64,000 bases of DNA from Bdellovibrionales bacterium RIFOXYC1_FULL_37_79 (GTDB lineage: Bacteria > Bdellovibrionota > Bacteriovoracia > Bacteriovoracales > Bacteriovoracaceae): assembly GCA_001770015.1 (NCBI GenBank), contig MEQB01000026.1:186001-250000 (forward strand), written 5' to 3'. The notes below the pieces were generated by a model. That model did not search any database. It was not told the origin of the DNA and saw only the letters and a list, made by a program, of their open reading frames with translations. Numbering within the stretch: the first letter of the stretch is position 1; the number at the start of each line of letters is the position of its first letter. Positions 1 through 64,000 of the stretch are shown here, piece by piece. The translations under genes and the position numbers were made by a program.

Positions 1-1864
1 TAAAGCTAATAATATCCCAAATCGTTTTGTCCGCATCACTGACTTCATTGGTGGAATTTTGAAATTTTTCCAATTGCAAAGCAGAATTCACCACTTCTTC
101 CTGGCCTTTTTTCTTTTTTTCAGGGACGGGAAGATAATTGGTGTAAGAATCAAATGACTCATTTTTAGCGGCATCGAGCTTGGTGGCCACCACACTAAAA
201 TCTTTAGGATTTAAATCCTTCATAGCAAGCACTTCTTTAAATACCTCTTTGGCCCTCTCGGGAGAAAATCCAGTGCCCCTGAAGGATTTATTTAAAGACT
301 CTCCCAGTGCCGCTGCAGCCTTCTTTTCCAAATTAAGGGCATTGGGCAATTCCCCTTTTTTAGTTTTGGCGCCAAGCTTATTATGAAGACTTCGTAGTTT
401 GTTGCCAATCGCCATATGACCGCTTGCCAGGGTCTTGGCGTTATTTAAAGTCGCCCCCGATAAATTAGTTTTACCTGAAATGCCATCACTGATCTCGGTG
501 ATCAACTGAGCACCACTTTTATTCACCCCGGCTCCTAAATTGGTGAGGGTGTCCAGATTTTTTGGATCCTGTTCTTTTTGTTCAGTCAACACCTGGGTGG
601 TGGGAATCGTTACGCTATCCACTGGTTGATCTACATTAATATTAATAATATCGGAATGAAGGCTCATCGGTACTTCACCGGGTACATAGATGGCCGCTGT
701 TCCCGGTTTTTTCATGGGCGCCAGGACTTTTTCAATTCGATTGATATTTTGCTCCAAAGTTTTAATCACCTCATCATTGGATTTGGCCGCTAAATAACTA
801 AGACCTGCAAAAGCGCTAAAGACCACCCCTCGATTAAAAGGTTTGGAAATCATTCTATCCAGATAGCCGGCCTGTTTATCCACCATTCCCAGATAGACCC
901 CCACGCCCACTGATCCCATGCCCAGCACGGAGGTCAGCTTGCTTTCGGCCATCGCAGTAGCCAGCAACCAATCCCAAAAACCAATACCCACCGGCTTAAT
1001 ACTGTCTTGTTGAAAAATAGGATCTTTTAAATCAGCTTCACTGCATTCCCCCAGGGTTCTTCTTAATTCTTTTTTATATTTATCGCAGACCATAACGGCA
1101 TCTTGAGCGCATAGAGCATCCACACAAGTAGATTTCAAAGTACTGGCCGCCTCGTCACTTTTTTGCTCAATTTCAGTCTTAGCTTCCGTGGAAGGCTTAC
1201 TTTCTGCAGTTTGCACACTTAAATCCAATTCATTCTCCTTTTTAATGACTGTCGGCAGACTCGACAAACAGGCACTGTCAATCGCAGACGTTGCCGGGTT
1301 AATCGTAGCCCCGGTAGCACATTTCGTGGCGGCAGTCTGTAACGCCACCTTACAAGCTTCCTTGAGATCGCTGACTTCGTGAGCATCCCAGTAGGCCAAA
1401 ACCGCCGAGGTGGTAAATCCAGCGGCAGCAGCATATTGAAGATATTTTTTCGTAGTAGCAACATCTTTGATATTTTCATAATTGCTTTTAAGAGCTTCCA
1501 GGGCCTTTTTATCCGAGTCGATCAGCTTGCCATCAATATCTCTTCCATACTCCAGATATTTGGCTTCCACGCCCTTGTAAGCAAAAAAGGAGTACACCTC
1601 GCCTCCCAGATAACTGATGCCCGATGCTGCCGCCACCGTGGTATCCGTGGTCTTAACTTTACAAGTAAGTAGTGATTTGCTGACCGCTCCCACCCCCAGC
1701 ATGGTCACCAAATTTAAAACATCCCCATTAGAATAAACTTCTTCTCCACGAAAATCATAAGAGTAGGCCCGGGTGGCATCCGTCGTAGTCGATGCCGGCA
1801 CATTGCTCATCATTAAAAGAAATAAAATAAAAATAAAAAAAATTCGGTACACACGCTCTCCCAT
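1..1864 (-). CDS. Secreted/membrane-associated hypothetical protein, 3' end outside window
   Basis: The minus frame stays open from an ATG at 1864 to the left edge, giving at least 621 residues. The start is preceded by AAAGAGGAAATTT, a good ribosome binding site. The N-terminus (MGERVYRIFFIF, then a leucine/isoleucine core ending near NVPAS) is a signal peptide or anchor. Residues from about 165 to 275 are rich in cysteine (for example CKVAL, TKCAT, DSACL, STCVDALCAQ, MVCDK, GECSE), which fits a disulfide-bonded periplasmic protein. A hydrophobic stretch near residue 300 (WDWLLATAMAESKLTSVLGM) could be a membrane segment. The rest is helical and charged. I do not recognise the family. The C-terminus lies beyond the window. 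Confidence 0.8.
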   Translation of the reverse strand, partial: MGERVYRIFFIFILFLLMMSNVPASTTTDATRAYSYDFRGEEVYSNGDVLNLVTMLGVGAVSKSLLTCKVKTTDTTVAAASGISYLGGEVYSFFAYKGVEAKYLEYGRDIDGKLIDSDKKALEALKSNYENIKDVATTKKYLQYAAAAGFTTSAVLAYWDAHEVSDLKEACKVALQTAATKCATGATINPATSAIDSACLSSLPTVIKKENELDLSVQTAESKPSTEAKTEIEQKSDEAASTLKSTCVDALCAQDAVMVCDKYKKELRRTLGECSEADLKDPIFQQDSIKPVGIGFWDWLLATAMAESKLTSVLGMGSVGVGVYLGMVDKQAGYLDRMISKPFNRGVVFSAFAGLSYLAAKSNDEVIKTLEQNINRIEKVLAPMKKPGTAAIYVPGEVPMSLHSDIININVDQPVDSVTIPTTQVLTEQKEQDPKNLDTLTNLGAGVNKSGAQLITEISDGISGKTNLSGATLNNAKTLASGHMAIGNKLRSLHNKLGAKTKKGELPNALNLEKKAAAALGESLNKSFRGTGFSPERAKEVFKEVLAMKDLNPKDFSVVATKLDAAKNESFDSYTNYLPVPEKKKKGQEEVVNSALQLEKFQNSTNEVSDADKTIWDIISF

Positions 1865-1986
1865 GGAAATTTCCTCTTTACTGATTATTTTAAACCAATA
1901 AGCATCTAAATCATAACCGAGATAAGCTTGCCTCTTTTAAATTTAATACCTTACTTAAATATCTTTTCATTGATCAAAAATTAAAA

Positions 1987-2006
1987 ATGCCCACAAAGTC
2001 GGGCAT
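1987..2006 (-). terminator. Intrinsic terminator facing left
   Basis: ATGCCC (1987-1992) pairs with GGGCAT (2001-2006) around an 8-base loop. On the minus strand the stem is followed by TTTTTAATTTTT. The only minus-strand transcription that could reach it comes from the yggS operon reading antisense through the gene at 2067-3017. Confidence 0.5.
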
Positions 2007-2051
2007 ACTCAGGGTAATCGCTTAAATATAGATAGTTTTTTTCACCTTTGA

Positions 2052-2060
2052 TGATATAAT
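2052..2060 (+). promoter_or_regulatory. Extended -10 promoter, probably giving a leaderless mRNA
   Basis: TGATATAAT is a perfect extended -10 element (TGnTATAAT). It ends six bases before the ATG at 2067, so transcription should begin at or next to the start codon. No Shine-Dalgarno sequence precedes the ATG. I see no convincing -35 box, as is usual for extended -10 promoters. Confidence 0.5.
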
Positions 2061-2066
2061 TTTACT

Positions 2067-3017
2067 ATGTCAAAAAAGTTATTGGGGTTACTTTTTTTTA
2101 TTTTTTCCCAGGTAATCTGGGCCGATGAATTGGTCATCGTGACCACCATCTCCAGTTCCAAAAAAAGATTTGTCATCAATCAAGGCACCAATTCCAATAT
2201 TGTTCCCAATCAAACCAGAGCATTTTCCACGGATAACATCAGTCTGATGTGCTATGCGGTGGAAACCAGTCCGGATCATTCCCTGTGGCAAGTACAAGAC
2301 CAAAATGCTTTTATACCTTTTTTAAAAAATCAATTTGTCTTGATGCACACCAACCTAATGGATGAAAGGACCCAAAAACACCTGTATGTGGAAAGAGAAA
2401 AAATCCAAAAATTAAAAGAGACCGGTGAACTCCTTTTTGAAGATTTTGACTACGAAACCAATCAAATGGGACTTTACCACTTGGCCAAACGGCCGAACTG
2501 GATCCTGCGAGGAGGGCTTGGACACACGTTCTATGATTCCCTTAGTTCGGCAGATGCCAGTCAACAAACCACCAAATCCCAAGTCAATCTGGAGGGATTA
2601 TATTCCCAAAGAGTCTTTTCTTATCGTTTTGATTTTGGATTTGGATTTAGATGGGACCAAGAAGCTGAAGAAGTCAAGGACGAGGATCTGGTTATCCCCA
2701 TTAGAAGATTCATGTTGATCAGCGAGATCTCCTACCATGCCAACAAGATGAAAGGCACACTTAATAACTTCTATTTTGGGGCCGGCACCGGAATTGGCAA
2801 AACCTCCATGGAAGTGGATGAGTACAACTTTAAGGGCATAAGTTACTTGTTCCCTTATCTGAAAATCGGTCTGCTTAGTCACCTCCAAAAAAAATTCTAC
2901 CTGATAAGCGAAATCAGCGTAGAAAATTTAATCTCCAACACTAAAGTGGTGGAAACCGGGGAAAAACAAACCTCCAGTAATGTTAACGGAAAATTTTCCG
3001 TGGGATTACGATTTTAG
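2067..3017 (+). CDS. Predicted outer-membrane beta-barrel protein with N-terminal small beta domain
   Basis: The 316-residue product begins with a signal peptide (MSKKLLGLLFFIFSQVIWA, cleavage expected after A19). Residues 20-95 form a small domain whose stretch FVINQGTNSNIVPNQ resembles FVKIDKGVSSNVEKG in the C-terminal domain of the protein at 22051-23268, a FlgT_C-like pattern. From about residue 145 the chain alternates aromatic and polar residues in strand-like repeats (RGGLGHTFYDS, YRFDFGFGFRW, YFGAGTGIG). It ends in GLRF, with the C-terminal phenylalanine typical of outer-membrane barrels. The gene has no ribosome binding site and an extended -10 directly upstream. Its stop overlaps the stop of convergent yggS by four bases. 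The localisation is inferred and the function is unknown. Confidence 0.75.
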   Translation: MSKKLLGLLFFIFSQVIWADELVIVTTISSSKKRFVINQGTNSNIVPNQTRAFSTDNISLMCYAVETSPDHSLWQVQDQNAFIPFLKNQFVLMHTNLMDERTQKHLYVEREKIQKLKETGELLFEDFDYETNQMGLYHLAKRPNWILRGGLGHTFYDSLSSADASQQTTKSQVNLEGLYSQRVFSYRFDFGFGFRWDQEAEEVKDEDLVIPIRRFMLISEISYHANKMKGTLNNFYFGAGTGIGKTSMEVDEYNFKGISYLFPYLKIGLLSHLQKKFYLISEISVENLISNTKVVETGEKQTSSNVNGKFSVGLRF

Positions 3018-3697
3018 TGGTTCTCGAACAAGGCACTTCCAATTCGTAAAAAGTCAGTACCATATTTAACAGCTATGTGATAATCCTGGCTCATGCCCAT
3101 GGATAATTTTAAAGAAGAGATGGGAAAGGTCCTTTCAATTTCCTTCTTATAATTAGTCAGTTTTAAAAAGCATTCATCGGCATCTTTGGCAAAGTCACAG
3201 GATCGCAAACGACTGATGGTCATCAGGCCGATAAACTCCAATTGGGCCTTTTTTTGACTTAATATATAATTAATCATTTCAAATAAAGAGTCTCGATCAA
3301 TAACCCCCCCTTTTTCTTTTTCCAAGGAGGTATTAATTTGCAAAAAAAACTTCACTTTATTTTGATTTAATAATGCTTGTTTCTGATAGAGTTCCTTTAA
3401 TAGCTTTAACGAGTCCACCGAGTGAATATATTTTAAATTGGATACCGTAAACAATTGTTTTATTTTATTGGATTGCAACCTCCCTATAAAATGCCAACAC
3501 AGATCCTCATTGTTCCCGATACTATTTATTTCCTTCGATTTTTCAATCAAATGTTGAACCTTACTTTCGCCAAAATGTTTAACTCCTGCATAATACGCTG
3601 AAAAAATATCGTTGACCGAGGCAAATTTGGAAACTGCCACAATTTGAACATGCGGGGCGACTTCTTTTATTTTTTCCAGATTCTCTATATTAAACAT
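3014..3697 (-). CDS. yggS: YggS/PROSC family pyridoxal-phosphate homeostasis protein
   Basis: At 227 residues this matches the YggS/PLPBP family, single-domain alanine-racemase-like TIM barrels that hold PLP and buffer the vitamin B6 and amino-acid pools in the cytoplasm. The PLP lysine is K24 in VAVSKF. The family motifs HFGESKVQ, WHFIGRLQSNK, HSVDSL and LSMGMSQDY near the C-terminus are all present. The gene follows the small ORF at 3702-3938 by four bases and so is probably the last gene of a four-gene operon starting at 5174. Its end overlaps a convergent gene, leaving no room for a terminator of its own. Confidence 0.92.
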   Translation of the reverse strand: MFNIENLEKIKEVAPHVQIVAVSKFASVNDIFSAYYAGVKHFGESKVQHLIEKSKEINSIGNNEDLCWHFIGRLQSNKIKQLFTVSNLKYIHSVDSLKLLKELYQKQALLNQNKVKFFLQINTSLEKEKGGVIDRDSLFEMINYILSQKKAQLEFIGLMTISRLRSCDFAKDADECFLKLTNYKKEIERTFPISSLKLSMGMSQDYHIAVKYGTDFLRIGSALFENH

Positions 3698-3701
3698 AAA
3701 T

Positions 3702-3938
3702 TTATTTCGACTTTTTAGTCTTATCTAATTGCTTGGGCTGCTTTTTTTTAAAGGAAATTTTGGCATGCAAATCTATATCGTAAGTATCCACCAGGTGATC
3801 CATTAATTTTTTAGGATCAATATTAACCAGGTATTTTTCTACTTCCTCTTTGGTTTTTTGCGCGTTACTCATCAACGCCTTCATGATTTCTCCACCAAAC
3901 GACAATCCGTTTTTGCCATGTTTTTTTTTCCTAATCAT
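3702..3938 (-). CDS. Small basic hypothetical protein
   Basis: This 78-residue protein is lysine-rich at both ends (MIRKKKHGKNG and KLDKTKKSK-like tail) with an amphipathic helical middle (SNAQKTKEEVEKYLVNIDP). It has no signal peptide or membrane segment. Its ATG overlaps the stop of the upstream COQ10/RatA-like gene as ATGA, which suggests translational coupling, and yggS begins four bases after its stop. The conserved spacing supports a real gene. I do not recognise the family, though the helical shape could suit a small accessory or nucleic-acid-binding protein. Confidence 0.65.
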   Translation of the reverse strand: MIRKKKHGKNGLSFGGEIMKALMSNAQKTKEEVEKYLVNIDPKKLMDHLVDTYDIDLHAKISFKKKQPKQLDKTKKSK

Positions 3939-4375
3939 CCTTTACCTTTTTCAAGTGCTTTGGCCCTTTGATAATAGGCCTTCATCATCGCAGGCAAGTT
4001 ATTGGCAACTAATTTGTTAACCACCACCTGGGGGGCAAATCCTTTAAATTCCACTTCCAGATGATAAGTCACTTTGGTGCCCTTCTCTTTCATATCCTTA
4101 AGCATCCATCCGCCGGTATTTTTTTTAAAAATATCACCTTTGATCAGTGTCCAGCTGATTTGGGATCCTTCCTTTTGCTTAATATCCAGCGAATAAGAAA
4201 ACTTTTTAATTAAGTTAATAATAAACTCAACTTCGGCTTTAGTTTTGGTTTTTTTCACCACCACAATCTCACTTACTCCATCCACAAATGAGGGATAAGA
4301 TTCATAGTCGGTGATGACTTCATAAAAAGAATTGATATCCACATCAAAAATTTCGGTTCTTTCGACTTTTGGCAT
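3935..4375 (-). CDS. COQ10/RatA-like SRPBCC (START-like) protein
   Basis: The 146-residue product fits the polyketide cyclase/COQ10 branch of the SRPBCC fold. It has a strand followed by VITDYESYPSFVDGVSEI (the DYexYPxFv motif of RatA/COQ10), central beta strands with GGWMLKD, and a long C-terminal helix beginning VVVNKLVANNLPAMMKAYYQRA. Such proteins bind hydrophobic ligands such as ubiquinone; RatA was described as a ribosome-association toxin, but the quinone role is better supported for the family. The gene sits between a PilZ gene (70 bases upstream) and the overlapping small gene. The ligand cannot be predicted from sequence. Confidence 0.85.
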   Translation of the reverse strand: MPKVERTEIFDVDINSFYEVITDYESYPSFVDGVSEIVVVKKTKTKAEVEFIINLIKKFSYSLDIKQKEGSQISWTLIKGDIFKKNTGGWMLKDMKEKGTKVTYHLEVEFKGFAPQVVVNKLVANNLPAMMKAYYQRAKALEKGKG

Positions 4376-4445
4376 TCACTCTCCTTATAAAAATAGCAAT
4401 CATGTTACATCTTTTAATTTAGCAAAATTAAAAGTCTTTGCAAAA

Positions 4446-5174
4446 CTAAAGTCCCAGTTTTAACAAGAGAAATTCCTGGACGTGCGAGGGAAGCAAATCC
4501 TCTGTCATCTGCCTAACTAGCTGCAGCGAAAAATCAATTTTTTCGGGATCAAGGGTTTGATCAATTTCAAACACAAACTCATCTTCTTGCGATAATGGGG
4601 TATCGATATCTCGGTTAACAATAATCTTTCCACTTTGAATGCCTTTGGCATCCTCCCATTCCACAAACCGGCGCAGAAAAATAATCACAAATTTCATAAA
4701 CTCGTGGTCGTTGTGCTGCCAAACAAAAACCTCCACCTGGCCATCCCCTCTGATCCAATACCTTAAATTGGCGGGGATCTCTATGTCCATCTGCGCTTTA
4801 TGGACAGATTTCATACTAGAGATGATATTTTCCACGGAAAAAAATTTTTGAATGGATTCTTTAAAATCGATATCTTTGGAAAACCCCACCCCCAGCGTAT
4901 TTTCGTTCACCCATTTGACCTGGCCTTTTAAGCGCAACGAAGTGCCCTTCCAATGCAGTTCACCTTCAAGTAATTCATGTACTTCATATCCGTGCTTGCC
5001 ATCTTTTTTAATAAGCTGCATGCCCGTATAAGAGATATCCTTGACTTCAAAAACATGATTCGAGCAATCAGGGTTGCTGTCTTTAAAGGTTAGATAGGTA
5101 AAGGGAAATCGGGGCAAGATCCGCTTTTGAGTTTCCTTATAATCACTTTTGATCAAATTTAAAACACGATCCAT
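4446..5174 (-). CDS. PilZ domain protein (c-di-GMP receptor)
   Basis: The 242-residue protein carries both PilZ c-di-GMP-binding motifs: R18-xxx-R22 in KRILPRF and D46-x-S48-xx-G51 in KDISYTGMQL. The barrel continues through LHWKGTSLRLKGQVKW and TLGVGFSKD to about residue 105. The remaining 140 residues form an acidic domain that I do not recognise, probably the output part. There is no signal peptide or membrane helix. AAAGGACACCAA precedes the ATG as a good ribosome binding site. It heads the minus-strand operon ending in yggS and diverges from pgsA. Confidence 0.88.
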   Translation of the reverse strand: MDRVLNLIKSDYKETQKRILPRFPFTYLTFKDSNPDCSNHVFEVKDISYTGMQLIKKDGKHGYEVHELLEGELHWKGTSLRLKGQVKWVNENTLGVGFSKDIDFKESIQKFFSVENIISSMKSVHKAQMDIEIPANLRYWIRGDGQVEVFVWQHNDHEFMKFVIIFLRRFVEWEDAKGIQSGKIIVNRDIDTPLSQEDEFVFEIDQTLDPEKIDFSLQLVRQMTEDLLPSHVQEFLLLKLGL

Positions 5175-5290
5175 TTGGTGTCCTTTCTTAAAATACTTGA
5201 TGCCTGTATATAGATTAACGCTAGTTGGATTTTTTTTTTAGATGGAAAAAAAAGACCGTCTAAACTTTGCATAAATCAATGTAATTTTTC

Positions 5291-5318
5291 TTGTTACATG
5301 CACCCATTCTCTGATAAT
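5291..5318 (+). promoter_or_regulatory. Candidate sigma-70-type promoter of pgsA
   Basis: TTGTTA (5291-5296) and GATAAT (5313-5318) are separated by 16 bases. A start near 5325 would place the ATG at 5343 on the mRNA and exclude the upstream in-frame ATG at 5298. Confidence 0.4.
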
Positions 5319-5342
5319 TTTAGTTCTGGAAACGGAGTAGAT

Positions 5343-5966
5343 ATGAAAAATGAATGGGAAATAAACAACCTACCCAATCGATTAACAATATTTAGAATTA
5401 CGCTTATCCCGATTATTGTTTTGGGACTTTCGGTCAGTATTCCCGAAAGCGATTTTTTCTCACTGGGAGCTCGCAAAATTTGGAGCCTGGTGGCAGCCAT
5501 CACCTTTACCGTGGCTTCCATTACCGATTTTTTTGACGGTTATTTTGCCAGAAAAAGAGACATTATCACAGTATTTGGATCTTTTTTAGACCCCATTGCG
5601 GATAAATTTTTGGTGGTCTCCTCCTTGATCATGCTGCTTGCCTTGGAACGCATCAACTTTTTAATCGTTATTCTTTTAATTTTGCGAGAAATGTATATTA
5701 CTTCACTCAGGCTTTTGGCCTCGCAAAAAGGCATCAATGTTCCGGTTGATCGGTGGGGTAAATATAAAACCGCCACTCAAATGATCGGCATTCCCCTGTT
5801 AATGATCAACGACGTCGAAATTTTTATTTCGCTTGGACTTTTGGGGACTATCTTCATTTATGTCTCATGCTTTTTATCGGTTTTCTCGGCCCTGCGCTAT
5901 TCCACCAAATTATATTTGAAATTTAAGTTGATCAGATACAATCAAAAACACGAAAGTGGTCTTTAA
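5343..5966 (+). CDS. pgsA: CDP-diacylglycerol-glycerol-3-phosphate 3-phosphatidyltransferase
   Basis: This inner-membrane enzyme makes phosphatidylglycerol phosphate, the committed step to phosphatidylglycerol and cardiolipin. The CDP-alcohol phosphotransferase signature DGx2ARx8Gx3Dx3D is intact as DGYFARKRDIITVFGSFLD followed by PIAD. The N-terminal NLPNRLTIFRI and the later REMYITSLRLLA are typical of PgsA. Several membrane helices follow. I prefer the ATG at 5343 (GGAG five to six bases upstream, 207 residues) to the in-frame ATG at 5298, because a plausible promoter lies between them. The leucine-rich-repeat gene follows 11 bases later and is probably cotranscribed. Confidence 0.93.
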   Translation: MKNEWEINNLPNRLTIFRITLIPIIVLGLSVSIPESDFFSLGARKIWSLVAAITFTVASITDFFDGYFARKRDIITVFGSFLDPIADKFLVVSSLIMLLALERINFLIVILLILREMYITSLRLLASQKGINVPVDRWGKYKTATQMIGIPLLMINDVEIFISLGLLGTIFIYVSCFLSVFSALRYSTKLYLKFKLIRYNQKHESGL

Positions 5967-5977
5967 TTGAAGGTTAT

Positions 5978-6568
5978 ATGAAAGAGCAATTTGAAACCAA
6001 AAATCTTTTGTTAAAGCTTAATAAAAAGGCCCAAGCACTGCCTGAAATCTTGTTTGAGTATGATCATTTTGAAACCCTGGAAATTATTTCTGAAAATCTG
6101 GAATCCATTGATGCTCGCATAAAACGCTTAAAAAATCTCAAAACCATCAGCATTAATGCCAAAGCCCTCACCTTCGTGGCCAAGGAACTATTTTTAATCG
6201 AAACCCTGAAAACCATTAAAATCAAAAATACCAAATTGCAGGAATTATCGGACGATCTAGAGGTTAAATGTCTGGAACTGGAAAACCTTCAATTAAATAA
6301 TAATCAGCTGTCCAAACTACCTACCTGGCTTGGAAAGCTTGAGAAACTAACGCTCTTGGATGCTGCCAAAAACCATTTATCCTCCCTACCCGAAAGTTTT
6401 GCCAAACTAAAAAAACTTAAAAGACTAAATCTTGATAGCAATCACTTTGAAACCGCCCCCTCCTCATTGCTGGTACTACATAACCTCCAGCATATCTCCA
6501 TCGATCAAAATCCCCTCACGGAAAAATCCAAAAATGAACTTTTTAAAATTTTTAAAATTTGGTTCTAG
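5978..6568 (+). CDS. Leucine-rich-repeat protein
   Basis: The 196-residue product is made almost wholly of leucine-rich repeats of about 23 residues, seen best at LENLQLNNNQLSKLPTWLGK, LTLLDAAKNHLSSLP, LKRLNLDSNHFETAP and LQHISIDQNPL. The earlier repeats are more diverged. There is no signal peptide, so it is probably cytoplasmic. LRR proteins act mainly as protein-binding scaffolds. No second effector domain is present. It lies 11 bases after pgsA and is followed by a strong hairpin. Confidence 0.85.
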   Translation: MKEQFETKNLLLKLNKKAQALPEILFEYDHFETLEIISENLESIDARIKRLKNLKTISINAKALTFVAKELFLIETLKTIKIKNTKLQELSDDLEVKCLELENLQLNNNQLSKLPTWLGKLEKLTLLDAAKNHLSSLPESFAKLKKLKRLNLDSNHFETAPSSLLVLHNLQHISIDQNPLTEKSKNELFKIFKIWF

Positions 6569-6599
6569 GTTCTAGAGGATGCTGACTGCTTGATCAGGT

Positions 6600-6624
6600 A
6601 ATCACCCTCCTCAGGAGGGTGATT
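6600..6624. terminator. GC-rich hairpin between convergent genes
   Basis: AATCACCCTCC pairs with GGAGGGTGATT around a TCA loop. The stem is strong but the flanking T-tract is short in both directions, so it may terminate weakly or stabilise 3' ends. It lies between the LRR gene (+) and the CNB gene (-). Confidence 0.5.
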
Positions 6625-6641
6625 TGACATACCCAGTTAAC

Positions 6642-6989
6642 TTATATCTTGATTCTGGCGTTTGCTCTTCGCAAACGGTCGAGTAAGGTATTGACCAAAG
6701 CGCGGTACCAAGTAGGCAGTGAGGCAAGCGTATGTTCAAATTTTTCGCTGGGAATAACCACCAGTCGGCATTCACTCAAGGCCTTGACTGATGCGCATCT
6801 GGGGCTTTTGTCTAAAAAACTCATCTCCCCCACTAATTCCCCAGAATAAATATGACCAATTTCTTTTTCTTGATCACCTTTAACTTTATAAACAGCCATG
6901 GTTCCGTCTTTCAAATAATACATCTGGGTGCTCATTTCACCCTCACGAATCAAATATTCATCTTTGCCAATTACAATTTCATCCGACAT
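6642..6989 (-). CDS. Single-domain cyclic-nucleotide-binding protein
   Basis: This 115-residue protein is a lone CAP-type sensor domain. The phosphate-binding cassette is intact at GELVGEMSFLDKSPRCASV, including the glutamate and the arginine that contact the ribose and phosphate of cAMP or cGMP. A C-terminal helix (LVNTLLDRLRRANARIKI) follows, with no helix-turn-helix, so it is not a CRP-type regulator. I start it at 6989, where AAAGGTGG lies about six bases upstream; an in-frame ATG at 7031 lacks such a site. The cytoplasmic partner is unknown. Confidence 0.88.
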   Translation of the reverse strand: MSDEIVIGKDEYLIREGEMSTQMYYLKDGTMAVYKVKGDQEKEIGHIYSGELVGEMSFLDKSPRCASVKALSECRLVVIPSEKFEHTLASLPTWYRALVNTLLDRLRRANARIKI

Positions 6990-7109
6990 ATTTTTCCACC
7001 TTTCAGATAACGATTCTTGTTTTAATCTCATTATAAATGGATTTAAAGAAGATAAAACCCAGAAAATATTTCATTCATGCAAACCGAATTGGTCAACTAC
7101 CATAAAAAA

Positions 7110-7129
7110 CACCCCCTATTCAGGAGGTG
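7110..7129 (-). terminator. Intrinsic terminator of the YiiX-like lipoprotein gene
   Basis: On the minus strand CACCTCCT pairs with AGGGGGTG (one G-U) around a short loop, followed by TTTTTT. It lies about 57 bases after the stop at 7186. Confidence 0.7.
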
Positions 7130-7185
7130 CTTTTTATATGCAATCAATAGCTTAATTTATCTAGTGGAAATTCAAAACCACACCC

Positions 7186-8952
7186 TTATTCATATTCTTT
7201 GACATCAACTAATCGATCAATGCCAAAATCAAAGTCAATTTCTCGATAGCGATTTTTGTTTTCAGTATCGAGCAACTTATCATATACCACTTGAAGACGA
7301 TCTTCGGGGAACCTAACGCCAGCGTGGAATAAAAGTACTGGTTTAAACAAATTACTAGTCTCAGTGCTCATCGCTTCAATGGCCACTTCATCGGGAGAAA
7401 TAGTCTGTCTGTTTAAAGTTTCTGTAGTTTTCCATGGAAAATAAGTTTTATCATCGTAAGTAACATACGCTAGCTCTGAACAAACAATCTTTTCTGCCGT
7501 TTCAACATTAAAATTAAAATCATACTCTTTGCCAATTTGATCGAAGGCATTCAAGAGCATCTTTTTCTTTAATTCGGCGGCTTCTACTTTACCAACTAGG
7601 TAATCCAGATCATCTTTCAATCTAAGCACAGCGAAATCATCAATATTCATAAAGTGATGAACGGAATTGATCTGTACACCTGGCCGTAACGCCTCAATAA
7701 TCATATGACCTGTTTCAATGGCCAATTTATAAGGCATACCTTTGTAATTTCTAGTATCCACGGCACTCTTATAACTTCTATCTATCGCATCCATTTCCCC
7801 TGACTGAGCGTTAAAGTTATAACCGTCTTGATCCTTACTCCATAAACCCATTTCAATTAACTGTGCTTTATTGCCTGACCATATCGCCACATGTCCCCAA
7901 TGCCCCGGAATAAATCGATCAGTAGTTCTAAAAGGAGTTTTTTCCAAAAGAATATCAAGTGGCTCCATCTCTTTGTACAAATCTTTGGTCCATTGGTTAA
8001 TTTCCTGATGATCCTCGCCACCAACATAGCGAAGCATAACCCCCTTTCTTTTTTCGATCATGCCTATGGAATTTCCAAACACCTTACTAACACCATTCAT
8101 TATGGTATCTTTGGAATTTATCAAATAATCCCTGACATCTCTTCTTCTCATCGTTATCCGCTCAGCAAGAAAATCTTTTATTTTTTGCCCGTGAGGAATA
8201 GCATTAGGCCCATATCTTAAGTCATAAATTCTGCTATTTAATATCAATTTGTTTAAAAATTGATTATCTAAATCATTTTCAACAATTTTCTTCCCTTTAT
8301 CCGATTGCTCCCAGGCAATTACCTTTTGAAATAATTTATGACCTTCATCGAGACTTAATCTATTTCCAAGGCTGTAATAATTTTCCACCACCTCTTCCAT
8401 ATAATCAGAAAGTTTTTCATTATCACTATCAATTAATCTTCGTAATTGTCCCGAATTATAAAAACTGGCAATAACAATCGCAAAATTATCCATCAAAATA
8501 AGACCTGAGGCATAGGCCATTTTGGCAATCTTTACCAATTTTTGTCCTTCTTTATCAGCGAAATTAACGTGATAAGCATCATTTTTAGAATCATAGTAGG
8601 TAGGGCCTGAATATTTCAAGTCTATCCCAACATTATTAGAAGTAATTCTAATTGCTCTTTTTATGTATTCAAGGAATTGCTCTCTGATTTTTTTATATTC
8701 TATAACGCCTTTATCATGCATATCACTTAATTGCTTAGCATCGATATTTTTACCTTCCTTTTTATCTTGTTCAACTTTTTTATAAAATTCGATGCTCTTA
8801 GCATTCCATACCCAATTTTCTTCAACTAACATATTGAAGCGTTCCATTTCTTGATCGATATCTATCGAATTTGGATCAAACCTTTCGTTTTCACATGCAA
8901 AGAGAAAAATCATTAAAAAAATGTAACCCATAACTGTTAATTTATTCCTCAT
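7186..8952 (-). CDS. Lipoprotein with YiiX-like (permuted NlpC/P60) cysteine peptidase domain
   Basis: The 588-residue product has a lipoprotein signal (IFLMIFLFAC, lipobox cysteine near residue 20). Residues 25-330 are a charged helical region that I do not recognise. From about 330 the chain matches the YiiX/YebB-like permuted papain fold. The histidine motif PGHWGHVAIW lies near residue 350, followed by GKEYDFNFN, and the nucleophile is in KIVCSELAYVTY near residue 491. In this circularly permuted family His precedes Cys. Members cleave amide or ester bonds; the substrate here is unknown, with peptidoglycan or lipid possible. AAGGAGC precedes the ATG. The gene is flanked by a terminator and looks monocistronic. 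Confidence 0.82.
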   Translation of the reverse strand: MRNKLTVMGYIFLMIFLFACENERFDPNSIDIDQEMERFNMLVEENWVWNAKSIEFYKKVEQDKKEGKNIDAKQLSDMHDKGVIEYKKIREQFLEYIKRAIRITSNNVGIDLKYSGPTYYDSKNDAYHVNFADKEGQKLVKIAKMAYASGLILMDNFAIVIASFYNSGQLRRLIDSDNEKLSDYMEEVVENYYSLGNRLSLDEGHKLFQKVIAWEQSDKGKKIVENDLDNQFLNKLILNSRIYDLRYGPNAIPHGQKIKDFLAERITMRRRDVRDYLINSKDTIMNGVSKVFGNSIGMIEKRKGVMLRYVGGEDHQEINQWTKDLYKEMEPLDILLEKTPFRTTDRFIPGHWGHVAIWSGNKAQLIEMGLWSKDQDGYNFNAQSGEMDAIDRSYKSAVDTRNYKGMPYKLAIETGHMIIEALRPGVQINSVHHFMNIDDFAVLRLKDDLDYLVGKVEAAELKKKMLLNAFDQIGKEYDFNFNVETAEKIVCSELAYVTYDDKTYFPWKTTETLNRQTISPDEVAIEAMSTETSNLFKPVLLFHAGVRFPEDRLQVVYDKLLDTENKNRYREIDFDFGIDRLVDVKEYE

Positions 8953-9022
8953 TTTTAGCTCCTTGAATTTTTAAAAAAAAATCTTTAATTGATAGATAAT
9001 ACCAAAAATTGCAGCCTCTTTC

Positions 9023-9035
9023 GACACATCGTGTC
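9023..9035. repeat. Short perfect palindrome upstream of the lipoprotein gene
   Basis: GACAC-ATC-GTGTC lies about 70 bases upstream of the start at 8952. It could be an operator or a small hairpin; nothing identifies a regulator. Confidence 0.3.
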
Positions 9036-9096
9036 ATTTTTACACTACATAGACTTAATATACTGTTTTTATTAGAAATAAACACTCAACAAGGAG

Positions 9097-9543
9097 CTAA
9101 TTGACAAATTTTTTATGCTTCATGAAACCCTGTAATTTGGTAACAAAAGATTCTTTGGTGAACGGTTTTAAAATAAATTTGTTCACTCCTAAACGCCTAA
9201 CCGCCTCGAATTTTCTCTCATTAACGGTACCTGACATAATGACCACATCCAAAACAGAATTAAAATCTTTTTTTTCATGAATACAATTCAAAATATCCTC
9301 TCCGGTCCTTTTAGGTAAATTAAGATCCAGCAAAATAAGACAAAATCTTTGCAGACCAATTTTTAAATTGGCCATGACTCCATCGTTTGCCACAATAAGA
9401 TTTCTAAAACAATCCATGGATTTCAAATAACTTTGCACCACTTCACAGATGTCTTTGTCGTCATCCACTATAAGGACATCACCGTAAACCTTTTTGCCCA
9501 CAACTTTTAAAGCTTTGGGATCCTCTTTATCATGGGCCATCAT
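9097..9543 (-). CDS. Stand-alone response regulator receiver protein
   Basis: The 148-residue protein is a CheY-like receiver domain with a 20-residue N-terminal extension. The acidic pocket is VDDDKD, the phosphorylated aspartate is in LILLDLNLPKR, the threonine/serine switch is in VIMSGT, and the conserved lysine is in FILKPF. No output domain follows, so it signals by protein contact. The two first codons are both ATG; GGAG lies closer to ideal spacing for the second (9540). It is 90 bases downstream of hemB on the same strand. No cognate kinase is adjacent. Confidence 0.9.
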   Translation of the reverse strand: MMAHDKEDPKALKVVGKKVYGDVLIVDDDKDICEVVQSYLKSMDCFRNLIVANDGVMANLKIGLQRFCLILLDLNLPKRTGEDILNCIHEKKDFNSVLDVVIMSGTVNERKFEAVRRLGVNKFILKPFTKESFVTKLQGFMKHKKFVN

Positions 9544-9633
9544 CTACTCCATCATTAAACCCTGTTTTGCTTTTCGACATGCCATCATATTTTATCTAAA
9601 TTTTCATGATTATCAATCATAATAAAACAGAAA

Positions 9634-10617
9634 TTATTCATTTAAAAGTTGTGCCATATCCTTGGCAAAATAAGTTAAAATCATGGAGGCTCCCGCTCTT
9701 TTAAAGGCAGTCAGTATCTCATGAACAATTTTCTTTTCATCAATCCATCCCTTTTGAGCAGCGGCTTTGATCATGGCGTATTCCCCACTGACATTATAGG
9801 CGGCAATGGGCAAACTGGTATGTTCACTGTACATCTTGATGATATCCAGATAGGCCAGTCCCGGTTTGACCATGACTATATCAGCTCCTTCCAACTCATC
9901 ATGCTTAAGCTCTCTTAAGGCCTCGATGGAATTACCATAATCCATTTGATAAGTTTTTTTATCACCTTGCTTGGGGGCTGAATGCAAAGCATCCCGAAAG
10001 GGCCCGTAAAAATTGGAAGCATATTTGGCGGTATAGGACATGATAAGCGTATCCGTATATCCGTCCGCCTCCAAGGCCTTCCTGATGGCACCAATGCGAT
10101 TATCCATCATATCCGAAGGCCCAATGATATCGCTTCCTGCAGAAGCCTGCAAAACTGCCATTTGGCAAAGAATCTCTATCGTTTCATCATTTAAAATTTT
10201 ACCCGTTTTTTTATCCACCAGACCATCATGCCCATCACTCGAATAAGGGTCAAGCGCAACATCCGTCATCACCACCATTTCAGGATAGGAATGCTTGATT
10301 TCCCGGATTGCCAATTGGTAGATTCCTTCTGGATTGATTGACTCAAAGGCCCTGGGGTCCTTTTTATTTTCATCAATGACCGGAAATAACGAAACACATT
10401 TTATACCCAATTTAGATAAATCTCGGACTTCATGTATAAGTGATTTCAAATCATGGCGAAAAATACCCGGCATAGATGCAATTTCCTCTTTGCCAATAAA
10501 GCCCTCCATTAAAAATAACGGCGCAATCAAATCACTTGTACTTATCGAGGTTTCTCTTACCATCTGTCTGATGGCCTCAGATTTTCTTAGTCTTCGATTT
10601 CTACTTAGTATTTCCAT
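9634..10617 (-). CDS. hemB: Delta-aminolevulinic acid dehydratase (porphobilinogen synthase)
   Basis: The 327-residue enzyme condenses two 5-aminolevulinate molecules to porphobilinogen in haem synthesis. Both Schiff-base lysines are present, in SYTAKYASNFYGPFRDA and in IVMVKPGLAYLD. The metal-site segment reads DVALDPYSSDGHDG, with aspartates in place of the cysteines of zinc enzymes, so this is a magnesium-type HemB. Length is normal for the family. It starts 13 bases after sufE on the same strand, suggesting joint transcription. Confidence 0.96.
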   Translation of the reverse strand: MEILSRNRRLRKSEAIRQMVRETSISTSDLIAPLFLMEGFIGKEEIASMPGIFRHDLKSLIHEVRDLSKLGIKCVSLFPVIDENKKDPRAFESINPEGIYQLAIREIKHSYPEMVVMTDVALDPYSSDGHDGLVDKKTGKILNDETIEILCQMAVLQASAGSDIIGPSDMMDNRIGAIRKALEADGYTDTLIMSYTAKYASNFYGPFRDALHSAPKQGDKKTYQMDYGNSIEALRELKHDELEGADIVMVKPGLAYLDIIKMYSEHTSLPIAAYNVSGEYAMIKAAAQKGWIDEKKIVHEILTAFKRAGASMILTYFAKDMAQLLNE

Positions 10618-10630
10618 ATCCTGCCCCCCA

Positions 10631-11065
10631 TCACCCTTTGCTCATTTTCGCCTTATAAGCGAAGGCATAAAACCGCATCTGTTTTAACATGGCAGTCAAT
10701 CCACTCGCCCGATTCATGGACAGCGCCTCTTTAATGCCCAGATCATCTAAAAAATCCGGTTTGGTATTGATAATATCATCCGGAGTCTCATTAGAATAAA
10801 CATTTACCAATATGGACACCAGCCCTTTGGTGATACTGGCATCACTGTCTCCCTTAAAAATAACTTTTCCTTCCAAGAAACTGGCCACCAGCCAAACTTT
10901 TGACATACAACCTTTCACCAGATTGTCATCCACCCTTTCTTCTGCCAGCAAAGGAATCTGACCGCTGCCCATTTCAATAATTAATCTATAGCGGCTTTCC
11001 CAGTCGTCCAACAACGCAAACTCATTTTTTAATTTATTTATTTTATCCAGGATACTCAATTTCAC
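10631..11065 (-). CDS. sufE: SufE family cysteine desulfuration protein
   Basis: The 144-residue product is a typical SufE, which takes sulfur from the cysteine desulfurase SufS as a persulfide and passes it to the Fe-S scaffold. The acceptor cysteine lies in VKGCMSKVWL, matching the family GCQSxVW motif. RYRLIIEMG near the N-terminus is also characteristic. No sufS or sufBCD is nearby, and its downstream neighbour is hemB. It diverges from the V-ATPase operon. Confidence 0.93.
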   Translation of the reverse strand: MKLSILDKINKLKNEFALLDDWESRYRLIIEMGSGQIPLLAEERVDDNLVKGCMSKVWLVASFLEGKVIFKGDSDASITKGLVSILVNVYSNETPDDIINTKPDFLDDLGIKEALSMNRASGLTAMLKQMRFYAFAYKAKMSKG

Positions 11066-11167
11066 TCCATTTATTAACCGATCCTTTTGGTTTTATATGC
11101 GATTAATATTTAGGATTTTAATACCAATTTTTAACATACACAATTTGTAAATAATTTAAATATTTGC

Positions 11168-11196
11168 TTTTACTCTTTCATTGAAATAGGTAGAAT
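11168..11196 (+). promoter_or_regulatory. Candidate promoter of the V-ATPase operon
   Basis: TTTACT (11168-11173) and TAGAAT (11191-11196) are 17 bases apart, about 42 bases before the first gene of the operon. Confidence 0.4.
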
Positions 11197-11238
11197 GATC
11201 ACCATATATCAATATTATTTTTTGCATGAGGGTTTGAA

Positions 11239-11856
11239 ATGGAAGATAAACTCAAGTCTCTAACTGAAAAACTTTACAAGGATGGACTGAAAAAAGGTCA
11301 AAATGCGGCTGATGAATTAATTGAAAAGGCCCAAAAAAAAGCTGATAAAATCATTGAGGAGGCTAACGCCCGGGCCAAACTCATCCTGGCCACTGCTGAA
11401 AAAGAGGCCAATGACAAGAAAATGAAAGTGGAAAGTGAACTTTCCATGAGTTCCAAACAAGTCATCAGTAAAATCAAAAATGATATCGCCACTCTTATCA
11501 ACTTAAAAAACGTGGAACAGGCTTCCAGTAAAGCCTTTGAAGATAAAAAATTCTTCCAGGATCTGATCTTGAACGTGGTCAACTCCTGGAGCAGGGATGG
11601 CGGCATGAATGCCTCGCAAATACACTTGGAGACCTCCAAAGAACTTAAGAAATTCGTAGAGAAACATTGTCACGAACTTCTGCAAGCAGGCCTGGAAGTC
11701 ACCGTCTCTGACGGCATGGAAGGATTTAAAATAGGGCCCAAAGATAACTCTTATAAAATTGAATTCACGGATAAAAGTTTTATCAGTTTTTTTAATGAAT
11801 ATCTGCGTCCGCTAACGAAAGAAATTATTTTTTCCAACCAGGCCGCTAACCAGTAG
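11239..11856 (+). CDS. atpE: V-type ATPase subunit E (peripheral stalk)
   Basis: The 205-residue protein has the subunit E layout: a long charged N-terminal helix (to about residue 95, with EKAQKKADKIIEEANARAK) that forms the peripheral stalk, then a C-terminal alpha/beta head. Position one in the operon E-DUF2764-A-B-D-I-K supports the call more than sequence alone, since E subunits diverge strongly. No separate subunit G/H gene, the usual partner of E in the stalk, is visible in the operon. The next gene starts six bases after its stop. Confidence 0.85.
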   Translation: MEDKLKSLTEKLYKDGLKKGQNAADELIEKAQKKADKIIEEANARAKLILATAEKEANDKKMKVESELSMSSKQVISKIKNDIATLINLKNVEQASSKAFEDKKFFQDLILNVVNSWSRDGGMNASQIHLETSKELKKFVEKHCHELLQAGLEVTVSDGMEGFKIGPKDNSYKIEFTDKSFISFFNEYLRPLTKEIIFSNQAANQ

Positions 11857-11862
11857 TTTTCC

Positions 11863-12681
11863 ATGAAGCAATATTACTATTTTGTAACCTCTTTACCCAA
11901 GATCACTTTTTTTGATTCCCGGCTACCTATGTCTCCCGCCGATTTCATTGCCGACGTACAAGATGCCATCGATCCCAAAGACCTGGTGTCCCTCACAGCA
12001 CTGCGCAGTTACTTTGATAATCTCAACATCATCAACCTCTTGGAAAACAATCAGGAGTTCTATCCCTTTGGAAACTTTAGTAGGGATGAACTGGTACAAG
12101 AAATCAAAGATCCTCAAAATCTTTTACCCTACCAGAAAAATTTTTTAGAAAAAAGAAATTATAACGAAAGAACTTATCCCTATTATAGTCTGGAAAACGA
12201 ACTCACCATTTATTATTACAATTATCTTTTATCGCTGCCCTACCCCTTTTTGCGAAAATTTATCCAATTTGATTATGATCTGAAAAATTTTTCCACCGCT
12301 TTGTCCGTGCGTAAATTCAATATTGACCGGGCCAAAAACATTTTACCCCTCCATCCTTTATCTGATAATCTGTTAACCAATAACTCTCCTGATTTTGGAC
12401 TGAGCTATAACTACGACTGGCTTCACACCTATCTGGACATGTTTGAAAAAAACAATCTGCATGATCGGGAACTAAAACTCATTGAGATGCGTTTTAAATT
12501 TATTGATGAAGAATTAACTTATGATTATTTTAGTATCAATCAAATTATCGCCTTTTATCTCAAATTATTTCTGCTCTATAGAAAAGTGGCATTTGATGAA
12601 TTAAAAGGTCAGGAGATTTTTGAAAAAATAACCGATGAATTATCCAACGAGCAAAACATTTTCAAGGATTTAAATAACTAA
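11863..12681 (+). CDS. DUF2764-type V-ATPase operon protein
   Basis: The 272-residue protein begins MKQYYYFVTSLP and is rich in aromatic residues (YPYYSLENELTIYYYNYLLSLPYPFLRKF). This matches the DUF2764 family, which sits between subunits E and A in V-ATPase operons of Bacteroidetes, Chlamydiae and spirochaetes. It has no signal peptide or clear membrane helix. Because no recognisable subunit C gene is present, I infer it may take the place of subunit C, linking the rotor or stator to the membrane part; this is not shown by sequence. It follows subunit E by six bases and precedes A by 14. Confidence 0.8.
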   Translation: MKQYYYFVTSLPKITFFDSRLPMSPADFIADVQDAIDPKDLVSLTALRSYFDNLNIINLLENNQEFYPFGNFSRDELVQEIKDPQNLLPYQKNFLEKRNYNERTYPYYSLENELTIYYYNYLLSLPYPFLRKFIQFDYDLKNFSTALSVRKFNIDRAKNILPLHPLSDNLLTNNSPDFGLSYNYDWLHTYLDMFEKNNLHDRELKLIEMRFKFIDEELTYDYFSINQIIAFYLKLFLLYRKVAFDELKGQEIFEKITDELSNEQNIFKDLNN

Positions 12682-12695
12682 GGAAGGCCCAAGTA

Positions 12696-14483
12696 ATGAC
12701 AACTGAAACCAGAAAAGGAAGCGTCTTTGCAATTGTTCAAAACCTCATTAGCGTTAAGATAAACGCCCCCGTTATGAATAAGGAAATCTGTTATGTAACC
12801 TGTTCAAAGACCGGGGAACGATTAATGGCAGAGGCGATCAAAGTCCAAAGCGGACTGGTGAATATTCAAGTTTTTGAAAGCACCAGAGGGGTTAAAGTCG
12901 GTGATCCAGTGGAATTCACCGGCAATATGCTACAAGTAATTTTAGGACCAGGACTTTTGTCTAAGAACTTGGACGGACTCCAAAATGACTTGGACAAGAT
13001 CGAAGGCACCTTTTTAAAACGGGGAAGCTATAATGTTGCGATTGAATTGGAGAAAGAATACGAATTTATCCCTTCCTTGGAACCAAATGCCACGGTAACC
13101 GCCGGGGATTGGCTGGGACACGTTAAAGAAAACTGGTTTGACCATCAAATCATGGTGCCTTTTCATCTTAAGGGAAAATATAAAATAGCCTCCATTAAAT
13201 CCAAAGGACATTACCGGGTCAAAGATACCATCTGCACCTTGAAAAAGATTGATGGCGATGAGCAGGTAGAAGTCAGCATGTATCAAAGGTGGCCTGTCTA
13301 TCTCCCTATTAGCGCTTACAAGGAAAAAAAGCGGGTTTTTAAAATGCTGGAAACCGGCATTCGTATCATGGACACTCTCAATCCCATGATGGAAGGCGGA
13401 ACCGGTTTCATTCCAGGACCATTTGGTTGCGGTAAAACTGTTTTACAACATAATATTTCCCAGTATGCCTCCGCGGATTTGATTATTGTGGCTGCCTGCG
13501 GGGAACGGGCCAACGAGGTGGTGGAAATTTTCAAAGAATTTCCCGAACTGGAAGATCCACGCACCGGCAGAAAATTAATCGAAAGAACCATTATCATTTG
13601 CAATACCTCCAACATGCCAGTTGCCGCCAGAGAGGCTTCGGTTTACACCGCCATGACCATTGGAGAATATTACCGTCAAATGGGACTTCGAGTTTTACTC
13701 CTGGCTGACTCGACTTCCAGATGGGCCCAGGCGCTTAGAGAAATTTCCAACAGAATGGAAGAACTCCCGGGACCTGATGCTTTCCCCATGGACCTCACCG
13801 CTATTATTTCCAGTTTTTATGCCCGCAGCGGATATGCGGTTTTAAACAACGGCAAAACTGGCTCCATTACTTTCATAGGTACCGTCTCCCCGGCTGGTGG
13901 AAACTTAAAAGAGCCGGTAACTGAAGCCACCAAAAAAGCCGCCCGATGTTTCTATGCACTTGCGCAATCACGGGCAGACTCTAAAAGATATCCTGCCGTT
14001 GATCCCGTGGATAGTTATTCCAAATATCTTGAATACGAGGGTGTCCAAGAATATATGAAAGAACATATTGCTAAAAATTGGATCGACAACGTTTTAAAGG
14101 CCAAAAATTATATTCTCCGAGGTAAGGAAGCTTACGAGCAAATCAACATCCTCGGTGATGACTCGGTCCCTATTCAATACCATGACCGGTATTGGAAATC
14201 AGAAGTGATTGACTTTGCCTTTTTGCAACAGGATGCCTTTGATAAGATTGACTGCTATTCCCCCATCGAGCGACAAAAATACATGATGGAATTTATTCTC
14301 GACATTTGTAATGCAAAATTTGATTTCAAAGGTTTTGAAGAAGTTCAACACTTCTTTAAAAACATCATCAATCTTTTAAAGCAAATGAACTATTCCAAAT
14401 TTGAATCAGAAGAATTTAATGAATATAAAACCAAACTCGATGAGTTTATGGCCGAAAAAAGAATCGCTGGAGAAAATGAATGA
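12696..14483 (+). CDS. atpA: V-type ATPase catalytic subunit A
   Basis: The 595-residue catalytic subunit has the P-loop GPFGCGKT at about residues 241-248, Walker B and family motifs LLADSTSRWAQALREIS, and the nonhomologous insertion before the P-loop that marks V-type A subunits. GERANEVVE and PVAAREASVYT are also typical. It hydrolyses or makes ATP in the cytoplasmic head with subunit B. Its stop overlaps the start of the B gene as ATGA, implying coupled translation. Confidence 0.97.
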   Translation: MTTETRKGSVFAIVQNLISVKINAPVMNKEICYVTCSKTGERLMAEAIKVQSGLVNIQVFESTRGVKVGDPVEFTGNMLQVILGPGLLSKNLDGLQNDLDKIEGTFLKRGSYNVAIELEKEYEFIPSLEPNATVTAGDWLGHVKENWFDHQIMVPFHLKGKYKIASIKSKGHYRVKDTICTLKKIDGDEQVEVSMYQRWPVYLPISAYKEKKRVFKMLETGIRIMDTLNPMMEGGTGFIPGPFGCGKTVLQHNISQYASADLIIVAACGERANEVVEIFKEFPELEDPRTGRKLIERTIIICNTSNMPVAAREASVYTAMTIGEYYRQMGLRVLLLADSTSRWAQALREISNRMEELPGPDAFPMDLTAIISSFYARSGYAVLNNGKTGSITFIGTVSPAGGNLKEPVTEATKKAARCFYALAQSRADSKRYPAVDPVDSYSKYLEYEGVQEYMKEHIAKNWIDNVLKAKNYILRGKEAYEQINILGDDSVPIQYHDRYWKSEVIDFAFLQQDAFDKIDCYSPIERQKYMMEFILDICNAKFDFKGFEEVQHFFKNIINLLKQMNYSKFESEEFNEYKTKLDEFMAEKRIAGENE

Positions 14484-15802
14484 ACACACAAGCATTTCAA
14501 AAGGTCTTTACTTCTTTAGTCACCATCACCAAGGCAACTTGTACGGTAAGAGCAGAAGGAATCTCCAATGAAGAGATGGCATTGGTGGATGGAAAACCCG
14601 CACAGGTGGTAAAAATTGTTGGTGACGAAGTGACTTTGCAAGTTTTTCAGGGAACCAGCGGTATCTACACCAATAGCGAAGTAATTTTTCTAGGGCACCC
14701 ACCGATTTTGAAAGTGAGTGACGAACTATGCGGGAGATTCTTTAATGCTTACGGTGAACCCATTGATGGCGGACCGGCCATTGATGGCAAAATCGTTGAA
14801 ATAGCCGGACCTACCGTAAATCCAGTGAAAAGAGAACAGCCCAGCGAACTCATCGCCACAGGTATTGCCGGTATTGACCTGAATAATACGCTGGTGTCAG
14901 GACAGAAAATTCCTTTTTTTGCCGATCCCAACCAACCTTTTAACCAAGTTATGGCCGACGTTGCTCTCCGGGCCGATGTTGATAAAATTATTTTAGGCGG
15001 CATGGGCATGCTCTTTGATGATTACCTTTACTATAAAAATGTTTTTGATAATGCCGGAGCGCTGGATAAAATTGTTTGTTTTATGAACACCACCGATGAT
15101 TCACCGGTTGAACGTATTTTGATTCCTGATATGGCCTTGTGTGCTGCTGAATATTTTGCGGTGGAAAAAAATGAAAAAGTTTTGGTACTGCTTACCGATA
15201 TGACCCTTTATTGTGATGCCCTGTCTATCGTGAGTAACCGAATGGATCAAATTCCCACCAAGGATTTTATGCCCGGATCGCTTTATTCTGATTTGGCCAA
15301 AATCTATGAAAAAGCCGCTCAATTTCAATCCGGGGGATCAATCACTATTTTAGCAGTCACCACCCTGTCTGGTGGGGATATCACCCACGCCATTCCAGAT
15401 AATACTGGCTATATTACTGAAGGCCAGTTGTTCCTGAGAATGGATACCGACGTCTCCAAGGTTATCGTTGATCCATTTAGATCATTGTCACGACTCAAAC
15501 AATTGGTCATAGGCAAAAAAACCAGGGAAGATCACCCCCAGGTCATGAATGCCTGTGTCCGCCTCTATTCGGATGCGGCCAATGCCAAAACCAAATTGGA
15601 AAATGGTTTTGATTTAAGTGACTATGACAAGCGGGCATTAAACTTTGCCAAAGACTACTCTGAAAACATTCTGGCCATTGATATCAATATCACCGTGGAT
15701 GCCATGTTAGAGCATTGCTGGGGCCTATTTGCCAAATATTTTGGTAAACATGAAATTGGCATCAAGCAAGTGCTCATTGATAAATACTGGAAGGAAACTT
15801 AA
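14480..15802 (+). CDS. atpB: V-type ATPase subunit B
   Basis: The 440-residue non-catalytic head subunit lacks a P-loop; the equivalent region reads SGQKIPFFADPNQPFNQ, as expected for B subunits. Other family segments are GIAGIDLNNTLVSGQK, LLTDMTLYCDALSIVSNRM and TLSGGDITHAIPDNTGYITEGQ. It overlaps the A gene by four bases. Subunit D follows after 19 bases. Confidence 0.96.
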   Translation: MNTQAFQKVFTSLVTITKATCTVRAEGISNEEMALVDGKPAQVVKIVGDEVTLQVFQGTSGIYTNSEVIFLGHPPILKVSDELCGRFFNAYGEPIDGGPAIDGKIVEIAGPTVNPVKREQPSELIATGIAGIDLNNTLVSGQKIPFFADPNQPFNQVMADVALRADVDKIILGGMGMLFDDYLYYKNVFDNAGALDKIVCFMNTTDDSPVERILIPDMALCAAEYFAVEKNEKVLVLLTDMTLYCDALSIVSNRMDQIPTKDFMPGSLYSDLAKIYEKAAQFQSGGSITILAVTTLSGGDITHAIPDNTGYITEGQLFLRMDTDVSKVIVDPFRSLSRLKQLVIGKKTREDHPQVMNACVRLYSDAANAKTKLENGFDLSDYDKRALNFAKDYSENILAIDINITVDAMLEHCWGLFAKYFGKHEIGIKQVLIDKYWKET

Positions 15803-15821
15803 TTTTTAAAGGATTATTCTT

Positions 15822-16412
15822 ATGGCCTTAAAGTTTCAATATAATAAAACTGAACTGCAAAAGATTGAAAAACAATTAAAGCAGCGCTATAAGGCCTTAC
15901 CTACGCTTAAAAATAAAGAATCGGCCCTTCGGGCAGAAGTTAAAAAATACAAAGATGGACTTAAAAAACTGAAGGAAGATCTGCGCCTGGAACTGGAAAA
16001 AATCAATCCCATGCTGCCTCTTTTTACCGAGTATAAGGATTTGATCTCAGTCAAAGGACTTAAAGTCCATGCCCAAAAAATTGCCGGGGTGAAAATCCCC
16101 ACGCTGGATGAGGTAGAGTTTGACCTAAAAGATTTCAGCATTTTTAATAATCCTTCCTGGTTTTTGGACGGAGCTGAACTGGTTAAACATATTTCCAAAT
16201 TAAAAATTATTTTAAAAATTGAACAGAAAAAAATTGAAATCCTGGAATACGCCAGGAAAAAAACCACTCAAAAAGTGAATTTATACGAAAAGGTGCAAAT
16301 TCCTGCCTTTGAAGAGGCCATTATCAAAATAAAACGATTTTTAGCGGATGAAGAAAATCTGGATCGGGCCAGTCAGAAAATCGTCAAGAAAAGAAAGGCG
16401 GCAGTCTTATGA
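15822..16412 (+). CDS. atpD: V-type ATPase subunit D (central rotor shaft)
   Basis: The 196-residue protein is almost entirely helical, with long charged N- and C-terminal helices (YKALPTLKNKESALRAEVKK and EEAIIKIKRFLADEENLDR) that form the coiled-coil shaft turning inside the A3B3 head. Subunit D usually binds subunit F, which I do not find. The last codons overlap the start of the I gene (cttATGA). Confidence 0.9.
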   Translation: MALKFQYNKTELQKIEKQLKQRYKALPTLKNKESALRAEVKKYKDGLKKLKEDLRLELEKINPMLPLFTEYKDLISVKGLKVHAQKIAGVKIPTLDEVEFDLKDFSIFNNPSWFLDGAELVKHISKLKIILKIEQKKIEILEYARKKTTQKVNLYEKVQIPAFEEAIIKIKRFLADEENLDRASQKIVKKRKAAVL

Positions 16413-18256
16413 TTGAAACCATGAACAAGCTCTACCTGGTTATTAGAAATCATAACGTAAGTGAAGTGCTTGGTCATTTACAAAACCTGGGAGTGATTCA
16501 TATCGAACACGGAGAGATCGACCAATCCCTCATTCATGACGATATACACTTCATCCAGGAGGTTCAGGCTTTTAACCGTCACTTTAAAGAACCACCCCCC
16601 GATCAATTAATCTACCAAGGCGATATCAAGGAAGTCTTAGCCAAACACTTTGCCTACCGGGATCAAATTGAAGAACGCAATCAAGAAGAGGCCAAACTGC
16701 TGCGGTTTGAATCCTTGCTCATGCCATGGGGTAATACTAACGCCGATGATTTGCGTAAACTGGAAGAATCAGGGATCACTTTAAATTACTATATCACCAC
16801 CTTGAATAAACTGGACTCCCTCAAGCTGGACAAAATCCCCCATGAAATCATCAATCAAATTGGTGATAAAATTTATCTGGTCACTGTAAACCGTAGTTAT
16901 GACCCCGACCGTATCGGCGAACTCCCTATGGAAAAAACCCTTCTTCCCAACCTTTCCCTCTCGGAAGTCAGGAATAAAATAGCGAAACTGCGCAACGAAA
17001 AAAAAGATCTAGTTGAAAAAAACAATCTGCTTGGTAAATACTATAACCATGTCCAAGCATCCTTAAACCAATATCTGGATAAAATCGATTTTTTTAAAGC
17101 GAAAAGCGGATTGACTGATTACCACGAAAGTTTCTCAACCTTAATCGGCTGGATCCCCGAAAACCGATCCATGGTTCTTGAAAATGAATTAACCCGGGAT
17201 GAAAACCTGGTTTATATCATTGAAAAAAATATTCCAAAAGACGAATACAATAAAGTCCCTATTTTACTTAAAAACAATAAATTCAACCAACTCTTTGAAC
17301 CGATTACCAAATTGTTTATGCTTCCGGCTTACGCCGAACTGGATTTAACTCCCTTCTTTGCCCCCTTCTTTGTGATGTTTTTTGGCATGTGCCTGGGCGA
17401 TTCTGGCTACGGTCTTTTCATGTCACTGCTTTTTTTAGTCGGTTTTTTTAAATTTAAAAAACTTCGTCCCATTTTTGCGCTGGGAATTTTTCTGGGGCTC
17501 TCCACCACTTTTTGGGGAATTCTCACTGGAACCTTTGTGGGGATCAACCTCTTTGAAACCAAACTCCCTATCATGAGTGACATGGCCATGTTCACCTCGG
17601 AACATATGTTTTATCTGGCCTTAATGATCGGTCTTTTCCAAATTTTATTTGGAACCATTGTACAAGCTATTAACAAATGGATTCAAGAAGGTGTCTGGGC
17701 ATCACTCTCTCCTCTGGGCTTTTTTATTTTCTTTATCTTTTTGGTACTGTGGTATCTTAAAACCCAGACCCCAGAAAATGCCGGAGATCCAACTTTTAAA
17801 ATTGGCTACGCTTTGATCAAACAGGCGAAAAATTCTTCCAGCGGAACTATCGGCATCGGCATGAGTTTGGGGCTCTTCCTGGTATTCTTTTTTAATGATG
17901 TTCATGCCAAGGTTTATATCAGACCACTTAAAGGTTTATGGGCCTTATATAATGCACTTACCGGCTTTTTAGGGGATCTGCTTTCCTACATCCGCCTATT
18001 TGCACTGGGAATTTCTTCCGGAATTTTAGGGTTTGTTATCAACTCTATCGGCTCAGAGTTTTTAAAAATCCCCATTCCAGTTTTAAATTATGTCATTTTC
18101 ATCGTGTTTGTCACGGTTGGGCATACTGCCAATCTCGGACTGGCCTCACTTGGTTCTTTCGTACACCCACTGAGACTTACTTTTGTAGAATTTTATAAAA
18201 ATGCAGGCTTTGCAGGTGGAGGCCGAACATATTCTCCATTTAAAAAGACCAAATAA
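16409..18256 (+). CDS. atpI: V-type ATPase membrane subunit I (a subunit)
   Basis: The 615-residue protein has the two-part layout of the I/a subunit: a soluble N-terminal half (to about residue 310, with a coiled coil near 190-230) and a C-terminal half of seven or so membrane helices. The helix segment LGDLLSYIRLFALGISSGILG contains the conserved arginine (YIRLFALG) that faces the ring glutamate of subunit K. FFGMCLGDSGYGL begins the membrane part, as in other bacterial I subunits. It is translationally coupled to D. Confidence 0.95.
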   Translation: MIETMNKLYLVIRNHNVSEVLGHLQNLGVIHIEHGEIDQSLIHDDIHFIQEVQAFNRHFKEPPPDQLIYQGDIKEVLAKHFAYRDQIEERNQEEAKLLRFESLLMPWGNTNADDLRKLEESGITLNYYITTLNKLDSLKLDKIPHEIINQIGDKIYLVTVNRSYDPDRIGELPMEKTLLPNLSLSEVRNKIAKLRNEKKDLVEKNNLLGKYYNHVQASLNQYLDKIDFFKAKSGLTDYHESFSTLIGWIPENRSMVLENELTRDENLVYIIEKNIPKDEYNKVPILLKNNKFNQLFEPITKLFMLPAYAELDLTPFFAPFFVMFFGMCLGDSGYGLFMSLLFLVGFFKFKKLRPIFALGIFLGLSTTFWGILTGTFVGINLFETKLPIMSDMAMFTSEHMFYLALMIGLFQILFGTIVQAINKWIQEGVWASLSPLGFFIFFIFLVLWYLKTQTPENAGDPTFKIGYALIKQAKNSSSGTIGIGMSLGLFLVFFFNDVHAKVYIRPLKGLWALYNALTGFLGDLLSYIRLFALGISSGILGFVINSIGSEFLKIPIPVLNYVIFIVFVTVGHTANLGLASLGSFVHPLRLTFVEFYKNAGFAGGGRTYSPFKKTK

Positions 18257-18280
18257 TAAAACGCATAAATTATTAAATAA

Positions 18281-18751
<471 letters not shown>

Positions 18752-18775
18752 AAGTCCCGATTTAAATGATCATAA

Positions 18776-18805
18776 AAAAAGGGGAATCATGAGATTCCCT
18801 TTTTT
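18776..18805. terminator. Bidirectional intrinsic terminator after the V-ATPase operon
   Basis: GGGAATC (18782-18788) pairs with GATTCCC (18793-18799) around ATGA. It is flanked by A-tracts and T-tracts so that both strands show a stem followed by U residues. Its right arm touches the stop of the convergent gene. Confidence 0.85.
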
Positions 18806-19277
18806 ATTTTTTCAAAATGGTCGGACTTGCCACCAACTGATCGGTGCACTTAAAAAGTTTCTTTTCAAATTCAGGCAGATTATCTTTATAAAAAGCCCGT
18901 AAACACACTTTCCACTTGGAATTATTGGTCACGGTAAATTCCTTCATCAGCTTGTCAAATTGCATGTAACATTCCATATAATTAAACTTGGTCAAATCAG
19001 TCTTAGGCATTTTATAAGGAAATAAAATTCTAAGATAGTTCCAAAGCATATTCTTTTTACTTTCAGTTTCTTCCATTTTTAATGCATTTAACTTGGCATT
19101 GGACAATTGGGAAAACACCTGGTCAAACCCTTCCTTGGCCTCATTTAAATTTTTTAAAAAATCTGTTTGGTGGCAATTACTGGTTAATTTTTCAAAAGAC
19201 TTATCCAACTCACTGGAATAAATATTCCAGCTACCTAACCCAAAAATTAAAAAAAACATCATTATTTGGTTGTACAT
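18804..19277 (-). CDS. Secreted hypothetical protein
   Basis: The 157-residue protein has a signal peptide (MYNQIMMFFLIFGLGSWNIYS). The mature part is helical and has four cysteines (SNCHQT, MECYMQ, KVCLRA, FKCTDQ), suggesting two periplasmic disulfides. AAGGA lies seven bases before the ATG. It overlaps the end of the SLT-like gene at 19262 by 16 bases, so the two are probably coupled and may act together. I do not recognise the family. Confidence 0.75.
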   Translation of the reverse strand: MYNQIMMFFLIFGLGSWNIYSSELDKSFEKLTSNCHQTDFLKNLNEAKEGFDQVFSQLSNAKLNALKMEETESKKNMLWNYLRILFPYKMPKTDLTKFNYMECYMQFDKLMKEFTVTNNSKWKVCLRAFYKDNLPEFEKKLFKCTDQLVASPTILKK

Positions 19278-21100
19278 TCGTAATTCCTTATCTTGATATC
19301 AATACACCTTGGTGTTGGTGTTGGTAGCTTGGTCTTTTCACATACTGATCGATTAGGCGGCATCTCAGGCATTTTGGTCCAGTTACACTTTGGTTCCTTA
19401 TTACTGGTGTAGCCGCCCTCGCTTGCGCATGGCTGGTAATTCTTTCCAGACTCGGCACATCTTTTATTGCTAACGAGATGATTGACATTTTCACTTTTCC
19501 GATCATTTGGAAGGTCACTTTGTTTAATATTTTTTATCCAATCTTCAAATCTGGTACTGTTTTTACTAGTCATAGCACGGTTCTTAAACCCCTGCGGGCC
19601 CATATTATACATCCCCGTGGCACCAATTAATGTTTCTAGAAAGGACGGTTGATCTGCAATCTGAGCATTTTTACCAGCATTATGCGTTTTGATAATTTCA
19701 TCCAAATCCAAATAATCATCCATAATAGTCATCGAAGAATATAAAAAAGCTATTGCATAATTCTTGTTCTTGCCTAAAAAGTCTTTAGTGGTCATTAAAT
19801 CAGCGTTTGGTGAGTCCCAATCGACGACTTTACTCAAATCAGGCTTTTTAAATTTCTTTGCTTGATGGCCTTCCCAAAAGCCATCCCACATCGCTTTAAG
19901 CTTTTTTACTTTAGAATGACTTATTTGATCTGTTTCTAACAGCGCCACTTTCTTATTATAGTCCTCTGACATGATAGCTTCCAATTTGGTAATTTTTTGA
20001 ACCAGGGTGATAATTTGGGTTTTAAAATTGGCAATTTTTTTGCTATTTTCCTTGTTGACTGGCAAAGTTTTTAATTCTATTTCGATCTTATCAATTTGGC
20101 TTTCTATCGCCTTTCTTTCATCATTAAACTTAACATGGTCGTTATAAAATTCTTCGTCCAATTTTTGGCGCATCTCTTCAAAATCCATCTCCTTATAATC
20201 CGCAATCCTACTTAAAATTTTATTGACTTTGGAAAGCCCATCTCCTGTAAATTGTCCCAATCCCTGTGCCCCGGTTGGACTTGCAATTCCTCGCCAATGA
20301 AAAGACTCCTTATACAAATTACACTTTAGTACTGCATCAATATCCTGTTCATTAACCCCTGGATCATTGGTTTCATTGGCAAGAATGTTATACATCATCG
20401 AAGACATTTTATTAAGGGCCGGACGATATGTTTTCAGATAATCATTATGATGTTGCCCATTATGCCTGTAGCAAGCAAAATATTGATCCAATTCATCTTT
20501 GGATTTTGAACTGCTAAAAATTGGTTGTGAGCTGATAATCCCGTCATCCTGCCCATCACAACAGGGCAGATTTGAAGAAGGATCATCCTTTGAATTAATC
20601 TCGCCTAATACCTGCAGCCGCTCCTCCGGCGTTTGCGCCACTGGTAACATATCGCTGGGAAAGTCATATGGGATAGGTGCAAACATTTTTTTTCGGTATT
20701 CAAAAGCATTTTCTTTTTCATGATCAGCTTTAGATAGATAAAAATGATTGCAATCCACCAGATAACTCTCCGCTATTGGCGAGTGCTTATCATCATATAT
20801 TTTCATTATCAGATAAGAATCATTGGTTGGTGCATCCTCGACATATACAATTTTGGGATTATCAGCATTGGCCGAAATTTTAGTGTCCAATGGAGCTTTA
20901 CTATCTGAAATCAATTTCACCTTCAGTCCCCGACGGATCTTATAATATCCCTTCGGGTAAGGGTTGCCACCTTGATCCTGTTCGTTTTTAACCCTGCAAG
21001 AACGATTTTTGGTATTAACAGGATCTGCTGCCTGAACCCTAAAAGAAAAAGACAACAAAACGCCTATCAATAATATCAACCCCAATTTAACCTTAATCAA
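19262..21100 (-). CDS. Secreted SLT/lysozyme-like protein with coiled-coil insertion
   Basis: The 612-residue protein has a signal peptide (cleavage near QAA, residue 25). Its middle shows the lytic transglycosylase (GH23) pattern: the catalytic-type glutamate E265 in LYKESFHWRG, then SPTGAQGLGQF at about 274-284, and a late YNMGPQG (498-504) resembling the AYNxGPG motif. Between these motifs lies a long charged coiled coil (about 305-410) absent from ordinary SLT domains. The N-terminal part and the C-terminal tail are cysteine-rich (RSCRV, PCCDG, KRCAES, NYQPCAS, PKCNW). It probably cuts or binds peptidoglycan in the periplasm. It is followed by an overlapping small secreted gene. Confidence 0.75.
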   Translation of the reverse strand: MIKVKLGLILLIGVLLSFSFRVQAADPVNTKNRSCRVKNEQDQGGNPYPKGYYKIRRGLKVKLISDSKAPLDTKISANADNPKIVYVEDAPTNDSYLIMKIYDDKHSPIAESYLVDCNHFYLSKADHEKENAFEYRKKMFAPIPYDFPSDMLPVAQTPEERLQVLGEINSKDDPSSNLPCCDGQDDGIISSQPIFSSSKSKDELDQYFACYRHNGQHHNDYLKTYRPALNKMSSMMYNILANETNDPGVNEQDIDAVLKCNLYKESFHWRGIASPTGAQGLGQFTGDGLSKVNKILSRIADYKEMDFEEMRQKLDEEFYNDHVKFNDERKAIESQIDKIEIELKTLPVNKENSKKIANFKTQIITLVQKITKLEAIMSEDYNKKVALLETDQISHSKVKKLKAMWDGFWEGHQAKKFKKPDLSKVVDWDSPNADLMTTKDFLGKNKNYAIAFLYSSMTIMDDYLDLDEIIKTHNAGKNAQIADQPSFLETLIGATGMYNMGPQGFKNRAMTSKNSTRFEDWIKNIKQSDLPNDRKSENVNHLVSNKRCAESGKNYQPCASEGGYTSNKEPKCNWTKMPEMPPNRSVCEKTKLPTPTPRCIDIKIRNYECTTK

Positions 21101-21187
21101 AACCCACTCTCCCTGAATCTTTCAGTGATAATCATAACAAACTTTGCCGTCCCCTTATAGCATGCAGTTCTTACCCACCAAATTAAA

Positions 21188-21206
21188 AGGCCCTGCATGA
21201 GGGCCT
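21188..21206 (-). terminator. Intrinsic terminator after the gene at 21224
   Basis: AGGCCCT (21188-21194) pairs with AGGGCCT (21200-21206). On the minus strand TTTT follows the stem. Confidence 0.7.
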
Positions 21207-21223
21207 ATGAAATTAATTACTAT

Positions 21224-21961
21224 TTATTTATTTTTCTTTTTCTTTTTCTTTTTTGAGTAGAGATAATAACCAACTCCACCTAAAATAAGCAGCATAATCA
21301 GGTATGATCCCGCTTCAGCTGCAGCGGAAGTACTGCGTCTTCCTTGTTTTTGTTTTTGAATATCCAGGTTGTTGGCATCTGGATCATAAATACCCGACTC
21401 TCCCAGTAAACTGCCCCTGGCACCTTTGGCCGTATATTGATCAGAAGTTTTGGATTTATCTCTAAAAACCCGCAGTGTTTCTATGATCCGGTCAAAGACC
21501 CCTTGATATTCATTGTAATGGCTTTTAGCCACGGAAAAGGTCACCGCAATTCCCAGATCTTCTTTGATCGTGGCCATGTAGCGAGTGTAGAAGCCGGGCA
21601 CTTCGGAAGCCAGGTGAAGCGAATCTATCCACGGATGACTATGAATGGTTTTTTGAGTGGTATACTTGGGTTCACTATACTGGGTTTTACCACCGGGGAG
21701 GGTAAAGGATTTGACTTTTTTCAAATAGCTCATATAATCGGTAATATTATCCTGACTGCCTCTGATCTTCGCCGCTAAAATAATAATCGCTTCTTTTTTT
21801 CTATCCTTGTTGGTATGTTGGCAAACCCACTCAGACCCTTCCAATCCGCACTCCCAGCCTTCTGGCAGACTAAAGGAGGTATATTGGTTGGCAAAGTCTT
21901 TGGCATAAACATTACAAACGATCTGGCCTAGCAACAAAAAACCTAAAATCCTGATAAACAT
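21224..21961 (-). CDS. Secreted protein with C-terminal membrane anchor and polylysine tail
   Basis: The 245-residue protein has a signal peptide (MFIRILGFLLLGQIVCNVYA). The domain after it (about 25-165; YTSFSLPEGWECGLEGSEW) recalls PsbP/DcrB-like folds but I cannot confirm this. A linker follows (RGSLLGESGIYDPDANN), then a single membrane helix (SYLIMLLILGGVGYYLY) and a tail of nine or so lysines. The layout places the main domain in the periplasm with the tail in the cytoplasm. The function is unknown. Confidence 0.75.
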   Translation of the reverse strand: MFIRILGFLLLGQIVCNVYAKDFANQYTSFSLPEGWECGLEGSEWVCQHTNKDRKKEAIIILAAKIRGSQDNITDYMSYLKKVKSFTLPGGKTQYSEPKYTTQKTIHSHPWIDSLHLASEVPGFYTRYMATIKEDLGIAVTFSVAKSHYNEYQGVFDRIIETLRVFRDKSKTSDQYTAKGARGSLLGESGIYDPDANNLDIQKQKQGRRSTSAAAEAGSYLIMLLILGGVGYYLYSKKKKKKKNK

Positions 21962-22050
21962 ATATTCTCCTGAATTTTTGTACTTATCTTCTCTTCTTTC
22001 ATCTTAACTGTTTTTTTAAAACCTTCAAGTGTCAAATAGAGAGCAATTCA

Positions 22051-23268
22051 TTATTTAAATCTCACCACATGACCCGTTTTAATACTTATATTTTTGTATT
22101 TTTTGGTAAGTTTGATAATGGCCGAATCAACTCCAGTATCGTAAACAATTCCGGTGGCAAGCAAAACATTTCCACCAAGTTCATTGGTCATGTATATATC
22201 TGCGCTTTCACCTTTTTCCACGTTACTAGACACCCCTTTGTCGATTTTTACAAACAATCCCCTGGGAGACACTTGGGTCACCATTGCCTCAATACTATAT
22301 TCTTTCACTGACTGGATTTTAATCCGATCTTTTTTTGATTCATTGGATGAATTCCAGGTCAGCGAAGCAGCAATCGTATAACCTTGGTCTGTATTGGAAC
22401 CCATCACTCTTTGGGAAAGTTCCAACCCAAAACGAGTCTGTCCGGTGAGAAAATTGACCCCCAGAAATGGTTCTGTGTAAGACGGATTGACCGCATTATA
22501 CAAGGTGGTGGCCCCTTGATTAAACGCCGTACGGGGAAGACCCTCATCTTCTTCCATTGACATAATACCACGCAAACCCAGGATGAGCGCAAACCGTGGC
22601 TGAATCCAAGAGGTCTCTATCAACCATGGAAGATTGGCGCTAAGATTCTCCGCCATATAGGATCTATACCCCATTTCTCCGGTAAAATAATTTTTTGAAG
22701 TTCTTTGATAAGTTAATATACCCTTCATCATCATTTCACGGCCATCATCACCTAAAATCATTTTTTCTCTGCCCAAGCCGGATGTTTCCGGATCATTTTC
22801 GTACATTTTTTCCTTGAAACTAAGACTAATTGCCATGGTCAACTTTTCATAAAGATCAACCTTATATTTGCCTTCGACCGAGATAGATTCAATCCCTGAA
22901 GCAGAAATATCGTTCTCGGCTTTAACCGATTTATTCGTCCGGTATAAAAATCCTAGCGACATATCAAAATTTTCACCAAAACCATAACCACCAAACAAAA
23001 GTAGATCCAACTTGTTGAAGCTATCATTATCGTTGAGATTGATCTTTTCCCCCTCCTCATTAAAATAACCGGTCGTGGAAAAATAATTCCCTTCAAGGCC
23101 TAACTCAAAACTACGATGACGGATGGTCTCCGACTTTAAACGATAGGATGGAAGGGGTCCCCAAAAGCCATCTTTAGGAGCATCTGGTTCATCAAAGGCC
23201 ATGCTTTGAAGGCCATAAAGGAATAAAAAGAAAGCGCCCGTATAAAAAAATAATCTAAATGTTTTCAT
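22051..23268 (-). CDS. Predicted outer-membrane barrel with C-terminal FlgT_C-like domain
   Basis: The 405-residue protein has a signal peptide (MKTFRLFFYTGAFFLFLYGLQSMA). Residues 50-320 show strand-like alternation (FELGLEGNYFSTTGYF, LDLLLFGGYGFGENFDMSLGF, YFTGEMGYRSY), consistent with a beta-barrel. The last 80 residues (from about 325) form a small beta domain with FVKIDKGVSSNVEKGESADI, similar to the FlgT C-terminal domain and to the N-terminal domain of the protein at 2067. The chain does not end in an aromatic barrel signal, which fits a terminal soluble domain. Function unknown. Confidence 0.7.
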   Translation of the reverse strand: MKTFRLFFYTGAFFLFLYGLQSMAFDEPDAPKDGFWGPLPSYRLKSETIRHRSFELGLEGNYFSTTGYFNEEGEKINLNDNDSFNKLDLLLFGGYGFGENFDMSLGFLYRTNKSVKAENDISASGIESISVEGKYKVDLYEKLTMAISLSFKEKMYENDPETSGLGREKMILGDDGREMMMKGILTYQRTSKNYFTGEMGYRSYMAENLSANLPWLIETSWIQPRFALILGLRGIMSMEEDEGLPRTAFNQGATTLYNAVNPSYTEPFLGVNFLTGQTRFGLELSQRVMGSNTDQGYTIAASLTWNSSNESKKDRIKIQSVKEYSIEAMVTQVSPRGLFVKIDKGVSSNVEKGESADIYMTNELGGNVLLATGIVYDTGVDSAIIKLTKKYKNISIKTGHVVRFK

Positions 23269-23319
23269 TCCCTCTAGGGTAACTCGAACTTTTAATTTTG
23301 TAAAAAGGGAAAAATGTAT

Positions 23320-24636
23320 TTATGCCGCTTTCTTTTTAGATTTACCGATCAAAACATTTTCACCTTTTATAAAGGGCAGAGATATTTGATTGACCCAATA
23401 TTCACCTTGTAATTCAAAATGAAATGTTCCTTCATATTTTTTTACCAGATGGGCAATGGATTCCATTCCCAGGCCACTTTCCCGGTTAACATTGATTCCA
23501 TGGTTCACCCCAAGAATAATGTCTTTTAAATTTTTTACCATGTTCTCTTCATCATCTTTCAGGTAACACACCTTGTTTTTTACATGGATCATTAATTCTT
23601 CCTCGGTATGGCCAAAAAAGAATTCCACATGATTGGTGTTCACCTCATTTAGATTTTTAACTAAATTAGTAAAGATTCTACAAAAAGTTGGGTAATGGAC
23701 CAAGCACATTTCTTCTGGACCTTCATCTTGAAAAAATCCCTGGAACGTAAAAGATTTAAAAACCAGCTGGTCAGGCAGATATATATTAGCTATGCGAAAG
23801 ATCATTTTTTTCATCTGCCCGATACTGACATAATCACTTCTACCAAAGAGGTTTTTATGAAAATAACCGTAATGATTTTGCAAAAGAGACTGCACCAGCC
23901 GGATCTCATCCCGTAAGATTTCCATTTCTTCGTATGCCAGGTGGGTTTTTTGGGACATTTTTTGATTTAAAAAAAGATCAATCCCATGAGTCTGGTTAAT
24001 TAAATCATGAAAAAATAAACGATCATGAGGCCAGTCGCTCAATTCCTGTTCAGAATTAGGCTTGATGCCTGTGAGAAAAATATCAAAAAGGGATTTTTTT
24101 TCTTCATGGAGATGATATTGGCCCCAGATAATGATACTTGCCCCCCACATTAAAAAAAGACAAAAATAAAAAAAATCACCTACCGTAAAAAGCGTCTTCT
24201 GGGTCAAGCTATTTATAATCAAATAAGTAAACGCCACGATTAAAAGTAAAACCACCCCTTTTTTATAACCCGAAATCGGCCACTCATTTTTAGAAGAAAA
24301 GAAAAAAAGACCAAAAGAGGCCGGGATCACACTCAGATAAATAATGGTCAGATTGCCAGTCACATGGGCCTGGCCAAAGAGACAAAATATTTGCAGGAGT
24401 AAAAGGCCTGGCCACTGAATCTTATCTAAAGTCAATTTTGACCAACCTATTCCATTTATAAAATAATAATAATTAGTAACCAGAAAAAAGGTGACAAAAA
24501 AACCATCATAAAAAAAATGATCCTTTAACCAATAGCTCCCCACCCACATAAAAACAGAAATAATAAAAGTGGACATCAGATACATGTCCAGCAGGTAATA
24601 GGATGTTATATTGTGATTTTTGGAAAAACTGACCAC
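23320..24636 (-). CDS. Membrane sensor histidine kinase
   Basis: The 438-residue protein starts at a GTG preceded by AAAGGGG. The N-terminal 175 residues hold about six membrane helices with short loops. The histidine region is LFFHDLINQTHGI (H210), resembling HisKA variants with an HDL motif. The ATPase domain keeps the N-box (N324, N328 and E331 in FTNLVKNLNEV) and a G2-like ESGLGMESIAHLV (about 386-398), but the G1 DxGxG motif is replaced by a divergent KVCYLKDDEEN. It may be an atypical kinase. No response regulator is adjacent. Confidence 0.8.
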   Translation of the reverse strand: MVSFSKNHNITSYYLLDMYLMSTFIISVFMWVGSYWLKDHFFYDGFFVTFFLVTNYYYFINGIGWSKLTLDKIQWPGLLLLQIFCLFGQAHVTGNLTIIYLSVIPASFGLFFFSSKNEWPISGYKKGVVLLLIVAFTYLIINSLTQKTLFTVGDFFYFCLFLMWGASIIIWGQYHLHEEKKSLFDIFLTGIKPNSEQELSDWPHDRLFFHDLINQTHGIDLFLNQKMSQKTHLAYEEMEILRDEIRLVQSLLQNHYGYFHKNLFGRSDYVSIGQMKKMIFRIANIYLPDQLVFKSFTFQGFFQDEGPEEMCLVHYPTFCRIFTNLVKNLNEVNTNHVEFFFGHTEEELMIHVKNKVCYLKDDEENMVKNLKDIILGVNHGINVNRESGLGMESIAHLVKKYEGTFHFELQGEYWVNQISLPFIKGENVLIGKSKKKAA

Positions 24637-24688
24637 TAAATAACCCCTTTCTCACGTTTAATTCTTTTCGTATTTTTGGGAAATTTTG

Positions 24689-25471
24689 TTACATCAATTC
24701 GATCTTTTGATGCTTTTTTTTGCCCCAGGTGCCAAAAAGGGTATTAAAATACCAAAAATCAGGTAAACAAGTATCGGTTGGCTGATAATGCAATTGATGG
24801 ATTAAAAGGTCCTGTATGCGAAGTGCTACATGTCTTCCGGGCGCAATACACTTGACTGATAAATAATTTTCAATAAAAGAACTTATCAAAGGGTAGTGGG
24901 TACACCCTAAAATAACGTGAGTAAAACCCTGGTCTTTCAGCGGAGCAAGTTCCTGCTCCACCAATTTTTTTTTATCATGATCAAACCCAGTATTGAAAAT
25001 ATCTTCAATCAGCATGGCCAATTTATCGCTGGTGGCATGGACAATCCTGTTCTGTGGGTCCAGACGATTTTTTAAACTCCAAAACTTCTCAGAAGATGCG
25101 GTGTATTTGGTGGTAAGCACCGCCAGCTTGGAAAGTTCCTTGATTTCTTCTTCCTTATTATAGGCATTCAAATAAGGTTCCACTCCCACAAAAGGAATGC
25201 TGAATTTTTCTCGTAATTTTTTTATCGCCGCTGCTGTTATCGTGTTACAGGCCAAGGTAATCAGTTGGACATCTTTTTGTAAAAGCAAATGGGTGATCTC
25301 GGTGGCCCTCTCCACCAACTGGATCTCACTTTTTTCACCGTAAGGACAAAAAGCATTATCCGCAATGTAATAAACCTCAAGGTCAGTCATTAATTCATGG
25401 ACGTCACTTAATATACTAAGCCCACCGACCCCTGAATCAAACATGCCAATTTTAATTTTTTTATTTTCCAT
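24689..25471 (-). CDS. murI: Glutamate racemase
   Basis: This enzyme supplies D-glutamate for peptidoglycan. The paired catalytic motifs are present: FDSGVGGLS with the catalytic aspartate, LACNTITAAA with the first cysteine, and LGCTHYPLI with the second. I place the start at 25471 (260 residues), because the in-frame ATG at 25498 lies inside the terminator hairpin of the upstream LysM gene. Neither start has a good ribosome binding site. Length is normal for MurI. Confidence 0.94.
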   Translation of the reverse strand: MENKKIKIGMFDSGVGGLSILSDVHELMTDLEVYYIADNAFCPYGEKSEIQLVERATEITHLLLQKDVQLITLACNTITAAAIKKLREKFSIPFVGVEPYLNAYNKEEEIKELSKLAVLTTKYTASSEKFWSLKNRLDPQNRIVHATSDKLAMLIEDIFNTGFDHDKKKLVEQELAPLKDQGFTHVILGCTHYPLISSFIENYLSVKCIAPGRHVALRIQDLLIHQLHYQPTDTCLPDFWYFNTLFGTWGKKKHQKIELM

Positions 25472-25482
25472 AAAAAATAAAC

Positions 25483-25509
25483 AAGCAGACCGGATCATCC
25501 AGTCTGCTT
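25483..25509 (-). terminator. Intrinsic terminator of the LysM lipoprotein gene
   Basis: AAGCAGAC (25483-25490) pairs with GTCTGCTT (25502-25509). On the minus strand it is followed by TGTTTATTTTTT, ending directly at the murI start. Confidence 0.75.
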
Positions 25510-25544
25510 TAAAACCTGCTATTAAAATATAATATATTTTAAAG

Positions 25545-26198
25545 TTATCTTGAAGCTAAATCTCTAAGTGGTAAGTAATATAAAGTAAACCCGGCAAAAA
25601 TCAGTGATGGTGATTTGATCATAGGTTTATTATTTTCCCAGATATCCTGCCAATGCTTTGGAGTATTATACAATTTGGTAGAAATCTTACCCAAGGTGTC
25701 TCCTCTGGCAATCAAATAAGGATCACCTGCAGGATTCCAATTAAATCTGCTGGCCGGTGATTCATATTTAAGTTGCATACCTTTTTCCAAATTATAGTTG
25801 CCTGCTAATTTATCATTATTTAACTCGGCCAGACTTCTCCATTTAAGGTAATCACCATAAATTTTAAAAGCAATCAGCATCAAAGTATCCCCGGCCTGGA
25901 CTTCATAATTTTCAATACCGGAGGTTTTTATAGAGGATGCCTCGGCAGCTGCCGGCATGGCCTCGGCCATATTTTCTTGTGGCTCTTGTAAGGCTTGGGC
26001 ATCTTCTTTTATACTCTCTTCGGTTGCACCTTCATCCTTGATACTGTCTTCAGCAATCTCCAAGGTTTCCGAATCATCCTGGGCCATTTCAATCACGCTG
26101 GCATCCTCGGTAAGATTATCATCCTGGGATGATTTGGATGAACATGATAAAAGTCCCACCATCAGTAAAATACATAATAAAAAACTTAGCTTATTCAT
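25545..26198 (-). CDS. LysM-domain lipoprotein
   Basis: The 217-residue protein has a lipoprotein signal (LLMVGLLSCSS; lipidated cysteine near residue 19), an acidic alanine/glutamate-rich linker (about 25-95), then two LysM-like domains. The first is NYEVQAGDTLMLIAFKIYGD and the second YLIARGDTLGKISTKLYN, each followed by a W and an NxxL-type segment. LysM domains bind peptidoglycan N-acetylglucosamine, so this is probably an outer-membrane lipoprotein touching the cell wall. GGAG precedes the ATG. It has its own terminator. Confidence 0.9.
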   Translation of the reverse strand: MNKLSFLLCILLMVGLLSCSSKSSQDDNLTEDASVIEMAQDDSETLEIAEDSIKDEGATEESIKEDAQALQEPQENMAEAMPAAAEASSIKTSGIENYEVQAGDTLMLIAFKIYGDYLKWRSLAELNNDKLAGNYNLEKGMQLKYESPASRFNWNPAGDPYLIARGDTLGKISTKLYNTPKHWQDIWENNKPMIKSPSLIFAGFTLYYLPLRDLASR

Positions 26199-26298
26199 AA
26201 CACTCTCCGTATAAATTAATCACTCCTGACATGTGTTTTTAATCGGATGATTATGAATTTAAATTAAAGTTTTTGTATTTTTTTTCAAAAAAAGAGCA

Positions 26299-29121
26299 TT
26301 ATCTGCCTAAAACGGTAGTTGAGTGGGGCAAAACTGTAACCAAATTATCCGACAGTTTTACTGTGCTATCATGTAATGCCACTACTCCTGCCTTCTGATC
26401 ATCGACTAAAATATCAAAGTTTCCGGTTCCTTCAATTTGATTTAAATTAAAAGTATATTTTTCACTGGAAACATTATGGATGACCAGGATTTTTTTATAA
26501 TCAAGCGGTTCAATCGAAGATGCATAGTTGTTTTCCAATGTATTATCCAGCAAATAAACAATTTGAGCGGCCGGGATATTAGATGAATGATCCGATCCAT
26601 AATCCACCACGGATAAATCAATCACCGCATTCCCCTCACTAGTTATACCTGATAACGCCACCAGATTGTGCCCAAATTCTGTATAGGATTCACTGGGGAA
26701 ATCCCATTGCCCGGGAGTTTGGATAATTTTAAATTGTAATTTTTGATCATCTCCCCAGGATGCCAAATCAAATTGCTCAATATCCGGTCTAGTAAAAACA
26801 ATCTCCCCCACTCCATCATCATTCACCCAGAAATGAAACCGGTTCTCCAGCGGATTTTTGGATGGTGAGGGGCAGTCATTAATAGAATGAATTTCTCCAG
26901 CTAAATAAACCTGTTTATTACGGATAGACCTGGGAGCGTTAATAAATTGGAGTTTCAGGGTCTCTAATTTTTTATCTTGAAAAAACGCAAGTTCAACTTT
27001 TTTATCCCTGGCAACCATTTTATTCCCGTAAATGAAGGAAAGTCCTTGGGTGATGGATTGGGCACTCTCATAACGAAGTGCCGATAAACTTCGGCGTAAT
27101 TTTATAAGTCCGATTAAATAATCGCTAACATCCACAAAATCGTAGGCCCTGGTCCAGTTGATCATATTGGTGAAGTCAGGTGACATATAAGTATTTTCAT
27201 GAAAATAAACAATATGGTTTTCCGGACTGACCAGATCACTGGTATGTGCCCGCTGAGGATGAGGATCATTGGCCGCCAACGGTTTGCTCCTTCCCATTTC
27301 AGTTCCGCCTTCCAAAATAATTTTCCCCTGCGAAGTAAAAAGCAAACCCAGGGCATTTTTAACCAGTCGTTTCCGATAAGAGGCATCTCCTCCTGCCGAA
27401 AGATTGAGCTTGTCCCAAAGGGTGAACCCATCATGAATAGTTAAATAGTTAATGGTTTCAGAAGGTGAACTGGCAAAGCGCATGTAGGAGTCGCGGGCAA
27501 CCTGATCGTCATCAAAATAATTATTTTGAATTGCCCCGATAATTCCCGCACGCACTTGAAAGGCGTTCCCGAAAACCCCTTGCACATACCCCTGCGCATG
27601 CATTCTGCCGGTGTAAGCATCCCGGCTGGAATCATTAAAAACGGAAAGATCAGATTGGGCCGGTAGATTATTTTTGGTTGTGGCAATCTCCGGCGGCAAA
27701 TCGGTGAAGTTCCATGCCTCCCCATATAGGATCGTATCCTGCCCCAGATGTTTTCTAATTTCCTGCATGGTCTGGTGATCAAGAAAATTCATTAAATCAA
27801 ATCGAAAACCATCCACCCCCAAAAAATTTTTAAAATACATAAGCGACTCAATAATCAGTTTTCTCACCATGATATTCCGGCTTTCCACACTAGGCCCAGC
27901 ACCAGTGTGAAAGGAAACGTTACCCAACTGGTCTCGTCTTAAATAACACCCTGGGGCCCCCTCTTCCAATCTGGCAAATTCAAAAATATGGTTATAGACC
28001 ACATCAATAATCACTCCCATTTTGTTTTTATGAATGGTATCAACCAAGGATAAAAATTCACTAATCCGTTTATAGGCATCACTTGGATTAGTGGAGTACC
28101 ACCCCTCCAAGGCAAAATAATGTTGGGGATCATATCCCCAGTTATAATTAATTTCTCCGGTGGGAATATCTGCGTTTTGATAATCTTTTAGATGTTCTTT
28201 CACGGTGTAGAAGTTTTGCACTGGCATCAGTTGAATATGGGTTACCCCCAGTTTCGCAATACTAGGTACCACTTTTTCAAAGCCAGGAAAAGTACCCTTA
28301 AGTTGGATGGGAATCTCCAATTCCCGATCAATAGTAAAGTCTCTAACGTGCGCCTCATAACCTATAAAATCGCAAGCTCCTCCCATCGCTATTTTTTTGG
28401 GCCGGTTTTTTTTCAACTTGTCCAAATCAATAAAGGCGGCTTTGGGCACTGATTCATTCCCATCTGGCGAAAATGCCGAGAGGGATAAGGCATAAGGGTC
28501 AAGCACCGTATGAGTCACCTGGTAACTGGTCACCTCCAGGGTATAATAAAGCCCATCCAAACTATTCACCCCCACCATTTGGGGAGTTAGTTTACCATAC
28601 CATATACCTTTTTCCCTGCGACTTAATAGCTTTTCAAAAATTTTGGTATGGGCGTCCTGTTTAAAAATATTTATTTTTACCAAAGTGGCAGGTGGTGACC
28701 AAAACTTTAAAGTCACCTCATGGCCTTTAAAGCGGGCCCCCAGATCTTTAATATTATAAGCAAAATGATTTTCAATGACCTCCATGCTCAAATAGGCCCA
28801 AATTTTTTCATCTGCTATTTTCAAATAATAATTTTTAGTAAAATCAACCTTGTCTTGTAAATTAATCGTTAGCCGATCATGTCCACTTTCCACTGACTTA
28901 ATTTTATAATTCCGGTCCTCATGGTCATAAATTCCCATCTGTTCCACCGAAACAGGTCGCTTGGAATAAAGAAAAAATTGATTAGGTGAACCGACCCACA
29001 AGAAAATATCATGTTGTTGACGCAAAAACGTGTTGGCCATAATCCATTCTCCCCAGCTCAGTAAAATCAGTGCTACAATAATCTTTCCCATACTTCTTAA
29101 GTTATCATAGAAGATCACCAT
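26299..29121 (-). CDS. pulA: Secreted type I pullulanase (GH13 debranching enzyme)
   Basis: This alpha-1,6-glucosidase of up to 940 residues matches type I pullulanases. An N-terminal CBM48-like domain (RFKGHEVTLKFWSPPATLVKI) precedes the catalytic barrel. The catalytic residues are in VDGFRFDLM (nucleophile, about residue 443), ILYGEAWNF (acid/base, about 467) and LTIHDGFTLWDKL (about 562). The pullulanase motif YNWGYDPQHYFALEGWYS is present. An in-frame ATG at 29091 begins a better signal peptide (MGKIIVALILLSWGEWIMA) than the first ATG, so the true start may be there. It would degrade glycogen or pullulan outside the cytoplasm. It follows the subtilase gene by under 50 bases without a terminator. 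Confidence 0.92.
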   Translation of the reverse strand: MVIFYDNLRSMGKIIVALILLSWGEWIMANTFLRQQHDIFLWVGSPNQFFLYSKRPVSVEQMGIYDHEDRNYKIKSVESGHDRLTINLQDKVDFTKNYYLKIADEKIWAYLSMEVIENHFAYNIKDLGARFKGHEVTLKFWSPPATLVKINIFKQDAHTKIFEKLLSRREKGIWYGKLTPQMVGVNSLDGLYYTLEVTSYQVTHTVLDPYALSLSAFSPDGNESVPKAAFIDLDKLKKNRPKKIAMGGACDFIGYEAHVRDFTIDRELEIPIQLKGTFPGFEKVVPSIAKLGVTHIQLMPVQNFYTVKEHLKDYQNADIPTGEINYNWGYDPQHYFALEGWYSTNPSDAYKRISEFLSLVDTIHKNKMGVIIDVVYNHIFEFARLEEGAPGCYLRRDQLGNVSFHTGAGPSVESRNIMVRKLIIESLMYFKNFLGVDGFRFDLMNFLDHQTMQEIRKHLGQDTILYGEAWNFTDLPPEIATTKNNLPAQSDLSVFNDSSRDAYTGRMHAQGYVQGVFGNAFQVRAGIIGAIQNNYFDDDQVARDSYMRFASSPSETINYLTIHDGFTLWDKLNLSAGGDASYRKRLVKNALGLLFTSQGKIILEGGTEMGRSKPLAANDPHPQRAHTSDLVSPENHIVYFHENTYMSPDFTNMINWTRAYDFVDVSDYLIGLIKLRRSLSALRYESAQSITQGLSFIYGNKMVARDKKVELAFFQDKKLETLKLQFINAPRSIRNKQVYLAGEIHSINDCPSPSKNPLENRFHFWVNDDGVGEIVFTRPDIEQFDLASWGDDQKLQFKIIQTPGQWDFPSESYTEFGHNLVALSGITSEGNAVIDLSVVDYGSDHSSNIPAAQIVYLLDNTLENNYASSIEPLDYKKILVIHNVSSEKYTFNLNQIEGTGNFDILVDDQKAGVVALHDSTVKLSDNLVTVLPHSTTVLGR

Positions 29122-29139
29122 AATTTCGTCTATTTTGAT

Positions 29140-32100
29140 TTAATTGAAAAACACTCTAAAAAAAGTAGAGAATCTGATAAGCAGCAGCATCAATATAAAA
29201 CCCAGACCAATCAGAGGTAATTGATTTGATGGATCATTTTGATTATGATCGTTGTCAATCGTCCCACATCCAACCACTGGAGTATTTTTAGTACTTTTCT
29301 TTTGCTCCCCTTGGGGGTCTTGGCCTATCACTCCAGCACTTATATCCCCGGCCGTCAAAGTAATGGCGATTTCAGGTTTTTGCGGATCATTGGTAAAAAA
29401 CCTGATGATACCACTCCTGTATCCTGATCCCATGGATTCATCCATCTTGATCCGAACCACTGACGAATTCCCCGGCGCCAGGGTCGTCGCACCTATTTCA
29501 GACTGGACAAATCCAGCAGGTACCGCAATATTGATGATCTCCAAATCTTCCTCGTACCCTGTATTTAATAAATAGAAATTATATTTTTCCCGGTACACCC
29601 CTTCGGATTGGTAATTTAGTAAAAGCGCCGGTCCGGTTAATTTGGTAGATATCAAAAGGGCAAATTCAGGCGTGGCACTTAGATTCGTATTAAACCTGAT
29701 ATGTCCACTATATTGCCTTTGTGAATAATTTCCATATTTGATCTTTAAAGTGGTATTTTCACCAGGTAGTAAGGAGGAAGCTGGATAACTTTTTACATTA
29801 AATGGAGGTGGCACGCTGAGGTTGGTCAATTCCAGTTTAGAGCCCCCCGTATTACTGATTAAAAAACTCCTTTCATTCGTGGAAAGCGACAGATCCTTAG
29901 TGGACATCGTCCCCAATTCAAGAGGAATAAAATTATTATGGGCAACACTGGTACCATTATAGCTCACCTTGATTTCGGCAATCCCCCTCACCTTCATCTC
30001 CACCGGAAAACTAAAAGTGTTTTCGGTCAAGGCCCCACTTTCTTTCCACTTAAAACTTAGGGTGGCAAGATAATCTCCCACATTGTCGGCGACAAATTTT
30101 ATTTTTAAAGGCAGACTGTCTCCCACGGCCAGACTGGAAGGGGGTTGTTGCCACTGATAATTGACGGCAAAACTACCGCTTACGCTAAATGAGGATAAGA
30201 TCAAATCAACATTCCCGGCGTTTTTGATCGTCAATTCATGCAACGAACTTTCAAAGGCCGGAGTGGTACCAAGCAGCACAGGAGCCGCTTGATTATGAGT
30301 TATGCTATTTTGCCCCAGATCGTATAGCATCACCGTTGGCAATGAAGCATCAGCTAAAATCGCTTTTAAACCAAAAGAAAAATTAGCAGCACCGGCCACG
30401 TTAGTTTGAAAACTAACGATCTGGTCGTACTCTCCGGCAGTATGTAAAGACAAAGTAAAACTCAGCTCGATAGCAGCATCCGGACTTAACTGCCGGTTGG
30501 CCGGTCGATTCCAGGAAAAGGGCGTATTCATCGAAGAAAAAGCTGACAGCAATAAATCCCCTGTACCGACACTTTTAATTCTTATTTTATGAGTCTCTGA
30601 CACTTGGGATTGTGCCCGTTTGTTAGCAATCGTCATGATACCACCATTTAAGATGGAAATCCCCCCTCCGGTGCTATCTATATATTCTATTTGCATCAAG
30701 GGAACCGGCGAAGCACTGCTTTGAACACTATACCGGATGGTTAAACTTGGATTAATTGAATCGTTAGTAGTCATCGTTAGAGCGGCCAGATAGCTCCCTA
30801 CACTTCCGCGGGGATTAAATAAAACGCTCAGGGTGGCAAAATCGTTCGGAGGAATCAGATTTTTATCTATGGTGTAGGAAAACAGGGCCTGGTTAATGCT
30901 CAGGTTGCTCAATACCAAATCAGTCGCCCCGGTATTATAGATTTTTAAGATTTGGGTTTTAGTGGATGATGACAAGACATTTCCCATATCTACGTTGGCA
31001 ACCGAACCATCAATAGAGAGGGTGGCACTCGTCGTGGGATTATAAAGTGCAATTTTTTCTTCATCGGTGGCAGGGTCTAAATTGGAATAAACCAGCGAAT
31101 AGGCCTGAACATTTGACAAGGAACCTGCATGCGAAACTCGAATTTTCCATATTTCATTGTTACCCGGGGTCTGGGTCACTTCTATTTTTTCAACATTATC
31201 AATATCATTATTACCCCTGGTGGCGGCCAGGGTAGGCGAATTCTTATTTAATTTCCATGGATAATAGGTAGTGGAGTGGTTATCAATGATCCGCACATTT
31301 AAATCATTGACGAGAATTTTGATGGGTGAATCCAAAATATTTCCAGGGGAAACCCGGGGTGGATCTGTCCACACCAAGGTTACTTTGGGTTGTTGCCCAT
31401 TGGTTTTTACAATATATTCCTCCACTTCCCCTTGATTAAGCGTTCCTTCCACAATATAGGTTTTTCCGGTTAACGAATCGTTATAAATAATTTTAGCGGC
31501 TTCATCGATATCCGGCAGTCCCCACCCAAATTGATAATCAGGCCCGTTAAAAGGTCCGGCTTCCCTCGCCGTATGGATAATAAGGGCCTTGATCGTAGAT
31601 GCCAGTGGATATCTCTGATTATATCTTTGAAAGAGTCCTTGCAAAAGCGCTACTGATCCAGAAATCATAGGGGTCGCCATGGAAGTTCCAGATGACAAGA
31701 TGGCATAGTCGGTGGAATCCTCGTAATAAGTTGATCTGATATCCACTCCCGGAGCAATGATGTCAGGTTTGATTCTCCCGTCATCGGTAGGCCCAAAACT
31801 GGAAAAATCACTCATCACTACACTAACCGCTCCAGCGTAATTAGCAACCTTCAAAACTGCTCCTACCGATATAATATTTTTGGCACAAGATTCCGGCGTT
31901 AATGTGTCATACCCGCCTTCTGCGTTGTTGGCATCGGGAGGATTGCTCGACTTAAGGACCCAGGCTTCGCTTGAATTATATTCATACCACGATGCCTTCG
32001 GACAAATCGTCCCCATCGGGCCTTCATCGTTTCTCGAATTTCCACTGGCCCAGGTTTGCACCAGATAAGGGGCATTATAAAGCGCATTATCAATGGACTG

Positions 32101-33156
32101 GACGTCGGAGAGATAGGCTCCGAATTTATAATCTTCATCCGGATCAATACTGGGTTTCCCGTACCAATACCAATCTCCCGTACAGTGCTCATCCCCATCA
32201 AACACCCAGCCAGCCGCTGTGCCGTAAGAGTGATTTGAGACATACATCTGGGTGGTGACCCCAAAACCATAATTAAGACCACCTGGAAGGGCAGCGTGGG
32301 CAAATTCAGAAATATCATTTTCCCAGTCAAAAGATGCCAGATAACCTCCGTAGGCCATCCCGGGTATCCGGTATTCAGAGGCACCATAAACATACTGGCC
32401 ACTGGCGATCATCGTACCGGCCACATGCGTGGCATGCTCATCCACCACCGTAGAGCCATCCATCACTGTTACTTTATGGGCAAACTCCGCATGATTGACC
32501 TCCACGGCTCCTCCATCCCAAATACCCAAAAAGCGCAATGAGTTTCCACCATCAATGGCATAAGTGGGAGGCACCACCGGATTGAGCGTGGTGCTCATCC
32601 AGATGTTGGCCACTTTAATACTTTTGGCCCCATCCCAATTAAATTTTCTAAAATATTTAGGGATTCTGGTTACCTCGTCCACTCCCATCAACGATACATT
32701 TTTAGAAGTTGGAAGATTGCCAGCTTCCAGGTGTTCCTGATAAGACAAACCTCTAGACTTATGAAATTTTTCATTTTCTCTGTCTCGGATGTGTCGCAAT
32801 TGTTGATGTTTATAATTAATTTCATCTTTTGAAAAAACATCTCTTTTGAAACCTAATCTAGGCTGCTTTAATTGCCTAGGGCCCTTTGACTCATCAACCG
32901 TTTGCTCAACCACAGGCCTTGCAGGTGTGGTGGTCGGATGATTGACTTTCGGATTGGAAGAAATTAAATTTTTAGAGGCCAGGGTTCTGCCCGGATTATG
33001 CTCATCCTTGACAGCTATGGCCTTGACTGCCACCGCCTCTTTATTTTTTTTCCATCCGTTTAAAATAATAGTCTTCGAATTATAGAATAAAACTCCCACG
33101 ATACTTGCCATGCACAAGATCGTCACCAATCCTATCAATTTTCTTTTATCCCCCAT
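29140..33156 (-). CDS. Membrane-anchored subtilisin-like (S8) protease with ASH-type repeats
   Basis: The 1338-residue protein has an N-terminal membrane helix or signal (about 8-25) and a basic propeptide-like region to about 170. The S8 domain has catalytic D214 (IWDGG), H241 (EHATHVAGT), the oxyanion asparagine N373 (ASGNS) and S492 (SSGTSMATP). A jelly-roll P-domain-like part (about 560-680) follows. Then come about five repeats of the choice-of-anchor D/ASPM-SPD-2-Hydin type (for example LKIYNTGATDLVLSNLSI, LTIKNAGNVDLILSSFSV). The end has GCGTIDND, a helix (PLIGLGFILMLLLI) and arginine, resembling cysteine-type sorting tails. It is probably exported and held at the surface. Substrate unknown. 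Confidence 0.9.
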   Translation of the reverse strand: MGDKRKLIGLVTILCMASIVGVLFYNSKTIILNGWKKNKEAVAVKAIAVKDEHNPGRTLASKNLISSNPKVNHPTTTPARPVVEQTVDESKGPRQLKQPRLGFKRDVFSKDEINYKHQQLRHIRDRENEKFHKSRGLSYQEHLEAGNLPTSKNVSLMGVDEVTRIPKYFRKFNWDGAKSIKVANIWMSTTLNPVVPPTYAIDGGNSLRFLGIWDGGAVEVNHAEFAHKVTVMDGSTVVDEHATHVAGTMIASGQYVYGASEYRIPGMAYGGYLASFDWENDISEFAHAALPGGLNYGFGVTTQMYVSNHSYGTAAGWVFDGDEHCTGDWYWYGKPSIDPDEDYKFGAYLSDVQSIDNALYNAPYLVQTWASGNSRNDEGPMGTICPKASWYEYNSSEAWVLKSSNPPDANNAEGGYDTLTPESCAKNIISVGAVLKVANYAGAVSVVMSDFSSFGPTDDGRIKPDIIAPGVDIRSTYYEDSTDYAILSSGTSMATPMISGSVALLQGLFQRYNQRYPLASTIKALIIHTAREAGPFNGPDYQFGWGLPDIDEAAKIIYNDSLTGKTYIVEGTLNQGEVEEYIVKTNGQQPKVTLVWTDPPRVSPGNILDSPIKILVNDLNVRIIDNHSTTYYPWKLNKNSPTLAATRGNNDIDNVEKIEVTQTPGNNEIWKIRVSHAGSLSNVQAYSLVYSNLDPATDEEKIALYNPTTSATLSIDGSVANVDMGNVLSSSTKTQILKIYNTGATDLVLSNLSINQALFSYTIDKNLIPPNDFATLSVLFNPRGSVGSYLAALTMTTNDSINPSLTIRYSVQSSASPVPLMQIEYIDSTGGGISILNGGIMTIANKRAQSQVSETHKIRIKSVGTGDLLLSAFSSMNTPFSWNRPANRQLSPDAAIELSFTLSLHTAGEYDQIVSFQTNVAGAANFSFGLKAILADASLPTVMLYDLGQNSITHNQAAPVLLGTTPAFESSLHELTIKNAGNVDLILSSFSVSGSFAVNYQWQQPPSSLAVGDSLPLKIKFVADNVGDYLATLSFKWKESGALTENTFSFPVEMKVRGIAEIKVSYNGTSVAHNNFIPLELGTMSTKDLSLSTNERSFLISNTGGSKLELTNLSVPPPFNVKSYPASSLLPGENTTLKIKYGNYSQRQYSGHIRFNTNLSATPEFALLISTKLTGPALLLNYQSEGVYREKYNFYLLNTGYEEDLEIINIAVPAGFVQSEIGATTLAPGNSSVVRIKMDESMGSGYRSGIIRFFTNDPQKPEIAITLTAGDISAGVIGQDPQGEQKKSTKNTPVVGCGTIDNDHNQNDPSNQLPLIGLGFILMLLLIRFSTFFRVFFN

Positions 33157-33192
33157 CTCTAATCTATATAGCCTACCAACAGCTCTCCTTGA

Positions 33193-33212
33193 CTTATTAT
33201 CGTCATAATAAG
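33193..33212. repeat. AT-rich perfect inverted repeat in the leader of the subtilase gene
   Basis: CTTATTAT (33193-33200) and ATAATAAG (33205-33212) flank CGTC. A second short hairpin (AAATGC/GCATTT, 33250-33265) lies 40 bases nearer cpaF. Neither has a following T-tract, so they are operator or leader structures rather than terminators. Confidence 0.35.
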
Positions 33213-33299
33213 CCTTCTCCTTAGCCCATAGCTCTCAAGCCTCACCCCTAAATGCCAAAGCATTTCGGTCGGCCATACCTAACTTATTGATTCAAACCA

Positions 33300-34430
33300 T
33301 CACGAGACAGATTTAATAATTTTCATGGCCCATTCGGGAGTTAAAAAATTGTTTTTGGGAAAAGGCAACTTGTTTACTACGATATCATCAAAAAAGCTGG
33401 GAATATAATTACACGGCACCATTTCGCCCTTGTAGATTCCTGTTTCAGGATCTTTACCGGTTTGCAGCCATCTAAAAATATCCCGGCTACGATAATTTCC
33501 TTTGTCATCCACCCCTAAAATTTCTGAAATATGAGAAGTTCTTCTTCCACCATCATGATACCTTGAACACTGCACGATGATTTGCATAGCACTGCCCACC
33601 ATTTTTCTGATGGCATCGGGTGGAATTTTTACATCCCCCATCAGGCACAAGGTTTCAATCCGGGTGCAACACTCCAGTGGATTATTAGCATGCACAGTTC
33701 CCATACTGCCATCATGGCCGGTATTCATAACTTGGATCAAATCAAGCGCTTCCATACCCCGAACCTCACCCACAATAATACGATCTGGACGAAGTCTCAT
33801 GGCCGAAATCACCAAATCACGAATGGTCACCTCGGTGATTCCTCTTTGAGGGTCCTCTTTTCTGGTTTCAAAATAAAGCACATGATTACCATGAATTTGC
33901 AACTCGGCGGCATCTTCAATCACCAATAACCTTTGCTCTTTGGGAACTCTTGAGCCCAGCACATTGAGCAAGGTGGTTTTACCGGAACCGGTTCCCCCGG
34001 AAACTATAATATTTTTACCAAGGTAAATACATATATCTAAAAATCTTGCCGCCACTGGAGAAAGCGAACCAAAATTAATCAAATCCTTAAGCGTTAACTT
34101 CTCCCTGGAAAATTTTCTAATGGCAACACTCAGCCCCCCTTTGGACATGGGAGGTAATACCGCATGGATTCTTGATCCATCAGGCAGTCGAGCATCCAGG
34201 GTGGGATTGTCATCATCAATTAACCTCCCCACTGATTGAGCAATCGCCCGAATGGCGGTAAACAGCGCCTCACCATCCCTGAATTTATTGGGAACCTTGT
34301 ATAACAATCCTCTTCTTTCGACAAAAATTTCAAAAGGCCCGTTCATCATGATTTCAGTGACCGTATCATCATCAAGTAAATCTTTGACGGGTAATAAAAA
34401 ATTGTTAATGGCATCATTAAAAACTGACAT
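33300..34430 (-). CDS. cpaF: CpaF-type secretion ATPase (solitary)
   Basis: The 376-residue ATPase belongs to the TadA/CpaF branch of type II/IV secretion ATPases. Walker A is VSGGTGSGKTTLLN (about 142-155), Walker B/Asp-box is RIIVGEVRG, and the His-box is GSMGTVHANNP. The N-terminal domain (NDAINNFLLPVKDLLDDD..EIMMNG) is typical. CpaF normally drives Tad pilus assembly with CpaB-E and TadB/C, none of which is in the window. It lies eight bases after the cupredoxin-like gene, so the two probably share an mRNA. It may serve a secretion system encoded elsewhere. Confidence 0.93.
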   Translation of the reverse strand: MSVFNDAINNFLLPVKDLLDDDTVTEIMMNGPFEIFVERRGLLYKVPNKFRDGEALFTAIRAIAQSVGRLIDDDNPTLDARLPDGSRIHAVLPPMSKGGLSVAIRKFSREKLTLKDLINFGSLSPVAARFLDICIYLGKNIIVSGGTGSGKTTLLNVLGSRVPKEQRLLVIEDAAELQIHGNHVLYFETRKEDPQRGITEVTIRDLVISAMRLRPDRIIVGEVRGMEALDLIQVMNTGHDGSMGTVHANNPLECCTRIETLCLMGDVKIPPDAIRKMVGSAMQIIVQCSRYHDGGRRTSHISEILGVDDKGNYRSRDIFRWLQTGKDPETGIYKGEMVPCNYIPSFFDDIVVNKLPFPKNNFLTPEWAMKIIKSVS

Positions 34431-34438
34431 TTATTCCT

Positions 34439-34909
34439 CTACTCAAGTAAACCCGGATCATCTTTGGGATACCAATACTGTTTCACTTTATTTTTACTTG
34501 CAACTTCTCTTTTGATCTTATCGGCTTGCAACTTTTTTTCTATCACCACAATTTTGCCCTTGATATTCCTTTTGGACGGACAAAAAAACTCATATACTCC
34601 CGGTTGATCAAAGCTGACCTCCCCCTCCGTGATGATACCTTTTTCTGCGGCCAAAAAAATCTCCTTGCTGGGGATCATCAAACAACTTGGTTGCAAGGTC
34701 GTCCCAGTCACAAAAAGCTTAAGATGTTCTCCCCTAAACAACATGATACTATCAGGATAAAAGCCCGTTTCGGAAACAATCACCGCATGCATCCTTTGAG
34801 GTGAAGAAAAAGTTTTTACCTCCCCGAACTTCACTGCCACTTCATCCTTTGGCATCTCTAGCGCAAGCACACCACCTGCGATGAAATAGGTAATACCAAA
34901 AAACACCAT
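34439..34909 (-). CDS. Cupredoxin-like secreted protein lacking copper ligands
   Basis: The 156-residue protein has an N-terminal hydrophobic signal (MVFFGITYFIAGGVLA). Its fold pattern follows cupredoxins: ETGFYPDSIMLFRGEHLKLFVTG, then FDQPGVYEFFCPSKRNIKGKIVV. In copper-binding members this last motif reads as FxCPxHxxMxG; here His and Met are replaced by lysine and isoleucine, so a type 1 copper site is unlikely. A lysine-rich tail follows. It is the first gene before cpaF (eight-base gap). Function unknown, perhaps structural. Confidence 0.72.
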   Translation of the reverse strand: MVFFGITYFIAGGVLALEMPKDEVAVKFGEVKTFSSPQRMHAVIVSETGFYPDSIMLFRGEHLKLFVTGTTLQPSCLMIPSKEIFLAAEKGIITEGEVSFDQPGVYEFFCPSKRNIKGKIVVIEKKLQADKIKREVASKNKVKQYWYPKDDPGLLE

Positions 34910-35092
34910 CGTAAATAATTTTAGTAAGTTAATAAGTTAACTCCTGTAAAAAAATCCATCTTTCTCTTTATCGGAAACCTCTTGATTATTCTTTAGTTGT
35001 TTTGTCAAGTATTCTCATATTCTCTCCCCCCTAAGAAAATAGATTTACCTGATTGATTTTGTTACAATCCTATTAAAAAAGGATGGAGATAC

Positions 35093-35413
35093 ATGTATAA
35101 AATAATTGTCTTTGTACCAAGCACCCACACTCAAATTGTTAAAGATGCACTATTTGAGGCAGGGGCCGGCAAACTGGGAAACTATGACTGCTGTTGCTTT
35201 GAATCGGTCGGGATTGGACAGTTCCGTCCCCTGGCGGGAAGCAGTCCCTATCTTGGAAAAGAAAATCTGATTGAAACCGTGAAAGAAGTCAAAATTGAAT
35301 TAGTGTGTGAGGAAAAATATTTACAAAGATCAATCACTGCTTTAAAAAAACATCATCCTTATGAAACCCCAGCCTACGATATAATCAAGCTTGATAACCA
35401 ATCATTTGAATAA
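35093..35413 (+). CDS. YqfO/NIF3-associated PII-like protein
   Basis: The 106-residue protein matches the small stand-alone PII/CutA-like domain also inserted in NIF3-type proteins. It starts YKIIVFVPSTHTQIVKDALFEAGAGKLGNYD, contains GIGQFRPLAGSSPYLG, and ends HHPYETPAYDI, all typical of YqfO-like proteins. It is cytoplasmic and of unknown role, possibly metal or nucleotide binding. GGATGGAG lies before the ATG. It diverges from the cupredoxin gene. Confidence 0.85.
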   Translation: MYKIIVFVPSTHTQIVKDALFEAGAGKLGNYDCCCFESVGIGQFRPLAGSSPYLGKENLIETVKEVKIELVCEEKYLQRSITALKKHHPYETPAYDIIKLDNQSFE

Positions 35414-35523
35414 ATAATATAATATTTCCTTACCGCCAATGGACACATCTCAAAACTCATTTCATGCTTGAGTAGTTGATTAATTTTTAAAAAAACAAAT
35501 CTCACTTTTTCAAGGAGGAACAA

Positions 35524-36399
35524 ATGAGATATATTACATTCCTGGCACTGGCCGCAACCGTTTTTCTTTCCACCTCAAGCACCTTTCAACAAAACCAAAT
35601 TTTTGGAAATGGAATTATTCCTGAAAATGATATGTGGATCGGGGTCAATTCAAAAATGGCTTCCAAAGAAATGACCAAAGAAATTTTTGACCATGTCATT
35701 GATCGGATCGAAGCAGTTTATACCCCCATTATTGAGGATATGGGCTTTAAATTTGAAGTGGTCAGAAAATGGGATGACGGGACAGTTAATGCCTACGCCA
35801 GAAGAGTTGGTCGCACCATGGAGGTCAACATGTTTGGTGGACTGGCCAGACACCCCAGCATCACACCTGATGGCTTTGCACTGGTCGTTTGTCATGAAAC
35901 CGGCCATCACCTGGGCGGAGCACCCAAGAAGGCATCTTTTTTTGGATCATGGGCATCCAATGAAGGCCAATCTGATTATTGGGGAGTCACCAAATGCATG
36001 AAAAAAGTTTTTGAAAATGATGATAACATTCAAATTATTGCCAGCATGACGATTCCATCTACCATTACATCAAACTGTAATGAGTTGTTTGACCATGTTA
36101 ATGAATCTGCACTCTGCCAACGGGTCGCCATGGCCGGCAACAGTCTGGGAAATTTCTTTAATGTGGCCAGCCAGGGATCTACCGTGGTTCATGTTGATAC
36201 CCCAGACACCCGCATTGTAAACCGCACCGATGACAATCATCCCAAGGCCCAGTGTCGTCTGGACACCTATTTCCAAGCCTCTCTATGCGATATTTCTCAC
36301 GAAACAAACGTCAGTGACGCTGATGCTACGGTGGGAGTATGCACACGCAAAGCAGGTTATACCAAAGGCGTTAGGCCACTATGTTGGTATAAACCATAA
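35524..36399 (+). CDS. Secreted gluzincin-like metalloprotease candidate
   Basis: The 291-residue protein has a signal peptide (MRYITFLALAATVFLSTSS). It carries the zinc motif HETGH (H124, E125, H128) in ALVVCHETGHHLGG, then NEGQSD with E147 and D151. This matches the NExxSD helix of thermolysin-like gluzincins, where the glutamate is the third zinc ligand. The spacing of 19 residues is close to the 20 of thermolysin. The C-terminal part has several cysteines (KAQCRLD, ASLCDI, GVCTRK, PLCWYK). AAGGAGG precedes the ATG. It is much smaller than M4 proteases and has no recognised propeptide. Confidence 0.65.
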   Translation: MRYITFLALAATVFLSTSSTFQQNQIFGNGIIPENDMWIGVNSKMASKEMTKEIFDHVIDRIEAVYTPIIEDMGFKFEVVRKWDDGTVNAYARRVGRTMEVNMFGGLARHPSITPDGFALVVCHETGHHLGGAPKKASFFGSWASNEGQSDYWGVTKCMKKVFENDDNIQIIASMTIPSTITSNCNELFDHVNESALCQRVAMAGNSLGNFFNVASQGSTVVHVDTPDTRIVNRTDDNHPKAQCRLDTYFQASLCDISHETNVSDADATVGVCTRKAGYTKGVRPLCWYKP

Positions 36400-36424
36400 T
36401 TTTTTAACTCGTTAGTAGAAAACC

Positions 36425-36457
36425 AAAAAGGTCTGGCTTTAAGTCGGACCTTTTTTT
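36425..36457 (+). terminator. Intrinsic terminator after the HEXXH gene
   Basis: AAAAAGGTC (36425-36433) pairs with GACCTTTTT starting at 36447, followed by a run of T residues. Confidence 0.8.
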
Positions 36458-36536
36458 ATTCCCCCTTGCAACAATCCTAAAAAAAAAGCAAAATTAAACA
36501 TAACCGCTATTGTCTTTTACCAAGGAAGGATCGGCC

Positions 36537-37523
36537 ATGAATTTTATCAAACCAATAATACTTTCATCACTTATTATGCTAACGAACATAACCTCCACCT
36601 TTGCCAGTCCGGCAAGCGGTGTACTAAAATTGGGAGATCTTCTTTTCAATGAAAAACTCCTTACCAATACCCTTAAAGGTTTTAACATCCCTGACGCAGA
36701 AGCCATCCGACTTAGCCGGTATGCACGTATATCCGTAGATTCCCTATCCCAAGCTCACCAGAAATCAGTAAAAAATAATAAGGAACTTATTAGCTATATA
36801 AAAGATTTAAATCATAAATCATCCCTTGATCCAACCACTAAAATAAAAACGACTGATGTTTTAAATACTTCCCTCAATAAAAACGTTGATAAAATGTCTA
36901 AGGATGATCTCATCCGTACTTTAAGTAACCTTTACTATGTGGCCAGCATAAGCGGCAAAAACCTGATGGGGGTATGTGCTACATGTAACAAGGATACCCC
37001 CTTAATACCCGGGCTTGATTTTTTAATCACTGAAACTCGTTCAACTACCAGTAAAAATCTTTTTACCCACATGATCAATTTAAAAACCCCTGGAGCCTTA
37101 TCGAAGCATGTATCCGGATTACTGAGAAAGCTTGGAATAAAAAATAGTAATCTTGCTCCAATAGAGGAACGCCCCATGGCCTTGTTTTTAGCCCTTAAAG
37201 AAAGTGGATCACCGGCCCAAATCGCCTACGTTGAGGCAGTTTTCGAGCTAAGCCTCACCAGCGTCAGAAAAAATGGAGACCAAGAAGTGGGCAATTTACT
37301 TGAACACCGGTTATGGAATAACCAGGATCTTTTTGACAATAACGAATTCTTACCCGAGTGGACCAAGCTGATCAAAGAGGTTTCGACGTACCAAAAAAAA
37401 TCCAAACACAGTATTGAAAAAAGTTGGGAGGATGTCTTGACCATTCGGGCCGGTGAGGATACCGACAAATATGCCAAGCTCCAAGCCTTATTGAAAAAGG
37501 GCTGTTTTATGAAACCCAAGTAA
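36537..37523 (+). CDS. Secreted hypothetical protein
   Basis: The 328-residue protein has a signal peptide (MNFIKPIILSSLIMLTNITSTFA). I start it at 36537, where AAGGAAGGA lies upstream; the in-frame TTG-type extension to 36510 lacks a site. The mature part is helical and lysine/serine-rich, with a possible cysteine pair in VCATCNKD. It lies convergent to the 1608-residue gene, the stops being about 25 bases apart. I do not recognise the family. Confidence 0.7.
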   Translation: MNFIKPIILSSLIMLTNITSTFASPASGVLKLGDLLFNEKLLTNTLKGFNIPDAEAIRLSRYARISVDSLSQAHQKSVKNNKELISYIKDLNHKSSLDPTTKIKTTDVLNTSLNKNVDKMSKDDLIRTLSNLYYVASISGKNLMGVCATCNKDTPLIPGLDFLITETRSTTSKNLFTHMINLKTPGALSKHVSGLLRKLGIKNSNLAPIEERPMALFLALKESGSPAQIAYVEAVFELSLTSVRKNGDQEVGNLLEHRLWNNQDLFDNNEFLPEWTKLIKEVSTYQKKSKHSIEKSWEDVLTIRAGEDTDKYAKLQALLKKGCFMKPK

Positions 37524-37548
37524 ACTTTCATACTAATGCTGTTGTTAT

Positions 37549-40500
37549 CTACATGTAGTCCATTAACAAATCATTCTTGTTGAAAAGCTGGATTTTTAAT
37601 GCATTTAAAAGTTTGGTGAAATCATCCACACTTTCATAATTGGAAAATCCGGCGACCACTTCATGGGCCAGCTTTTCAAACTGGTTAAGTTTGAAAACTT
37701 TCTTGACCGGTATGATCTCCCATAAAGATTCCGAAAGGTTTTGTTCTTCCACACTTAAATTTTCAAAATCAAACAGAAGTCTCTTCAGATTACTTTTATC
37801 AAATCCAAAAGTATCAAACCTCCTCTGGGTTGATTTTGCATAATTCTTGATGATTTTTATTATTTTCGTTTTATATTGGGGATCTAAAAGCACTGTCTGT
37901 GCCATTTTGGCAACATCCGTTTTCAAGCTCTCAAATAAAAAGTTCACTTTTCTGGATGAAATATTTTTCAATTTCCTCATTTTTAAATCAGCGATGGCAT
38001 GACTGAAATCCCGTACCGACTCTCTGGCAATCTTGGAAGCAACGTGGCCTTCTTGATCTAAAATTTTTCCAGATTGCCGACTCAAATCCTCCATATATAA
38101 CCGGTTTCTGGCATTGACGAACTTTCTCATCATCAACCCATCCGCCATTTCATATAAAAAAGGAATTCTTCTTCCTAAAATATTACCCTTTAAATTAGGT
38201 CCTCCTTGCAAAAGTGCCATATGGACAAATTCTCTTTTTCTAACCGGCAATTTGGCAAAAACTTTAGCAACTAAATCCATATTTTGTTCTAAAAACAATT
38301 GAAAATCATCGTTACGGGAAATCATCTGCACCATCATTTTTTCCAGTTTTAAAATTTCCTCCTGATTACCAAGCAAGGTATCCATTTTCCATTTTAAATA
38401 TCCTGTCCCCAGTTTCCTGGCCTTGATATATTCCGCACTCTCCATCATCCCTTTACGCAAAATGCTACCTTTTATGTATGATCTCAGATGTAAAAGCAAG
38501 GCCTGCGGATTATAATTCCAGTATCTGGCAATCACCAAACTGGCCTGCTCATCAAGTTCTTTTTTGGTTAAGCTCACCATGATATCACTAAAGAACTCTT
38601 TTTTTATCCCCTTTACCACCTGGGATGGCAGCTTACTGATACTTTTAAGGAGATCGCCTGAATTTTCAAACAACTGATTATGCGTCATTTTACCTTCCAC
38701 GAAACTATTGAAATTCTCCTTGAGTATGCCAAATTTTTTGGCAACATCCGTCTGATATTCATCCAACTGCATTTTCTGACCGATGGTTTTAAATTCCAAA
38801 ACATCCAGGGCAAACCGGGTATCGGCTTCCCTCATCGCTTGCTTGGTCAGGGCATTAAAGCGGGCCTGGCTTAAATTTTTAGAATTTTTTATTATTTGCG
38901 TAAACCGGCCGCCTAGATACATACTCCTGGACAAAGGCCCTAAAAAAGCGAGCAGACCGCTCTGTTCCAGCATCGTCCAAAAATAAGATCTTTCAACTTT
39001 TTTATGAGAATCATTATCAGTCATACCCAGCTCTTCCATGCTTTCCACCACGTTGACATAATCCTTACTCTTTACATATCGACTTTTCTCCCTCCTATAA
39101 AGTCCATACTGAATTCCATATCCTACCAACGCAGATGCCACCATGGGATACGCAAGGAGCGTACAAGCTCCCATGGATACACTCGTACATAATGAACCAA
39201 ACATTACTGATCCCATGATGAATCCCATCATTCCCAAGGAAAGTTTCACATCTGTCCACTCCTCGGGACTCATACTTTGCATTTCATCCATTACCTTGGC
39301 ATGAAATCCTGGCAGGCCAATCATTTGATTAAGTTTATTTTGCGACTTCATCGTGGCATAAAAAATAGTTTGTAATTTTTGATGCTCATCCAGTTTAGTC
39401 TCACAAAAATCCACCAAGGTGTCTTCTATCTGCTTTCTTCTCACCTGGGCCGAGCGAACCAAAAGTTCCTTGTAAATAGGCAGTTTGATGGCACCGTCCA
39501 TAAGAAAAAAAGCTTCTTTGGGATTGAGTAATTCCTTGTCCTTATTATTTTGCAAAAAATCGAAGTACAACCGTTCCTGCTCCATCGGCTTTCCCTTATT
39601 ACGATAAAGCGAATAAAGCATCCCGCTATAACGTCCAAGATCGCTATCCCAAATATCTTGTAGCTCAGCGTCTCTTTTATCCTCGAGCGAGGACTTCAAG
39701 GTTTGACTGATCAAATCATCCGCTTGGTCCTGGGTGAAAAGGTTATTATAACTTATCTGTTCTACCAAATTATAATAAGTTTCCTCTTTGGCATCCTTTT
39801 TTGTTGACAGTATATCTGCCGCAAAATCTTTGCCCCACTTGAATAGTTTCACCACCAATAATTCGGGATTGGTCTTTTGATTTTGAGACAGGTCAGAATC
39901 TTGTGGTTGATTAACCGCCGTTTGGTGCGTTTTAACCCCGAATAATTGATAATTGCTATCATCGGTATTTTGAATAACATCATTCCAATAATATTTTTTT
40001 TCATGACTGTTTAAAATCTTATTGGCAAAATGCGGGGCCTGAATTTGATCCAAGGCCAGTATTTTTCCCGCTCTCTTTAAAAGCTTAAGCTTCATTTGTT
40101 GATTGATCAGATAACATTCATAGGAGTCGTGACAGTTTCTATCCGCCAAATTTGAATATTGCTTACTCCCTTTTAATTCACTGGATAGCTCATTTATCAA
40201 CAAGACATAAGAAAGTCTGCTTCTAACCCACGGATTATCCACCAACATCTGCTCCATGATATAATCATATTCGTTCGTGTTGGCAAAACTTAACAGGTCG
40301 CTATGGTCTCTTAAGTTATCCCACAAATTCGATAGGGCAATCCATACATGTTCAAATTGTTCTTCATCAATTCTGGTGCCCGGGACAAACAAATCGGTCC
40401 TCATCAAACTTGTCATATGCTCTAAGAAGTGATCATAGGCTTTATCCGCTGGGGATGAAAAATCCACCCCAAACCCATGCTTAGAATTTATCTGATCACG

Positions 40501-42375
40501 CTCCATTTTAAAACCCAGACACATTTCCCGATTGATTAAATCCACTTTTTCTGGATTTTGATAAGCACTCTCACTACACGCCGATGCCATGAACGGAAGG
40601 ATTTTAGCTTTTGCCTTTTTATCATTTTGATTTTCCAGTAAGACCTCGTACAGTTTGGTCACCGCAAAATCCCGCCACACCGATGAACTATAAAGAGATG
40701 GGAATTTAAGCTTTACCTGGTTGCCAGCAAGCATCTGCTTGACGTTTCCCGGGATAATATCTTCCACGTTAGATGTTTTGAACCGTTGCATTCTTTCGGC
40801 CAGATAAGTCGATAAATTATTTTTAATCGCATCAATCTCCACCACTTTTTTATCAGAGTCTAAAAAACCATAAAATTCTTCCGCCGCTGGCAGAAAAAGT
40901 ATTTTATTAAGATATTCTTTTCCGCGATACTCAAACTTTTTGCTCTGATTAGTTTGCGGATCTTTAAAATTCTGATCAAACAAGGCCAAGGCCTTATATA
41001 ACCTAAGCGTAATGACATCCTCATAACCGGATATATCATCTATTCCGGGTTGTAACGGCTCCGGTAGATTAGGCCGATTGATCCCAATTTGCGCAAATTT
41101 ATAGGTCTCAAAAGGAATCAATCCAGAATAACCTTGCACCATCGGATTCTTATCAAGATTTTCAAAAAAATAATTAAAGTAGATGTCCGACAAAACCAAT
41201 CCATGATTTTGTAAAATATCTTCCATCAGCTCATCGCCACTTCGAGGATTGCCCTCGCTGTCTGCAACCTGGTAGTGGTTAAAATGTGAAAATCCTCCAT
41301 TTTCCCTGCTAAAACAAGCACGATTAACACTCGCATCAATCTCCTTTTTATCATCAATCATAGAGGTATAAATAGCATATTGAGATAATAACAGTTGAGT
41401 GGTCAACCACTTGGAAGCAACGATAAAATTTTTAACATTGGGTGATCTCATCAAAACCAGGATATCCCGCTCCACGGCCTTACTGGAGTCAAATTCCACG
41501 GTGGATTGATTATTGTCCAGGTCAATTATTTTAAAATGGTTGGGTTCCATCGAAGACTTAGGGCCTTGTTCAAGCATCTGTCTTAAAGTAGCATCCTCCA
41601 CCGGAAAAAGCTCCGTGGGGAAAGTCGGTAAAAGAGATTCATAAACATTTAGAATGGTTTTTTTATTTTGGATAACGTTTGTAAGCACCACCACCAGCTC
41701 TCTCATCGGCCAAAGCACCGAACTAACATACTTAAGCAGCACCTTTCTTCTTTGTTCCAGATCAATCGCCTCATTAAAAACAATCTGTTTTACAATCTGA
41801 TAAGACTGGAGAGCATCTTTTTTAAGCGTCAGATATCTTTTTACCAACCCATCCCGAGGCCATAGCTTAACATTCATTTGATCTTCTAATTTATTAAGGC
41901 CACTGACTTTTACGCTTATCTCATAGATCAGCCCGTCCTTTATTTCGCATTTTTCATTTGGGGGATCGATCACTTTTCTATTTTTTAAAGTACAGGCATT
42001 TTCTTTTTCTTCCTTCAAGTGTTGTCGCCCAACCCGTTCTTTTTCATTGATCATAAAGATTTTGGCTTCTTGCAGTCGGTTAACTAACTCCGCATAGTCT
42101 AAATTTTCCTCTTCGTTTTGATCAGCTTGGTCTTGGTCAGGTTCCTGTTCCACTACTTTAGGTTTATTTTCCTCACTACAAGTATCTTTCCCCACAATGT
42201 CTTCCTTGAAGCTTTGCATAGCAGCTATAAAGGCATCTATCTGGGAATAATCTTGACGGTTGGCAGGTCGTCTATGATGGGTTAACTGCATAAGAGTGGA
42301 GGCAAAACACATTTCAAACGAAATAAGCAATATCGCTATCAATTGGATCAATTTTCTAATCAATATTTTTTTCAT
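37549..42375 (-). CDS. Very large (1608 aa) secreted hypothetical protein
   Basis: The protein has an N-terminal signal (KLIQLIAILLISFEMCFA). The first 1000 residues are helical and charged, with an acidic stretch near 75-90 (EQEPDQDQADQNEEE) and few cysteines. A hydrophobic pair near residues 1045-1090 (MGFIMGSVMFGSLC and LLAYPMVASALVGYGI) looks like a membrane hairpin. The remaining 500 residues are again helical and basic. No catalytic motif is visible. The layout suggests a periplasmic protein anchored mid-chain in the inner membrane. Nothing in its neighbourhood tells its role. It is a single intact frame. Confidence 0.75.
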   Translation of the reverse strand: MKKILIRKLIQLIAILLISFEMCFASTLMQLTHHRRPANRQDYSQIDAFIAAMQSFKEDIVGKDTCSEENKPKVVEQEPDQDQADQNEEENLDYAELVNRLQEAKIFMINEKERVGRQHLKEEKENACTLKNRKVIDPPNEKCEIKDGLIYEISVKVSGLNKLEDQMNVKLWPRDGLVKRYLTLKKDALQSYQIVKQIVFNEAIDLEQRRKVLLKYVSSVLWPMRELVVVLTNVIQNKKTILNVYESLLPTFPTELFPVEDATLRQMLEQGPKSSMEPNHFKIIDLDNNQSTVEFDSSKAVERDILVLMRSPNVKNFIVASKWLTTQLLLSQYAIYTSMIDDKKEIDASVNRACFSRENGGFSHFNHYQVADSEGNPRSGDELMEDILQNHGLVLSDIYFNYFFENLDKNPMVQGYSGLIPFETYKFAQIGINRPNLPEPLQPGIDDISGYEDVITLRLYKALALFDQNFKDPQTNQSKKFEYRGKEYLNKILFLPAAEEFYGFLDSDKKVVEIDAIKNNLSTYLAERMQRFKTSNVEDIIPGNVKQMLAGNQVKLKFPSLYSSSVWRDFAVTKLYEVLLENQNDKKAKAKILPFMASACSESAYQNPEKVDLINREMCLGFKMERDQINSKHGFGVDFSSPADKAYDHFLEHMTSLMRTDLFVPGTRIDEEQFEHVWIALSNLWDNLRDHSDLLSFANTNEYDYIMEQMLVDNPWVRSRLSYVLLINELSSELKGSKQYSNLADRNCHDSYECYLINQQMKLKLLKRAGKILALDQIQAPHFANKILNSHEKKYYWNDVIQNTDDSNYQLFGVKTHQTAVNQPQDSDLSQNQKTNPELLVVKLFKWGKDFAADILSTKKDAKEETYYNLVEQISYNNLFTQDQADDLISQTLKSSLEDKRDAELQDIWDSDLGRYSGMLYSLYRNKGKPMEQERLYFDFLQNNKDKELLNPKEAFFLMDGAIKLPIYKELLVRSAQVRRKQIEDTLVDFCETKLDEHQKLQTIFYATMKSQNKLNQMIGLPGFHAKVMDEMQSMSPEEWTDVKLSLGMMGFIMGSVMFGSLCTSVSMGACTLLAYPMVASALVGYGIQYGLYRREKSRYVKSKDYVNVVESMEELGMTDNDSHKKVERSYFWTMLEQSGLLAFLGPLSRSMYLGGRFTQIIKNSKNLSQARFNALTKQAMREADTRFALDVLEFKTIGQKMQLDEYQTDVAKKFGILKENFNSFVEGKMTHNQLFENSGDLLKSISKLPSQVVKGIKKEFFSDIMVSLTKKELDEQASLVIARYWNYNPQALLLHLRSYIKGSILRKGMMESAEYIKARKLGTGYLKWKMDTLLGNQEEILKLEKMMVQMISRNDDFQLFLEQNMDLVAKVFAKLPVRKREFVHMALLQGGPNLKGNILGRRIPFLYEMADGLMMRKFVNARNRLYMEDLSRQSGKILDQEGHVASKIARESVRDFSHAIADLKMRKLKNISSRKVNFLFESLKTDVAKMAQTVLLDPQYKTKIIKIIKNYAKSTQRRFDTFGFDKSNLKRLLFDFENLSVEEQNLSESLWEIIPVKKVFKLNQFEKLAHEVVAGFSNYESVDDFTKLLNALKIQLFNKNDLLMDYM

Positions 42376-42517
42376 AAGCTATAGCTATCCTTAGCTATAC
42401 TTATGCAATCTCAAGGCCTTAAGCAGAGATCCTGATCATCACCCAACCATTCGATTTTACAAAATTGATAAAAAATTATCTGACTAAAAAATGATCACAT
42501 GCTCATAATCCATGCGG

Positions 42518-43480
42518 TTAATACAATTCCTGTCTTAAGTATTCATGAACCTCTTTTAAATTATTAAAACAATGCTCTGTCCCTGATATATCGTAGTTTC
42601 CTTTAACAATCAGGGACCGTAGTCCTGGCATATTCAGCTGATCGCTAGTCTTATCACCGACCATAAAGCTGCGATGAATATTAATGGGAAAATCCACCGC
42701 AGCTTTTAAAAGCAACCCGGGTAATGGCTTTCTAAGCAGGCTTTTTTTCTTATAAAATTCAATCTTGCCCGATTCAAAAAACAAAGAATTATAAAAAGCA
42801 TCCACTCGTACCCCCCTATGTTTCAACTGATCGTTAAGGGTACGATTAATCAAATTGACATCCTCTTCTTTGAACATGCCCCTGGCAACCCCTGATTGGT
42901 TGGTAAGGACAATGACCAGCACCTGCTTTTCATTGGCCCTTTTTATGATAGGCATAATATCAGGAAATATTTTTAGATCTTCCGGTTTGTGCAAATAACC
43001 CACGTCTTCATTGATAATTCCATCTCTATCCAAAAATAATACTGGATACTTTTTGCTGGTTTGAAAACTGTTTTTAAAAACAGGAATGGGGATCAAACGA
43101 TTCACGCTAGCGGGAAATGGTTTTTTGCGAGAAGAAAAATAATAAATATTTCTCAAGGCAAACCCATCATGATAATCACTGCCTAGGATATTTTCACCAA
43201 TTTGAGGAAAGAAAAGTTTTTGGCCCACATTGATTTCATAACTCATGGCCCGTGAGGTATGGCCTTTGCATTCATCAAAAAAATATTTAAGATCATAACC
43301 ATCAATCTTTTCTTCTAAAGCCAGCATGACATCCCGATTGGATTGGTTGGCCAAAGTCAAAGCATCACCAATATCACCAGCGTAAGATATCTTACCCTCC
43401 ACCTCCAGCCATTTTTGCAAAAAACTGACGGTCTCATTTTGCATATAAGAGGTGGGTAATATGAAATCAACTTTTCGCAT
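42518..43480 (-). CDS. HAD-IIIA phosphatase (GmhB/HisB-N type) with extra N-terminal domain
   Basis: The 320-residue protein has a C-terminal HAD domain (from about 140). Motif I is LFLDRDGIINEDVGYLHKPE, motif II is VLTNQSGVARG, and the later motifs are RKPLPGLLLKAA and MVGDKTSDQLNMPG. This matches D-glycero-D-manno-heptose 1,7-bisphosphate phosphatases and histidinol phosphatases. The usual GmhB zinc loop (CxH..CxC) is absent: the region reads YNSLFFESGKIEF. The N-terminal 135 residues form a domain I do not recognise. The gene overlaps its upstream neighbour by 14 bases, so the pair is probably coupled. Confidence 0.8.
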   Translation of the reverse strand: MRKVDFILPTSYMQNETVSFLQKWLEVEGKISYAGDIGDALTLANQSNRDVMLALEEKIDGYDLKYFFDECKGHTSRAMSYEINVGQKLFFPQIGENILGSDYHDGFALRNIYYFSSRKKPFPASVNRLIPIPVFKNSFQTSKKYPVLFLDRDGIINEDVGYLHKPEDLKIFPDIMPIIKRANEKQVLVIVLTNQSGVARGMFKEEDVNLINRTLNDQLKHRGVRVDAFYNSLFFESGKIEFYKKKSLLRKPLPGLLLKAAVDFPINIHRSFMVGDKTSDQLNMPGLRSLIVKGNYDISGTEHCFNNLKEVHEYLRQELY

Positions 43481-44507
43481 GTTTGACCCCGTAATGAACT
43501 GAACAATTTATTTTGTAGGAGGGAGTGGTAAATTTATTCATGGGTTTTATTCTAATTTGTAACTGGAAACCTGGAAATCTGATTTCTAACGAACTGATTT
43601 GGGGATTAAAAGGCATCATTTCAAAATGCCCGACTTCTTGCATTTTTTCGGCACAGTCCCCAATATAAATGGATTCCAATTCATAGCTTTCACCATTATT
43701 TATTTTTTTATTAAAACAGATGACTTGCAACATATCAGGGTGCCCCAAGCCTATCAAGTTAAGCAGTGACCTAGCAAAAGGCTCCCTTTCATGACTCATT
43801 TTTTCCAGTATGGCATAAATATGTGAGATCGTTTGTTGATAATTCTTTTGTACAATTTTTTTCATCTCCAAAGGAAGCTGGCCGGGAAGCTCTGAGTATC
43901 CCTCCTCCAACCATGACTCATCAAACTCACCTTTAAAATCAAGTCCGATCATTTGATATAACGTTTGTCCCATATGATAATAATTTCTTTCAATCAATTG
44001 ATTTAATTCTTTTTGGTAAAAACCGGCATCCTGGAAATAAGAAAAATATTTCTCAATAAAACTTTTTGCACCGGCACTTTTGGTGTTCACAAAAGCACCA
44101 CTTTTGGACAGTTTTAAACTTATGGGAATAATTCCACTATGCGTTGCAACTAGCAAATCAGCTTCTTTAAACTCTTCCTTGATCCTTAGATTCTCCATTT
44201 TCCCAACGATGCTAACACCTACGATATTTTCCTTGATCCGGGGGAAAATTTGCTGGGTTGTTTGCTTAGAAAACTCCATGAGCTTGCCCAATATATCTGG
44301 GCCTATTTTTCTAAGCATTGACTCATATTCCTTTAATTGTTTTTTCAACCGGCTATCGAGATTTTGATGAAAATCCTGCTCTATATGGGCCAGTTGACTA
44401 AGACGAAGGCCTACCAGATATTCAAAAAGATTACCCTTGCATTCGTTAATCAGGGCATCCTGTCGCAAAACATCCTGATCAATATTATTTTTTGGTTTTG
44501 AGTGCAT
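43467..44507 (-). CDS. Hypothetical protein, possible PD-(D/E)XK nuclease-like fold
   Basis: The protein has about 346 residues from the ATG at 44507; an in-frame TTG at 44531 would add eight. The segments GNLFEYLVGLRLSQ, then EADLLVATHSGIIPISLKLSKSG, then NTKSAG have the order of a PD-(D/E)XK active site: a helix with glutamate, an aspartate at the first core strand, and (S/E)xK on the next strand. This is a pattern-based guess. There is no signal peptide. It overlaps the phosphatase gene by 14 bases and diverges from pyrB by about 60 bases. Confidence 0.6.
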   Translation of the reverse strand: MHSKPKNNIDQDVLRQDALINECKGNLFEYLVGLRLSQLAHIEQDFHQNLDSRLKKQLKEYESMLRKIGPDILGKLMEFSKQTTQQIFPRIKENIVGVSIVGKMENLRIKEEFKEADLLVATHSGIIPISLKLSKSGAFVNTKSAGAKSFIEKYFSYFQDAGFYQKELNQLIERNYYHMGQTLYQMIGLDFKGEFDESWLEEGYSELPGQLPLEMKKIVQKNYQQTISHIYAILEKMSHEREPFARSLLNLIGLGHPDMLQVICFNKKINNGESYELESIYIGDCAEKMQEVGHFEMMPFNPQISSLEIRFPGFQLQIRIKPMNKFTTPSYKINCSVHYGVKHAKS

Positions 44508-44592
44508 ACTTTTTTTATTAGTTATTTTCAAAGTCCAAACTCTATTTTAAACTACGAAGAGTTAAATGACGAATTATTGAAGGAATATTATC

Positions 44593-45528
44593 ATGAATTT
44601 CCCATCTATTTTAGAATCCATTTCTGATTTAAATTTAGGCCAGGTTGAATATCTTTTAAATAGTGCCAAAGGTTTTAAATATAATCCCCGGAAGCACCCT
44701 TATTACGAAGTTAATCCCCCCGTAGTTGCCACCTGTTTTTTAGAACATTCTACCCGGACCAGAAATTCATTTGTACTGGCGGCAGAAAAGCTTGGCGCCA
44801 TTTATCTCAACTTTGATCCGGCCACCAGCAGCCTCAAAAAAGGGGAAAATCTGGAAGAAACTTTTTTAACCCTGCGAAGCCAGGGGGTTGATTTATGTGT
44901 CGTCAGGACAGCGGTGCCTGGAGAGTTACATCCTTTTAAAAACCACCCTCCCTTTAAAATCATCAATGGTGGCGATGGTATGCACCAGCATCCCACCCAA
45001 GCGCTCCTGGATTTATTTACCATGATAGAAACCGGTTTCAGGCCAAAAGGAAATACCATGGCCATTATTGGAGACTGTGAACATTCCCGCGTCTGCCACT
45101 CTTTAATTGATCTCATGACCATGGTTGGTTGTAAAATTATTCTGTGTGGGCCAAGCGGATGTCTTCCCAGACAAACCCCTCACAAGAATGTTGAGCTGAC
45201 ATCCGACGTAACCTACGCCATCAATAATAGTGACTTGCTTTATCTTTTGCGAATTCAAAAAGAGCGACATAAAAAATTTGGGGAATCCAATTATTTTAGT
45301 GATTATCCCTGGTCTCACGGAATCACCATGGAACGGCTAAGAAAGCTCGACAAAAACGTCCCCGTCTATCATCCAGGGCCTGCCAATATTGGCATTGAAA
45401 TTGGGGCCTGCGTTTTCAAAAATCCCACCACCAAACATGAACTGGGGTATCTCGGCTACGAACAAGTCAGGCATTCACTTTGGATGAGAATGGCCATCAT
45501 CATGGCAATGCTGGAAAGGAGAATTTAA
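44593..45528 (+). CDS. pyrB: Aspartate carbamoyltransferase catalytic subunit
   Basis: The 311-residue enzyme makes N-carbamoyl-aspartate in pyrimidine synthesis. The carbamoyl-phosphate site reads LEHSTRTRNSF, followed by GDGMHQHPTQALLDLFT and the C-terminal HPGPANIGIE. SSLKKGENLEET carries the loop lysine contributed between subunits. Length is normal. The next gene begins directly after the stop, and the third is pyrF, so this is a compact pyrimidine operon. No regulatory pyrI gene is present. Confidence 0.95.
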   Translation: MNFPSILESISDLNLGQVEYLLNSAKGFKYNPRKHPYYEVNPPVVATCFLEHSTRTRNSFVLAAEKLGAIYLNFDPATSSLKKGENLEETFLTLRSQGVDLCVVRTAVPGELHPFKNHPPFKIINGGDGMHQHPTQALLDLFTMIETGFRPKGNTMAIIGDCEHSRVCHSLIDLMTMVGCKIILCGPSGCLPRQTPHKNVELTSDVTYAINNSDLLYLLRIQKERHKKFGESNYFSDYPWSHGITMERLRKLDKNVPVYHPGPANIGIEIGACVFKNPTTKHELGYLGYEQVRHSLWMRMAIIMAMLERRI

Positions 45529-46506
45529 ATGACTAAAAATGAAACCATAAAAATCGAAGCCCCTACCTTTATTGATATGGGATTTATTTTAAATTGTCTG
45601 GGTGATCTGGAACAGGCCATAACCAAGCTCCAAAACGGTGGTTTTGAATATTACACTTTACTCGCCGGCAAAGAATCCGACGGCACCTTGTTTAAACATC
45701 CGGGACATTTATGTGAAAAACATCCCGGATTGATTTGTTCGTTTAGTCCCATGATCAATAATAAATTTGAAAATTTGGACCTGCTTTACTCGCAAGAACT
45801 CGGCGATAACTTGATTTTTTACCAACACTCCCCTACCGAATCACTCTACATCCATAGCGCCTATCAGATTATGCTTAAAGCGTTTGATTACAATGCGCTT
45901 TTTATCAGCTTTCCTCATAATCTCAAATTGGCCGCCGAAGGCATCCTGCACCAAGGACATATTAGTTTTAAAAGTGGATTACCTGCTTTAAGCTATATCT
46001 CCGAAGAGGCCGTGGTGGCCAGGGATCTGGAGCTGTGCCGGTCCATTGGCAACAAACTGCACTTTCACCAGATCTCTTCTAAAAGATCGGTGGAACTTAT
46101 TAAACGGGCCAAACAGGAAGGTATCCAAGTAACCTGCGGAGTCAGTGCTGGACATCTACTCTACACCGATAAATGGGTCGATGGCTTTAATAACGAATAT
46201 CGCTACCTCCCACCCCTGCGAGAGGAAGCTGACCGTCTGGCCTTAATTGATGGAGTTAAGGATCAAACCATCGATGTGATCTCCTCTGGTTTTTTTACTT
46301 CCAAATTAAGTACCGGTCCCTATATCCAGGCCGAATTTACATCGTTATCACCAGATAAGATTTTTCCATTCCTCTATAATAATCTGATTGCTAAAAATAT
46401 CTTAACCCTTGACCAGGTTTATGCCCTACTTTCCATCAATCCTAGAAAGATTTTAAACCTGCCGGCTGCTCATAAAAAATTTATACATGAATTAGGCGAG
46501 GTATAA
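45529..46506 (+). CDS. Dihydroorotase-like protein lacking metal ligands (PyrC' type)
   Basis: The 325-residue product aligns by pattern with dihydroorotases but is shorter than the usual 420 or so. The N-terminal metal motif DxHxH is replaced by IDMGFIL (D16 kept, histidines replaced by G18 and I20). The late metal/substrate motif (DHAPH in active enzymes) reads SSGFFTSK. Other parts are recognisable: HFHQISSKRSVELIKRAKQEG and VTCGVSAGHLLYTD. It is therefore probably inactive. In pseudomonads an inactive dihydroorotase (PyrC') is a structural partner of PyrB; the direct position after pyrB suggests the same role here. Its stop overlaps the pyrF start. Confidence 0.85.
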   Translation: MTKNETIKIEAPTFIDMGFILNCLGDLEQAITKLQNGGFEYYTLLAGKESDGTLFKHPGHLCEKHPGLICSFSPMINNKFENLDLLYSQELGDNLIFYQHSPTESLYIHSAYQIMLKAFDYNALFISFPHNLKLAAEGILHQGHISFKSGLPALSYISEEAVVARDLELCRSIGNKLHFHQISSKRSVELIKRAKQEGIQVTCGVSAGHLLYTDKWVDGFNNEYRYLPPLREEADRLALIDGVKDQTIDVISSGFFTSKLSTGPYIQAEFTSLSPDKIFPFLYNNLIAKNILTLDQVYALLSINPRKILNLPAAHKKFIHELGEV

Positions 46507-47204
46507 TGAAATTAACCGATCGAATTATTGTGGCCTTGGATAATATGAATGAAGAGGAAGTTTGGGCCTTTTTAAATAAATCCCAACACACCTACCAGAC
46601 CGTTAAAATTGGTCTTGAATTATTTTATTTATTAGGACCTGACTTTGTAAAAAAAATCCACCATGAATACAATGTTGATATCTTTTTGGATTTAAAACTC
46701 CATGATATTCCCAACACGGTAAAAAAGGCCATCCGCTCCCTAAAAGGGCTACCCCTAAAATTTCTAACGGTGCATTTAACTGGCGGAAGAAACATGTTAA
46801 CCGAGGCCCTGGCGGAAGCATCCACCTGTTTGCCTGCCACCAATCTTTTGGGGGTAAGTTTCCTGACCAGTCTCGGAAAACCGGATTTTAAAGAAATTTA
46901 TAATTTTAACGAAACTCAAACCAAGCTGACTTTTTCCAATTTGTTTAGACTGGCACTGCAAACCAATATTCATGGCGTCGTGCTGTCCCCCCTTGAACTA
47001 GGTATTGTAAAAAATGAAGAACAACAAAGCGGAAAAAAACTCATCAAGGTAACCCCTGGTATTCGCTTTGCCCATGAAATTAATTCAAATAATATTCAGG
47101 ATCAACAAAGAATCGCAACCCCCGAAGATGCGGTAAAAAATGGAGCCGACTACTTAGTTATGGGTAGGTCAATTACGTCAGGTACACCCAACTTTCTAAA
47201 GTAA
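46506..47204 (+). CDS. pyrF: Orotidine 5'-phosphate decarboxylase
   Basis: The 232-residue enzyme catalyses the last step to UMP. The catalytic array is in FLDLKLHDIPNTV (the Asp-Lys-Asp set), with LTVHLTGG and VTPGIRF following. The C-terminal phosphate site is GADYLVMGRSITS. Its ATG overlaps the stop of the dihydroorotase-like gene by one base, indicating coupling. Confidence 0.95.
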   Translation: MKLTDRIIVALDNMNEEEVWAFLNKSQHTYQTVKIGLELFYLLGPDFVKKIHHEYNVDIFLDLKLHDIPNTVKKAIRSLKGLPLKFLTVHLTGGRNMLTEALAEASTCLPATNLLGVSFLTSLGKPDFKEIYNFNETQTKLTFSNLFRLALQTNIHGVVLSPLELGIVKNEEQQSGKKLIKVTPGIRFAHEINSNNIQDQQRIATPEDAVKNGADYLVMGRSITSGTPNFLK

Positions 47205-47367
47205 TATTAAGAACTTGTCCCCAAAGTTAGCTAGCCCTACTTGCTTGTTTACGAAATTATTACACGATGGGTTGTATCGATTCTTGATTAGCGGTAAATA
47301 CACCCCACTGCTTTTATTAATCCGCGTCAAAAAAAAATTTAGAACTTAGACGCAAAGAGGAGGCTAC

Positions 47368-47838
47368 ATGAAATTGATTACAAGTATTACACTATTAGCA
47401 TTATTGGCAACGATGGTTGGCTGTAATAAGGATGATGCTCCAGTTGCACAAAAATCACCCAAGACTGATAAAGACACAACTACCACCGTGGTGCCTAACG
47501 TTTTCTTTGAAGAAACTTATGTATGCTACACCGGCGAAGGTAATAATTTCATCACCGTGATTCCCACCGTCGTTGAAGGCGATACTGTAACTTTTGAAGT
47601 CGCAGGGCTAGCCGCTGAAGAAATGACCTTTATTGCCAATTATAAGGCCCTGGAAGATGAATTCGTTATGGCCAGCACTGAAGAAAGTGCCAAACTTGGT
47701 GCCAAAGCATCTTATATCATCGTTGAAACCGTTGAAGGTACGGAAGAAAAAAGAACTGGAGAAGTTTTTACGCTTGAAACCAAAATTCCTGGCGTAGCCG
47801 ATATCAGTACAACTTGTGAGCTCGAAGCTAATTTATAA
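47368..47838 (+). CDS. Small lipoprotein of unknown function
   Basis: The 156-residue protein has a lipoprotein signal (LLALLATMVGCNK; cysteine at residue 19). A short acidic/threonine linker follows, then a beta-rich domain with a possible disulfide (YVCYTGEG and STTCELEA). GAGGAGG is a strong ribosome binding site. In the 160-base leader, GCGTC (about 47325) can pair with GACGC (about 47349) around an A-rich loop just before the ribosome site. A terminator follows the gene. I do not recognise the family. Confidence 0.8.
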   Translation: MKLITSITLLALLATMVGCNKDDAPVAQKSPKTDKDTTTTVVPNVFFEETYVCYTGEGNNFITVIPTVVEGDTVTFEVAGLAAEEMTFIANYKALEDEFVMASTEESAKLGAKASYIIVETVEGTEEKRTGEVFTLETKIPGVADISTTCELEANL

Positions 47839-47867
47839 ATTTGTTTGAATAGAATTATAAAAAAATG

Positions 47868-47888
47868 CCACCCTCCGAAAGAGGGTGG
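47868..47888 (+). terminator. Intrinsic terminator of the lipoprotein gene
   Basis: CCACCCTC pairs with GAGGGTGG around CGAAA, followed by TTTCTTT. Confidence 0.8.
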
Positions 47889-47977
47889 TTTCTTTGCCTG
47901 TCGTTTTGTAAAGCCTGGCCATGAATCCTAACTTATGTTAGCTTACTAACTTTAAGTTTTATCCATGGGAGGCCAAT

Positions 47978-49735
47978 ATGAAATGGGATTTAAGTGCTTT
48001 TTATCAGGCCATTAACGATCCACAAATTGAAAAAGATCTAACCTTCCTGGCCCAAATCATTGAAGAATATACCTCGCTAATTTACCGCCTAGAAAATAAT
48101 ATTAAACAACCTGCCCCTATTGAAACCGTCTTGGAAAAACAGATAGAAATAGATTTAACCATTGACAAAATAAGCACCTTTGCCCACCTTGCCGTAAGTA
48201 CAGATGCCAAAAACCAGGCGGCGCGATCCTTGGAAGATAAAGTGGAAAAGCTGATTACCAATTTGACCAAACCCAGCGTTACCTTTCAGAAATGGCTGGC
48301 CAGCCTGGTGAATTTAAAGGAACTTATTCATCGTAGCGATTTTTTAAAAGCTCATGCATTTCATCTTTTTGAGCGAGCTGAAAATACCAGCTATCTTCTG
48401 GATGAAGAAGTTGAACAAACCATCTCCATCCTGTCACAAACAGGGTCGAATGCCTGGACTAAGCTCTACGGCACCTTATCCTCTACCCAACTGGTAGAAA
48501 TAACCACTGATAATAAAACCCAAAAATTACCTCTTCCCATTGTACGAAACATGGCCTACGAAAACGACCCCCAGATTAGAAAAATTGCATATGAAGCCGA
48601 GCTTAAATCCTATCAGCCAGTCGAAGAGTCCCTGGCGGCAGCGATCAACTCCATTAAAGGCGAAGTCATCGAAATATGCAAAATGCGCAAATTTACTTCT
48701 CCGCTTTATGAATCTTTGTATCATTCACGCCTGGAAAAATCCGCCCTCGATGCCATGCTGGAAGCCATTAACGAATCCCTTCCAGTGCTTAGAAAATATT
48801 TACTCAAAAAGGCCAAAAACCTCGGTCATGCCGGCGCACTTCCTTTTTACGATCTGTTTGCCCCCCAAGGCGAACTCTCCTTTAAATTCACCTATGAAGA
48901 TGCCCAAAAATTTATCATTGAAAATTTCCAAAACTTCAGTAACGAGCTTTCCGGTTTTGCCAAACATGCTTTTCAACATAAGTGGATTGATGCCCTCCCT
49001 CGTGATGGAAAAAGAGGTGGTGGCTTCTGTGCGAGTTCCAAGGCCATTAAAGAAAGCAGAATTTTAACCAATTTCACTGGTGTTTTTTCTGATATTGGAA
49101 CCTTGGCCCACGAACTGGGTCATGCCTATCACTCCTATTGTTTAAAAGAAGAAACCACCCTGAATTCAAGTTATCCCATGCCTATTGCCGAAACGGCTTC
49201 CATCTTTTGTGAATCGATCATCAAGGACGCCTTTTTTCAAAAGGCCACTACCGAAGAAAAAATCCCTTTACTCGCCAGTACTCTGGACGATGCTATCCAA
49301 TGCATTGTTGATATTTATTCAAGGTTTTTGTTTGAATCCAATCTGTTTGAAAAAAGAAAAACTTCGACCTTGTCAGTTAATGAACTAAATGAACTCATGC
49401 TTGATGCCCAAAAGAAAGCTTACGGCGAGGGACTGGATCCCCATACCCTTCATCCCTACATGTGGGCCTGCAAACCCCACTACTATTACCCCTCCAGCAA
49501 TTTTTACAATTATCCCTACGCCTTTGGACTTTTATTTGCAAAAGGTCTCTATAGTCAATTTTTAAATGAAGGCAAACCTTTTGTGTCAAAATACCAAGAA
49601 CTGTTAAAAATCACCGGTAAAAATAAAATTGTGGATATTACCAAATCAGTTGGTATCGATATAACCAAAAAGACCTTTTGGCAAAATTCATTGAAACTGA
49701 TTGAAGCAGATGTTAACAATTTTTGTGCTTTATAA
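47978..49735 (+). CDS. pepF: Oligoendopeptidase F (M3 metallopeptidase)
   Basis: The 585-residue cytoplasmic zinc peptidase hydrolyses short peptides. The zinc motif HELGH is in GTLAHELGHAYHSY (near residue 377), and the third ligand lies in PMPIAETASIFCE about 25 residues later. NFYNYPYAFGLLFAKGLY near the C-terminus is typical of the PepF/M3B group. Length is normal. Its 3' end overlaps the convergent EamA gene by 23 bases. Confidence 0.95.
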   Translation: MKWDLSAFYQAINDPQIEKDLTFLAQIIEEYTSLIYRLENNIKQPAPIETVLEKQIEIDLTIDKISTFAHLAVSTDAKNQAARSLEDKVEKLITNLTKPSVTFQKWLASLVNLKELIHRSDFLKAHAFHLFERAENTSYLLDEEVEQTISILSQTGSNAWTKLYGTLSSTQLVEITTDNKTQKLPLPIVRNMAYENDPQIRKIAYEAELKSYQPVEESLAAAINSIKGEVIEICKMRKFTSPLYESLYHSRLEKSALDAMLEAINESLPVLRKYLLKKAKNLGHAGALPFYDLFAPQGELSFKFTYEDAQKFIIENFQNFSNELSGFAKHAFQHKWIDALPRDGKRGGGFCASSKAIKESRILTNFTGVFSDIGTLAHELGHAYHSYCLKEETTLNSSYPMPIAETASIFCESIIKDAFFQKATTEEKIPLLASTLDDAIQCIVDIYSRFLFESNLFEKRKTSTLSVNELNELMLDAQKKAYGEGLDPHTLHPYMWACKPHYYYPSSNFYNYPYAFGLLFAKGLYSQFLNEGKPFVSKYQELLKITGKNKIVDITKSVGIDITKKTFWQNSLKLIEADVNNFCAL

Positions 49736-50624
49736 AAGCCGGTCCAAGCACCGAGTAAAACTGCACTGAAAGAATGATAGCCGCCCCAATTAGTTGCATC
49801 AATGTGATGGTCTCATGGATAAAGAGCATGGCAATAATGGCGGCAAAGATCGGTTCTAACAGGTAAATAATCGCCGCTTTGGTCGGTGTGACTTCTTTTT
49901 GACCAAGTCCCATACAAAGATAAGGCACCACCGTTGCCACCACCGACAGGAAAAGAAAAATCAAAATAGTATTATAATCAAGAGGCCTTAGTATCCATGG
50001 ATCATGAACGTAAAACAAGGCCACCATCACCGTCAAGACGGAAGTTATTAAAAAATTCCAAAACATCATCACCTGGGCACTGATGCCTTGTTTGGCAATC
50101 ACCGTAACTAAAACAATATAATAGGAGTAAATCAGGGCACTCAATAAAGTATAAAGATCACCTTTTAAAATTTGCTGAGGTAGTGCCCACCCGAAACTCA
50201 TCAAATAGACCCCCCCTAACGCAATTATAATTACCCCTATGATTTTTCCACTGATGGGTCTTTTGGTATAAATGACTTCAAAGAAGGGCACAAAAATAAT
50301 CGCCAAAGATGTTATAAATCCCGAATTGGTGGCAGGTATTTCCCGGACACCTTCGGTTTGCATTAAAATGGCAACCACATTAAGCACTCCAAGCATAAAT
50401 ACATTCTGATGCTGTTTTATTCCTTCCATGGTCTTTAATTTAATTAAAGACGCTTTCAGTGGTCTCTGATAAACCAACCAGGTCACGACTGTAGCAATAA
50501 AAAAACGAATGGCAATCATGGATAAGGTGGAAAAATAATCAGTCAGATATTTGGTCAAAGAAAAAGTGGTACCCCAAAAAAAAGTCGCCATCACCAGCAA
50601 GAGATATGCTTTTTTACTATTCAT
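49713..50624 (-). CDS. EamA/DMT superfamily transporter
   Basis: The 303-residue inner-membrane protein has ten predicted helices in two EamA repeats. The first repeat begins KAYLLLVMATFFWGTTFSLTK and the second has GDLYTLLSALIYSYYIV; ITLMQLIGAAIILSVQFYS closes it. DMT proteins export metabolites or amino acids; the substrate is unknown. The gene follows the CapA-like gene by eight bases and may be the last gene of the RND-CapA operon. Confidence 0.9.
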   Translation of the reverse strand: MNSKKAYLLLVMATFFWGTTFSLTKYLTDYFSTLSMIAIRFFIATVVTWLVYQRPLKASLIKLKTMEGIKQHQNVFMLGVLNVVAILMQTEGVREIPATNSGFITSLAIIFVPFFEVIYTKRPISGKIIGVIIIALGGVYLMSFGWALPQQILKGDLYTLLSALIYSYYIVLVTVIAKQGISAQVMMFWNFLITSVLTVMVALFYVHDPWILRPLDYNTILIFLFLSVVATVVPYLCMGLGQKEVTPTKAAIIYLLEPIFAAIIAMLFIHETITLMQLIGAAIILSVQFYSVLGPAFIKHKNC

Positions 50625-50632
50625 GGGAAGTA

Positions 50633-51679
50633 TTATCCATCGCTTTCTGGATAAATCAAAGACAATCTTTTCTGGAGTTTGCTTTTTAATTTTTCCGGGA
50701 GTCTATCAATTGTTTCAAATTGATATTGACTGGTCATAAAAAAAGGATGCAATTTATAGGCAAACTTTTTTTCCGCATTTTTGGTGGCATCAATCGAGAC
50801 GGTCCATACACCCGTGAGGTGAGTAACGTCATGAAGTGTCTTGCTAAAAAAGTTTCCCAGCGAGTAGTGGCATAAACCATGATTAATTTTCTCAATCGGA
50901 CCAAGAACATGGGGATGGTGGCCGGCGATCAGATCAACCCCTTTTGCCATGAAATCCTTGGCAGTTTGAACAAGGCCTGCGCTAGGAAAGTGACGAAATT
51001 CCAGGCCCCAATGGGGGAGCAGGATCAGAGCATCCAACTCATATTCAATTTTTATTTTTTGAAAATCTATATTTTCAACATGATGATATCTGCAAATGCC
51101 AAGTGTTTCATCAAACACCTTATGATTTAACCACTGACTATAGGCCATAAAACCAACATGGGTATTTTTTTTATAGATTGTAAGGACAGCTTTAATCGTG
51201 GAAAGTCCCCCCACCCATTTAATCTTTAATTCCTCCAGTCTTTTAATCGTCTCCACATATCCCTTTTTACCATCATCTCCCATGTGATTATTAGCAATTG
51301 AAAAAATCACTTTCTCGGCCGGGAGTTTAAAAACCTCCAAGAAATTTTTAATAAATTCGCTGGAAAAACTGAACACAACCAAATTATTTCCTTTTTCCAC
51401 ATAATCCCGCACAATCGGTGCTTCCAGATTAATCACCACCAGATCGGACTGCTCAAAAATTTTCAGCATCTGGGCATTAGGCATGACCATTTTTTCATTT
51501 TTCAAGCACATTAAATCGCCGACAAAGGAAATATTAAGTTTATCCGGGCCAGTGTCTCCTGATTTCATCGGAGACAAATGAATCCCCGAGTGATTGTGGA
51601 TGGATGGAAAAAAATAATAATAGACCCACTTCAGGCTGTCACAAAATGAATAAGGCGAGCTTAATTTAAGCAACTTCAT
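50633..51679 (-). CDS. CapA/PgsA-like metallophosphoesterase-fold protein
   Basis: The 348-residue protein keeps the CapA family motifs in order: ISFVGDLMC, VINLEAPIV, SIANNHMGDDG, ILLPHWGLEFRHFPS, DLIAGHHPHVLGP and CHYSLGNFFSK. These form a calcineurin-like metal site. Family members take part in poly-gamma-glutamate export or capsule formation, though their chemistry is not settled. There is no clear signal peptide, although the N-terminus is aromatic-rich. Its ATG overlaps the stop of the RND gene (ATGA), so both proteins are probably made together. Confidence 0.88.
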   Translation of the reverse strand: MKLLKLSSPYSFCDSLKWVYYYFFPSIHNHSGIHLSPMKSGDTGPDKLNISFVGDLMCLKNEKMVMPNAQMLKIFEQSDLVVINLEAPIVRDYVEKGNNLVVFSFSSEFIKNFLEVFKLPAEKVIFSIANNHMGDDGKKGYVETIKRLEELKIKWVGGLSTIKAVLTIYKKNTHVGFMAYSQWLNHKVFDETLGICRYHHVENIDFQKIKIEYELDALILLPHWGLEFRHFPSAGLVQTAKDFMAKGVDLIAGHHPHVLGPIEKINHGLCHYSLGNFFSKTLHDVTHLTGVWTVSIDATKNAEKKFAYKLHPFFMTSQYQFETIDRLPEKLKSKLQKRLSLIYPESDG

Positions 51680-53991
51680 TTTTTTCTATTATCCTTTAAA
51701 AGTAAAATGGCCGGTGTCAAAACCAGATCCAAAATAAGTGCAAAACCGAGGATGATCGCCGTCATAACCCCAAAATGAACGTTGGGAATAAAGGACCCAA
51801 ACAAAAAACAGCCAAAACCCACCACCAAGGTTACCGTGGTCCATATCAGCGCACTGCCGGTGTTTTGAAATATATCAAATACCGCATCATAACTGGATAT
51901 CCCGGATCTGGTTAAACGATTATAATTTGCCAAAAAATAAATGGTATCATCCACCGCAATCCCGAGGCATACACTGGTAATTAAAATGGTTCCCACATCA
52001 ATATGAATTCCCGCCAGGGTCATAAAACCCGCCCCGATCAAAGGAGGCATCACGTTTGGGATCATGGATAAAATACCCAGTTTTATGGATTTAAAAAAGA
52101 TGGCCATGAGTATGGACACCAGTAAAATCGCCATCAGCATAGAGGACACAAAAGTGGAAACAATATACCCATCCATACCGGCAACCAAGGCCGTCGTGCC
52201 GGCCACATGTCCGGTTAGACCAAATCTCTCAAAATTGGCCTGTATCCGGTTTATTTCTTGAATCGATGCCTTACTTCCAATCAGCGTCCATACCACCATC
52301 ACTCGCATATAACGGTTGTCCAAGCTACTCCAGTGATTAAGCCCCACTCCCGATGGCAGTCCCATGGAATAAAGCATGATTTGTTCCGCCACAGCATTCG
52401 CCTTATCCGGAATTTTATAAAACTGGTCATCGTTTGCATTCAAGGCCTTATTGACATCTTTGATGACATCCACAATCGATGATGCCTTGGTAATATATTT
52501 GGATTCTTTTAACCATTTTTGAAAGGCGTCCACTTTATTTAAAAACACCGGATCTTTGATCCCATCATCCTTTCCACTATCAAAAACAATTTCTACCCCG
52601 TAACTCCCACCAATATGCTCTCTCATGAAGGTATAGGCTTTTTTGATGGGCACGCTATCCCTGAAGGAGTCAATCGTAGAAGAATTGACCTCATTATTAA
52701 AACCCAGATAAGTGCTTACGATGGTAAGCCCAAAACAAAAAACAATAATGCCCACCTTATTTTTATTGATTAACCTGGTGGCCCTTTTGGGATTAAATAT
52801 TTCACCTAGAAATTTCAGTTTAAATTGCTGGCGCTTTTGGGGAATTTTAAATGGAAGATATAAAAGCAAAGGACAGATAAATAATAAGGTGTAAAACCAC
52901 GCCAGCAAGGTGCCAGAACCCGCCAGCAACCCCATATCCCGGATCGGTAACAGTTCCGTGTACATCAAACTATAAAACCCCACTGCGGTGGTAACCGAGG
53001 TCAGGATGGTTGCCTTGATATTTTTAAGGAGAGCATTTAAAAGTGCCTGGCGGGGAGCACATCCATCCTGCCTGTAATGAATAAAAGTTAAAATCATATG
53101 AATACTATCTGCCAGACAAACGGCCATTAAAATATTAGGAATCATGGCGGTGGTGACATTGAGTTTGATACCCGCCCATCCGGCAAACCCCAGGGTGCTG
53201 CCAATGGTGGTAAAGATCAGTCCAATGGGCATAATTACACCCAAAAATGACCGGAAAATAATAACCAACATAATAGCAATGGTAATCAATAAAAGTGGCA
53301 CGATCAGTTTCAAATCACTCATAGTGATCGTATTAAGTCCATCCCCCATGGCCACTGTCCCGGCAATATGAAATTCATAATCGGGATGGTCCTTATACTG
53401 CTTAATCATATCTTCCATCGCAGTCACCGTCGGGCCATATTCTGGTTTTTGATCAAAATGGGGTTCCGGCCAGGCGTAGATGACAAAAGTTTTTAGATCG
53501 TTACTGATGATATATTGCTTGATAGGCTCCATAGCGCTAGCAACTTTTTGTCTCTTTTCAATTTCATCTGGAGTTAAATCAGCTGGTAAAAAATCACTGA
53601 TAATAATTTCATCTCCGATGGCCCTGACCCATTTAAAATTGGCCAGCGATTCCACTCGCATAATTTTGGGAACCTGCCACATTTTATCAGTTAGCTCATT
53701 TACTAGTTTTACGGTTTCCGGATTGAATACGCCTTTTTTGGCATAAACCGCCATGATGGCCATGTCATCAGAACCGAAGGTTTTTTTAAATTCTTTGAAT
53801 TTAATCAAAAACGGATCACTTTTACGAAACCACATTTCATGGGAAAAATCTTTTTCCAAAAAAGTTAGCCCAATCATTAACCCGATCATAAGTGTGGCAA
53901 AAAAAACAATACATGCCTTGGAGTTATTGACAATAAAATTTGATAAAAACATTTCCGTCTGGCCCATTTTAAACATTTTAAATATTTTCAT
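51676..53991 (-). CDS. RND/MMPL superfamily exporter
   Basis: The protein has about 771 residues in two repeats of one helix, a large periplasmic loop and five helices, giving twelve membrane helices. The family segments are LLITIAIMLVIIFRSFLGV and SILMAIFFKSIKLGILSMIPNVMPPLIGAG. Relatives of this HpnN/MMPL group move hydrophobic or lipid molecules to the periplasm or outer membrane. I prefer the ATG at 53991, with AAAGG six bases upstream, to that at 53997, which abuts the site. It is coupled to the CapA-like gene. A structured leader precedes it. Confidence 0.92.
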   Translation of the reverse strand: MKIFKMFKMGQTEMFLSNFIVNNSKACIVFFATLMIGLMIGLTFLEKDFSHEMWFRKSDPFLIKFKEFKKTFGSDDMAIMAVYAKKGVFNPETVKLVNELTDKMWQVPKIMRVESLANFKWVRAIGDEIIISDFLPADLTPDEIEKRQKVASAMEPIKQYIISNDLKTFVIYAWPEPHFDQKPEYGPTVTAMEDMIKQYKDHPDYEFHIAGTVAMGDGLNTITMSDLKLIVPLLLITIAIMLVIIFRSFLGVIMPIGLIFTTIGSTLGFAGWAGIKLNVTTAMIPNILMAVCLADSIHMILTFIHYRQDGCAPRQALLNALLKNIKATILTSVTTAVGFYSLMYTELLPIRDMGLLAGSGTLLAWFYTLLFICPLLLYLPFKIPQKRQQFKLKFLGEIFNPKRATRLINKNKVGIIVFCFGLTIVSTYLGFNNEVNSSTIDSFRDSVPIKKAYTFMREHIGGSYGVEIVFDSGKDDGIKDPVFLNKVDAFQKWLKESKYITKASSIVDVIKDVNKALNANDDQFYKIPDKANAVAEQIMLYSMGLPSGVGLNHWSSLDNRYMRVMVVWTLIGSKASIQEINRIQANFERFGLTGHVAGTTALVAGMDGYIVSTFVSSMLMAILLVSILMAIFFKSIKLGILSMIPNVMPPLIGAGFMTLAGIHIDVGTILITSVCLGIAVDDTIYFLANYNRLTRSGISSYDAVFDIFQNTGSALIWTTVTLVVGFGCFLFGSFIPNVHFGVMTAIILGFALILDLVLTPAILLLKDNRKK

Positions 53992-54007
53992 ATACATCCT
54001 TTAAAAA

Positions 54008-54042
54008 ACTAAACGGACTCTGACAAATACCCGACGTTTAGT
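54008..54042 (-). terminator. Terminator-like hairpin in the leader of the RND gene
   Basis: On the minus strand ACTAAACG pairs with CGTTTAGT around a 19-base loop, directly followed by TTTTT and then the AAAGG ribosome site. Position and form suggest an attenuator. Confidence 0.45.
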
Positions 54043-54059
54043 CAAACAATAGACTTATA

Positions 54060-54135
54060 TTCCGATCTTTTTTATAGTGCCACAATGACACCGGTACCTT
54101 GAACTAATCAAGTATCCCGACTTGGTAGATCGGAA
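54060..54135 (-). ncRNA. Candidate structured leader domain upstream of the RND gene
   Basis: TTCCGATCT (54060-54068) pairs perfectly with AGATCGGAA (54127-54135). On the minus strand the enclosed 58 bases can fold into a hairpin with TTGA/TTCAA arms (loop TTAG) and a second hairpin GTGTCA-TTG-TGGCAC, giving a three-way junction. A terminator-like hairpin follows before the RND start. It matches no riboswitch class I know. Confidence 0.35.
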
Positions 54136-54155
54136 CACTTTAATCAGCAAATCAC

Positions 54156-54183
54156 TTGATTTTCATGTAGTTTTTTCTAAAAT
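54156..54183 (+). promoter_or_regulatory. Candidate promoter of the 54296-58210 operon
   Basis: TTGATT (54156-54161) and TAAAAT (54178-54183) are 16 bases apart, about 110 bases before the first gene. Confidence 0.4.
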
Positions 54184-54295
54184 AGCATGGTGATTAAAGA
54201 AATCGTTAATGACAAATCCAATAATTATTTTGCCAATTGATGACTTTTTTGTAAAGATCGCTTTTATTGAATGACTCTTGGAGGAGGAATTTATA

Positions 54296-54922
54296 ATGAA
54301 ATTTAAAACTTTAAAAACCATCGACGAATTGACCTTATATTCCGATTTGACCTACCAATATATTGATGTCCGGCTTCCCCTTGAATACTTGCAAAGAAGC
54401 AAGGTCATCGCCTGCTTTAATAGCGAAGGTTTTCTATGTGGTGGATTTGTGATTGTTCTGGAAGGACCATTTCGCGTCATCACTTCCATTCCCAATTTTA
54501 ACGAACAAAAATGGCATCATCAGTTGCAAGATTGTGCCGAGGTCACCGGTCTGTGGTTTGACAATAGCCATATTCATAAACGTGCCTCTATTAAATTCTG
54601 GCTGACTGTTTATTTTGAATTACTAAAAACTAAAAAGGAATATTTTACTTATGCCTGGAGTTTAAAAAAACCCAAGCTGGGTGAAATCTATGCTCACGGT
54701 AACCCCGTGGTGCTGTTTAGAGGTGAAACCAACCTCCTGCCTGGCATGGATCAACCTGATTGCGAATCTGTTGAGATCGTTAAAAGAAAAGATCTACTGC
54801 TCACCCCTTTTTTAAAACCGGCTTTTTTACTGAGAAGAGTAAGAGGAACCCGAAGCTTGAAGGGCCACAATCAACACCAAAGACAAATACTGTCTCAATC
54901 TATTATCCATGAAGTTAACTGA
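54296..54922 (+). CDS. Hypothetical protein, first gene of envelope operon
   Basis: The 208-residue protein starts at the ATG at 54296; the GGAGGAGGAA ribosome site lies just upstream, so an in-frame TTG at 54278 is false. It has no signal peptide. The N-terminal half (VIACFNSEGFLCGGFVIVLEGPFRVITSIP) has the strand pattern of a GNAT-like fold but I see no acetyl-CoA motif. The basic end (LLRRVRGTRSLKGHNQHQR) may touch membrane or nucleic acid. It overlaps the next gene by 14 bases. Confidence 0.75.
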   Translation: MKFKTLKTIDELTLYSDLTYQYIDVRLPLEYLQRSKVIACFNSEGFLCGGFVIVLEGPFRVITSIPNFNEQKWHHQLQDCAEVTGLWFDNSHIHKRASIKFWLTVYFELLKTKKEYFTYAWSLKKPKLGEIYAHGNPVVLFRGETNLLPGMDQPDCESVEIVKRKDLLLTPFLKPAFLLRRVRGTRSLKGHNQHQRQILSQSIIHEVN

Positions 54923-56087
54923 ACTTCTAAGTAACTACCATCATCTGCGTCTGGCCGGGGCTTCCGACCATGAGGCCATTGCTGATTTTTTAAAAGCAAC
55001 CCCTATGAGCTTTGGTGACATCAGTGTGCACTACGAATTTAAGCAAAGTATCTGGAAGTTTCTTAAATACCAAGGTGGCAGTTGTTATGTTTTTTTACTG
55101 ATCGACCAGCACCGAATTTGTGGATATGGGGTGTTTTCCACTAGGGATTACTACATTCTGGGAACCAAATACCAGGCCGGCTATTTGAGCGATCTGCGCA
55201 TTGCCCGCCATGCGGTTCAAAGTGCCAAATCTCAATGGAAAGAATTCATGAATCAAATGTTTTCAAACATAAATCAAATTGAAGAATTCCAAGAGCTCAC
55301 CTATTTTTATGCTGCCGTTTTCGAAAAAAATGTCCGGGCCTTGAAGTTATTTCAAAATGAAAAGTTCCCCGTCATTTTTCACCCGCTGATTAACTACCAG
55401 GCCATCAGTATACTCGGAAGAAAGCCGATCCTTTTTTTAAAACCTAATAAATCCTCCAGTCATTTCACCCTGTCCAAGGCCCAAAACTCTGATCAAGTGG
55501 CCCTCCAACACTTTCTTCACCTGCAAAATAAAAAGAAATTTTGGGGGGAATATTTTAATGAGGCAGATAGCGATGAATGGAAAAGACGAACCCATAGCTG
55601 GGATGAGTATAATATTAATGATTTTTTTATCGCTAAGGATAACCTGGGTAAAATTGTCTTTTGCACACTCCCATGGTCTGCCCATAATAGCCGGAAACTG
55701 GTCGTGGATCAAATTAGCCTGCTCTACCGGATCCTGGGAAAAATTTTTAAAATAATTGGCAAGAAGGAATTAAAATTACACTCCCCCCTGAATAATTACT
55801 ATCTGACCCATTTTGAGATGTCACATGATCTCTCTTTAGATCAAAAAAGAGAAATTTTTACAATTTTTCTAAATGAACTTTATAAAACCAAATTTCAACG
55901 CCATTATCACAGTATTATTTTCTGTGATTACTACGATCAGGCCATTGATGAAGTATTAAAAGATTATATGTGTATAAAAACCGCCGCCATCATTTATCAA
56001 ATTCTTCCCAAAAATGATCAAAGTAGAAAAATAGAAAATATTCACAACCTGAAAAAACAAATGACCTTTGAAGCGGCCATTGTATAA
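54909..56087 (+). CDS. GNAT-like (possibly tandem) acyltransferase
   Basis: The 392-residue protein looks like two GNAT-type halves. The first (about 12-175) has LRLAGASDHEAIADFL, VFLLIDQHRICGYGVFST, YLSDLRIARHAVQSAK and FYAAVFEKNVRALKLFQ, the order of GNAT motifs. The second (about 190-375) has TLSKAQNSDQVALQHFL and DFFIAKDNLGKIVF. The donor could be acetyl- or acyl-CoA or acyl-ACP. It is cytoplasmic. It overlaps the previous gene and precedes the LolA-like gene by 18 bases, so it may modify the molecule handled by the operon. Confidence 0.7.
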   Translation: MKLTELLSNYHHLRLAGASDHEAIADFLKATPMSFGDISVHYEFKQSIWKFLKYQGGSCYVFLLIDQHRICGYGVFSTRDYYILGTKYQAGYLSDLRIARHAVQSAKSQWKEFMNQMFSNINQIEEFQELTYFYAAVFEKNVRALKLFQNEKFPVIFHPLINYQAISILGRKPILFLKPNKSSSHFTLSKAQNSDQVALQHFLHLQNKKKFWGEYFNEADSDEWKRRTHSWDEYNINDFFIAKDNLGKIVFCTLPWSAHNSRKLVVDQISLLYRILGKIFKIIGKKELKLHSPLNNYYLTHFEMSHDLSLDQKREIFTIFLNELYKTKFQRHYHSIIFCDYYDQAIDEVLKDYMCIKTAAIIYQILPKNDQSRKIENIHNLKKQMTFEAAIV

Positions 56088-56105
56088 CTTAAGAGAGGAA
56101 ATTTT

Positions 56106-56894
56106 ATGAAACTGATGTTTTTATTATTAGCCGGTTGGTGCGCCATCAATGCTTCCTTTACCCTGGCATTGACTCCAGAGGAAAAAGGCCTGGATATTGC
56201 CAGAAAAATGGAAAAGGCCAATGCCGGATTTATGGGCGAAGTTGCAGAAATGACCATGACCTTAATTGATGCCTACGGAACAGAAATCGTCAGGAAAATG
56301 GAAGGAAAAATAAAAGAAATAAGTGATGATGGTGACAAATCCATCATTACTTTTTTACAACCAAGCGATGTAAAGGGCACCAAGATGCTGACCTGGGGTC
56401 ATAAGACCGAAAACGACGATCAATGGCTTTATCTTCCATCCATGAAAAGAGTTAAAAGAATAAGCTCGAATTCCAAGACCTCTTCCTTTATGGGAAGTGA
56501 ATTCTCCTACGAAGACTTGGGAGGACAATCTGTCGAAAAATTCACCTACAAACACCTCCGCGATGAAAAATCCGAGCTTGGCAACGTATGGGTCATCGAA
56601 CGTTACCCGGTCAACGTTAAGGAAAGCGGCTACCTGAAACAAGTAATGTGGATACCTGAAAAATACCACGCCTCCTCCAAGGTTGAATACTATGACCGTA
56701 AGGGCACCCTGGTCAAAACCGCCGATTTTTTGGATTATCAATCATTTCCAGTGGCAGGAAAAAATATTTTTCGTCCTGCTAAAATTCATATGAAAAATGT
56801 GCAAACCAAAAAACAATCAATTTTTTCGTGGGACAAGCGTAAAATCGGAGAAAATTTACTAAACAATCATTTTTCCCAAGATAGCTTGAAGTAA
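56106..56894 (+). CDS. LolA-like outer-membrane lipoprotein-sorting protein
   Basis: The 262-residue protein has a signal peptide (MKLMFLLLAGWCAINASFTLA). The mature part fits the LolA-like family (PF17131 type) that accompanies RND/MMPL exporters: DGDKSIITFLQPSDVKGTKM, DQWLYLPSMKRVKRI, SFMGSEFSYEDLGG, and KVEYYDRKGTLVKT. It is expected to carry a lipid or lipoprotein across the periplasm. The barrel gene follows after 14 bases. Confidence 0.9.
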   Translation: MKLMFLLLAGWCAINASFTLALTPEEKGLDIARKMEKANAGFMGEVAEMTMTLIDAYGTEIVRKMEGKIKEISDDGDKSIITFLQPSDVKGTKMLTWGHKTENDDQWLYLPSMKRVKRISSNSKTSSFMGSEFSYEDLGGQSVEKFTYKHLRDEKSELGNVWVIERYPVNVKESGYLKQVMWIPEKYHASSKVEYYDRKGTLVKTADFLDYQSFPVAGKNIFRPAKIHMKNVQTKKQSIFSWDKRKIGENLLNNHFSQDSLK

Positions 56895-56908
56895 CCCCCC
56901 CTTTCCAT

Positions 56909-58210
56909 ATGAAGCAGCGGTTTGAGCGATTCATTTTTATCTACCTACTTGCCCATCTATGGTGCTTTAAAACTTTTGGTGAGTTTCAAGATTCAGGTGA
57001 ACTGCGCTTTGAAACCAGAAAATTCAAAGACGACGAAGTGGATCGCACCATCGATAATGCCACCGCCATTTATACCCGTGCCGAAATGAAGTACTCTAAG
57101 GAATCCTATAATGCCACCTTTAGAGGTTATGCGCTGGTGGATGGCAAAGATGAAACCAGGGACAATCTCACCATCGAGGATATGTTTTTTTCCTATTATT
57201 TAAAAGAAGATGAAAGCGCCTCCTTGTCGGCAGGATATAAAATCTTTAATTGGTCAGCGACCGAGGCATTTCATCCCGCCGATATTTTAAATAGTCAAAA
57301 CTATGATAGCAACATCGAATCCTTGGATAAAATTGGTGAATTAAACCTGGACACCTCCTTTAAGACCCCTTATGGGAATTTTTCGCTCCTGTACCTTCCT
57401 TACGCCCAGGCCCCAAGATACCCCAAACAACGCTCCCGCTTAGGGGCTTCGGTCAATTTATCAAGACCAGTATGGGTCACTAAAAAAGATGAAACCAATC
57501 TCCAAAACTGGCATCATCAAGGTGCCGTAAAATATTCCAATTCTATCGGTGCAGGTGATTTATCTTTACATGCCGTTTATCACCTCAACACCGTTAACCC
57601 CATCATCGGAAAACGCATTGTTTATGAAAATATTTTATTTTTCTCTCTCCCGGTGGGCATTGAATTTACGCCCTATTACTTCCGGGCATTGCAACTGGGA
57701 GGAACTTATCAATATGCACTAGACGGGGGATGGCTCATTAAAACCGAAGCTGCTTATCGGGATTTTTTGGATGATGAAGTGATCATCCAAACGATAAAAG
57801 GCAATCGTAGTCCGCAAGATCACGGCATAGTGGCGGTGGGCACCGAGTACGGATTTAGTATGAAAAATGGAGGTGAATCCAATATCGTCCTTGAATTTCA
57901 AACCCTGATGGGGCCTAATAAATTGGCCCGCAGTGAACTTTCCGTTTTTCAAAACGATGTAATGCTTGGTTACCGTCTGGCCTTAAACGATACCTTCGGA
58001 AAAGAATTTTTTGTCAGTTTAATCCGGGATATCGAACGTCAAAATGAGACCCTTTACAATTTTAACTATACTCAAAGACTCAACGATAATTGGAAAATCA
58101 AAACTGGTTTTAGAGTCTATGATGCTCCCAAAAAAGGAACCTATGCCACAGGTCTTGAGGCCTATCATAATGCCCATTATGTTTTCTTTAATCTTAGCCG
58201 ATTCTTTTAG
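56909..58210 (+). CDS. DUF1302-like outer-membrane beta-barrel protein
   Basis: The 433-residue protein has a short hydrophobic signal (FIFIYLLAHLWCFKTFG). The mature chain has many strand-like repeats (ESYNATFRGYALVDGKD, SASLSAGYKIFNWSATEAF, GGTYQYALDGGWLIKTEAAY) and ends HYVFFNLSRFF with terminal phenylalanine, a barrel signal. FNWSATEAFHPADILNSQNYD resembles the DUF1302 family, which pairs with LolA-like/DUF1329 and RND genes in other bacteria. It is the last gene of the operon that starts at 54296. Confidence 0.82.
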   Translation: MKQRFERFIFIYLLAHLWCFKTFGEFQDSGELRFETRKFKDDEVDRTIDNATAIYTRAEMKYSKESYNATFRGYALVDGKDETRDNLTIEDMFFSYYLKEDESASLSAGYKIFNWSATEAFHPADILNSQNYDSNIESLDKIGELNLDTSFKTPYGNFSLLYLPYAQAPRYPKQRSRLGASVNLSRPVWVTKKDETNLQNWHHQGAVKYSNSIGAGDLSLHAVYHLNTVNPIIGKRIVYENILFFSLPVGIEFTPYYFRALQLGGTYQYALDGGWLIKTEAAYRDFLDDEVIIQTIKGNRSPQDHGIVAVGTEYGFSMKNGGESNIVLEFQTLMGPNKLARSELSVFQNDVMLGYRLALNDTFGKEFFVSLIRDIERQNETLYNFNYTQRLNDNWKIKTGFRVYDAPKKGTYATGLEAYHNAHYVFFNLSRFF

Positions 58211-58212
58211 TC

Positions 58213-58231
58213 TGGTTATTTTTTATAACCA
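58213..58231 (+). terminator. Weak hairpin after the barrel gene
   Basis: TGGTTAT pairs with ATAACCA around TTTTT directly after the stop. There is no following T-tract, so termination would be weak. Confidence 0.35.
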
Positions 58232-58266
58232 TCATTCTGGTTTTAGGTTTAATATAATTCAAATTC

Positions 58267-58275
58267 TGCTACAAT
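58267..58275 (+). promoter_or_regulatory. Extended -10 promoter of mltB
   Basis: TGCTACAAT fits TGnTATAAT with one mismatch. The expected start, seven bases later at 58282, is exactly the first base of the long stem of the leader structure. A -35-like TTTAAT lies at 58248. Confidence 0.45.
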
Positions 58276-58281
58276 GGATTA

Positions 58282-58369
58282 ATCGGTAGTAGTTTTTTAA
58301 CACCAAGTTAAATTACTGGTGTTAGGCGACCATGTGGCCTGCAGTTTCTACGCAGGTTACACTACCGAT
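58282..58369 (+). ncRNA. Candidate structured 5' leader (three-way junction) of mltB
   Basis: P1 is a perfect nine-base helix, ATCGGTAGT (58282-58290) with ACTACCGAT (58361-58369). P2 is TAACACC (58298-58304) with GGTGTTA (58318-58324). P3 is GTGGCCTGC-like, 58334-58342 with 58352-58360, including two G-U pairs, and stacks directly on P1. The P3 loop is AGTTTCTAC and the P2-P3 joint is GGCGACCAT. It ends 28 bases before the mltB ATG. It matches no class I recognise. Confidence 0.5.
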
Positions 58370-58397
58370 CAAATTTAGCTTGGAATTTAATCCCTTA

Positions 58398-59366
58398 ATG
58401 AATTACTTATTTTACGTCTTATTTTTTTTCTCTTCGTTTGGCATCAGTGCCTCCACTTTTGATGATTGGAAGCTGGCGCTTAAAAAGACCTTGCTGGCCT
58501 CACAAATCAATCCAGCCACCATCGATATTTTTATAAAACATGCCAAATATGATCAAGTGGTCTACGATATTTATAATCTTCAACGCAAACCGCTTCCCTT
58601 ACCGCTTCAAAAATTCTTAAATCAATGGTTTCAAGCGGAAGATGTCAGCAAATCATGGATTGCCACCGAGGGGACTAGGTTATTAAAGGAACATAAAGAG
58701 CTCCTAAATAGAATCGAAAAAAAATACCAAGTGGATAAAACGGTGATTATCGCCCTTTGGGGCATTGAAAGTAAATATGGAAAAATGACCGGGAAATACC
58801 CGGTCCTTAATTCACTTTCCACCCTGGCCTATAATAGCCAACGCAAGGATTTCTACACTAATGAACTTATTCATGCCCTGAAGATCTTGCAAAATAATAA
58901 AATAAATCCTGAACAATTCCTGGGCTCATGGGCCGGTGCCATCGGACAATGCCAATTTATGCCTTCCAATTATTTTGTGTTTGGGGTGGATTTTGATAAC
59001 AATAATAAGGTTGATTTATTTTATTCACTGGCCGATATCTTTGCCTCCATTGCCAATTATTTAAGAAAAAGTCAGTGGAAATACAAACGTCCGGTCGGAC
59101 ACCTGGTAACCTTACCGGCCCAATTTAACCCGCACTACCTAAGTTATAAATCCAAGAATAATTTCTTTTGGAATAAGCAAAAGATCCGGGATCATTTCCA
59201 AAAAAAATTACCTGCACTGCGGGAAAAATCGCACATCATCACCTTGATCATGGAAGATCGTAATTACCTGGTGGTGTACAAAAATTTCGACGTTATTTTA
59301 AAATGGAATCGCTCCTATCTTTTTGGCCTAAAAATCATCCTCCTAAAAACGGCGCTGGAAGGATAA
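58398..59366 (+). CDS. mltB: Membrane-bound or secreted lytic murein transglycosylase B
   Basis: The 322-residue enzyme cuts peptidoglycan glycan strands with 1,6-anhydro product formation. I start it at 58398, where a signal peptide begins (MNYLFYVLFFFSSFGISAS); the upstream in-frame ATG at 58332 falls inside the leader structure. The catalytic glutamate is E124 in LWGIESKYG, followed by PVLNSLSTLAYNSQRKDF and GSWAGAIGQCQFMPSNY, all diagnostic of the MltB family. The signal lacks a lipobox, so it may be soluble in the periplasm. The methyltransferase gene follows after three bases. Confidence 0.94.
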   Translation: MNYLFYVLFFFSSFGISASTFDDWKLALKKTLLASQINPATIDIFIKHAKYDQVVYDIYNLQRKPLPLPLQKFLNQWFQAEDVSKSWIATEGTRLLKEHKELLNRIEKKYQVDKTVIIALWGIESKYGKMTGKYPVLNSLSTLAYNSQRKDFYTNELIHALKILQNNKINPEQFLGSWAGAIGQCQFMPSNYFVFGVDFDNNNKVDLFYSLADIFASIANYLRKSQWKYKRPVGHLVTLPAQFNPHYLSYKSKNNFFWNKQKIRDHFQKKLPALREKSHIITLIMEDRNYLVVYKNFDVILKWNRSYLFGLKIILLKTALEG

Positions 59367-59369
59367 ACG

Positions 59370-60005
59370 ATGAAACATCAATTTTTATTATTCCTGGTAA
59401 CACTGGATAATTGGTTTGATCATCTGATCGATTATTTTTTTGATAGAAAATTTCATCTGGATACTTTGACCAAGGTCAATTTCTCCCAACGTTTAATAGA
59501 AGTCCCAAATAGAATCAATGCCAAACAATACCAAGGCACCAGGTGGCGGGTCTTTAATCGCATCATGAAAAATCTGCCCATCCAATACCGTGATTATAAT
59601 TTTATTGATACCGGATCTGGCAAAGGGAAGGCCTTGATTTTGGCGTCTGGATTCAATTTTAAAGCAATTAAAGGTATTGAATTATTCAAACCCCTATATG
59701 ATATCTCCTGCCAAAACTTAAGAAAAATGAACCTAAATCATCGCATCCAAATTGAACATGGTGATGTTTTAAATTTCACCCCCCCCAAAGGCCCCAATCT
59801 TTATTACCTTTATAACCCTTTCAATGAAAATGTTTTAAAGGATTTTTTTACCAACCTTAAAAAGAACCAAACCTTGGGCAGCCGTGACGTGATTATCTAC
59901 CTTAATCCAAGATACCATTCAACACTTACCAAACTTGGATTCCAGTATCAGGTTTTGCTCAATAACCTCAATTACAACAAAGTGGTTTTAATTTATACCA
60001 TGTGA
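59370..60005 (+). CDS. Class I SAM-dependent methyltransferase
   Basis: The 211-residue protein has the SAM-binding motif YNFIDTGSGKGKALILAS (about 78-95), then an acidic strand end in IKGIELFKPLYDI, EHGDVLNFTPP, and YYLYNPFNE at the motif IV position. The acceptor is unknown; the NPF motif recalls amino- or protein-methylating types but does not decide it. It lies three bases after mltB, so the two are probably cotranscribed. No signal peptide. Confidence 0.85.
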   Translation: MKHQFLLFLVTLDNWFDHLIDYFFDRKFHLDTLTKVNFSQRLIEVPNRINAKQYQGTRWRVFNRIMKNLPIQYRDYNFIDTGSGKGKALILASGFNFKAIKGIELFKPLYDISCQNLRKMNLNHRIQIEHGDVLNFTPPKGPNLYYLYNPFNENVLKDFFTNLKKNQTLGSRDVIIYLNPRYHSTLTKLGFQYQVLLNNLNYNKVVLIYTM

Positions 60006-60066
60006 CTTTTTTCTGCCAAAATAAACTTACAAGACATTGAGATTTTCGATAACCTAGTAAACTCGT

Positions 60067-60072
60067 TATAAT
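60067..60072 (+). promoter_or_regulatory. Possible -10 element of the gene at 60134
   Basis: A perfect TATAAT lies about 60 bases before the ATG. No good -35 box sits at 16-18 bases. A short hairpin AGTGT/ACACT follows at about 60084-60098. Confidence 0.3.
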
Positions 60073-60133
60073 AGGGACCAGCAGTGTCAAATAACACTTC
60101 CAAAAAATCTAAAAATATTTGATAATAATAGAT

Positions 60134-61027
60134 ATGTGTCCTTTTTTTAAAATATTATGCTGTTTTCTCATCTCATTTCTATCTATGTTGTCCAACACGG
60201 TCTGGGCCACTCGTCTTGCCCATGTTAAAACTGATCAGGCTGTGGTTTATGCTGATCAAAACTTAAGCACCCCCCTAGGCCGCATCAGCAGAGGGAAAAA
60301 AGTGGTGGTGGGTGAGGTTCCCCGCAAATACGGAACCCTGCTACCAGTTTTGATTGCCGGACGGGTGGGCTGGATACAAATCAAGGATATTCAATTTGTG
60401 GAAATTGCGGACACTGACAGTGAAAATATGCTAGAGCATGATATTATTGCGCTGGAAAAGTCGGATAATCTGGGAATCAACAACCACATTGGACTCGTGC
60501 ATAACGTCTTGGTCTTTGGCAATGAATGGGAGGAACTCTCTTATGCCATTGGTGATGAAGTAGGACTTAGGCCTTTTTATATGACGCTCTACTTTGATCA
60601 TCGTCCCCCAAGTTTAAGGTATAGCTTTGGCGTGGGACTCAGTTATCTCTACCTTGAGCAGGAACATTTGGTGCTTTCCGCACCTATGTTGGAACTCAAA
60701 GGCCTATGGTCGGCCATTAAATATAAATATTTCAACTTCAATTTAAGCTTGGGTGCTTTTTTTTCCGGAGCATTTAAAGTTGATAGCACCTACAACCCGC
60801 TGGATGAAGATTATGACAATACCGGGGAAATGTATGGCATTAACTACGGGGTCGAATTTAAATATTTTCCCTACAGCACCTTCAGTTTGATTAACGGACT
60901 TTCTTTTCAAAGAGGAATTATTTCAGGACTAGCACCTATCAAGATTTCCTACGAGGAAAATGATACCGTCGCTCTTACCCGGTTTAAGGCCACCAATTAT
61001 TATTTTGGGGTCAGTTATCAGTTCTAG
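60134..61027 (+). CDS. SH3-domain plus beta-barrel outer-membrane protein candidate
   Basis: The 297-residue protein starts at the ATG at 60134 with a signal peptide (MCPFFKILCCFLISFLSML, cleavage near WA25). Residues 27-90 read as a bacterial SH3 domain (VKTDQAVVYADQNLSTPLGR, ending GRVGWIQIKDI). From about 125 strand-like repeats appear (YSFGVGLSYLYLEQEH, YFNFNLSLGAFFSG) and the chain ends YYFGVSYQF with terminal phenylalanine. It resembles the 2067 protein in layout: a small periplasmic domain followed by a barrel. No ribosome site is obvious. Confidence 0.75.
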   Translation: MCPFFKILCCFLISFLSMLSNTVWATRLAHVKTDQAVVYADQNLSTPLGRISRGKKVVVGEVPRKYGTLLPVLIAGRVGWIQIKDIQFVEIADTDSENMLEHDIIALEKSDNLGINNHIGLVHNVLVFGNEWEELSYAIGDEVGLRPFYMTLYFDHRPPSLRYSFGVGLSYLYLEQEHLVLSAPMLELKGLWSAIKYKYFNFNLSLGAFFSGAFKVDSTYNPLDEDYDNTGEMYGINYGVEFKYFPYSTFSLINGLSFQRGIISGLAPIKISYEENDTVALTRFKATNYYFGVSYQF

Positions 61028-61050
61028 CTTTATCTCCCCAATAACTTTTA

Positions 61051-62364
61051 TCAGTCCACTTCAATCGTGTCAGCTTTGACCGGCACAGACTTCTCTTTAA
61101 GTTTTTCCAAAATATAATCAACCTTGGTCTTATCACCGATCAATTTATTATCATCGGTTTGGTTATTTCTATTTTTCTCTTCCTGACGGTTGATCTCTTC
61201 AATTTCCTTTTGTTTTTCTTCCTCGATTTTACGTTTTAACAGTTCCTCCGAGGTTTCTTTTCTAAATTTATCCATCTTGGAAAAATTAGTTCCGTATTTA
61301 AAAAAAGCGTATTCATAAAGGGGCACCAGATAAATCAAATTATTTTTACCTTTCTCCAAGAACTGGATCATCTCACGTAAAAAATTTTTATTCTCCCTGA
61401 CATGACTAAAGGCCATAAATAAATAAACCATCCCCTTTTGATCAATTTTTTGTTCAAAAGACAGGGTTTTATAATCCTCATAGATCGTCTGAGAAAGCTG
61501 CGCACTGGATTTTTTCAAGCGCATGGTATTGAAAAGCATATTGCGATATGTTCTGGCAAAATGGTCATTTTTCTTGGTTTTTAAAATGACACTATAAACG
61601 ATATCCCCCTCCTTGAACATCAGCTTCTCCACCTTGAAAAGATCATTATCCGAGGATAAATTCATAACTCCCAGACCACCTTTGGCGTACCATTGATAAC
61701 GTGGTTTTTTATTTTCAAAGATTTTCTGTCTTAAAAACAGGATATATAAATTATAAACCAGCTCCTCTACCATATGATCCTTGGCCATTTTACTTAGCTC
61801 TCTAGCTAGATGATATGAATTGTTAAATGAACGCAAATCCCGATTATATAAAAGATCCAGGCGATAAACATCCCTCCATATTTCGAAAGAGCTTCTTTTT
61901 AATATATTTTTTTTAAAAGTTGAAAGTGTAAATAATTTTTCAGTGTAAAAATTAAGTGATACTCGACTGGTCTTTTGAATTTCAAAACTGATATTATTAT
62001 AACTATATTGGGGCGTGATCAGTTTAAATCCCAAAAGAGATAAATTCTTTTCATCCAGTTCCCGGCTTATGACTGGCAACAATTTAATCACCGGATGATG
62101 CACAGGCACCACCACCTCATATCCCCCAAAAGCAAAATTTTTAAAAAGATCGCTTGGTTTATTCTCCATATCATCAATATCTAGGGGGTATGAGGGAGTC
62201 ACCTGTTCGTAAGTGGCCTGGTCTAACCTGATATATTCACTATCAATGCCATTTAAAATGATTCTCGAATAAATAAAATAAGGGAACAATTTCACGCCAT
62301 GATATCCAACCATGACCAACGCTCCCATTAGTACTATAAGGACCAGCAAGTATTTTTTTCTCAC
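61051..62364 (-). CDS. Membrane-anchored hypothetical protein with C-terminal coiled coil
   Basis: The 437-residue protein has one N-terminal membrane helix (YLLVLIVLMGALVMVGY) and a long periplasmic part. Residues 100-370 are mixed helix and strand. The tail from about 375 is a charged coiled coil (EELLKRKIEEEKQKEIEEIN). No catalytic motif is visible. It is convergent to the SH3-barrel gene (23-base gap) and diverges from the lipoprotein gene. I do not recognise it. Confidence 0.72.
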   Translation of the reverse strand: MRKKYLLVLIVLMGALVMVGYHGVKLFPYFIYSRIILNGIDSEYIRLDQATYEQVTPSYPLDIDDMENKPSDLFKNFAFGGYEVVVPVHHPVIKLLPVISRELDEKNLSLLGFKLITPQYSYNNISFEIQKTSRVSLNFYTEKLFTLSTFKKNILKRSSFEIWRDVYRLDLLYNRDLRSFNNSYHLARELSKMAKDHMVEELVYNLYILFLRQKIFENKKPRYQWYAKGGLGVMNLSSDNDLFKVEKLMFKEGDIVYSVILKTKKNDHFARTYRNMLFNTMRLKKSSAQLSQTIYEDYKTLSFEQKIDQKGMVYLFMAFSHVRENKNFLREMIQFLEKGKNNLIYLVPLYEYAFFKYGTNFSKMDKFRKETSEELLKRKIEEEKQKEIEEINRQEEKNRNNQTDDNKLIGDKTKVDYILEKLKEKSVPVKADTIEVD

Positions 62365-62484
62365 TTGAACTTTTCGACACCTCTATCTTAAATATTTAAT
62401 TTAATATGAATTAAATCGCTAAACTAATCTAACCAATGATCCGATAACTGAAGGTGAGGTACTAATTAGTAAAGAGGATCAGTC

Positions 62485-63186
62485 ATGAATTATAATAAAT
62501 TATTTGTAGTTGTTCTTTTTGTTTGCACCTTGCCAGGATGCCTGGACTCCAGAAACCAAAGAGTTAAAGACAACCCATTGGATCTGTCCCTGTTTAAATC
62601 TGATTCACCCTATAAGCCTAATCCTCTACCAGGTGACGATCAATCAACCTCTACGGCCACCACCCAGACCACCACTTCCACGACTCCTCCGGCCCATATC
62701 GCCCACTGTACCTGGTCATCAAGCGGAACCAGTGGTTTTGAATTTAGTTCAAATCACATTGGCAGCTATACTCTATGCCAAAGCACCAACGCCGAAACCG
62801 ACCTCTATTTCCAGCTCAAAACCAATTCGGGATACAATATTTGTTTTATCCCCGTTAATGACAGCGACGGAAATGTTATCTACATTGGTGAACCCCGCTG
62901 TTTACTGGCAAGCGATCCCCTGACGGTTTATAAGATCGTTATGCTTAAAAACCGGCCAGCAGTGGGTTATAACACCTTTAGCGACCTGACCATGACCGGA
63001 GTCATGGTCATGCAGGATCGGGCCTATGAATTTCCCTACCCCTACTATCCCTATTACAATCTCGCCAATAATCCGCTCAGGGCCCCCGATGCTTACTTGC
63101 TTTGCGCTAACTGGTATCAGGCGGGTGATACACGTTATTGCCAGAGTTTTAATTCAGCCGGACGCTACGTTTATCACAAATTTTAA
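62485..63186 (+). CDS. Lipoprotein with threonine-rich linker
   Basis: The 233-residue protein has a lipoprotein signal (VVVLFVCTLPGCLD; cysteine near residue 19). A spacer of threonine, serine and alanine follows (STSTATTQTTTSTTPP, about 52-68), as in surface-exposed lipoproteins. The C-terminal domain has about six cysteines and a tyrosine/proline-rich stretch (FPYPYYPYYNLANNP). AAGAGGATCAG precedes the ATG. It may lie on the cell surface; function unknown. Confidence 0.82.
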   Translation: MNYNKLFVVVLFVCTLPGCLDSRNQRVKDNPLDLSLFKSDSPYKPNPLPGDDQSTSTATTQTTTSTTPPAHIAHCTWSSSGTSGFEFSSNHIGSYTLCQSTNAETDLYFQLKTNSGYNICFIPVNDSDGNVIYIGEPRCLLASDPLTVYKIVMLKNRPAVGYNTFSDLTMTGVMVMQDRAYEFPYPYYPYYNLANNPLRAPDAYLLCANWYQAGDTRYCQSFNSAGRYVYHKF

Positions 63187-63197
63187 TAACTTTATTT

Positions 63198-64000
63198 TCA
63201 GTTAAGATTTTTTAAATTTCCTGAAATTCGTTCGCCTTTTTTGAAATTATTATAAATCGCACTGTTTCTAGTGGGAAAGGTCAAAATAGGTAATGCCATG
63301 TTATGTCCACTGTCGCTTTGCTGATGGGAGCAGATTACCAAGTAATAAAAACAAACTCCTTCTTGTTCACCACCTTTGATATAAGTCAGCATGATATCAC
63401 CTTCATCATCGGTCCACCGGTATATTTCATCGGGATCTTCCAGCGTGGTACGGATAAAATGCATATAATTGACGTAAGATTCAATTTCGATATCATCCAT
63501 GGAATGATTTTTTAATATCCATGACAAAAACGTGGATTTTTTGCCTTCTAAAAATTCTCTCACCGCCGGTTCCAATTGATCCAGATCTGCCGCTCCCATG
63601 AAAAGATCTTTATTTTTTTTATCCCCGCCCACTGGTTGCTGATAATGTGAAATATTTTCAACCGGCTGTCCCTGCCTAAACCGCTCCACCACCTGAGGCG
63701 ACGAAGTGGCGGTCATCAAAAAAACAAAAGATGGTCTTTTTTGATAAGTCAGGGTAATCGTGATCAGGTAATACATTTGGCCACTTATCTCAACATTTTT
63801 AATAAATGTAAAAAACTGGTCTCCCAATTGTGAGGAAACCACCCAGACTTCAGAGGGGTTTAATAAATATTGATCTAATTCGCCCACCTGGTTTAAGGCC
63901 AAAATGGCCTGTTCATCTTGAACTTTAAGTTCGGCACGAATTTTTTTTTCAAAGTTATTAAAATAATCGATCAATGGAAAATAAAACTTCTCAATACAAG
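63198..64000 (-). CDS. Hypothetical protein with internal duplication, 5' end probably outside window
   Basis: The frame is open to the right edge; the only internal start candidate is a TTG at 63974 without a convincing ribosome site. Two halves of the chain look related: residues from LLNPSEVWVV to ERFRQGQP and from LEDPDEIYRW to NNFKKGER share (N/D)P(S/D)E(V/I), a (Y/F)YL(I/V) strand and a final F..G. The pattern recalls small barnase/EndoU-like or PBECR-type domains but without clear active residues. There is no signal peptide in the visible part. Confidence 0.65.
   Translation of the reverse strand, partial: CIEKFYFPLIDYFNNFEKKIRAELKVQDEQAILALNQVGELDQYLLNPSEVWVVSSQLGDQFFTFIKNVEISGQMYYLITITLTYQKRPSFVFLMTATSSPQVVERFRQGQPVENISHYQQPVGGDKKNKDLFMGAADLDQLEPAVREFLEGKKSTFLSWILKNHSMDDIEIESYVNYMHFIRTTLEDPDEIYRWTDDEGDIMLTYIKGGEQEGVCFYYLVICSHQQSDSGHNMALPILTFPTRNSAIYNNFKKGERISGNLKNLN

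Follow-up and report, generated by a model that had tools for sequence, protein, structure and literature searches.

The c-di-GMP riboswitch class folds as three helices around a junction. Bdellovibrio bacteriovorus carries a c-di-GMP riboswitch RNA, merRNA, behind which there is no conserved reading frame (PMC3627812). In the translational form of the corrinoid (cobalamin) riboswitch, a kissing loop between L5 and L13 connects a multi-helix domain to the expression platform and controls access to the ribosome binding site (RBS) (PMC10653944). Several narrower motifs are on record from a single survey (PMC11109978). The purS motif is an orphan candidate of Corynebacterium with a loop proposed to act as an anti-Shine–Dalgarno (anti-SD) that blocks translation; the dauA and ykoW motifs are orphan candidates, each a three-stem junction directly upstream of the start codon and linked to the SD; and the YjbJ motif of Streptococcus, about 30 nt 5′ of an SD, is a candidate structured leader whose gene carries a lytic transglycosylase annotation.

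The DNA analysed here is a 64,000-nucleotide window of the 4.36 Mb draft genome of Bdellovibrionales bacterium RIFOXYC1_FULL_37_79. A first-pass annotation had proposed an unassigned structured leader RNA upstream of an mltB-type gene in this window. That broad interpretation is supported up to the level of a conserved structured leader: no Rfam family matches it, an ortholog of the same fold is present in the one sequenced congener (Bdellovibrionales bacterium RIFOXYA1_FULL_36_14), helix P3 carries compensatory changes, and the sequence is under strong constraint. The leader is ordinary in kind and new in identity. The loop of its second helix, L2, is complementary to the RBS stretch of mltB, a feature absent from the first-pass annotation.

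The mltB Locus

The leader is located between a predicted outer-membrane-type gene, which ends at 58210, and the mltB-type open reading frame (Table 1). The protein scores 245.9 bits against TIGR02283 MltB_2, slightly under the cut-off of 248.45. Its start is assigned to the ATG at 58398. An N-terminal extension from the in-frame ATG at 58332, which lies within the leader, is rejected because the congener has a TGA directly after that ATG. The congener (77% identity) and a more distant family member, G022 (36%), also have the pair formed by mltB and the methyltransferase-like gene behind it, and this retention suggests an old operon. On the other side of the leader, the predicted outer-membrane gene (56909; 56884–56911) has no evident SD and has a run of seven C before its start.

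Table 1. Features of the mltB leader and its downstream genes (window coordinates).
Feature	Position	Strand	Sequence	Basis or remark
Extended −10	58267–58275	+	TGCTACAAT	Sequence; predicted start about 58282
P1, 5′ strand	58282–58290	+	ATCGGTAGT	Pairs with 58361–58369; identical in both species
P2, 5′ strand	58292–58304	+		Minimum free energy (MFE) fold and two-species pair count
L2 loop	58305–58317	+	AAGTTAAATTACT	Conserved core AGTTAAAT; 11/13 bases conserved
P2, 3′ strand	58318–58330	+		MFE fold and pair count; takes in most of the joint of the first-pass annotation
Joint P2/P3	58331–58333	+	CAT	Conserved within ACCATGTG
P3 hairpin	58334–58360	+		9 + 2 pairs, variable tetraloop; two compensatory pairs, one G-U/A-U change
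P1, 3′ strand	58361–58369	+	ACTACCGAT	Partner of 58282–58290
RBS stretch	58372–58384	+	AATTTAGCTTGGA	L2 partner; holds weak SD GGA 58382–58384
mltB-type lytic murein transglycosylase	58398–59366	+		Pfam SLT_2 E 3e-80; PDB 7qvd E 2e-46
SAM-dependent methyltransferase-like gene	59370–60005	+		Weak matches to SAM methyltransferases; 3 bases 3′ of mltB

Fold of the Leader

The MFE structure of the 88 nt from 58282 to 58369 is a three-way junction of −38.7 kcal/mol. None of 200 dinucleotide-preserving shuffles folds as well (z = −6.33), and the centroid structure is the same as the MFE structure. The orthologous leader of the congener has, as its own MFE, the same three-helix fold in the same place (z = −5.98). 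The three-way junction and the perfect nine-base helix that closes it, both claimed by the first-pass annotation, are thus present, and the details inside the junction differ from those described there. P2 was described as a seven-base hairpin and is longer, with up to 13 pairs and one U·C mismatch in each species. Of the nine bases of the proposed contact joint, GGCGACCAT, five are paired in the MFE of the window and a sixth in the congener, leaving only CAT free. There is no joint between P3 and P1; the free joints of the junction are short (A, CAT, and none). The P3 loop, AGTTTCTAC, had also been put forward as a conserved contact, but the congener has AGTTCTCAC at this place, and the loop that is conserved is L2.

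Two further pairings were tried and rejected. A kissing contact between L2 and L3, found by eye, has about 5 bp in the window and is lost in the congener, and an outer helix of GGATTAA with TTAATCC is not kept in the congener.

Conservation between the Two Species

The leader is identical at 73 of 88 positions between window and congener, versus 33 of 84 fourfold-degenerate sites of mltB. Despite the 15 differences, each species keeps 35 of the 36 pairs that make up the helices. When the same number of changes is placed at random in simulation, a mean of 29.6 pairs survives and 35 are reached with P of about 0.0009. Two pairs, both in P3, change from C-G to U-A (58338/58356 and 58342/58352). 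P2 trades its mismatch: where the window has U·C the congener has G-C, and the U·C of the congener corresponds to an A-U of the window. The compensatory changes in P1–P3 that the first-pass annotation had named as support are found in P3; P1 is invariant (18 of 18 positions) and, as it never varies, gives no covariation signal for or against. With an alignment of two rows, a pair-shuffle control (131 of 500) does not reach significance. The two species have the same bases throughout P1 and the joint, which is more than pairing alone would ask for.

Wherever a change on one side alone keeps a pair, it exchanges G-U and A-U as read on the + strand. The z-scores of both species also favour that strand (−6.33 on + versus −4.28 on − in the window; −5.98 versus −4.25 in the congener). 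The G-U preference together with the strand-biased stability points to a + strand RNA. The 5′ leader holds a structured domain conserved in two species with the same fold and place. From these comparisons the leader is apparently kept by selection as an RNA, and two sequences cannot prove covariation.

Promoter and Predicted Start

The extended −10 named by the first-pass annotation is present, and the congener keeps it as TGTTACAAT at an unchanged distance to P1. No good −35 for this box is found in the sequence. A perfect TATAAT at 58253–58258, 17 bases 5′ of the extended −10, is also kept in the congener; it possibly serves the same leader as another promoter box, with a start near 58265. 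The match between predicted start and helix edge had been called hard to explain by chance. A conservation edge does lie at 58282, with 3 of 6 discriminator bases (58276–58281) identical in the two species versus 18 of 18 in P1. The evidential weight of the match is nevertheless weak, because a −10 box locates the start to within about ±2 nt and the TATAAT offers an alternative start; the coincidence is suggestive and is not strong evidence.

Complementarity between L2 and the Ribosome Binding Site

The conserved single-stranded parts of the region are the L2 core and, 3′ of P1, TTTAGCTTGGAA, while the P3 loop and the remaining spacer have diverged between the two species. These two conserved parts are complementary. 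CCAAGTTAAATT (58303–58314), which comprises L2 sequence and the end of its stem, can form 12 bp with AATTTAGCTTGG (58372–58383). Ten contiguous pairs can form in either species; the remaining two, on the outside of the helix, are missing from the congener. When the columns of the spacer are shuffled jointly, a helix of 10 bp shared by both species arises in 3 of 20,000 trials, and in 8 of 3,000 when any segment of the leader is allowed as the partner. Between the two species the helix shows one A-U to G-U change and no compensatory change. The GGA within the RBS stretch is the best SD candidate of mltB, at −3.3 kcal/mol; the neighbouring genes at 56106 and 59370 have SD energies of −9.7 and −8.9.

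The pairing crosses P1 and would thus form a pseudoknot. Leaving aside the pseudoknot penalty, a duplex limited to the loop is calculated at −5 to −6 kcal/mol, while opening the inner pairs of L2 takes about 3. Nested refolds in which the L2–RBS helix takes the place of P1/P2 are about 9–10 kcal/mol worse, and the pseudoknot is therefore preferred to a simple refold. On these modelled energies the contact is plausible and, on energy alone, not compelling; a modest energy would be in keeping with a contact that can be switched by a signal. The particular contacts proposed in the first-pass annotation, at the joint and the P3 loop, are not supported; the conserved sites are L2 and the RBS stretch, which make the better candidate contact.

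Distribution

Rfam 15 (4227 families) gives no match at the gathering cut-off anywhere in the window, and none up to E = 5 within 58180–58480. A covariance model (R1), derived from these two closely related sequences and used under strict filters, was searched against 129 genomes of the family and 369 of the phylum; it finds only the two congeners, with no match to the leader in the 367 others. An order-level search covers the same 129 genomes and adds nothing. Diverged homologs could be missed owing to the closeness of the two sequences and the strict filters. BLAST over 59 genomes likewise finds the leader only in this genome and the congener. The leader is single copy, with no second copy per genome found by BLAST or the covariance model; the multiple copies of a repeated or mobile DNA element (REP, MITE, attC-like) are not seen. 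A scan of a public genome collection for the loop and joint pattern returns the congener and one chance match, which overlaps the end of an enzyme gene in Bacteroidota, and the pattern does not occur in viral contigs.

Leaders of mltB in related genomes had been suggested as a source of further examples. The leaders of 21 other MltB genes of the family (30–45% identity) were inspected and folded, and none has the leader fold. The closest of these genes is that of G022, whose mltB leader folds weakly. Because G022 has the gene pair without the leader, the leader looks younger than the pair or lost in G022. Within the genomes searched, these comparisons place the leader as genus-restricted.

Weaker covariance matches (E 0.004–0.05) are rejected as leaders and correspond to palindromic in-frame repeats in mnmE. 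This run of repeats, each about 24–27 bases and of SGPIGPDK or GPIEPL type, has a DNA core, GGTCCTATAGGACC, that is a perfect palindrome. For a conserved GTPase of tRNA modification such an insertion is unusual; it is located at L049 380–1900 (own genome, C25) and L050 371–1846 (congener) and also found in L031 and L032. Four of the five perfect copies of the core in the genome are in mnmE.

Proposed Translational Control and Its Alternatives

A conserved fold and a conserved complementarity of L2 to the RBS stretch are observed in the two species, and they suggest, with moderate confidence, a genus-restricted cis-regulatory leader in which initiation of mltB translation is controlled by pairing between L2 and the RBS and the junction serves as scaffold or sensor. 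Transcription would begin at or slightly 5′ of P1, the leader RNA probably being made from the predicted site, and P2, P3, and P1 would fold into a compact three-way junction. The 58372–58384 stretch with its weak SD would leave the polymerase next. The exposed L2 would then capture the RBS stretch with 8–10 (up to 12) bp, for which P2 would have to sit close to the base of P1. This pairing, if it occurs in vivo, would give a pseudoknot spanning P1, keep ribosomes from binding, and lower translation. A putative signal (metabolite, ion, protein, or other) would stabilise or loosen the junction or the L2–RBS contact and so set the output of MltB, probably along with that of the methyltransferase encoded behind it. 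Control by transcriptional attenuation is unlikely, since no terminator-like site, and hence no intrinsic terminator, is found in the leader.

How the signal is supplied divides the closest alternatives. A metabolite or ion riboswitch, in which a small molecule at the junction (the invariant P1 and ACCATGTG) shifts the L2–RBS contact, is possible though unlikely, and is a special case of translational control by L2–RBS pairing. The junction-proximal bases are conserved, the L2–RBS contact would provide an expression platform, and three-stem junctions close to the SD are on record among narrow orphan candidates (PMC11109978). Against this, the leader is a single copy at one gene in one genus, its short free joints leave little room for a pocket, and mltB is not an obvious gene for metabolite feedback. 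An extended version, in which the leader is a new genus-restricted riboswitch class, with the three-way junction as aptamer for a metabolite of the cell wall or of methyl transfer and a loop–RBS pseudoknot as the gate on transglycosylase translation, is improbable.

The very stable fold and the helix edge at the predicted start would also suit a passive 5′ stabiliser or insulator, a 5′-terminal structure that protects the mRNA from decay and does not switch. Stabilising stems at the 5′ terminus are exemplified by E. coli ompA. This explanation is unlikely, as it does not account for the conserved sequences of L2 and the RBS stretch, their complementarity, or the sequence invariance of P1.

That invariance, extending to the joint and not explained by pairing alone, is what a protein-binding leader would show, with a protein (possibly the operon partner of MltB itself or a global RNA-binding protein) recognising the junction or P2 and repressing translation. 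Long irregular helices are a common kind of protein site, and P2 is one. However, no recognised RNA-binding regulator is encoded by mltB or the genes next to it, and there is no second site in the genome, which makes such a leader doubtful. Binding of a protein and of a small molecule largely overlap with control by L2–RBS pairing, as ways of supplying its signal.

A DNA inverted repeat acting as operator, mobile element, or recombination site is highly improbable: the arms of P1 are an exact inverted repeat spaced by 70 bases, but the element is single copy, occupies the same place in both species, and contains a strand-specific G-U pattern and compensatory changes.

If translational control through L2 holds, the leader would place a lytic transglycosylase under direct, testable translational control, with the L2–RBS complementarity as a defined mechanism that can be disrupted and repaired. 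Little work has addressed how relatives of Bdellovibrio adjust the levels of their peptidoglycan-cutting enzymes through RNA, and a limited literature search found no such leader described there.

Comparison with Known Systems

The mltB leader resembles merRNA in being a structured RNA from the Bdellovibrio group and, like the c-di-GMP class, has three helices around a junction; it differs in the reading frame that follows it, and it matches no Rfam model. It shares with the corrinoid riboswitch a loop of a multi-helix domain that pairs, here by prediction, with the expression platform; it differs in having no Rfam cobalamin match, three helices, no RBS hairpin, and direct complementarity between loop and RBS. 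As with the YjbJ motif, it is a candidate structured leader of a lytic transglycosylase gene, although, compared by description, it belongs to another phylum and precedes a different enzyme family. The purS motif is similarly narrow, the mltB leader being genus-restricted with a loop as proposed anti-SD, and is set apart, by description, by its gene, phylum, and fold. The dauA and ykoW motifs are likewise three-stem junctions before a start codon and tied to the SD. In those motifs the SD is part of the junction or is overlapped by P1, whereas in the mltB leader the SD lies outside the junction and would be reached by L2.
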